Positions 1-45,707 of a stretch of DNA of 45,707 nucleotides are shown here, in pieces; the stretch's first letter is position 1; every line of letters starts with the position of its first letter. The notes below the pieces were generated by a model. It had not been told where the DNA came from. It was given only the letters and a program-made list of their open reading frames with translations, and made no database searches. The DNA lies in contig VXOC01000266.1 of NCBI GenBank assembly GCA_009840215.1, forward strand, positions 1 to 45,707, read 5' to 3'. The DNA comes from Gemmatimonadota bacterium (GTDB lineage Bacteria; Gemmatimonadota; Gemmatimonadetes; Longimicrobiales; Gaopeijiaceae). The translations under genes were made by a program, and so were the position numbers.

Positions 1-291
1 GAGGCCGACCGTTTGGCGCGTCTGGTGCGCGGGGGGGGGCTGGGCGGGGCGGTGTGCTCGGCCGCCGAGGCGGCACGGGTGAGGGAGACCATGGGATCCG
101 ACGCCCGCATCGTGACTCCGGGCATCCGTCTCGCCGGCGACCGGGTCCACGATCAGCGCCGTGTCCGCACGGCGAGCGAGGCCTTCGCGGCGGGTGCCAC
201 GCACATCGTCGTCGGCCGTCCCGTCACGCGGGCCACGGACCCGGCCGCCGCCTTCGCGCGCTTCGCCGCCGATGCGCGGGGCGAACGTTGA
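1..291 (+). CDS. pyrF: Orotidine 5'-phosphate decarboxylase, C-terminal part (cut by window start)
   Basis: This is the last 96 codons of a gene that begins before the window. PyrF decarboxylates OMP to UMP, the final step of de novo pyrimidine synthesis in the cytosol. The visible part carries the family's C-terminal signatures: IVTPGIR, then a DQ-R-V loop (HDQRRVRTASEA), then GATHIVVGRPVTRATDP, which forms the phosphate-binding end of the TIM barrel. The catalytic Asp/Lys motif lies upstream and cannot be checked. The frame is open from base 1 and ends with TGA at 289-291. cysS follows after 36 bases. Confidence 0.9.
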   Translation, partial: EADRLARLVRGGGLGGAVCSAAEAARVRETMGSDARIVTPGIRLAGDRVHDQRRVRTASEAFAAGATHIVVGRPVTRATDPAAAFARFAADARGER

Positions 292-327
292 CCCGGTGGT
301 GATTCCCGTCCCCTATTCTCCCCTTCC

Positions 328-1764
328 ATGAAACTCCACGACTCACTCACGCGCCAGACCCGCCCCTTCGAACCGCTGCGGGCCGGACGCGTAGCCGTTT
401 ACGGGTGCGGTCCCACCGTCTACGACTTCGCGCACATAGGGAATTTCCGCACCTTCGCCGTCTACGATCTTCTCCACCGCCACCTGCGCTGGCGCGGCCA
501 CGAGGTCGACTTCCTGGTGAACTTCACCGATGTCGACGACAAGACCATCACCGGCGCGGCCGGCGCGGGCCTGCCCCTGGGCGAGCACACCGAGACCTTC
601 GTCAAGGCCTTTCTGGACGATGCCGGAACCCTCGGCTTCCTTCCCTTCTCCAGTCACCCGCGGGCCACCGCCCATATCCCCGCGATGGTGGCCTTCGTCG
701 AGCGGCTCGTGGAGCAGGGCAGCGCCTACCTCGCGCCGGACGGTTCGGTCTACTACGCGGTGGCCTCCTTTGACGACTACGGGCGCCTGTCCGGAAAGGG
801 CGGGGAAGAGGATGCGGCGCGCGCCCGGATCGACGCGGAGGACTTCGACAAGCGCGACCCGCGGGATTTCGCACTCTGGAAGCCGGCCCAGCCCGTCGAC
901 CGCGAGGTCGGCGCGGTGTGGGACTCGCCCTGGGGTCCGGGCCGCCCGGGGTGGCACCTCGAGTGCTCGGTCATGGCGACGTCGCTGCTCGGCGACACGA
1001 TCGACATCCACATGGGCGGCGAGGATCTCCTCTTCCCCCACCACGAGAACGAGATCGCGCAGTCGGAGGCGGCGACCGGACAGCCCTTCGCGCGGTTCTG
1101 GGTGCACGTCAAGCACCTCAAGGTCGACGCCCGCAAGATGTCGAAGTCCCTGGGCAACTTTCACACGGTGCGGGAGCTTCTGAACGAGGGCTACGACCCC
1201 GCCGCGATCCGCTGGACCCTCCTCTCGGCCCACTACCGGAGCGAGCTCAACTTCACCCGCGACGGCCTCGACGACGCCACGGCCTCGGTGCAGCGACTCC
1301 TGGACTTCCGGCGCCGGGTGCGTGACGCCTCGACCGCGACCGGTGGCGGCGGGGGGCTGGCCGCGCTCGCCGGCGAGCACCTGGGCGCATTCGGCCGCGC
1401 GCTCGACGACGACCTCAACGTTCCTCGCGCCCTCGCCGCGCTCTGGACGCTGGTCAGGGAGGTGAACACGGAGCTGGACGACGCGGGAGGCAAAATGGCC
1501 GGCGAAGACCGCGATGCCGTGCTCGACGCGTTGGCCGGGATGGATGCCGTGCTGGGCGTTCTCGATCTGGCCGAGGCGTCCCGGACGGTGGCCGGTGCCG
1601 ACGAGGAACGGGTGCGGGCCCTGGTCGACGCCCGCGAACAGGCACGCGCCGACCGCGACTTCGCCACCGCCGACCGGATCCGCGACGAGCTGGCGGCAGA
1701 GGGGATCAGGCTGGAGGACACCCCGCAGGGCACCCGCTGGACCCGCGTGCGCACGGGGCCGTAG
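328..1764 (+). CDS. cysS: Cysteinyl-tRNA synthetase
   Basis: Class I aminoacyl-tRNA synthetase charging tRNA-Cys. The 478-residue length is usual for the family. The class I HIGH signature appears as HIGN (residues 36-39) and the KMSKS loop is exact (270-274, within DARKMSKSLGN). Zinc ligands expected for CysRS are present: Cys27 in YGCGPTVYD, Cys213 in GWHLECS, and the His/Glu pair in the FPHHENE segment near 237-242. The C-terminal third is the helical anticodon-recognition part. The ATG at 328 was chosen because MKLHDSLTRQ matches the normal N terminus. A weak TATTCT hexamer at 314-319 lies just before it, too close to be a confident promoter. The four-tRNA cluster follows. Confidence 0.97.
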   Translation: MKLHDSLTRQTRPFEPLRAGRVAVYGCGPTVYDFAHIGNFRTFAVYDLLHRHLRWRGHEVDFLVNFTDVDDKTITGAAGAGLPLGEHTETFVKAFLDDAGTLGFLPFSSHPRATAHIPAMVAFVERLVEQGSAYLAPDGSVYYAVASFDDYGRLSGKGGEEDAARARIDAEDFDKRDPRDFALWKPAQPVDREVGAVWDSPWGPGRPGWHLECSVMATSLLGDTIDIHMGGEDLLFPHHENEIAQSEAATGQPFARFWVHVKHLKVDARKMSKSLGNFHTVRELLNEGYDPAAIRWTLLSAHYRSELNFTRDGLDDATASVQRLLDFRRRVRDASTATGGGGGLAALAGEHLGAFGRALDDDLNVPRALAALWTLVREVNTELDDAGGKMAGEDRDAVLDALAGMDAVLGVLDLAEASRTVAGADEERVRALVDAREQARADRDFATADRIRDELAAEGIRLEDTPQGTRWTRVRTGP

Positions 1765-1881
1765 TCGCGGAACGCACGAACGGCAGCGTCTTCTCGGCTT
1801 CACCCGCGTGCGGAACGGCGACGCGTGTACGGCTCACGAGGGCCTTCCGCCCGCCCTCCCCAAACGCCACCTTTCGGGTCC

Positions 1882-1954
1882 GCTGACGTAGCTCAGTTGG
1901 TAGAGCAGCTGATTTGTAATCAGCAGGTCCGGGGTTCGAGTCCCCGCGTCAGCT
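1882..1954 (+). tRNA. tRNA-Thr (anticodon TGT)
   Basis: A complete cloverleaf can be drawn. The acceptor arm GCTGACG (1882-1888) pairs with CGTCAGC (1947-1953), and the discriminator is T1954. The D-arm is TAGCTCAGTTGGTAGAGCA. The anticodon stem GCTGA/TCAGC closes the loop TTTGTAA, giving anticodon TGT. The T-arm contains GGTTCGAGTCC. The 3' CCA is not encoded, so it must be added by tRNA nucleotidyltransferase. This is the counterpart of E. coli thrU at the head of the tufB operon. Confidence 0.95.
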
Positions 1955-2076
1955 TGTTGTTCCGGGCCCGTCCGGTGGGTGGGCCGGGTCCGGCGTCCGC
2001 AGGTGTCTGCCGCACTCTCCCGACAGGTTCGTCCGGACGGTTCTGGACGGTCGCCCGAAACGTCGCCCAGTCGCTG

Positions 2077-2105
2077 TTGATCCCCACCGGCAAAACAGTT
2101 ATCTT
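2077..2105 (+). promoter_or_regulatory. Candidate promoter for tRNA-Tyr/Gly/Thr and first tuf
   Basis: TTGATC (2077-2082) and TATCTT (2100-2105) are separated by 17 bases and match the sigma-70 hexamers at four of six positions each. They lie about 70 bases before tRNA-Tyr, in the 223-base gap between the first tRNA-Thr and tRNA-Tyr. The stretch around 2090-2115 is clearly more AT-rich than its surroundings. The rest of the gap shows no ORF that I can support. Assignment is by pattern only. Confidence 0.45.
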
Positions 2106-2177
2106 CCTTTGCTCGTTTCCATCCGAGCCCGAGAGACGCGCGGCCAGCCTGGCGGGCGGGGTGGGAACGTGTTTTTT

Positions 2178-2260
2178 GGTGGGGTACCGAAGCGGCCAAC
2201 CGGGGCAGACTGTAAATCTGCTGGCGAATGCCTACGGAGGTTCGAATCCTCCCCCCACCA
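2178..2260 (+). tRNA. tRNA-Tyr (anticodon GTA)
   Basis: The acceptor GGTGGGG (2178-2184) pairs with CCCCACC (2253-2259), with discriminator A2260. The anticodon stem GCAGA/TCTGC closes the loop CTGTAAA, giving anticodon GTA. The long variable arm typical of bacterial tRNA-Tyr explains the 83-base length. The T-loop is GGTTCGAATCC. No CCA is encoded. Its position matches E. coli tyrU. Confidence 0.95.
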
Positions 2261-2303
2261 TGGGCAGGCCTGACGGGGGAGATTCGACAGCCCCCGGACG
2301 ATT

Positions 2304-2377
2304 GCGGGAGTAGCTCAGTTGGCTAGAGCATCAGCCTTCCAAGCTGAGGGTCGCCGGTTCGAGTCCGGTCTCCCGCT
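2304..2377 (+). tRNA. tRNA-Gly (anticodon TCC)
   Basis: The acceptor GCGGGAG (2304-2310) pairs with CTCCCGC (2370-2376), with discriminator T2377. The anticodon stem TCAGC/GCTGA closes the loop CTTCCAA, giving anticodon TCC. The T-arm is CCGGTTCGAGTCCGG. No CCA is encoded. It sits 43 bases after tRNA-Tyr and matches E. coli glyT by position. Confidence 0.95.
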
Positions 2378-2425
2378 CTGGGTCCGGTCACGGGAAGCGA
2401 CGCGCGGCCGAACCGGAAGTGAGGT

Positions 2426-2497
2426 GCTCTGGTAGCTCAGTGGTAGAGCGCTTCCTTGGTAAGGAAGAGGTCGCGGGTTCAATCCCCGCCCAGAGCT
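2426..2497 (+). tRNA. tRNA-Thr (anticodon GGT)
   Basis: The acceptor GCTCTGG (2426-2432) pairs with CCAGAGC (2490-2496), with discriminator T2497. The anticodon stem CTTCC/GGAAG closes the loop TTGGTAA, giving anticodon GGT. The T-arm is GCGGGTTCAATCCCCGC. No CCA is encoded. It is the last tRNA before tuf, matching E. coli thrT. Confidence 0.95.
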
Positions 2498-2498
2498 T

Positions 2499-2586
2499 GG
2501 CGGGGCGGGAAGAGCCCCGCCGGCAACGCTTTGGCAGCAACTGGAACTCAAAACACGAACCAGTGGGGCCGCCGGACGCGGGCCCC
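2499..2586 (+). promoter_or_regulatory. Hairpin-rich spacer between tRNA-Thr and tuf
   Basis: The first hairpin begins one base after the tRNA: GGCGGGGC (2499-2506) pairs perfectly with GCCCCGCC (2514-2521) across a 7-base loop. A second, GGGGCC (2565-2570) with GGCCCC (2581-2586), ends 21 bases before the tuf ATG. A weaker ACTGG/CCAGT pairing lies between them. No T-run follows either stem, so these are not standard intrinsic terminators. They could mark tRNA 3' processing or act as a leader that tunes tuf expression. The second tuf copy has no such leader. Confidence 0.5.
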
Positions 2587-2593
2587 TGAACCC

Positions 2594-3800
2594 AACACGG
2601 AGCAAGAATGGCGAAGGAGACCTTCGAGCGAACGAAGCCGCACGTGAACGTGGGGACGATTGGCCACGTGGACCACGGGAAGACGACCTTGACGGCGGCG
2701 ATCACGATGGCGCAGGCGAAGAAGTTCGGCGGGGACGCGGTGGAGTTCGACGAGATCGACAAGGCGCCGGAGGAGCGGGAGCGGGGCATCACGATCGCGA
2801 CGGCGCACGTGGAGTACGAGACGGCGAACCGGCACTACGCGCACGTGGACTGTCCGGGCCACGCGGACTACGTGAAGAACATGATCACGGGCGCGGCTCA
2901 GATGGACGGAGCGATCCTGGTGGTGAGCGCGGCGGACGGCCCGATGCCGCAGACGCGCGAGCACATCCTGCTGGCGCGGCAGGTGAACGTGCCGCACATC
3001 GTGGTCTTCCTGAACAAGGTGGACATGGTGGACGACGAGGAGCTGCTTGAGCTGGTGGAGCTGGAGGTTCGGGAGCTGCTGAGCGAGTTCGACTTCCCCG
3101 GAGACGACCTGCCGGTGGTGATGGGGAGCGCGCTGCACGCGCTGGAGGCCGGTGGCGAGGGCGAGGCGGGCGCGTGCATCGACGAGCTGATGGATGCGAT
3201 CGACACGTACATTCCGCAGCCGGAGCGCGACATCGACAAAGCGTTCCTGATGCCGGTGGAGGACGTGTTCTCGATCACGGGCCGGGGCACGGTGGCGACG
3301 GGCCGGATCGAGCGCGGGGTGATCCACAAGGGTGACACGGTGGAGATCGTCGGGATGGGAGAGGACCGCAAGACGGTGGTGACGGGGGTGGAGATGTTCC
3401 GCAAGATCCTGGAGCAGGGCCAGGCGGGAGACAACGCGGGGCTGCTGCTGCGGGGTGTGGGCAAGACGGAGATCAGCCGGGGCCAGGTGCTGGCGATACC
3501 GGGATCGATCACGCCGCACACGAAGTTCAAGGCGGAGGTGTACGTGCTGACGAAGGAGGAGGGGGGCCGTCACACGCCGTTCTTCCACGGGTACCGTCCG
3601 CAGTTCTACTTTCGCACGACGGACGTGACGGGTTCGGCGATGCTGCCCGACGGGGTGGAGATGGTGATGCCGGGGGACAACGTGCAGATGGAAGTGGAGC
3701 TGATCACGCCGATCGCGATGGACGAGGAGCTTCGCTTCGCGATCCGGGAAGGCGGCCGGACCGTGGGCGCCGGCGTCGTCACCGCCATCATCGAGTAGAG
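2594..3800 (+). repeat. Long direct repeat, copy 1 (tuf and its ribosome binding site)
   Basis: A 1207-base unit that appears identical to 18885-20091. It runs from 14 bases before the tuf ATG, including the GGAG ribosome binding site, to 2 bases after the TAG stop. Flanking bases differ at once on both sides. Identity ending so sharply at the gene edges is the usual mark of gene conversion between tuf paralogs. Confidence 0.9.
2608..3798 (+). CDS. tuf: Elongation factor Tu (copy 1)
   Basis: GTPase that brings aminoacyl-tRNA to the ribosomal A site. At 396 residues it has the standard length. G motifs are all present: GHVDHGKT (19-26), RGITI (59-63), DCPGHADY (81-88), NKVD (136-139) and GSAL (173-176). 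Domains 2 and 3 follow, with [14 protein letters not shown] and the C-terminal [14 protein letters not shown] is preceded by GGAG at a 6-base spacing. It follows four tRNAs and precedes secE, as in the classical tufB operon. Codon use is odd: Ala, Thr, Val and Pro are almost all GCG, ACG, GTG and CCG, unlike neighbouring genes, except in the last 15 or so codons, which turn to C-ending codons. The protein is identical to that of copy 2. Confidence 0.98.
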
Positions 3801-3819
3801 TCAGCCTGGGAGAGGAACC

Positions 3820-4026
3820 ATGTCACGGATAGCCGGCGCGAGGGATTTCGTTCAGGAGTGCGTCGTGGAGATGGAGCGGGTCACCTGGCCCGACCGGGAA
3901 CAGCTCCGCAACGCCACCTGGGTGGTCATCCTGTTCACGATTCTGCTCACGCTGGTCATCTGGATCATGGACATGGTTTCCGGCCTGGTCATCGTCGAGT
4001 TCATCATGGGGATCTTCGGGGCTTGA
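3820..4026 (+). CDS. secE: Preprotein translocase subunit SecE
   Basis: Small essential membrane subunit of the SecYEG channel. The 68-residue protein is the short single-span form. It has an amphipathic N-terminal helix with the conserved [17 protein letters not shown] segment (about 17-33), followed by one hydrophobic span (about 34-60). The ATG at 3820 is preceded by GGGAGAGGAACC. It lies 21 bases after tuf and is followed directly by nusG, the usual order. rpmG (L33) and tRNA-Trp, which often sit between tuf and secE, are absent. Confidence 0.96.
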
Positions 4027-4028
4027 GC

Positions 4029-4559
4029 GTGGAGGAACGCTGGTACGCGGTTCAGACGCAGGCCCGGCACGAGAACCGGGTACGGCGGCTGATTCAGCAG
4101 GAGATCGACCGGAATCCCGTCACCGCGCGGGAGATCCGCGAAGTCCTGGTGCCCACGCACGAGGTCGTCGAGATCCGGCGCGGCAAGCGGGTGCCGGTCA
4201 CCAAGCCGTTGTACCCGGGGTATGTGCTGGTGCGAATGGTCCTCAACGAGCGGACCGAACACGCAATCTCCGCCATGAAGGGGGTGCGGTTCGTGAGCCA
4301 GGGCGGGGACCCCCAGCCGGTCCGGGAAGAGGATATGAACCGGATCATGGGGATCGAAGTCGAGGAAGAGACCGGTGTCCGGGACGAGATCCCCTTCCGT
4401 CCCGGCCAGGTCGTCGAAGTCATACAGGGACCGTTCACGGACTTTTCCGGAACGGTTCAGGAAGTCTACCCCGAAAAGGGCAAGGTCAAGGTCGAGGTAT
4501 CCCTCTTCGGCCGGCCGACGTCCGTGGAGCTGGACTTCACCCAGTTGCGAGGTTTCTAG
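4029..4559 (+). CDS. nusG: Transcription termination/antitermination factor NusG
   Basis: NusG binds RNA polymerase and links it to Rho or to the leading ribosome. Length from the GTG at 4029 is 176 residues, normal for the family. The N-terminal NGN domain starts [17 protein letters not shown]. The C-terminal KOW domain has [19 protein letters not shown] and ends [15 protein letters not shown] 4029 was preferred because GGGG at 4018-4021 lies 7 bases before it. A TTG at 4023, overlapping the secE stop, is the alternative. Longer upstream frames only overlap secE. rplK starts 2 bases after the stop. Confidence 0.96.
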
Positions 4560-4561
4560 AA

Positions 4562-5011
4562 ATGGCAAAAGCTCCGAAGAAGAGAGTCCTCGGGTTCATC
4601 AAGCTGCAGATCGTCGCAGGACAGGCGAATCCGGCGCCGCCGGTGGGGCCCGCACTGGGCCAGCACGGCGTGAACATCATGGACTTCTGCAAGCAGTTCA
4701 ACTCGAGGACCCAGCAGCAGGCGGGGACGCTGATCCCCGTCGAGATCACGGTCTACGCGGACCGCTCCTTCACCTTCATCACCAAGACGCCGCCGGCGTC
4801 CTTCCTCATCAAGAAGACGCTGGGACTGGAGAAGGCGTCGTCGGAGCCGCACGTCGACAAGGTGGCCACGCTGTCGGTGGCCCAGGTGCGGGAGATCGCC
4901 GAGGCGAAGATGCCCGATCTCAATACGGAAGACATCGTGTCGGCCATGAGGATGATCAAGGGCACGGCACGGGCGATGGGGATCGAAGTGGACGGGGAGC
5001 TTACCGCCTGA
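4562..5011 (+). CDS. rplK: Large-subunit ribosomal protein L11
   Basis: L11 binds the GTPase-associated centre of 23S rRNA and is needed for the RelA stringent response. At 149 residues it is slightly longer than usual (about 141-145). Visible landmarks are the N-terminal [22 protein letters not shown] proline-rich helix cap (about 13-34), the [12 protein letters not shown] segment, and the C-terminal RNA-binding part ending [15 protein letters not shown]. It begins 2 bases after nusG and is followed by rplA, the normal L11 operon order. Confidence 0.97.
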
Positions 5012-5022
5012 CGGAGGATAGC

Positions 5023-5721
5023 GTGCCAAAACGCAGCAAAAAATACACGGGGGCGCGGGAATCGTACGACCGGCTCGTCCGGCAGTCGCCGCAGGAAGCG
5101 CTCGGGCAGGTGAAGGAAATGGCCTTCGCGAGCTTCGACGAGAGCATCGATGTCGCCACCCACCTGGGCGTCGACCCGCGACGGGCCGACCAGGTGGTCC
5201 GCGGCACGGTCGTTCTGCCCCACGGGACCGGGAAGTCCCCCAGGGTGCTGGCGATCTGCCAGGGCGACAAGGAGGCCGAGGCCGAGGAGGCCGGCGCGGA
5301 TTACGTCGGAACCGAGTACGTGGACCGCATCAAGGGCGGATGGCTGGACTTCGACGTGTGCGTGGCCACTCCCGACCTGATGCGCATGGTCGGGCCGCTC
5401 GGGCGCATCCTCGGTCCCCGTGGCCTGATGCCCACACCGAAGGCCGGCACCGTGACCTTCGACGTGGGCCGTGCGGTCGCCGAGATCAAGGCGGGCAAGA
5501 TCGAGTACCGCGTGGACAAGACCGGCAACCTGCACGCGCCGATCGGCAGGGTGTCGTTCGAGCTGGACCTTCTCACCGAGAACCTCGGCGCATTCATGGC
5601 GTCGGTGCTCAGGGCCAAGCCCGCGGCCGCGAAGGGCACCTACGTCAAGAGCGTCACCGTGTCGAGCACGATGGGGCCCGGTGTGCACGTCGACCCCAAC
5701 AGCTTCACGCGGAGCGGCTGA
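5023..5721 (+). CDS. rplA: Large-subunit ribosomal protein L1
   Basis: L1 forms the mobile stalk at the ribosomal E site and in many bacteria represses its own operon. The GTG at 5023 gives 232 residues, the usual length, and GGAGG lies 5 bases upstream. Landmarks are [11 protein letters not shown] at the start, [20 protein letters not shown], and the signature [18 protein letters not shown] about 130-150. The end is [16 protein letters not shown] longer open frame upstream only overlaps rplK and is not coding. rplJ starts one base after the stop. Confidence 0.96.
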
Positions 5722-5722
5722 C

Positions 5723-6247
5723 ATGACCAGGGAAGAGAAACAAGCCTTCGTCGCGGAATTCCAGGAACGGCTCGGACGGGCCGAGGCCTTCTTCCTCACG
5801 GACTTCACCGGACTGAACGTGCAGGCCATGACCAGCCTCCGCAGCCAGCTGAAGAAGTCCGGCGCCGAATACCTGGTGGTCAAGAACCGCCTGGTGAAGC
5901 GTGCGCTGGAGGACACCGCGATCCCCGACATCTCGCGGTTCCTCGAAGGTCCCACGGGCGTCGTGTTCGGCGACGACGATGTGGTGGCCGCGGCGAAGAC
6001 CGTGACCGACTTCGCGAAGGAGAACGGGGACAGGCCGGTCTTCAAGGTCGGCGTTCTCGACACGACTGTGCTCGACGCGGCGCAGATCGATCGAGTCGCC
6101 ACCCTGCCGCCCCGGGAAGAGCTTCTGTCGCAGGTGGCGGGGGTCCTGAGCGCCCCGATGTCGGCGCTCGTTGGCGCAATGTCGGGCAAGCTGCAGGAGA
6201 TGGCGGGCCTCGTGGACGCGCTCCGCGGGGAACGCGAGTCGGAATAG
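5723..6247 (+). CDS. rplJ: Large-subunit ribosomal protein L10
   Basis: L10 anchors the L7/L12 dimers of the stalk on 23S rRNA. From ATG 5723 it has 174 residues. Typical features are FFLTDFTGLNVQAMTSLRSQL, then YLVVKNRLVKRAL, and EGPTGVVFGDDD. The C-terminal helix (SALVGAMSGKLQEMAGLVDALRG) is the L12-binding part. It follows rplA by one base, so there is no separate rplJ leader of the E. coli type; any L10-dependent control would have to act elsewhere. Confidence 0.96.
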   Translation: MTREEKQAFVAEFQERLGRAEAFFLTDFTGLNVQAMTSLRSQLKKSGAEYLVVKNRLVKRALEDTAIPDISRFLEGPTGVVFGDDDVVAAAKTVTDFAKENGDRPVFKVGVLDTTVLDAAQIDRVATLPPREELLSQVAGVLSAPMSALVGAMSGKLQEMAGLVDALRGERESE

Positions 6248-6266
6248 AGCGTGAGTTGACCCAGAA

Positions 6267-6285
6267 CGCCCGGCGGAACCGGGCG
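6267..6285 (+). promoter_or_regulatory. Hairpin between rplJ and rplL
   Basis: CGCCCGG (6267-6273) pairs perfectly with CCGGGCG (6279-6285) across a CGGAA loop. Eight bases later is a full AGGAGG ribosome binding site (6293-6298), 10 bases before the rplL ATG. The combination may protect or expose the L7/L12 start, which must be made in several copies per ribosome. No T-run follows, so this is not a terminator. Confidence 0.45.
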
Positions 6286-6308
6286 AAATCCAAGGAGGAA
6301 AACAGAGA

Positions 6309-6689
6309 ATGGCTATGAACCAGGAAGAACTTCTCGAGACCTTCGGCAACATGACGGTGATCGAGCTCTCGGAGTTCGTGGAAGCCTTCAAGACCCGTTT
6401 CAACGTGACCGCTGCCGCGGGGCCCGTCATGGCGATGCCTGGAGCGGCCGGCGCCGAAGAGGCCGCCGCCGAGGAACAGGACGAGTTCGATGTCGTGCTC
6501 GAGTCCTTCGGGTCCAAGAAGATCCAGGTCATCAAGGTCATCCGGCAGATCACCAGCCTCGGCTTGAAGGAAGCCAAGGAACTGGTCGACAAGGCACCGA
6601 GCCCGGTGAGGGAAGGGGCCAGCAAGGACGAGGCCGAAGACATCAAGAGCAAGCTCGAAGAAGTCGGCGCTACCGTCATCGTCAAATAG
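6309..6689 (+). CDS. rplL: Large-subunit ribosomal protein L7/L12
   Basis: Multi-copy stalk protein that recruits translational GTPases. 126 residues. The N-terminal dimerisation helices (about 5-35: [20 protein letters not shown]) are joined by an Ala/Glu-rich hinge (about 38-57) to the C-terminal domain, [39 protein letters not shown], ending TVIVK. ATG 6309 has a full AGGAGG site upstream; an in-frame ATG two codons later is a less likely alternative. It is followed by a 219-base gap before rpoB. Confidence 0.97.
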
Positions 6690-6713
6690 GTGCGCCCCGC
6701 CGAAAAACGGTTG

Positions 6714-6738
6714 CGGTCCCCGAAGGCGGCCGGGACCG
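6714..6738 (+). promoter_or_regulatory. Attenuator-like hairpin between rplL and rpoB
   Basis: CGGTCCC (6714-6720) pairs perfectly with GGGACCG (6732-6738) in the 219-base rplL-rpoB gap. In E. coli this gap holds an attenuator that cuts rpoBC expression relative to the stalk genes; a similar role here is inference. There is no T-run. Further on are a TATCCT hexamer (6779-6784) without a -35 partner, and GGACTGCTAACC (6878-6889), which recurs with one change directly before rplD. Confidence 0.35.
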
Positions 6739-6908
6739 GACCGATCGGGGTGTCGGGCCCGGGTTCACGGTCGGCGTGTATCCTCTCGCCGGCCCCGCGC
6801 GCGCCCATATGCCGCGACTCACGTCCCTTGGATCCCGTGCGCCGCGCCGCACCCGGCGTGTGCGCGGGTTCATCCATGGACTGCTAACCAACATGGGGGA
6901 TTGGTTCA

Positions 6909-11138
<4,230 letters not shown>

Positions 11139-11184
11139 GGGCAATGAGAGCAATCGCGCAAACCGCAATGGAGCGGAGTAGAAC

Positions 11185-15534
<4,350 letters not shown>

Positions 15535-15586
15535 CAGAGGAGACGGAAATCCCGTTCAGGCTCATTTGCTTGGGCAAGACTTCCAT

Positions 15587-15614
15587 TTGACATTCCCCGA
15601 TATTTTGCTACCTT
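15587..15614 (+). promoter_or_regulatory. Candidate promoter of the str operon
   Basis: A perfect TTGACA (15587-15592) is followed after 16 bases by TACCTT (15609-15614). The region 15583-15620 is the most AT-rich in this part of the window. Transcription would start near 15621, leaving a leader of about 140 bases before rpsL. The -10 is a weak match (3 of 6), and TACCTTTT also resembles the TAnnTTTG element of Bacteroidetes promoters, so sigma specificity is open. Confidence 0.55.
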
Positions 15615-15625
15615 TTTCAGGCTGT

Positions 15626-15712
15626 CCAGGAAATCCCTGGAGGGTCGGCCTCCGGGACGGCTCGGGCGCGCTTGAACCCACTTCCAAGCGCGCCCTTGTT
15701 CCGCCCGGAGGC
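15626..15712 (+). promoter_or_regulatory. Structured 5' leader of rpsL (nested hairpins)
   Basis: Three perfect inverted repeats stack up. A small stem is CCAGG (15626-15630) with CCTGG (15636-15640). A large outer stem is GCCTCCGGG (15648-15656) with CCCGGAGGC (15704-15712). Inside it, across a 7/8-base internal loop, GGGCGCGCTTG (15664-15674) pairs with CAAGCGCGCCC (15685-15695) over a 10-base loop. TGGTTTTG follows the outer stem, a short T-run. The structure lies after the promoter and before rpsL. It could therefore be an attenuator or a protein-binding leader of the str operon, or the end of rpoC transcripts. Confidence 0.6.
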
Positions 15713-15763
15713 TGGTTTTGACGGATCCCCCTTCGGAAGTCACGAGGAACGATTTCGGCTCCC

Positions 15764-16135
15764 ATGCCCACTCTGAACCAGCTGGTGCGGAAGGGGCGCA
15801 AGCGGCTTGCCAGGAAGAACAAGTCGCCCGCGCTCCAGAAGAACCCCCAGAAGCGGGGGGTCTGCACCCGTGTGTACACCACCACCCCCAAGAAGCCCAA
15901 CTCCGCGCTGCGGAAGGTGGCTCGCGTGCGGCTGACCAACGGGTACGAGGTCACGGCGTACATCGGGGGCGAGGGTCACAACCTCCAGGAGCACTCCATC
16001 GTGCTGATTCGTGGGGGCCGGGTGCGGGATCTGCCCGGCGTGCGGTATCACATCGTCCGCGGAACGCTCGACACTTCGGGCGTGTCGGTCCGCAAGCAGG
16101 GACGGTCGAAGTACGGAGCCAAGCGGCCCAGGTAG
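15764..16135 (+). CDS. rpsL: Small-subunit ribosomal protein S12
   Basis: S12 sits in the decoding centre and controls accuracy. 123 residues, normal length. [15 protein letters not shown] opens it, then [19 protein letters not shown] with the wild-type Lys43 (E. coli numbering). In the second decoding loop the sequence is [13 protein letters not shown], so position 88 is Arg, where most bacteria have Lys. K88R is a known streptomycin-resistance change. The ATG at 15764 follows a structured leader. rpsG begins 24 bases after the stop. Confidence 0.97.
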
Positions 16136-16159
16136 GGCGCGCGGATTGGAGTTGACCTG

Positions 16160-16630
16160 ATGAGCCGCCGATCCCGAGCCATGCGCCGCGAGATTCCGGG
16201 CGATCCCCGCTTCGGGTCGCCGATCTGCCAGAAGTTCATCAACGGACTGATGCTGAACGGCAACAAGTCGCTGGCCGAAGGGATCTTCTACGAGGCGATG
16301 GACATCGTCGAGGAGAAGGCGGGCCAGCCCTCCATCAATGTCTTCCAACAGGCGCTCACCAACGCGAAGCCGGCTCTCGAGGTCAAGAGCCGTCGCGTCG
16401 GCGGCGCCACGTACCAGGTCCCCATCGAAGTGAGGCCCGAGCGGCGACAGGCGCTGGCGATCAAGTGGCTGATCGGGTTTTCGCGGAACCGGGGGGAACG
16501 AACCATGGCCCAGCGGTTGGCCGGCGAGCTTCTGGCTGCCAGCCGAGGGGAAGGCGCGACCGTAAAAAAGAAGGACGACACGCATCGGATGGCCGAAGCC
16601 AACAAAGCCTTTTCGCACTACCGCTGGTAG
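16160..16630 (+). CDS. rpsG: Small-subunit ribosomal protein S7
   Basis: S7 is the primary binder of the 3' major domain of 16S rRNA and organises the head. 156 residues, as usual. [28 protein letters not shown] opens it, [29 protein letters not shown] is the conserved rRNA-contact beta hairpin and helix, and [21 protein letters not shown] is the C-terminal signature. Second gene of the str operon. S7 represses this operon in E. coli; here the rpsL-rpsG spacer is only 24 bases and the strong hairpin lies downstream, before fusA. Confidence 0.97.
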
Positions 16631-16637
16631 GCCGTCC

Positions 16638-16691
16638 GCCCGCAGCCGGCTCCCGAGGGGCCGGCCCGAAGGGAGAGGACCTCCGGCGGGC
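16638..16691 (+). promoter_or_regulatory. Strong hairpin between rpsG and fusA
   Basis: GCCGGCTCC (16645-16653) pairs with GGGGCCGGC (16657-16665) around a CGA loop, nine pairs including one G-T. It is enclosed by GCCCGC (16638-16643) with GCGGGC (16686-16691). The 107-base spacer then contains TTTGACAGG and GTTGACG but no convincing -10. It may be a pause or partial terminator, an RNA-processing signal, or an S7 target. No T-run follows. Confidence 0.45.
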
Positions 16692-16737
16692 AGCTGTTTG
16701 ACAGGCGCAGAACGACGAGAGTTGACGAAATAGAGAT

Positions 16738-18855
<2,118 letters not shown>

Positions 18856-18884
18856 CGGCCCCGCCGCAACAAACAGCTAACCGA

Positions 18885-20091
18885 AACACGGAGCAAGAAT
18901 GGCGAAGGAGACCTTCGAGCGAACGAAGCCGCACGTGAACGTGGGGACGATTGGCCACGTGGACCACGGGAAGACGACCTTGACGGCGGCGATCACGATG
19001 GCGCAGGCGAAGAAGTTCGGCGGGGACGCGGTGGAGTTCGACGAGATCGACAAGGCGCCGGAGGAGCGGGAGCGGGGCATCACGATCGCGACGGCGCACG
19101 TGGAGTACGAGACGGCGAACCGGCACTACGCGCACGTGGACTGTCCGGGCCACGCGGACTACGTGAAGAACATGATCACGGGCGCGGCTCAGATGGACGG
19201 AGCGATCCTGGTGGTGAGCGCGGCGGACGGCCCGATGCCGCAGACGCGCGAGCACATCCTGCTGGCGCGGCAGGTGAACGTGCCGCACATCGTGGTCTTC
19301 CTGAACAAGGTGGACATGGTGGACGACGAGGAGCTGCTTGAGCTGGTGGAGCTGGAGGTTCGGGAGCTGCTGAGCGAGTTCGACTTCCCCGGAGACGACC
19401 TGCCGGTGGTGATGGGGAGCGCGCTGCACGCGCTGGAGGCCGGTGGCGAGGGCGAGGCGGGCGCGTGCATCGACGAGCTGATGGATGCGATCGACACGTA
19501 CATTCCGCAGCCGGAGCGCGACATCGACAAAGCGTTCCTGATGCCGGTGGAGGACGTGTTCTCGATCACGGGCCGGGGCACGGTGGCGACGGGCCGGATC
19601 GAGCGCGGGGTGATCCACAAGGGTGACACGGTGGAGATCGTCGGGATGGGAGAGGACCGCAAGACGGTGGTGACGGGGGTGGAGATGTTCCGCAAGATCC
19701 TGGAGCAGGGCCAGGCGGGAGACAACGCGGGGCTGCTGCTGCGGGGTGTGGGCAAGACGGAGATCAGCCGGGGCCAGGTGCTGGCGATACCGGGATCGAT
19801 CACGCCGCACACGAAGTTCAAGGCGGAGGTGTACGTGCTGACGAAGGAGGAGGGGGGCCGTCACACGCCGTTCTTCCACGGGTACCGTCCGCAGTTCTAC
19901 TTTCGCACGACGGACGTGACGGGTTCGGCGATGCTGCCCGACGGGGTGGAGATGGTGATGCCGGGGGACAACGTGCAGATGGAAGTGGAGCTGATCACGC
20001 CGATCGCGATGGACGAGGAGCTTCGCTTCGCGATCCGGGAAGGCGGCCGGACCGTGGGCGCCGGCGTCGTCACCGCCATCATCGAGTAGAG
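18885..20091 (+). repeat. Long direct repeat, copy 2 (tuf and its ribosome binding site)
   Basis: Partner of 2594-3800, same strand, 1207 bases, apparently identical. Recombination between the two would delete or circularise about 16.3 kb carrying rpoBC and the L11 and str genes, so only gene conversion is tolerable. Confidence 0.9.
18899..20089 (+). CDS. tuf: Elongation factor Tu (copy 2)
   Basis: Same 396-residue protein as the copy at 2608, with the same G motifs ([29 protein letters not shown]). This is the tufA position, last gene of the str operon after fusA, as in E. coli. The leader before the repeat is only about 30 bases and lacks the hairpins seen before the other copy, so the two are probably controlled differently. 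The same G-ending codon bias is present, with the shift to C-ending codons in the last 15 or so codons. rpsJ starts 15 bases after the stop. Confidence 0.98.
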
Positions 20092-20104
20092 GAATACGGG
20101 AACC

Positions 20105-20479
20105 ATGGCACGGACACGCAGCACGGGCCCCCCGCCGGCAAAGGCACAGCAGGGGTCGGCAACCAAGGGCATGAGCAACCGGATCCGGATTCGCCTCAAG
20201 GCCTTCGACCACTGGGTGGTGGACCAGACGGCTGCCGACATCGTGCGCACCGCTCAGAAGACCGGCGCCACGATTCGCGGGCCGATCCCCCTGCCCACGC
20301 GGCGCCAGCGGTGGACCGTGCTGCGTTCGCCCCACATCGACAAGAAGAGCCGGGAGCAGTTCGAGCTGAGGACCCACAAGCGCCTCATCGACATCGTCGA
20401 GAGCCGCCCCCAGACCATCGACGCGCTGACGAAGCTCGATCTTCCGGCAGGCGTGGACGTCGAGATCAAGGTGGATTGA
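20105..20479 (+). CDS. rpsJ: Small-subunit ribosomal protein S10
   Basis: S10 is in the 30S head and, as NusE, takes part in antitermination with NusB. The conserved part starts at [17 protein letters not shown] and includes [19 protein letters not shown] and [18 protein letters not shown]. The ATG at 20105 gives 124 residues, about 22 more than usual, with a low-complexity N terminus ([19 protein letters not shown]). GGGAACC precedes this ATG. An internal ATG at 20171 would give the usual length of 102 but has poor spacing from its GGG. Start uncertain; identity is not. Confidence 0.95.
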
Positions 20480-20482
20480 ACG

Positions 20483-21100
20483 ATGCCAGGACTGATTGGC
20501 AGGAAGATCGGGATGACACGGGTCTTCACGGATGCGGGCCGGTCGGTTCCCGTTACCGTGCTCGAGGCGGGACCATGTACCGTGGTTCAGGTCAAGAGCC
20601 AAGACTCCGACGGCTACGAGGCGGTCCAGGTCGGGTTCGGCGAGCGGAAGCACAAGCATGCAACCAGACCCGAGCTGGGTCATGCGGCCAAGGCGGGTCT
20701 GGACGCGGCGCCCCGTCACCTGCGGGAATTCGCGCCCGAACAGGGAGGCGCCTATGAACCCGGCCAGGAGTTGACGGTAGAGCTGTTCGAGACCGGTCAG
20801 ATGGTGAAGGTGACCGGGGTCACCAAGGGAAGGGGCTTCCAGGGTGTGGTGAAGCGGTATGGGTTCGCCGGAAGGCCCGCTTCACACGGCCACCCCATGT
20901 CCCGCAACCCGGGCTCGATGGGACCGGGCACCGACCCGTCGCGGGTGATCAAGGGCAAGAAGCTTCCCGGCCGCATGGGCGGGAAGAGGAAGACGATCCG
21001 CAACGTGGAGGTCGTGCGGATCGATTCGGAGAGGAACCTGCTCTTCATCAGGGGAGGGGTTCCAGGCAGCAGGAACAGCTACGTCCTGATCCGACAATAG
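20483..21100 (+). CDS. rplC: Large-subunit ribosomal protein L3
   Basis: L3 helps start 50S assembly and reaches toward the peptidyl-transferase centre. 205 residues. [19 protein letters not shown] opens it. [26 protein letters not shown] and [23 protein letters not shown] are the L3 signature with the extended loop. Starts 3 bases after rpsJ. It is followed, unusually for an S10 operon, by 252 non-coding bases before rplD. Confidence 0.97.
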
Positions 21101-21228
21101 GCAGCCCATGAACAGAATCCCCCCGGCATTCGAGCGGCGAGGCATCCAGGCTGGGCCGCTTTGCTCGCCGGTTCACACTGTAAAGACAACATTACAAAAT
21201 GTCATGTTCAGTATACATATTCTGTCCC

Positions 21229-21352
21229 TGAGGCTTCGCTCTGCGTTGCTCCTCCGCCGAATAGCCCTGCTATTCGCCCCTCGTCGCGCCTTGCCAGCCC
21301 GGCGCCTCACCGCTCTCGGTGCTCGGGCGGCTCTGCCCACGGACTGCTGACC
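21229..21352. repeat. REP-like dispersed repeat, copy A (full length)
   Basis: The unit lies between rplC and rplD. Its left part has a perfect hairpin, CGAATAG (21258-21264) with CTATTCG (21270-21276). Its right part (about 21287-21339) shares a run of 27 identical bases, beginning CCTTGCCAGCCCGG, with the copy at 37717-37773, and a looser match with 39730-39778. A second hairpin, CCGCTC with GGGCGG, lies near 21311-21331. The unit ends with GGACTGCTGACC against the rplD ATG. The preceding 21165-21228 is AT-rich (TATACA at 21212-21217) and unlike anything nearby. Confidence 0.65.
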
Positions 21353-22051
21353 ATGTACCAGGCATCCTACTTCAAGACGGACGGTTCCGCGGGGTCGGAG
21401 GTGACGCTTCCGGAATCCCTCTTCAACGGCGTCATCCACGAAGGTGCGCTTCACCAGGCCGTCACCGCCTACCTGGCGAACCAGCGCCAGGGCACCGCCT
21501 CGAAGAGGAATCGCAGCGCGGTCAGGGGCGGCAGCCGCAAGCCGTGGCGCCAGAAGGGAACGGGCCGCGCCCGGCAGGGCACCATTCGCGCGGTCCAGTG
21601 GAGAGGCGGAGGCAGGGCGTTTCCTCCGCAGCCCCGCTCGTGGACGCAGAAGATTCCGAAGCGGGTCCGCGCTCTGGCGCGCACCTCGGCCTTCAACAGC
21701 CGTGCGGTGGAGGGACGGGTGGCCGTCATCGAGGGCTTCGACTTCGAGGCCCCGAAAACACGTGAGCTCACGAAGCTGCTCGACAAGCTCGACCAGCCCG
21801 GCAAGATCCTCTTCCTGACCCACGGCGTGAACCGTGACCTTTATCTATCGGGGCGCAACCTCGCCGGAGTGCGGGTTCTGCCCTTCGGCACCGAGTCGCC
21901 CTACGACGTGGTGTGGTCCGGGACGCTGGTCATCGAGGAAGCCGCGCTGGAAACGCTGGGCGACGCCCCCGCGCAGGAGGAGCGCGCAAGGCGCCGGCCG
22001 CTGCAGCGTGAGACCGCGGCCGAGCCGGAAGCAGACGGGGAGGCGGCCTGA
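21353..22051 (+). CDS. rplD: Large-subunit ribosomal protein L4
   Basis: L4 lines the exit tunnel and in E. coli represses the S10 operon. From ATG 21353 it has 232 residues, about 25 more than usual because of an Arg/Glu-rich tail (after about 205). The core signature is NRSAVRGGSRKPWRQKGTGRARQG followed in the same frame by RGGGRAFPPQPRSW, the tunnel loop. The open frame extends back to 21161, but that part only translates the repeat, so the start was set at the MYQASYF family start. There is no clear ribosome binding site. The stop overlaps the rplW ATG (TGATG). Confidence 0.93.
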   Translation: MYQASYFKTDGSAGSEVTLPESLFNGVIHEGALHQAVTAYLANQRQGTASKRNRSAVRGGSRKPWRQKGTGRARQGTIRAVQWRGGGRAFPPQPRSWTQKIPKRVRALARTSAFNSRAVEGRVAVIEGFDFEAPKTRELTKLLDKLDQPGKILFLTHGVNRDLYLSGRNLAGVRVLPFGTESPYDVVWSGTLVIEEAALETLGDAPAQEERARRRPLQRETAAEPEADGEAA

Positions 22052-22359
22052 TGCGTGAAGCCTACGACGTGATCGTGGCCCCGGTCGTGACCGAGAAGAC
22101 CACCGCACAGATGGATGCGAGCCTCTATACGTTCATTGTGAACGAGCGTGCCAACAAGCATGAGATCGCCCGGGCTGTCGAGGCGCTGTGGGACGTGAAG
22201 GTGACCGACGTCCGCACCATGCGGTATCCGGGGAAGGCCAAGCGCGCGCTGCTGGGCCGGATGGTGAAGAACTGGGAGCTGGGCCGCACACCGTCCTACA
22301 AGAAGGCGGTGGTACAGCTGGTCCAGGGCGACGAGATCGAACTGTACGAGATGGGTTGA
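22051..22359 (+). CDS. rplW: Large-subunit ribosomal protein L23
   Basis: L23 forms the docking site for trigger factor and SRP at the tunnel exit. 102 residues. [22 protein letters not shown] is the family start, [26 protein letters not shown] is the conserved middle, and the [21 protein letters not shown] loop is present. It overlaps the rplD stop by one base, so coupled translation is likely. rplB follows 4 bases later. Confidence 0.96.
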
Positions 22360-22363
22360 TCCG

Positions 22364-23203
22364 ATGGCGCTGAAGAAATTCAAACCCGTGACCCCCGGGA
22401 CGCGCTTCCGGTCGATAACGGCCAGGGAAGCGGTGACCCGCAAGGGCCCCGAGAAGTCGCTGACGGAGCCGCTGAAGCGCTCCGGCGGGCGGAACCACCA
22501 CGGCCGGATTACCGTGCGAAGGCGCGGCGGCGGCAACAAGCGCCGCTATCGCAAGGTGGACTTCAAGCGGAACAAGCACGGCGTCAGGGGACGGATCGCC
22601 GAGATCGAGTACGATCCCAACCGCTCCGCGCTCATCGCACTGGTGCACTACGAGGATGGCGAGAAGCGCTACATCCTCTATGTGCGCGGCATGGGGGTCG
22701 GCGATGTGATCTCGTCGGGTCCCGACGCGGACATCCGGCCGGGCAACACGCTGCCGCTTGATCGGATCCCCCTCGGCACGACCGTTCACAACGTCGAGAT
22801 GAAGCCGGGCAAGGGCGGGCAGATGGCGCGCAGCGCCGGAGCAGGCGTCCAGATCGTTGCCCGGGAGGGCGACTACGTGACGCTGCGCCTCCCCTCCACC
22901 GAGGTTCGCCGGATCCACAGGAGGTGCCTCGCCACGGTGGGCCAGGTCGGCAACGTGGACCATAGCCTCCAGTCGCTGGGCAAGGCCGGTGCCAGCCGCT
23001 GGCGGGGGCGCCGTCCCAAGGTGCGGGGCGTGGCCATGAACCCGGTCGACCATCCCCTGGGCGGGGGTGAGGGGAAGGCGTCGGGTGGCCGTCCGCCTGT
23101 GACTCCCTGGGGCAAGCCCGAGGGCAGGAAGACCCGCAAGAAGAAGAAGCTGTCGAACAAGTTCATCGTCCGTGGACGCAAGCGCGGCAAGGCGACGCGC
23201 TGA
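22364..23203 (+). CDS. rplB: Large-subunit ribosomal protein L2
   Basis: L2 supports subunit joining and the peptidyl-transferase centre. 279 residues, normal. It shows [16 protein letters not shown] at the start, [17 protein letters not shown], and the C-terminal [18 protein letters not shown] that carries the critical His (E. coli His229). The next His of the common DHPHGGG motif is Leu here. The tail is the usual basic [20 protein letters not shown]. Confidence 0.97.
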
Positions 23204-23233
23204 CCATGGGCTGCACGGAGACCGGATAGAAAC

Positions 23234-23518
23234 ATGCCGCGAAGCGTCAGGAAGGGGCCGTTCATCGACGAGAAGCTGCTCCGCAAGGTGGAGCTCATGA
23301 ACGCCCGCAACGAGAGGACGGTGATCAGAACCTGGTCCCGCGCCTCGACCATTTCACCCGATTTCGTGGGGCACACCATCGCGGTCCACAACGGCAACAA
23401 GTTCATCCCCGTGTACATCAGCGAGAACATGGTCGGTCACAAGCTCGGCGAATTCTCCCCCACCAGGCTGTTCCGCGGACACGGCGGCAAGCTGGCCGAC
23501 AAGCGGGCGAGGAGGTGA
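23234..23518 (+). CDS. rpsS: Small-subunit ribosomal protein S19
   Basis: S19 is a head protein contacting 23S rRNA at the A-site finger. 94 residues. [20 protein letters not shown], then the signature [30 protein letters not shown], then FRGHGG. The end AGGAGGTGA doubles as a ribosome binding site for rplV. Thirty bases separate it from rplB. Confidence 0.97.
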
Positions 23519-23883
23519 TGGCTTTCACCATGGAAGCGCGTGCGATCGCGAAGGAGATCAGGATGAGCCCCCGCAAGGTCAGGCTGGTTGCCGACCAGAT
23601 CAGGGGACGCCCGGTGAACGAGGCCATTTCCCTGCTGCAGTTTTCCAGGAAGGCGGCGGCCACGCCGATCGACAAGACGCTGCGGTCCGCCGTGGCCAAC
23701 GCCCGGGAGAAGGCCGACCTGGAAGGGGATTCCGTGGACATCGACGAGCTCGTGGTCAGCCGCGTATTCGTCGACGCAGGCCGCACTCTGAAGCGGTGGC
23801 GGGCGGGCGCGATGGGCCGTGCGACCCCGCGGCGCCGGAGAACGAGCCACATCACCGTGGTTGTGACCACGGAGGAGGACTAG
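23518..23883 (+). CDS. rplV: Large-subunit ribosomal protein L22
   Basis: L22 lines the exit tunnel. The core is ARAIAKEIRMSPRKVRLVADQIRGR and the C-terminal RRRTSHITVVVTTEE. Three starts compete: GTG 23515, ATG 23518 (TGATG overlap with rpsS, 121 residues) and ATG 23530. The last matches the usual family N terminus (MEARAIAKE) and lies 14 bases after AGGAGG. I list the ATG that overlaps the stop, with 23530 nearly as likely. rpsC begins 3 bases after the stop. Confidence 0.94.
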   Translation: MAFTMEARAIAKEIRMSPRKVRLVADQIRGRPVNEAISLLQFSRKAAATPIDKTLRSAVANAREKADLEGDSVDIDELVVSRVFVDAGRTLKRWRAGAMGRATPRRRRTSHITVVVTTEED

Positions 23884-23886
23884 AGG

Positions 23887-24552
23887 ATGGGCCAGAAAAC
23901 CCACCCCCATGGATTCCGGCTCGGGATCGTCGCGGACTGGCGTTCCAGGTGGTACGCGGAGCGGGAATACCCCGCGCTCCTGAAGGAGGACCAGGTCATA
24001 CGCACCTATCTCCACCGGCGCCTGCACCACGCGGCACTCGCCACCGTGGAGATCGCGCGCAAGCCTTCGAAGCTGGTCGTCACGCTGCACACCGCGCGGC
24101 CCGGCGTCGTGATCGGGAAGCGCGGCGCCGAAGTGGACAAGCTCCGCGACGAGCTGGCCGTCCTGACGAACAGCGAAGTCTCGGTCAACGTCGAGGAGAT
24201 CAAGCGTCCCGAGATGAATGCCCGCCTGGTCGCCGACAACGTCGCCCACCAGATCCGGCAGCGCATCTCGTACCGGCGCGCCATGAAACGCGCGGTCCAG
24301 TCGGCCATGCGCGCCGGCGCCGAGGGGATCCGCATCCAGTGTGCGGGCCGCCTGGGCGGGGCCGAGATCGCGCGTACCGAGGGGTACAACGAAGGCCGCG
24401 TGCCCCTGCACACCCTGCGGGCCAGGATCGACTACTCACACGTGCAGGCACGGACGACGTACGGCGTGGTCGGGGTGAAGTGCTGGATCTTCAAGGGTGA
24501 AGTGATCGAGGACCGCTTCGGCCGCACCTACTCGGCCGGGCCGGGCGCCTGA
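23887..24552 (+). CDS. rpsC: Small-subunit ribosomal protein S3
   Basis: S3 guards the mRNA entry channel. 221 residues. It starts [24 protein letters not shown], has a KH domain with [20 protein letters not shown] (about 73-92), and a C-terminal domain with [21 protein letters not shown] and [11 protein letters not shown]. Order rplV-rpsC-rplP is canonical. Confidence 0.97.
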
Positions 24553-24567
24553 AGAGGAGAAGAGAGA

Positions 24568-24984
24568 ATGCTGGCACCGAAGCGGATACGGCGCAGGAAG
24601 ACCCACAAGGGCAAGATGCGCGGAAAGGCGTACCGGGGGAATCGGGTGTCCTTCGGCCAGTACGGCCTGCAGGCGCTCGAGGCGAGCTGGATCACCAATC
24701 GTCAGATCGAGTCGGCCCGTGTGGCGATCACCCGGCACGTGAGGAGGGGCGGAAAGGTTTGGATCCGCATCTTCCCGGACAAGCCCGTCACGAAAAAGCC
24801 GGCCGAGACCCGCATGGGGAAGGGGAAGGGCAATCCCGAGGAGTGGGTCGCGGTGGTGAAGCCCGGCCGCATCATGTTCGAGCTGGAGGGTGTTTCGGCC
24901 GACATCGCCCGGAGGGCCATGCAGCTGGCCTCCTTCAAGCTGCCCGTGAAGACGCGTTTCGTCGAACGGGAAACGCAGCTCTAG
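24568..24984 (+). CDS. rplP: Large-subunit ribosomal protein L16
   Basis: L16 positions the A-site tRNA near the peptidyl-transferase centre. 138 residues, normal. It starts [59 protein letters not shown] is the family signature, and [16 protein letters not shown] ends it. A good GAAGAGGAGAAGAGAGA stretch precedes the ATG. Confidence 0.97.
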
Positions 24985-25018
24985 ACGAGGACTCGAGTAC
25001 CATCATGGGAGCGATACA

Positions 25019-25228
25019 GTGAAGGCAGAGGAAGTCAGAGAGCTGGAAGACGCGGAGCTGGAGCACCGGCTGGGCGAGCTCAAGCTCGAGCAGTTCCGCC
25101 TCCGTTTTCGCAGCGGGATCATGCAGCTGGAGAACCCGCGTCTGCGGCGGGAGATTCGGCGCGACATCGCCCGCATCAAGACGATCCTGCACGAGCGGCG
25201 GGACGGTGAGCCAGGTGGAGAATCATGA
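25019..25228 (+). CDS. rpmC: Large-subunit ribosomal protein L29
   Basis: Small two-helix protein at the tunnel exit beside L23. The GTG at 25019 gives 69 residues; an ATG 15 bases earlier is closed by a stop after five codons. GGAG lies 7 bases upstream. The [30 protein letters not shown] segment and [19 protein letters not shown] fit the family well. Its stop overlaps the rpsQ start (ATGA). Confidence 0.95.
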
Positions 25229-25518
25229 GCGACGGCGCAAGGGAAACGGTTTTGGAAGCAAGCAGCGAACGGAGAGGACGCAAGATCCGCACGGGTGTCG
25301 TGGTGGGAGACCGGGCCCACAAGACGGTCACCGTCATGGTGGAGCGCCGGTTCGCCCATCCCCTCTACGGGAAGCAGGTCAAGCGCACGAAGAAGTACCA
25401 CGCGCACGATGAAGCGAACGAGTACCGGATGGGCGACAAGGTCTCGATCATGGAGACGCGTCCCCTTTCGAAGACGAAACGGTGGCGCGTCGTCGAACTG
25501 ATCGAACGGCCCGACTGA
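25225..25518 (+). CDS. rpsQ: Small-subunit ribosomal protein S17
   Basis: OB-fold protein binding 16S rRNA helices 7 and 11. 97 residues, with an N-terminal extension of about 15 ([15 protein letters not shown]). Core features are [32 protein letters not shown] and [30 protein letters not shown]. The ATG overlaps the rpmC stop by 4 bases. Confidence 0.96.
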
Positions 25519-25548
25519 CGCCCTGCCGGCAGAAGACGAGATGATCCG

Positions 25549-25917
25549 ATGATCCAACAGGAATCGATGCTGAAGATCGCCGACAACACTGGCGCCAAGC
25601 GCGCGCTCTGTATCCGTGTGCTCGGCGGGTCGCGGCGGCGCTACGCCCGGATCGGTGACCGCGTCATCGTCACCATCAAGGACGCGGTGCCCAACGCGCC
25701 GGTGAAACGGGGCGAAGTCATGGAGGCGGTGGTCGTGCGCACAGCCAAGGAAATGCGGCGCCGTGACGGCACCTACATCCGCTTCGACGACAACGCGGCC
25801 GTGCTCATCAACGCGCAGAAGGAGCCCCGGGGAACGCGCATCTTCGGCCCGGTCGGCCGCGAGCTCCGCGAGAAACGCTACATGAGAATCGTCTCCCTGG
25901 CTCCGGAGGTCCTGTGA
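25549..25917 (+). CDS. rplN: Large-subunit ribosomal protein L14
   Basis: L14 lies at the subunit interface and binds the silencing factor RsfS in other bacteria. 122 residues, exactly typical. It starts [28 protein letters not shown]. The middle signature is [35 protein letters not shown]. The end is [16 protein letters not shown]. Its end carries GGAGG, which serves rplX. Confidence 0.97.
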
Positions 25918-26255
25918 TGGCCCGAGGAACCAGCAGAATCGCCAGGGGCGACCGCGTCCGGGTTATCCGCGGCAACCACCGCGACGCCGAGGGTACCGTG
26001 CTCAGGATGCTCCGCAAGACGGACCAGGTGGTGATCCAGGGAGTGAACATGCGCAAGCGCCACTCGCGGCCCACCCAGGCCAATCCCGAGGGCGGCATCA
26101 TCACCTTCGAGGCGCCGATCCACATCTCCAACGTGATGCTCATCGACCCCTCCAGCGACGAGGCGAGCCGCATCCGCATCCGCGTCGAGCCGGACGGCCT
26201 CAAGGAGCGGATCGCGGTCAGGAGCGGCAACCCCATACCGAGGAACCAGCCATGA
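25917..26255 (+). CDS. rplX: Large-subunit ribosomal protein L24
   Basis: Assembly-initiating 50S protein with a KOW motif (RGDRVRVIRGNHRDAEGTVLRM, about 9-30). ATG 25917 gives 112 residues, overlaps the rplN stop (TGATG) and has GGAGG 7 bases upstream; a GTG at 25914 is less likely. The middle RKRHSRPTQANPEGGIITFEAPIHISNVMLIDP is characteristic. The stop overlaps the rplE ATG. Confidence 0.95.
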   Translation: MARGTSRIARGDRVRVIRGNHRDAEGTVLRMLRKTDQVVIQGVNMRKRHSRPTQANPEGGIITFEAPIHISNVMLIDPSSDEASRIRIRVEPDGLKERIAVRSGNPIPRNQP

Positions 26256-26887
26256 CCCCCCGCAAGTCCGCCAAGCGCAACGGAGGACCGGCCGGGAGCA
26301 GGTCGCCCGTGGCGATCGAACCGCGCCTGCTGTCGCACTACAGGGACGTGGCGCGGGCGGCGTTGCAGGAACAGTTCGGCTACGCGAACCCCCATCAGAT
26401 CCCGGAGGTCGTCAAGGTGACGCTGAACGTCGGGGTGGGGGAAGCCAGCCGTGACCGGAAGCTCATCGAGTCGGTGGCGGGCGAACTGGCGGTGATTTCC
26501 GGGCAGAAGGCCGTTATCACACGGGCGCGCCGCTCCATCTCGAACTTCAGGCTTCGCGAAGGCATGCCGGTCGGAGCGACCGTGACGTTGCGCCGACGGG
26601 GCATGTGGGAGTTCCTGGATCGCTTCGTCTCGGTCGCGGTCCCGCGGATTCGCGACTTCCGGGGCCTGAACACGCGCTCCTTCGACGGCCGCGGCAACTT
26701 CACCGTGGGCATCAGGGAGCAGATCATCTTCCCCGAGGTCGACTACGACAAGGTGCGGCAGATTCACGGCATGGACGTGACCATCGTCACGTCGACCGAC
26801 AAGGACGACCAGGCCTACGCCCTCCTGCGCCAGCTGGGGTTCCCCTTCCGGGGCGAAGTCCCGGTCATCATCGGGGCCAACTCATGA
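26252..26887 (+). CDS. rplE: Large-subunit ribosomal protein L5
   Basis: L5 binds 5S rRNA and touches the P-site tRNA. 211 residues, about 30 longer than usual because of a basic N terminus (MTPRKSAKRNGGPAGSRS) before the family start near LLSHYRDVARAALQEQFGY. Signature parts are PEVVKVTLNVGVGEASRD, SISNFRLREGMPVGATVTLR and the end EVDYDKVRQIHGMDVTIVTST. It is coupled to rplX by an ATGA overlap. rpsN, expected next, is missing. Confidence 0.95.
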   Translation: MTPRKSAKRNGGPAGSRSPVAIEPRLLSHYRDVARAALQEQFGYANPHQIPEVVKVTLNVGVGEASRDRKLIESVAGELAVISGQKAVITRARRSISNFRLREGMPVGATVTLRRRGMWEFLDRFVSVAVPRIRDFRGLNTRSFDGRGNFTVGIREQIIFPEVDYDKVRQIHGMDVTIVTSTDKDDQAYALLRQLGFPFRGEVPVIIGANS

Positions 26888-26910
26888 AAGAGGACACGAA
26901 CCGACCATGA
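26884..26910 (+). other. Eight-codon ORF in the rpsN position
   Basis: An ATG overlapping the rplE stop (ATGA) opens the frame MKEDTNRP. It is closed by a TGA that overlaps the rpsH ATG, so it is coupled at both ends. It occupies exactly the place of rpsN (S14) in the canonical spc operon. The eight residues do not resemble S14. It may be a chance ORF, a scar of a lost rpsN, or a re-initiation bridge between rplE and rpsH. Confidence 0.3.
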
Positions 26911-27299
26911 TGACCGATCCCATCGCGGACATGCTCACGCGGATCCGGAACGCCGGCAGCGCTGGGCACCGCTGGGCCGACGTGCCGCTGTCCAAACTGA
27001 AGGTCGAGGTGGCGCGGCTGCTGAAGGAGAACGCGTACGTCCACGACTTCAAGGTGCTGAACGACGGCAAACACGGCATCGTCCGGGTGTACCTGAAATA
27101 TCACGAAGGCAGACACGTCATCCGCCGCATCGAGCGCGTTTCGCGCCCCGGCTGGCGCCGTTACGTCGGGGTCGACGAGGTCCCGCGCATCCGCAACGGC
27201 CTGGGAATGGCCATGCTCTCCACGTCGAAGGGCCTCCTCTCGGACCGCGGCGCCCGCGACGCGCGGGTAGGCGGCGAAATCCTCGCGGTGGTCTGGTAG
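26907..27299 (+). CDS. rpsH: Small-subunit ribosomal protein S8
   Basis: S8 binds the central domain of 16S rRNA and, in E. coli, represses the spc operon. 130 residues. The start MMTDPIADMLTRIRNA fits (ATG 26907 or 26910). The rRNA-binding C terminus has GLGMAMLSTSKGLLSDRGARDARVGGEILAVVW. It follows rplE with only 19 bases between, leaving no room for rpsN. Confidence 0.96.
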   Translation: MMTDPIADMLTRIRNAGSAGHRWADVPLSKLKVEVARLLKENAYVHDFKVLNDGKHGIVRVYLKYHEGRHVIRRIERVSRPGWRRYVGVDEVPRIRNGLGMAMLSTSKGLLSDRGARDARVGGEILAVVW

Positions 27300-27308
27300 G
27301 GAGGCTCC

Positions 27309-27857
27309 ATGTCACGTATTGGCAAGCAACCGGTCGAGATCCCCAGCGGGGTAACCGTCACGCTCGACGGCCAGCATTTCTCGGCGAAGGGTCCGAAGGG
27401 CGAACTGGAGCTGGAGGTGCGCAAGCCCATCGCACTGGCCTGGGGTCCCGACGACGGGAAGACACTCGTGGTCACCCGCCCCGACGATCAGAGCCGGAAC
27501 CGGGCCCTGCACGGCCTTACACGGTCGCTTGTGGCCAACATCGTCGAGGGTGTGAGCCAGGGCTTCAGCAAGACCCTGGAAATCGTCGGCGTGGGATACC
27601 GGGTCCAGGCCCAGGGCACGGGGCTCCGGCTCAGCCTGGGGTTTTCGCACCCCATAGAGTATCCGGCGCCCAAAGGGATTAACTTCGAAGTGCCCAATCA
27701 GACGACCATCGTCGTCAGGGGCGCGGACAAGCAGCAGGTGGGCCACACGGCCGCGGTGATCCGCGCGTTTCGTCCCCCCGAGCCATACAAGGGCAAGGGC
27801 GTGAGGTACCAGGGTGAGCACGTCCGGCGCAAGGCCGGCAAGACGGCGGCATCATGA
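27309..27857 (+). CDS. rplF: Large-subunit ribosomal protein L6
   Basis: L6 lies near the sarcin-ricin loop. 182 residues. It starts [15 protein letters not shown] and has the duplicated L6 fold, with the C-terminal signature [30 protein letters not shown] precedes the ATG at 5 bases. The stop overlaps the rplR ATG (ATGA). Confidence 0.97.
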
Positions 27858-28246
27858 CCAGGATCAAACCCAGCAAACTGAGAAAGAGCCGCCAGCTCCA
27901 GCGCCGGCGGCGCCACATCCGTATCCGCAAGAAGATGCACGGCACCTCCGAGCGGCCGCGGCTGGTCGTGTACCGGTCGCTCAGGAACATCGAGGGCCAG
28001 CTGGTCGACGACGATGCTCGCCGGACCCTGATCGGCCTCTCGACGCTGGCCCCCGAGTTGAAGGGTGCCGAGCCGGGCGAGGGCAACCGCAAGGTGGAAG
28101 CGGCCAGGGCGGCCGGCAAGCTGCTCGCGGAGCGGGCGCAAGACCAGGGAGTCAGCAGCGTCGTCTTCGACCGCGGCGGCTTCCGCTATCACGGACGAGT
28201 CAAGGCGTTCGCGGAAGGCGCGCGGGCGGGAGGGTTGGTCTTCTGA
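27854..28246 (+). CDS. rplR: Large-subunit ribosomal protein L18
   Basis: 5S rRNA-binding protein with a basic N terminus ([31 protein letters not shown]) and the end [14 protein letters not shown] typical of L18. 130 residues, slightly long because of an insertion in the middle (about 58-75, around [16 protein letters not shown]). Coupled to rplF upstream (ATGA) and rpsE downstream (TGATG). Confidence 0.96.
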
Positions 28247-28764
28247 TGGCCAGAGACAAGAGATCGCCGGAAGGCGCGGAGCAGGTCGAGAACCTGATCC
28301 ACATCAACCGCGTGGCGAAGGTGGTCAAGGGCGGCCGCCGGTTCTCCTTCACCGCACTGGTCGCGGTGGGCAACCAGTCGGGACGCGTGGGGATCGCGCA
28401 CGCCAAGGCGAACGAGGTCGCGGAGGCGATCCGCAAGGCTTTCGAACAGGCCCGCCACAACATGGTCGACATCCCGGTGGTCCGGGGCACGATCCCCCAC
28501 GAGATCGTCGGGCGCTGGGGCGCGGGACGGGTGCTGATGCGGCCGGCCGCGCCGGGGACGGGCGTGATCGCCGGCGGCCCGGTGCGCGCGGTCATGGAAG
28601 CCGCGGGCATTACCGACGTCCTCACCAAGAGCCTGGGTACCAACAACCCGATCAACGTGGTCCGCGCGACCGTGCAGGGTCTGGAGAACCTGGTTACGGC
28701 GTACGATGTGGCGGCCGAGCGAGGGATCAGCGTTGAGGAACTCGGAGTGGGAAGACGTGGCTGA
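28246..28764 (+). CDS. rpsE: Small-subunit ribosomal protein S5
   Basis: S5 lines the mRNA entry and affects accuracy. From ATG 28246, overlapping the rplR stop, it has 172 residues. It shows [37 protein letters not shown], and the C-terminal [39 protein letters not shown]. The frame is open further upstream but only overlaps rplF and rpl[10 protein letters not shown] spectinomycin-pocket loop is intact. Confidence 0.97.
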
Positions 28765-28942
28765 CAGGATCAGGATTACCCAGGTGCGCAGCGCCGTGGG
28801 ACGCAAGAAGATCCAGCGGCGCACGCTGAGAGCGCTGGGAATACGGCGTCACCAGCAGGCCGTTGAGCACGACGACACGCCCGCGATTCGGGGAATGATC
28901 GCAAAGGTGGACTATCTCGTAGAGGTCACGGAGGTGGACTGA
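28757..28942 (+). CDS. rpmD: Large-subunit ribosomal protein L30
   Basis: Small 50S protein. The GTG at 28757 gives 61 residues, the normal size, and overlaps the rpsE end by 8 bases. A longer in-frame ATG at 28706 would add 17 residues without family match. [38 protein letters not shown] fits L30 throughout, ending [15 protein letters not shown]. Confidence 0.94.
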
Positions 28943-28945
28943 GCA

Positions 28946-29407
28946 ATGATCGAACTGCATAACCTGCGTGCGCCCAAGGGTACCCGCCGCAAGCGGAAAC
29001 GGGTTGGGCGCGGGCCCGGTTCGGGCAAGGGCAAGACGTCCGGCAGAGGCGAGAAGGGCCAGAATTCGCGCTCCGGCGGCGGCGTCCCCGCCTGGTTCGA
29101 GGGTGGACAGATGCCGTTGCAGCGCCGAATCCCGAAACGTGGCTTCAAGAACCGCAACCGGGTGGAGTATCAGGTCGTGAATGTGGGAGACCTGCACATC
29201 CTGGACGGCGATGCAACACCCGAGTCGCTCAGGGCGGCAGGCCTGATCCGTTCGCTCCGGCAGCCGGTGAAGATCCTTGGAACGGGCGAGGTCGAGGCCG
29301 CGGTCAGCTGCTCGGTTCACGGGGTGTCCGCCACCGCGCGGCGAAAGATCGAAGCCGCCGGGGGTTCGGTGACGCTCCTCTCCCGGCACGCACGGGACGA
29401 CGAATAG
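28946..29407 (+). CDS. rplO: Large-subunit ribosomal protein L15
   Basis: Late-assembly 50S protein. 153 residues. It starts [39 protein letters not shown], the glycine-rich basic N terminus of the family. [18 protein letters not shown] lies in the middle and the C-terminal [19 protein letters not shown] completes it. Precedes secY, the usual order. Confidence 0.97.
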
Positions 29408-29434
29408 TGCAATTGAACGGGGGGGTGCGCGACG

Positions 29435-30748
29435 ATGGCTAATCCGATCCCGAATCTCTTCCGGGCTCCGGAGCTGAAGAAGAAGATCCTCTTCACGCTC
29501 CTGATGATGTTCGTGTACCGGGTCGGGTCGCACATTACCGTGCCGGGAATCGACGTAGGGGCGCTCGAGGCGTTCACGGGAACGCTCGACAACACCTTCC
29601 TCGGCGTTTACGACATGTTCGTGGGCGGTGGCCTCAGCCGGGCGACGATCTTCGCGCTCGGAATCATGCCGTACATCTCCGCCAGCATCATGTTTCAGTT
29701 GCTGGCCGCGGTCTTCCCGACGGTCGAGAAGCTGCAGAAGGAGGGCGAGGAAGGGCGCAAGAAGCTGACACAGTGGACGCGCTACACGACCGTGCTGCTG
29801 TGCGTCATTCAGGCCTACGCCTACGCTTCCTTCCTCCAGAACCTGGTGGGGGCGGTCAACAATCCCGGCCTCGGTTTCGCCTTCACTACCGTGGTGGTGC
29901 TCACCGTGGGTGGCGTGTTCATCATGTGGATGGGCGAGCAGATCACGGAGCGGGGCCTCGGCAACGGCATGTCGCTCATGATCTTCTTTTCGATCATCCA
30001 GGGGTTTCCGGCGGCGGCGGGCCGCACCTGGGAAAGCGTGGCCAACGAAACGATCGGCCTGCCCGCGCTGATCGCCCTGCTCGTGGTGGTCGTGGGGATT
30101 ACTGCCGGGGTCGTGGCCATGACGATGGCTGCCCGCAAGATACCCATCCAGATTCCGAGGAAGGTCGTGGGGCGGGGTCGGATCAGAGAGGGCCAGAAGA
30201 GCTTCATCCCGCTGCGGGTGAACTCTGCCGGGGTGATGCCGATCATCTTCGCCCAGTCATTCATCGTGGTGCCCGGGACGCTCGCCGCCTTCAGCTCCAT
30301 CGGCATCTTCCAGGAGCTGTCGCTCATCTTCCAGCAGGGAACCTGGCCCTACTCCGTCACCTACGCGGCCCTGATCATCTTCTTCGCGTATTTCTACACG
30401 GCCATCATCTTCAACCCGGTCGACCTGGCGGAGAACCTCAAGAAGCAGGGCGCCTTCATCCCGGGCGTGAAGCCGGGTGCGCGCACCGCGGAGTACATCG
30501 ACCGGATCCTCACCCGCGTCACCCTTCCCGGGTCCATCTACCTGGCGGTCATCGCGCTGCTGCCCTTCTGGATCCTCGACATCTTCAACATCCAGACCTT
30601 CCTCTTCGGGGGCACCAGCCTCCTGATCGTCGTCGGGGTCGGCCTGGACACCGTGCAGCAGGCCCAGCAGGATCTTCTGCTGCGCCGCTATGACGGCTTC
30701 ATGAAGAAGGGGCGGGTGAAGATGCGCGGGCGCGGGCGCTACATGTAG
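29435..30748 (+). CDS. secY: Protein translocase channel SecY
   Basis: Channel subunit of SecYEG. 437 residues with ten predicted membrane spans. The plug and first spans follow LKKKILFTLLMMFVYRVGSHI. MPYISASIMFQLL is the span 2 region and the loop IQIPRKVVGRGRIREGQKSFIPLRVNSAGVMPIIFA is the cytosolic SecA/ribosome contact. ENLKKQGAFIPGVKPG is the last conserved loop. SecE (3820) and SecA (41209) are in the same window. Confidence 0.97.
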   Translation: MANPIPNLFRAPELKKKILFTLLMMFVYRVGSHITVPGIDVGALEAFTGTLDNTFLGVYDMFVGGGLSRATIFALGIMPYISASIMFQLLAAVFPTVEKLQKEGEEGRKKLTQWTRYTTVLLCVIQAYAYASFLQNLVGAVNNPGLGFAFTTVVVLTVGGVFIMWMGEQITERGLGNGMSLMIFFSIIQGFPAAAGRTWESVANETIGLPALIALLVVVVGITAGVVAMTMAARKIPIQIPRKVVGRGRIREGQKSFIPLRVNSAGVMPIIFAQSFIVVPGTLAAFSSIGIFQELSLIFQQGTWPYSVTYAALIIFFAYFYTAIIFNPVDLAENLKKQGAFIPGVKPGARTAEYIDRILTRVTLPGSIYLAVIALLPFWILDIFNIQTFLFGGTSLLIVVGVGLDTVQQAQQDLLLRRYDGFMKKGRVKMRGRGRYM

Positions 30749-30780
30749 CAGCCCGTGGACGAATCCGGGGCGAGCAGCAC

Positions 30781-31446
30781 ATGAGCGGAGCGAATGACGA
30801 GGGCAGGGTCGTCGTCCTGCTCGGCTCTCCGGGGGTCGGAAAGGGGACGCAGGGCGTACGGCTCGGACGGGATCTCGACTGGGCGCATGTCTCGACGGGA
30901 GACCTGTTGCGGGCAGCGCTCAAGGCGGGGACTCCGCTCGGACTCGAAGCCAAGAAGTACATGGACGCAGGCGAGCTGGTGCCGGACGACGTGATCGTCG
31001 ACCTCGTGGCCGAGCACCTGGCGGCGATGCCGGCGGAACGCGGGGTCATCTTCGACGGGTTTCCGCGCACCGTTCCCCAGGCCGAGGCTCTCGATGATGT
31101 CCTGGCCGCCGCGGGCCGCCGGGTCGACCGCGTCTGCCTTCTCGAAGCCCCGGAGGAGGTGCTGGTCAAGCGCATCTCCGGAAGGCGTTCGTCGCCCGGC
31201 GGCCGCGTCTACAACATCCATTTCGACCCTCCGAAGAGGGACGGACTCTGCGACGATACCGGCGAACCCCTCATTCACCGCGCCGACGATCACCCCGATA
31301 CGGTGCGCACGCGCCTCGCCGTCTACCACGAACTCACCGCCCCGCTCGTCGGGTTCTACGACGCGAAGGGACTGTTGGCGCGCGTGAATGGCGAAGGCGG
31401 CATCCATGAAGTGTACGCGTCGCTGCGAGCGGCGGTCGGGGAGTAG
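30781..31446 (+). CDS. adk: Adenylate kinase
   Basis: Interconverts ATP + AMP and 2 ADP. 221 residues, long-LID type. The P-loop is GSPGVGKGTQG (about 15-25), the AMP site has HVSTGDLLRAALKAGTPLG, and FDGFPRTVPQAEAL is the conserved central motif. The LID (RISGRRSSPGGRVYNIHFDPPK, and later RADDHPDTVRTRL) has one Cys only, so it is the non-zinc form. secY-adk-map is the common order in spc operons. Confidence 0.97.
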   Translation: MSGANDEGRVVVLLGSPGVGKGTQGVRLGRDLDWAHVSTGDLLRAALKAGTPLGLEAKKYMDAGELVPDDVIVDLVAEHLAAMPAERGVIFDGFPRTVPQAEALDDVLAAAGRRVDRVCLLEAPEEVLVKRISGRRSSPGGRVYNIHFDPPKRDGLCDDTGEPLIHRADDHPDTVRTRLAVYHELTAPLVGFYDAKGLLARVNGEGGIHEVYASLRAAVGE

Positions 31447-31483
31447 CGGCCGTGCCCACAATCCCTTCTGGCGCGAGCGGCCG

Positions 31484-32365
31484 ATGATCAGGAACCGGCG
31501 TCCCCTGATCCACCTCAAGTCACCGGACGAGATAGGCTTTATGGAACGCTGCGGCCGCATCATCGCCGACCTCTTCACCGAGATCGAGCCACGGGTGCGA
31601 CCCGGGATCCGGACGCGGGCGCTGGACCGCTTCGTCGACGACTTCGTGCGCTCCCATGACGGGGCCGTGCCCGCCTTCAAGGGCCTGTACGGCTTTCCGG
31701 GGAGTGCGTGCATCAGCATCAACGAGGAGGTGGTGCACGGCATTCCCGCACGGCGCAAGCTTCGCGATGGCGACATCGTGTCCATCGATGTGGGGGTGAA
31801 GCAGGGGGGGTGGTGCGCGGACTCGGCCTACACCTTCGCGGTGGGCGAAATCCGCAAGGAGGCGGCCAGCCTCATGGAGGTTACGTACGAGGCGCTTGCC
31901 GCTGCGGTTGCGGCCGCCCGTCCGGGGCGCCACGTGGGTGACATCGGTGCGGCGGTGGTGGAGGCGGTGCGGCCCAGTGGCTACAGGATCATCCGGGATC
32001 TGGTCGGTCACGGGATCGGGCGGGCGATCCATGAGGAACCCCAGGTCTCGAACATCGGCCGGGCCGGCTTCGGGGTTCCGCTCCAGGCGGGAATGGTCCT
32101 CGCGATCGAGCCCATGCTGGCGGTGGGGACCGACGAGATCCGGACGCTGAACGACCGCTGGACGGTCACCACCCTCGACCGGTCGCTGTCGGCCCACTTC
32201 GAGCACACCGTTGCGGTCACCGAGACGGGGCCGCGGGTCCTTACCGGCGGCGGAATCTGGGACGGCACGGTGCGGATGGCGGGTAGGCGCCGTTCCGAAG
32301 GGGCGGGGGAAGTTCAGGCTCGTGGGCCGGTGGACAAGACCGGGTCTACCGTCCCGCAGGCGTAA
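31484..32365 (+). CDS. map: Methionine aminopeptidase, type I
   Basis: Removes the initiator Met from nascent proteins. ATG 31484 gives 293 residues, about 40 more than usual. Metal ligands of the pita-bread fold are present: Asp102 and Asp113 ([17 protein letters not shown]), His176 (GHGIGR), the Glu of LAIEPMLA and the Glu of FEHTVAV. After the normal end (TETGPRVLT) there is a low-complexity tail [19 protein letters not shown] and on to VPQA. infA, often next, is not there. The open frame begins earlier but overlaps adk in another frame. Confidence 0.95.
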
Positions 32366-32369
32366 GCGT

Positions 32370-32375
32370 TATCCT
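32370..32375 (+). promoter_or_regulatory. Possible -10 element before rpmJ
   Basis: TATCCT in an AT-rich spot (TTATCCTTTTAA) within the 82-base map-rpmJ gap. No good -35 is visible at 16-18 bases. It resembles other TAYYYT hexamers ahead of tRNA-Tyr and rpsL. Could start an alpha-operon transcript (rpmJ, rpsM, rpsK, rpsD, rpoA, rplQ). Confidence 0.25.
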
Positions 32376-32447
32376 TTTAAGCTGTGCCCCGAAGGAAAGG
32401 GGCAGGGCCTTGGTCAGGCAGGGACACGAACGAAAGGGAGCTTCGGC

Positions 32448-32564
32448 GTGAAGGTTCGAACCAGCGTCAAGCCGATGTGCGAGTATTGCCGCGTCGTCCG
32501 TCGCAAGGGCGTCGTGCGGATCATCTGCAGCCGCAATCCCCGGCACAAGCAGCGCCAGGGCTGA
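32448..32564 (+). CDS. rpmJ: Large-subunit ribosomal protein L36
   Basis: 38-residue zinc-binding protein of the 50S subunit. The GTG at 32448 has GGGAG 7 bases upstream. The sequence starts [19 protein letters not shown] and has zinc ligands Cys11, Cys14, Cys27 and His33, so this is the zinc (C+) form. It is the whole gene; a longer open frame upstream is non-coding. rpsM starts 7 bases later, the standard order at the head of the alpha operon. Confidence 0.95.
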
Positions 32565-32571
32565 GGCGGCA

Positions 32572-32952
32572 ATGGCACGCATCGCAGGAATCGACCTCCC
32601 CAGAGCGAAGCGGATCGAGGTGGCGCTGACCTACGTCTACGGCGTCGGTCGCACCTCGTCCAGGAAGATCCTCGAGGCCACCGGAATCAACCCGGACCTC
32701 CGCACCCACGAACTGAGCGACGAGGACGCCAGCCGTCTTCGCCGCGAGATCGAACGGAACTACAAGGTCGAGGGTGCCCTCCGTACCGAAACTTCCATGA
32801 ACATCAAGCGGCTCATGGACATCGGCTGCTACCGAGGTCTCCGCCACCGCCGGGGTCTGCCCGTTCGGGGTCAGCGAACCCACACGAACGCCCGCACCAA
32901 GAAGGGCCCGAGACGGGCCATCGCGGGCAAGAAGAAGGCGCCGAAGAAGTAG
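32572..32952 (+). CDS. rpsM: Small-subunit ribosomal protein S13
   Basis: Head protein forming bridges with the 50S subunit. 126 residues. It starts [30 protein letters not shown], has the helix-two-turns-helix segment, then [28 protein letters not shown], the family signature, and a Lys-rich tail. Confidence 0.97.
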
Positions 32953-33022
32953 CGCCCGGCAGACGGAACTTCTCGCAACGGATTCACGAAAGGGGGGGCT
33001 CGTCCCCGAAGGAAGGTGCCGG

Positions 33023-33415
33023 TTGGCAACGCCCAGATCTGGCAGGACGAAAAAGACGAAGAAGGTGGTCGCGGCGGATGCCGTCGCCCACATCAAGGCC
33101 ACCTTCAACAACACGCTCATCACCATCGCCGACCAGGCGGGCAACGTGCTCGTCTGGGCCTCCGCGGGCACGGCGGGCTTCAAGGGTTCCAAGAAGTCCA
33201 CGCCGTTCGCCGCGACAATGGCCGCCGAACAGGCCGGACGCGACGCAGTGGCGATGGGCGTGCGCAAGATCGTGGTCCGCGTGCAGGGTCCGGGGTCGGG
33301 TCGGGAATCCGCCATCCAGGCTCTCGCAGCGGCCGGGCTCACGATCGAGTCGATCCACGACGTGACCCCGCTGCCGCACAACGGCTGCCGCCCACCCAAG
33401 AAACGCCGCGTCTGA
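33023..33415 (+). CDS. rpsK: Small-subunit ribosomal protein S11
   Basis: Platform protein contacting the Shine-Dalgarno helix. A TTG start at 33023 (130 residues) was chosen: GGAAGG lies about 7 bases upstream and no ATG fits. Signature parts are [41 protein letters not shown], and the end [17 protein letters not shown]. Confidence 0.96.
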
Positions 33416-33433
33416 GGAAGCACGAATCCACCC

Positions 33434-34069
33434 ATGGCTCGATACACCGGTCCGGTTTGCAAGCGTTGCCGCAGGGAGGGACAGAAGCTCTTCCTGAAGG
33501 GCGCGAAGTGCTATACCGAGAAATGTCCCGTCGAGAGACGGCAGTACCCGCCCGGGCACCACGGTCCGGCTTCCGTCCGGCGCCGAAAGCAGTCCGACTA
33601 TGCGGTACAGCTGCGCGAGAAGCAGAAGGTCAAGCGCATCTACGGGCTGCACGAGAAGCAGTTCCGCAACCTCTTCGAGTACGCCGCCGGCCGCCCCGGC
33701 GTCACCGGCGAGAACCTCATCATCGCGCTGGAGAGCCGGCTGGACAACGTGGTCTTCCGCATGGGTCTCGCGGTCAGCCGCCGCCAGGCCCGCCAGCTGG
33801 TCCGGCACCGGCACGTCGAGGTGAACGGTTCGGTGGTCGATGTGCCGAGCTACCGGCTGTCGGCGGGAGATGAAGTTGCGCTGCGCGAGGGCTCGCGGGA
33901 CCTGGAAGTGGTCGAAGTGAGCCTGGGGGCGCGGACCCGGCCCCAGTTGCTCGACTGGCTCGCCCTCGACGAGGGCAAGCGGGTGGGCAGGGTCATCAGG
34001 CAACCGGTGCGGGGAGACATCCCGCTGGCTGCCCAGGAACAGTTGATCGTCGAACTCTATTCCAAGTGA
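33434..34069 (+). CDS. rpsD: Small-subunit ribosomal protein S4
   Basis: Assembly-initiating 30S protein and repressor of the alpha operon in E. coli. 211 residues. The N terminus has four Cys (9, 12, 26 and 31: VCKRCRREG and KCYTEKC), so this is the zinc form. The S4 RNA-binding domain has RLDNVVFRMGLAVSRRQARQLVRHRHVEVNG. It ends QEQLIVELYSK, as usual. Confidence 0.97.
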   Translation: MARYTGPVCKRCRREGQKLFLKGAKCYTEKCPVERRQYPPGHHGPASVRRRKQSDYAVQLREKQKVKRIYGLHEKQFRNLFEYAAGRPGVTGENLIIALESRLDNVVFRMGLAVSRRQARQLVRHRHVEVNGSVVDVPSYRLSAGDEVALREGSRDLEVVEVSLGARTRPQLLDWLALDEGKRVGRVIRQPVRGDIPLAAQEQLIVELYSK

Positions 34070-34145
34070 TCCGGCATCGGAGGCCGTTGGCACAGCCAGC
34101 CTCGCGGATCCCGACGGATGAAAGCAAAAAGGGGGAATTCCGAGC

Positions 34146-35189
34146 GTGAATCTGGAGATTGATCTTACCGGTCTCGTGCTTCCCGAACGTATCGAGATCG
34201 CCGAGGAGTCGGCAGACGGCCGCTCCGCAGATTTCGTCCTCGAGCCGCTGGAGCGGGGCTACGGCCACACCCTCGGCAACGCGGTCCGGCGCGTACTCCT
34301 GTCGTCGCTGAAGGGCGCGGCCGTGCGGGCCTTCCGCATCGAGGGCGTCGTCCATGAGCACCAGACGGTTCCGTCCGTGGTCGAGGATGTCCACCAGGTG
34401 ATCCAGAACCTGAAGTCGCTCGTCGTCTCCCTCGACGACGACATCGAGGAAGCGATTCTGGAAATCCAGGTCAGAAAAAAGGGTGCGGTCACGGCCCGGA
34501 AGATCCGGGGCCCTGCGTCGGTCACGATCCACGACCCGAACCATCACATTCTGACGCTCGCGGACGACCGCGAAGTGCACGTCGAACTGCATGTGAACAA
34601 GGGGCGCGGTTTCGTGCTGGCCGACCAGCAGCCTCTGCCGGCGGGCGCGCCGGTGGATCTCGTCCGGATCGACGCGATCTACAACCCGGTTCTGCGTGCG
34701 AACTTCACCGTCGAGGAAACGAGGGTGGGGCAGCGCACCGACTTCGACCGTCTCACGATCCGGGTCGAAACCGACGGATCGGTGTCCCCCGACGACGCGG
34801 TGCGCTACGCCGCCGAGCTCGTGCGGTGCCACCTGCGCTACATGCTCTACTTCGCCGAAGGCGGCCTACCCGAGGCGCAGGTCCGCGAGCTGGCTCCGGT
34901 GCCGGACGCGGCGCTGGCTCTCATGGAAAAGCCGATCGACGACGTGGCCGAGATCAGTGTTCGTTCGCGCAACGCCCTTCAGCAGGAGTCGATTCACACG
35001 CTGGGCGACCTCATCAGCAAGACCGAGGAGGAGATGCTCGGGATCCAGAACTTCGGGAAGAAGTCGCTCTCGGAGCTGTACAAGCTCCTGGACGAGCACG
35101 GACTCCACTTCGGGATGAAGATGGAGCAGGGTGAGGACGGTCAGCTGTTCTACGTCAAGGAGGGGGCTGCCGCCGGAACCGCGGAATAG
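34146..35189 (+). CDS. rpoA: DNA-directed RNA polymerase subunit alpha
   Basis: Alpha subunit, the assembly platform for beta and beta'. A GTG start at 34146 with GGGGGA upstream gives 347 residues. The N-terminal domain contains [26 protein letters not shown] (dimer and beta-contact surface). The C-terminal domain (about 265-325) has [21 protein letters not shown] and [13 protein letters not shown], including the Arg and Asn that contact the UP element. It sits between rpsD and rplQ as in most bacteria. Confidence 0.98.
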
Positions 35190-35215
35190 GCGGAGCAAAC
35201 GAGGAAACCAGAACC

Positions 35216-35566
35216 ATGCGTCACCGGAAGAAGGGGAGAAGCCTCTCGCGCTCCCCAAGTCACAGGAAGGCCGTGCTGAGGAACATGGCCACGTCGCTCT
35301 TCCGCCACGAGCGGATCACCACGACGACGGCCCGGGCCAAGGAGTTGCGGCCGTACGCCGAACGGCTCATCACGCTGGCCAGGCGCGGGGACCTGCATGC
35401 CCGCCGCCTCGCGGCGCGCCGCATTGCGGACCGCGAGATACTCGGCAAGCTCTTCGACGACATCGGACCCCGGTACCGCGAGCGTCCGGGGGGATATACG
35501 CGCATCTTGAAGCTCGGCAACCGCAAGGGCGATGCCGCCGACATGGCGCTCATAGAGTTGGTGTGA
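35216..35566 (+). CDS. rplQ: Large-subunit ribosomal protein L17
   Basis: Tunnel-exit protein, last gene of the alpha operon. 116 residues. It starts [37 protein letters not shown], which is diagnostic, and ends [25 protein letters not shown]. No terminator is visible after it; a promoter-like sequence overlaps its stop. Confidence 0.97.
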
Positions 35567-35572
35567 TAGAAT
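35564..35572 (+). promoter_or_regulatory. Possible extended -10 promoter before the unknown membrane protein
   Basis: TGATAGAAT at 35564-35572 is an extended -10 (TG, one base, then TAGAAT, five of six matches to TATAAT). No -35 is recognisable at 17 bases. It overlaps the rplQ stop and lies 68 bases before the next gene, which could thus be separately expressed. Confidence 0.35.
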
Positions 35573-35639
35573 CGGGCTCGGAGAATGAGGCTGTGCAGGC
35601 CTCGGAGCGCAAACCGGACACACACAGGGGTAAGGCAGA

Positions 35640-36206
35640 ATGGCAACGTTGAAGTCCCGGGCGGGGGCCGCAAAGCTCGGCGCACCCATGATGATATTGA
35701 GCTTCCTGATGGTCGCGGGCTTCATCTACTGGCTGTCGGTGACGGCCGAGCCGACGGAGATCACAGTGGTGGAGACCGAAGATCCACTGATGAACCTGGT
35801 GTCGCTCGATGCGTTCTCGGCCGCGCCCAATGACTTCATGGGCCAGATCGTGAGTCTCGAGGACATCGAAATCAGCGGTCTCCATGGAGGTCATTCGTTC
35901 TTTACGAACCTGACCGATGCGAACGGTACCGGGTATCTGCTCCATCTGTCCGACTCGCTGGTCGCGGATACCACGGTTTCCGTCGCCTACGGGATGAGCG
36001 TCACGGTCACGGGCAGGGTCTTTGAGACGACCGACTCGGTCATCGAGGCGTGGGACGCCGCGGGTGCCTTCGCCAATGAGGGGGAGAAGCTCGTGGCGCA
36101 GTCGACCTACCACCTCAGCTTCATCGAAATCACCTCGATCATAACGCCGGAGCCTTCGGAGCCCGGCGAGGGCGATGATCCCGGCTCGGACGAGGGTAAC
36201 GGATAG
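35640..36206 (+). CDS. Unknown membrane-anchored protein, possible OB-like extracytoplasmic domain
   Basis: 188 residues that I cannot assign to a named family. It has a short basic start (MATLKSRAGAAKLG), one hydrophobic span (about 15-34, APMMILSFLMVAGFIYWLSV) and no signal-peptidase site, so it is likely anchored with the rest outside. The domain at about 45-165 is beta-rich. It includes MGQIVSLEDIEISGLHGGHS, LTDANGTGYLLHLSD and a later YGMSVTVTGRVFETTDSV, a pattern of short strands that recalls the OB-fold of CcmE or tRNA-anti-like domains; this is inference. The C terminus is acidic and Pro/Gly-rich. AAGGCAGA precedes the ATG. No Cys is present. Confidence 0.7.
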   Translation: MATLKSRAGAAKLGAPMMILSFLMVAGFIYWLSVTAEPTEITVVETEDPLMNLVSLDAFSAAPNDFMGQIVSLEDIEISGLHGGHSFFTNLTDANGTGYLLHLSDSLVADTTVSVAYGMSVTVTGRVFETTDSVIEAWDAAGAFANEGEKLVAQSTYHLSFIEITSIITPEPSEPGEGDDPGSDEGNG

Positions 36207-36404
36207 CCCGTGGCAGGAATCGCCGCTGCCTTCAAGTCGTCCGGCTGATCCGCCAACCGCGTCTCGCCGCGGCGATGTGCTTGCGGCACTGCGCGCGGAG
36301 GGAATTGATCGGGCAGGGTGCGCATGGGACCTTTGTCCGGGCGCCGCCAACCGCATGAGGATCCCCGTGGGTGTAGTGCCGTGACGGTGTCGAGGTTGGC
36401 CGGG

Positions 36405-37709
36405 ATGCGTTCGGGAGACGCCACGTTCGGTGTCATCGGGCTGGGGTACGTGGGACTGCCCCTTGCGGTCGAGGCCGCCCGCAACGGGATCCGCGTACTC
36501 GGTTTCGACGTGGAGCACGGCGTGGTTGAGGGAGTCAACGGCGGCCTCAGCCACATCCAGGACCTGCCGCACGAAACCGTGGCGGACCTGGTCCGAAAGG
36601 GCCTCCTGACGGCCACCACCGACATGTCGCGTCTCCGGAAGTGCGATGCGGTGGCCATCTGTGTGCCCACCCCGCTCTCCAGGACGCGCGACCCGGACAT
36701 CTCGCACATCCTGGCCGCCGCGGAGGCGGTGGGCGATGCCCTGGTCGAGGGACAGCTGGTGGTGCTGGAATCGACGACGTATCCCGGCACGACGCGCGAA
36801 GTGGTGCTGCCGATTCTGGCCCGGAGCGGCCTGGAGGCCGGCAGGGACTTCTTTCTCTGCTTCTCGCCGGAGCGGGTGGATCCCGGCAACGCCGTCTGGA
36901 GGACGGGCAACACGCCGAAGATCATTGGAGGCATGACACCCGAGTGCGCGAAGATCGGGGCTGCCTTCTACTCGTGCTTCGTGGAGCGGATGGTCACCGT
37001 CTCTTCGGTGGAGGCCGCCGAACTGACGAAGATCCTCGAGAACGCCTTCCGTGCGGTCAACATCGGCCTGGTCAACGAAATGGCCCTGATCGCCGACCGG
37101 CTCGGGCTGGACATCTGGGAAGTGATCGAGGCAGCGGACACCAAGCCCTTCGGTTTCATGAAGTTCACGCCGGGTCCGGGACTGGGCGGCCACTGCCTCC
37201 CCGTGGACCCCCAGTACCTGTCCTGGAAGATGCGGAAGATGGACCACCGCACCCGTCTCATCGACATGGCCTCGGAGATCAACGCCGAGATGCCGACATT
37301 TGTCGCGGGCAAGGTCAGGGAGGCGCTGAACGGTGTGGGGAAGCCGGTCAAGGGGTCGAGGATCCTCCTCCTCGGGGTGGCCTACAAGAAGGATGTGGCC
37401 GATGTGCGGGAATCTCCCGCGATGGACATCCTGGACCACCTGGAGCGCGACGGCGCCGAGGTGCAGTATCACGACCCCCACGTACCCGAGTGGGCGACCC
37501 GGGACAGCCGCACGCTCACATCCGCGCCGCTCACTGACGATCTTCTGCGGGAGGCCGACGCGGCCGTGATCGTCACCGACCACTCCTGTTTCGACGCGGC
37601 CCGGATCCTGTCCCGCTCGGCGGTCGTGGTCGACGCCCGCAACGCGACGGCGGCGGTACCGGCCGCGAACAGCACCGCCCGGCCGCAGCGCTGGATCGTG
37701 AAGGGGTGA
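36405..37709 (+). CDS. UDP-N-acetylhexosamine 6-dehydrogenase (WbpA-type nucleotide-sugar dehydrogenase)
   Basis: NAD-dependent enzyme that oxidises C6 of a UDP-sugar to a uronic acid for surface polysaccharide. From ATG 36405 it has 434 residues. The Rossmann motif is GLGYVG (12-17), the middle domain has FSPERVDPGN and LTKILENAFRAVNI, and the catalytic Cys264 lies in PGPGLGGHCLPVDPQY. That form of the active-site motif is closer to WbpA (UDP-GlcNAc) than to WecC or UDP-glucose dehydrogenases. GAGG lies about 8 bases upstream; a GTG at 36381 and an ATG at 36318 are possible longer starts. The 198 bases before it contain nothing else I can support. Confidence 0.88.
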   Translation: MRSGDATFGVIGLGYVGLPLAVEAARNGIRVLGFDVEHGVVEGVNGGLSHIQDLPHETVADLVRKGLLTATTDMSRLRKCDAVAICVPTPLSRTRDPDISHILAAAEAVGDALVEGQLVVLESTTYPGTTREVVLPILARSGLEAGRDFFLCFSPERVDPGNAVWRTGNTPKIIGGMTPECAKIGAAFYSCFVERMVTVSSVEAAELTKILENAFRAVNIGLVNEMALIADRLGLDIWEVIEAADTKPFGFMKFTPGPGLGGHCLPVDPQYLSWKMRKMDHRTRLIDMASEINAEMPTFVAGKVREALNGVGKPVKGSRILLLGVAYKKDVADVRESPAMDILDHLERDGAEVQYHDPHVPEWATRDSRTLTSAPLTDDLLREADAAVIVTDHSCFDAARILSRSAVVVDARNATAAVPAANSTARPQRWIVKG

Positions 37710-37716
37710 CCTCCCG

Positions 37717-37773
37717 GCCTTGCCAGCCCGGCGCCTCACCGCTCCCCGGTTTCCGGGCGGCCCTGCGCACGGG
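37717..37773. repeat. REP-like dispersed repeat, copy B
   Basis: Begins 7 bases after the dehydrogenase stop. It shares 27 identical consecutive bases, from CCTTGCCAGCCCGG on, with copy A (21287-21339), then CCGGGCGG and CTGCGCACGGG with a few changes. The CCGCTC...GGGCGG pairing is kept. The left, CGAATAG-hairpin half of copy A is missing here. The rest of the 114-base gap has no feature. Confidence 0.65.
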
Positions 37774-37823
37774 TTCGCGTACCACTCGGTGGGTCGCCGT
37801 CCGGTGACCCCGGGCAGCAGTCC

Positions 37824-38762
37824 GTGCGCGTTCTGATCACCGGGGCTGCCGGGTTTCTCGGGTCCCATCTCGTCGACCGTTTCCTGGCGGATGGCTGCGA
37901 GGTGGTCGGCGTCGACAACCTGGTCACCGGTTCCCGCGCGAACCTGGAACACCTCGAGCGCGAGCCGTGCTTCGACCTGATCGAGCACGACATCTCCAAG
38001 CCCCTCTTCGTGGAGCCGAAGCTGGACGGTGTCCTGCACTTTGCGTCGCCTGCCAGCCCCGTCGACTATAACGCCCTCCCGATCCAGACGCTCAAGGCGG
38101 GGGGACCCGGGACGCACAACGCCCTGGGAATCGCCCTTCGCCACCGCTCCCGCTTCCTGCTCGCCTCGACCTCCGAAGTCTACGGGGACCCGAAGGTCCA
38201 CCCGCAGCTGGAGGAATACCGGGGGAACGTGAATCCCGTGGGGCCCAGAAGTGTATACGACGAAGCGAAGCGGTATGCCGAGGCGATGACCATGGCCTAC
38301 CACAGGACACATTCACTGGACACCCGCATTGTCAGGATCTTCAACACCTACGGCGCCCGGATGCGTCCGGCGGACGGACGGGTCGTCTCCAACTTCATTG
38401 TTCAGGGACTGCGCGGGGCGGCGATGACGATCTACGGCACCGGCGAGCAGACCCGTTCCTTCTGCCATGTGGAGGACCAGATCGAGGGTATCGTCCGGCT
38501 CTTCCACTCGGAACGCGTCGATCCGATCAATATCGGCAACCCGGACGAATCCACGATCCTGGATCTGGCCGCCATTGTCGGCGAGGAGACGGGCAGCCGG
38601 ACCGCTCCGGTCTTTCGTCCGCTGCCGCCCGACGATCCCGCGGTGCGTTGTCCGGACATCTCCGCGGCGCGCCGGGAACTGGGGTGGGGACCAACCATCG
38701 GGTTGCGCGACGGCGTCAGAAAGACGATCCCTTACTTCAGGGGGTTGGTCGAACAGGCATGA
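37824..38762 (+). CDS. UDP-glucuronate decarboxylase (UDP-xylose synthase)
   Basis: Extended SDR enzyme converting UDP-glucuronate to UDP-xylose. 312 residues from a GTG at 37824. The NAD motif is GAAGFLGSH (7-15). The active site has STSEVYGDP (115-123) and Tyr145-Lys149 in SVYDEAKR. The block [18 protein letters not shown] is the hallmark of bacterial and plant UXS. In most UXS proteins the loop here given as [14 protein letters not shown] reads VGTLNMLGLA. Its substrate would normally come from UDP-glucose dehydrogenase, while the neighbour looks like a UDP-HexNAc enzyme; either that enzyme takes UDP-Glc or UDP-GlcA is made elsewhere. The stop overlaps the next ATG. Confidence 0.92.
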
Positions 38763-39709
38763 AGACTGAACGGGGCATGAAGAACGGGCACTACCCGATA
38801 ATGTGGCGCGTCGCGCTCGCGGCGATCCTTCCGTTGTGGGCTGCCGCATGCGGCCACGATCCGGCGGAAGAGACCGCGCGGCTGCGCGGGGACCGCGCCT
38901 TCGCGCGCGGCGACTACGAGGAGGCGCTGGCCGAATACCGCCTCTCGCTGCTGCGCGAAGATCCGGGCACGGACGGTCTCGTGCGCGCTGCCCATGCCTA
39001 TGTGGCGCTCGGCCGCGTCGACGAGGCCCGGGCCCTGTACGACGAGGCTGCCCGCGAAGACAGCGTCCACGCGGATCAGGCCGTCTCCGATTTCGTTGCC
39101 CTGGCCAGGCGGGAGTACGAAAACGGCGACAACTACGGGGCGGCATCGGCGATGGAGGCGGCGCTCCACTTCCGGTCCGGCATCCTCGTGGAGGAGCTGG
39201 CCCTGCCCCTGGCACGGCACTACAGCGGGGCCGGCGAGCACGGCCGGGCCGGGGCGTTCTACCTCCGGGCCCTCCGGCGCAACAGCGACGATCCCGATGT
39301 GCTGGTGGAGACGGCGCTGGCGCACGAGGAGATCGGCGACTGTGAAAGTGCCCTGGTGTACTACGACGAGTTCAGGGAGTTGGCACCGCGGCGGGAATCG
39401 GAGATCCGGCTGAACCTGGGCAACTGTTCCTTCCTGCTTGCCGGCGAGCGCCGGGCTCAGGGCGCGAACGAGGAGGCCATCGCATATCTCGATGCGGTTC
39501 TGGAACTGAACGAGCCCAGAGCCCTCGTGCCGCAGGCGCACTTCGAAAAGGCCGAGATCCTGGCCGAGATGGGTGATTGTCCGGCCGCGCTGGAGTCCTA
39601 TCGGGCCGTTGCCGACGCAGGGGCCGCCGGACCTAGGTCACTGGTGCGCAGAGCCCGGAACCGAATCGACGAGATCAGGTTCGGCAGCGTGGAGGACGGC
39701 CTGTGCTGA
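38759..39709 (+). CDS. TPR-repeat probable lipoprotein
   Basis: 316 residues. The N terminus has a hydrophobic stretch (about 16-29) ending WAAACG, a weak lipobox with Cys near 31. The rest is helical and fits tetratricopeptide repeats: [70 protein letters not shown], and so on to the end. It overlaps the upstream stop (ATGA) and the start of the bamD-like gene downstream. A role in envelope assembly beside BamD is inference. An ATG six codons later is an alternative start. Confidence 0.8.
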
Positions 39710-40563
39710 ACCAGGCGGTGGTCGCGAGCGCGCTTGCCAGCCCGGCACCGCGCCGCTCCCGGTGCTCGCGCGGCCTTGTGCTCGTCGGCCTCCTTGGAGC
39801 CGCCTGCTCTTCCGCGCCCCCGTACTCGGGATGGACCGAGAACCAGCTCTACGAGCACGGACAGCGAGCGTTCGACGCGGGGGACTGGGGCGAGGCCCGC
39901 CGCGCGTTTGAACGGCTCGTTCTCGCCTTCCCCCTCTTCGACCAGGCCGTCGAGGCCCGCTACTACCTGGCCCGCGCCTTCTACGAGGATGGTCAGTATG
40001 TGAGTGCGGTCTCCGAGTTCACCCGCATCGCGCAGGTTTTCCCGGACCACGAGCGCGCGAGCGACGCCTGGATGGGGCTGTGCCGTTCGTACGCGGCGCT
40101 GTCTCCCCATCCCCAGAGGGACCAGCAGGCCACCGTCGACGCCCGCAATACCTGCCGGAATGTCGCCGCCGACTTCGCGGGGACGCCGATTGGCGATAGC
40201 GCGGCGACAGTTGAGCGACAAATGACCGACAAGCTGGGTGAGCAGTCGTTCGCGATCGGCTCCTTCTACTTTCGGCAGGATCTCTACGAATCGGCCGAGC
40301 GGGTCTTCAAGCAGTTGCTGATCGAGTACCCGGGCACCGCCGCCGCACCGCGTGCGCTGGTCCGGCTGATCGAGATCTACGAGGAGTGGGGGTGGGAAGA
40401 CGATATGGAGGTCCACCGGACCAGGCTCCTGGAGGAGTATCCGGACTCCCCCGAGGCCAGGGCGCTGGATCAGTCCGCCCGCGGCGACACGGTCTCGATC
40501 GTTTTCAGCCGCGCGCCTCCGCGCCAGCGGTCCCCGCCGGCATGGTCGACAGGCGGCGGGTAG
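39703..40563 (+). CDS. bamD: Outer membrane protein assembly factor BamD (YfiO family)
   Basis: Lipoprotein of the BAM complex that folds beta-barrel proteins in the outer membrane. GTG 39703 gives 286 residues. The signal peptide ends LVLVGLLGAACSS, with the lipidated Cys near 35. TPRs follow: LYEHGQRAFDAGDWGEARRAFERLVLAFP, ARYYLARAFYEDGQYVSAVSEFTRIAQVFPDH and GSFYFRQDLYESAERVFKQLLIEYPGT, the classical BamD pattern. The codons of the positively charged part of the signal peptide are repeat copy C. It overlaps nadD by 22 bases. It supports an outer membrane in this organism. Confidence 0.9.
   Translation: MLNQAVVASALASPAPRRSRCSRGLVLVGLLGAACSSAPPYSGWTENQLYEHGQRAFDAGDWGEARRAFERLVLAFPLFDQAVEARYYLARAFYEDGQYVSAVSEFTRIAQVFPDHERASDAWMGLCRSYAALSPHPQRDQQATVDARNTCRNVAADFAGTPIGDSAATVERQMTDKLGEQSFAIGSFYFRQDLYESAERVFKQLLIEYPGTAAAPRALVRLIEIYEEWGWEDDMEVHRTRLLEEYPDSPEARALDQSARGDTVSIVFSRAPPRQRSPPAWSTGGG
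39730..39778. repeat. REP-like dispersed repeat, copy C, inside bamD
   Basis: Shares CTTGCCAGCCCGGC, CCGCTC and a GGTGCTCG...GCGGC tail with copies A and B, with scattered changes. In the bamD frame it reads ALASPAPRRSRCSRG, the charged start of the signal peptide. Copy C keeps an open frame, so it has been domesticated or is held by selection. Confidence 0.6.
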
Positions 40564-41159
40564 GGATCTTCGGCGGCACCTTCGATCCACCGCACCTGGG
40601 CCACTCGATCGTGGCCGCGGAGGTCATGGAGGCGCTCAGACTGGATCGCCTTCTGTGGGTGCCCGCCGCAGTCCCTCCCCACAAGCGCGACCATCCGGTC
40701 ACCTCCGCCGAGGTGCGGCGACGGATGGTCGCTGCCGCGGTCGCGGAAACACCCGGCTTCGCGCTGTGTGATCTGGAGGTGCAGCGAGGCGGTGTCTCCT
40801 ACACGGTGGACACCCTGCGCAGGCTCAGGTCGGACCATCCGGCCTGGTCGCTGTTCCTGATCATCGGCGCCGACCTGCTGGAAGGTTTTGCCTCCTGGAA
40901 GGAACCGGACGCGATCAGGAGGATGGCGCGGCTGGTGGCGATCTCGCGCGGCGCGACGGCGATGCGGCCGGGAAGCGATGTCACCGAGGGAGTTCGAACC
41001 GTTCGCGTGCCGCCCGTCGACATCTCGTCGTCGGAGGTCAGAAGACGGGTTGCCGGCGGAAAGGCCGTTTCCACCATGGTGGCGGCCCAGGTTCTGTCCA
41101 TTATTGAAAGTGAACGACTCTACCGGACCTCCCCCCCAGGCGGGTCGGGAGCACGGTAG
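40542..41159 (+). CDS. nadD: Nicotinate-nucleotide adenylyltransferase
   Basis: Makes NaAD from NaMN and ATP in NAD synthesis. ATG 40542 gives 205 residues, normal length. The nucleotidyltransferase motif is GIFGGTFDPPHLGHS (8-22). FLIIGADLLEGFASWKEPD and the C-terminal DISSSEVRRRV (ISSTxIR motif) complete it. It starts inside the bamD end. The open frame before it is non-coding. Confidence 0.95.
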   Translation: MVDRRRVGIFGGTFDPPHLGHSIVAAEVMEALRLDRLLWVPAAVPPHKRDHPVTSAEVRRRMVAAAVAETPGFALCDLEVQRGGVSYTVDTLRRLRSDHPAWSLFLIIGADLLEGFASWKEPDAIRRMARLVAISRGATAMRPGSDVTEGVRTVRVPPVDISSSEVRRRVAGGKAVSTMVAAQVLSIIESERLYRTSPPGGSGAR

Positions 41160-41208
41160 GCACGAAGAGGCGGATGTTCCCCGCCATGGGGAATGTCCGA
41201 ATGACAGC

Positions 41209-44529
<3,321 letters not shown>

Positions 44530-44589
44530 CCGTCGGCTGATGAATCCGCGCCTGCATGCCGCACGGCTCTTGTCGGCGGCCGGCTAGTC

Positions 44590-45330
44590 ATGGTCAGGTT
44601 CCGCGTCAACCCGGAAGCCGATGGCTTGCCCGAGCGAGGGGACGGCGCCGTCCACCCTCCGGAGGCGCGGCCCCGCGAGAGGCTTCAGCGCTTCGGCCCC
44701 GGCCCCCTCTCGGAGCACGAGCTGCTCGCCCTCGTGATCGGCTCGGGCAGCGGGTCGATTTCGGCGCGCACGCTCGCCGAACAGGTGCTCGGCCTCTCCG
44801 GCGGGCGCCTCAACGACCTTGCACAGATGGACCCGGGGCGCCTGGTGGAGATTCCGGGGATCGGTTTCGCGGTTGCCGCAAGGATCGTGGCGGCGATCGA
44901 ACTCGGCCGACGGGTGGGATCGGCACGTTCGAGCCGCGAGGACCCGATCACCGGTCCCGCCGATGTCCACGACATCTTCGCGCCCACCCTAGGGCACCTC
45001 GCCCACGAGGAGTTTCACATTCTCCTTCTGAACTCCCAGAACATCCCCATCTGCCAGCGCCAGGTCACGAAAGGGATCCTGGACGCGTCGCTGATCCATC
45101 CGCGCGAGGTCTTCCGCGACGCCATCGTGCTGCGGGCCGCGGCGCTGATCCTGGTGCACAATCACCCCTCCGGCAATCCCGAACCCTCGGCCGAAGACCT
45201 GAAGGTGACACGCCAGTTGTGCGAGGCGGGGGACCAGATCGGCATCCCGGTCCTGGACCACATCATCGTGGCGGGGGGGAGTTTTTCTTCGCTGGCCGGA
45301 AGAGGGTGTCTGCGAGGGGCGGGGCGCTGA
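44590..45330 (+). CDS. radC: RadC family JAB-domain protein
   Basis: 246 residues. The N-terminal helix-hairpin-helix part (RPRERLQRFGPGPLSEHELLALVIGSG, then LVEIPGIGFAVAARIVAAIELG, about 94-115) is followed by the JAMM metalloprotease-like domain: HEEFHILLLNSQN, then His190-x-His192 and Asp203 in HNHPSGNPEPSAEDL. Despite the name, a role in DNA repair is not established for the family. ATG 44590 lies 60 bases after secA without a strong ribosome binding site. A perfect palindrome and a hairpin follow. Confidence 0.95.
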   Translation: MVRFRVNPEADGLPERGDGAVHPPEARPRERLQRFGPGPLSEHELLALVIGSGSGSISARTLAEQVLGLSGGRLNDLAQMDPGRLVEIPGIGFAVAARIVAAIELGRRVGSARSSREDPITGPADVHDIFAPTLGHLAHEEFHILLLNSQNIPICQRQVTKGILDASLIHPREVFRDAIVLRAAALILVHNHPSGNPEPSAEDLKVTRQLCEAGDQIGIPVLDHIIVAGGSFSSLAGRGCLRGAGR

Positions 45331-45349
45331 GCCGCAAAGGCTTTGGGGC

Positions 45350-45403
45350 GCAACGCGTTGCCGCAGGACCGGGGGGCGGCCGCGCCCCGCACGGTGGGCG
45401 CGG
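45350..45403 (+). terminator. Palindrome and GC hairpin after radC (possible terminator)
   Basis: GCAACGCGTTGC (45350-45361) is a perfect 12-base palindrome 20 bases after radC. It is followed by CCGCGCCC (45380-45387) pairing with GGGCGCGG (45396-45403) across 8 bases. No T-run follows, so intrinsic termination is uncertain. The 12-base palindrome could instead be a regulator site for the following gene. Confidence 0.35.
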
Positions 45404-45428
45404 GGTGCAAATGAACCGGCGGTGAAGT

Positions 45429-45434
45429 TATGAT
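45429..45434 (+). promoter_or_regulatory. Possible -10 element before the last gene
   Basis: TATGAT (five of six to consensus) in an AT-rich stretch of the 216-base gap before the exported protein; TGCAAA 17 bases upstream is a weak -35. About 110 bases separate it from the ATG. Confidence 0.3.
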
Positions 45435-45546
45435 CACCATGCTCGTAATCAAGAGGATATTGGCGCGTACCGACTGCGTGAGGTGCGCGCCGCCGGCCCT
45501 GCCCTGCCCGTGGCCACCGATGGAATCCGTTGCAGAAAGGACACTG

Positions 45547-45707
45547 ATGTTGATCACGCGTTTCTCCGCCCCCTCGTCCCGCGTCACCGGAGCCGGTTTC
45601 AGGAAGGCGGTCGGCGCTTTGTCGACCGGGGTTTCCGTACTGGCGGCGGCCGCCACGCTGTTCGCCACCGGTGCCGCGGCCCAGGCCCCCATGGACGCCC
45701 CCATCCC
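45547..45707 (+). CDS. Start of an exported protein (cut by window end)
   Basis: Open to the end of the window, 53 codons seen. ATG 45547 has AAAGGA 5 bases upstream. The N terminus is a clear Sec signal peptide: Arg/Ser-rich start (MLITRFSAPSSRVTGAGFRK), hydrophobic core (about 21-38, LSTGVSVLAAAATLFATG), and a probable signal-peptidase site after AAA-Q or AQA. The mature part is only begun (APMDAPI), so no function can be given. Confidence 0.75.
   Translation, partial: MLITRFSAPSSRVTGAGFRKAVGALSTGVSVLAAAATLFATGAAAQAPMDAPI

Follow-up and report, generated by a model that had tools for sequence, protein, structure and literature searches.

A structured leader lies upstream of rpsL in the window, by which we mean the whole 45,707-nt stretch of DNA analyzed here. 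It is real and conserved within its genus, and most likely is a lineage-specific version of the attenuator known upstream of rpsL elsewhere. Its promoter-like sequence and its hairpins, their conservation and the U-tracts in relatives are directly observed. We consider it somewhat probable that the element serves the rpsL-rpsG-fusA-tuf operon as a promoter-proximal transcription attenuator, i.e., as a terminator that acts conditionally.

The leader in its gene setting

The genes around the leader are ordered tuf, secE, nusG, rplK ... rpoB, rpoC, rpsL, rpsG, fusA, tuf, rpsJ ..., where the names were assigned by apparent similarity and the order of rpsG and fusA is that of the str operon. The rpoC stop codon is at 15534, the leader element lies about 90 to 180 nt 3' of it, and rpsL and rpsG are separated by a gap of 24 nt (16136-16159). 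The preliminary description had reported an outer stem of 9 pairs enclosing a perfect inner stem of 11 pairs, a stem upstream of them and a T-run, all located between a TTGACA promoter and rpsL. The sequence bore out this location, and all of the parts are present where they had been placed. The features are as follows:

15587-15614, plus strand: promoter as read from the sequence, with -35 region TTGACA (15587-15592), a 16-nt spacer and -10 region TACCTT (15609-15614)
15620-15633, plus strand: near-invariant putative transcript start GGCTGTCCAGGAAA (strand 1), from alignment A1 of 22 leaders
15625-15641, plus strand: P1, small 5' hairpin of 6 pairs, TCCAGG (15625-15630) with CCTGGA (15636-15641), from the predicted fold
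15636-15656, plus strand: Palt, alternative hairpin, CCTGGAGG (15636-15643) with CCTCCGGG (15649-15656), from a fold with strand 1 held free
15648-15712, plus strand: P2, outer stem of 9 pairs, GCCTCCGGG (15648-15656) with CCCGGAGGC (15704-15712)
15664-15695, plus strand: P3, inner stem of 11 perfect pairs, GGGCGCGCTTG (15664-15674) with CAAGCGCGCCC (15685-15695)
15696-15700, plus strand: TTGTT, weak U-tract directly 3' of P3, absent from the preliminary description
15716-15719, plus strand: TTTT 3' of the outer stem
15744-15749, plus strand: GAGGAA, likely ribosome-binding site of rpsL
15764-16135, plus strand: rpsL (S12), with its ATG at 15764 and a match to Pfam PF00164
16160-16630, plus strand: rpsG, named by apparent similarity
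16738-18855, plus strand: fusA, named by apparent similarity

P3 is the proposed (ancestral) terminator hairpin, and P2 continues beyond a bulge in the predicted fold. Within the own draft genome, an exact copy of GGCTGTCCAGGAAA was present at the leader only.

The stretch from 15617 to 15775 folded with a predicted energy of -80.4 kcal/mol, compared to -61.25 ± 4.03 kcal/mol for 200 dinucleotide shuffles (z = -4.75). None of the 200 shuffles reached as low an energy, and the earlier judgement that the structure is beyond chance thus held. When the 98 nt of the leader (-67.3) were compared with 4562 sliding 98-nt stretches covering both strands of the window, one other stretch was as good (-68.0), so that the leader does not stand alone but is one of two stretches of the window with the strongest predicted structure. 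The other stretch, located at 44321-44418 on the minus strand opposite a secA-like frame, had a z of -3.15, its energy being reached by 1 of 200 shuffles, and the wider plus-strand stretch around 44.3 kb had a z of 0.09.

The own genome is a draft assembly of 370 contigs. The two tuf genes of the window (2608-3798 and 18899-20089) encode 396-residue products that are apparently identical by eye, and this repeat may explain why the contigs of relatives frequently break off next to the str operon. A further gap, between rplC and a rplD-like gene in the S10 operon (21101-21352; 250 nt), contained one promoter-like match per strand.

At the gathering thresholds of Rfam, the window matched four tRNAs only, and no curated family was found for the leader. 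The matches obtained at higher E values for the window leader and for 11 relatives were far below gathering, mostly to microRNA models, and were rejected. A candidate second copy of the leader in the own genome, a 27-nt match on contig C320, was also discarded, as it falls inside a coding frame. The promoter-plus-CTGTC pattern had no more matches in the genome than a reversed-pattern control; its one other match, near a contig end beside a frame that looked transposase-like by eye, was not retained. No rRNA was seen by eye in a tRNA-Ile stretch of genome G021.

Conservation and terminator-like signals in relatives

In the following, g1 and f1 denote the genus and the family of the window, and G and L numbers denote sampled genomes and leaders. 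The element was found upstream of rpsL in all 21 g1 genomes with a detected rpsL (23 genomes were sampled, G009 and G013 being without a detected rpsL) and in G173 of the neighboring genus g42. Similarity of the leader at the DNA level was limited to g1, i.e., to 20 of the 59 genomes searched (own included) and to one of 31 genera. Alignment A1 comprises the 21 leaders from g1 and the one from g42. Here, GGCTGTCCAGGAAA, the P3 stem and TTGTTC are nearly invariant, and pairing was kept in 97.6% of the cells for P1, 100% for P3 and 99.1% for both together. None of the P1 pairs was changed on both sides and six of the 11 P3 pairs never vary; with one of 17 pairs double-changed, covariation in P1 and P3 was no better than in shuffles (143 of 500). 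Since the stems hardly vary, covariation is uninformative in g1. A terminator alone should not require such invariance of P3 and the TTGTTC tail, which suggests sequence-specific recognition.

The sequence of P2 differs between clades, and its pairing is kept in relatives. Judged by duplex energies, arms from the same species fitted better than swapped arms when compared over sequences (6 of 20000 permutations as good). Over the seven clades, arm specificity was not significant (366 of 5040 permutations as good), and the duplex energies are therefore not counted as proof.

We further analyzed a set of 148 rpsL upstream regions, own included, which was composed of 49 from the 59 relatives and 99 hand-picked among the class and phylum genomes listed. 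One of these leaders (L022) comprises only 51 nt due to a misplaced stop, and some contigs end early. By a loose rule, a promoter-like pair was called upstream of rpsL in 142 of the 148 regions, with four of the five sites called in family f9 looking misplaced. CTGT was present at most 22 nt from the called -10 region in 87 of the 148. A first detector found a hairpin followed by a U-tract between promoter and rpsL in 79 regions compared to 6.3 expected. These were distributed as follows: g1 19 of 21, other f1 genera 30 of 69, f2 5 of 6, f3 8 of 12, f4 8 of 13, f6 2 of 8, f7 1 of 7, f9 4 of 5, f10 2 of 3 and f11 0 of 4. A second detector, which demands a perfect stem and allows loops of up to 10 nt, likewise flagged 79 of 148 (8.0 expected), among them 14 of the 21 from g1. 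No terminator was detected in most leaders of families f6, f7 and f11 and of genera g12 and g32.

In many leaders from other genera and families, at least five T follow a stem whose sequence is unrelated. Often in other families a common plan was seen, consisting of promoter, CUGUC-type start, 5' hairpin, GC-rich hairpin with U-tract, and rpsL. The families thus have the arrangement in common rather than the sequences of their stems, which are mostly unrelated. In f3, the 5' hairpin starts in CUGUC and the terminator follows directly. For 11 of the 12 f3 leaders (L061, whose leader differs and whose anchor matched the wrong place, was left out), 92.2% of the cells were paired, a value reached by 3 of 500 shuffles, and 3 of 17 pairs were changed on both sides, a number reached by 92 of 500 shuffles; the set contains nine distinct sequences. 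The preliminary description had suggested a comparison of rpsL upstream regions from relatives, with a lack of conservation or covariation counting against it. The description was not refuted in this way, as the leader proved strongly conserved; covariation was at shuffle level in g1 and modest in f3. The rpsL leaders of f11, a family of the same phylum, are about 29 nt long (L260-L263), and three of the four start near AGCTCTTTA or GACTCTTT; no terminator was detected in them. These starts resemble boxA.

The window's clade, represented by six leaders, deviates from the genus in the region 3' of P3. The 8 bases following P3 contain five or six T in 17 of the 22 leaders of A1 vs. four in the window and four near relatives. 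The outer stem of this clade has at least nine predicted pairs, and in five of the six leaders it is followed by GGTTTTG. The first detector flagged the outer stem in L004, in L034 and in the window, where the hit was to the outer stem with TGGTTTTG only, and the inner stem in L003; in L005 and L012 it flagged nothing. The second detector, with loops of up to 10 nt, flagged nothing in the window leader. The 'nested' terminator is thus a feature of this clade, and the inner hairpin with its U-tract, which is common to the genus, is probably older.

A possible switch is seen in the predicted folds. In Palt, the 3' strand of P1 would pair with the 5' arm of P2 before the 3' arm of P2 is made; this pairing excludes P1 and P2 and does not compete with the P3 stem. 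The predicted energies of P1 and Palt were at most 2.2 kcal/mol apart in clades b to e, and in the window's clade P1 was favored by 4.9 to 6.5 kcal/mol. Compared to shuffled spacers, Palt pairing was on average 1.4 to 3.2 SD better in clades a to e (e being a single sequence), and no gain was found in clades f and g, each of which is represented by one sequence; the comparison with shuffles gave p = 0.09 for the window by itself. No strand competing with P3 was seen in the leader, which argues against a classical antiterminator. In the predicted fold of the full-length leader, P2 closes over the U-tract of P3.

The fusA-associated copy and the rpsG-fusA gap

The 22 leaders of A1 served to build a covariance model (R1), which matches them by construction and was searched against 295 genomes of the class. 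It yielded one further strong match, located upstream of fusA in genome G095 (E = 4.9e-12; next match 5.8e-6). A weak match, L304, was dismissed as a terminator-like repeat 3' of a reading frame. In G095, whose rpsL is 92% identical, a long frame on the opposite strand (L311 1154-4003) parts rpsL-rpsG from fusA. The fusA copy has the promoter-like pair, CTGTCCAGGAAA, P1, P3 and the U-rich tail together. Upstream of rpsL in this genome, a promoter-like pair and a hairpin are present in the leader, but no terminator was detected. This distribution argues against autoregulation by S12 or S7 as the whole story.

The gap between rpsG and fusA (16631-16737 in the window; 102-117 nt in the genus) contains in g1 a conserved hairpin, which in most copies ends near CCGGCGGG with CTGTTTGACAG following. 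A longer gap is the rule in other f1 genera, where it often harbors a clear attenuator of the form GCGATGGCCC...GGAGCGCGG...CCGCGCTCC with a T-run. Terminator-like hairpins were detected in this gap in 23 of 38 cases from other f1 genera (2.5 expected) and in 8 of 18 from g1 (0.1 expected); in the gap of the window, the detector flagged none. For other families the count was 3 of 23 (f2 0 of 6, f3 1 of 9, f4 0 of 2 and f6 1 of 3, with f9 0 of 1, f10 0 of 1 and f11 1 of 1 as further families). In three f7 genomes, fusA was not found within the 1.1 kb examined. In f1, termination control thus seems to be linked with fusA no less than with rpsL.

Known systems, mechanism and alternatives

The Rfam family RF01774 (rpsL_ricks), which we take to be a Rickettsia leader, is by its name likewise an rpsL-associated RNA. 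It had no match in 15530-15780 at E values up to 10 and none in the own genome, where the control genomes were silent too, so that the genome search alone does not show its absence. The S10-operon leader of E. coli, which is bound by L4, acts by attenuation with a terminator-type hairpin and without an obvious antiterminator. By description it resembles the window leader as a ribosomal-protein operon leader with a terminator-type hairpin, but it belongs to another operon.

According to Naville and Gautheret (2010; PMC2965389), rpsL attenuators are 'multiform' across Listeria, Xanthomonas, Pseudomonas, Rickettsia and streptococci, the streptococcal one being located upstream of fusA, and no sequence or structure is common between the lineages. 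The window leader shares with them the terminator hairpin and T-stretch upstream of rpsL, which was found in 79 of the 148 regions sampled and is weak in the window. By description it differs in that potential antiterminators were given there for the elements with a derived consensus, whereas no strand competing with P3 was seen here. Novelty is limited, because rpsL attenuators were already presented there as a structurally diverse kind. The rpsL motif of Candidatus Pelagibacter ubique (PMC2704228) is located between rpoC and rpsL and occasionally upstream of rpsG or fusA, and is thought to regulate the operon. Its place and the occasional association with fusA are similar, but the motif is described with a bulged P1 and a three-stem junction, whereas separate hairpins, P1 and P2/P3, are predicted for the window. 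The S7 site of E. coli (PMC10931766) mediates repression of translation from a position between rpsL and rpsG. It thus acts on the same operon, but its target is in the gap that here has only 24 nt, in agreement with the preliminary view that the leader is not this site. In the excerpt of a survey of 20 new r-leaders (PMC7247131) no S12 leader was noticed, and the main text of a 50-genome survey with 30 ribosomal-leader candidates (PMC11109978), as excerpted, is without the words rpsL or Gemmatimon. Among the matches listed from the open-licence literature, nothing published was found on the rpsL leader of this lineage.

For the attenuator, we infer transcript start, termination, regulation and a trans factor from the features above. 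RNA polymerase would start at about 15620 and make P1 and then the GC-rich P3. A fraction of the polymerases would stop at the U-rich stretch 3' of P3, and the remaining ones would read through, with P2 closing over P3 and the operon being expressed. A trans-acting factor that reads the invariant 5' strand GGCUGUCCAGGAAA probably determines the degree of read-through, possibly via the choice between P1 and Palt. In the window's clade, termination may have shifted to about 15716-15720, as suggested by the weak inner U-tract and the long outer stem with TTTT.

Other explanations have to be weighed against this one. S7 (or S12) might bind the leader, promote termination and replace the E. coli S7 site. 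Ribosomal-protein leaders are common, conservation of the 5' strand and of P3 goes beyond pairing, and the 24-nt rpsL-rpsG gap probably leaves too little room for a site like that of E. coli, judged by the size of the latter; the leader upstream of fusA in G095, with an rpsL leader lacking a detected terminator, speaks against such autoregulation in this one genome, and we regard it as rather unlikely. The preliminary description had proposed 'a new ribosomal-protein leader or an attenuator'. The conserved attenuator layout supports the second term, but the first is unsupported as stated, because one relative has the element upstream of fusA rather than rpsL. It appears improbable that P1 and the nested P2/P3 form a 5' stability element that shields the read-through mRNA from nucleases, with the U-tract being incidental. 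Only some 5 nt separate P1 from the presumed transcript start, the U-tract is covered by P2 in the predicted full-length leader and the inner U-tract of the window is weak, as such an element might have it. However, U-tracts after GC-rich stems, mostly of unrelated sequence, recur in other f1 genera and in f2, f3, f4, f9 and f10, and stabilization would not need them.

The position of the element about 90 to 180 nt 3' of the rpoC stop codon (15534) would also suit a terminator of the upstream rpoBC operon. This function is highly improbable as the main one and largely refuted, since the element lies 3' of a promoter-like pair in all 21 g1 leaders and no rpoC precedes the G095 copy upstream of fusA within the stretch inspected. 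A leader-peptide attenuator based on ribosome stalling can practically be dismissed: an ATG, GTG or TTG occurs between the presumed transcript start and P3 in 11 of the 22 leaders, but no start codon is present in the other 11, including the window, and the existing frames vary in position and length.

The transcription attenuator that we favor can be extended to a more speculative model, which we consider distinctly doubtful in its entirety. The str operon of f1 would carry twin attenuators, a pre-rpsL one that is class-wide in kind and an independent one between rpsG and fusA. As its signal, this scheme would use the elongation factor supply or the state of the transcription apparatus rather than S12 or S7, and the leader would accompany fusA upon splitting of the operon, as in G095. 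The trans factor would read the invariant CUGUC-type 5' strand, which presumably resembles boxA and might be a boxA-like antitermination site for NusB/S10, with P1/Palt setting the read-through. G095 is a natural experiment that parts the regulation of fusA from that of rpsL, and it makes testable what rpsL attenuators sense. Little is known about how ribosomal proteins and elongation factors are matched outside the well-studied bacterial groups. If the attenuator reading is true, many members of the class would control S12, S7, EF-G and EF-Tu by premature termination.
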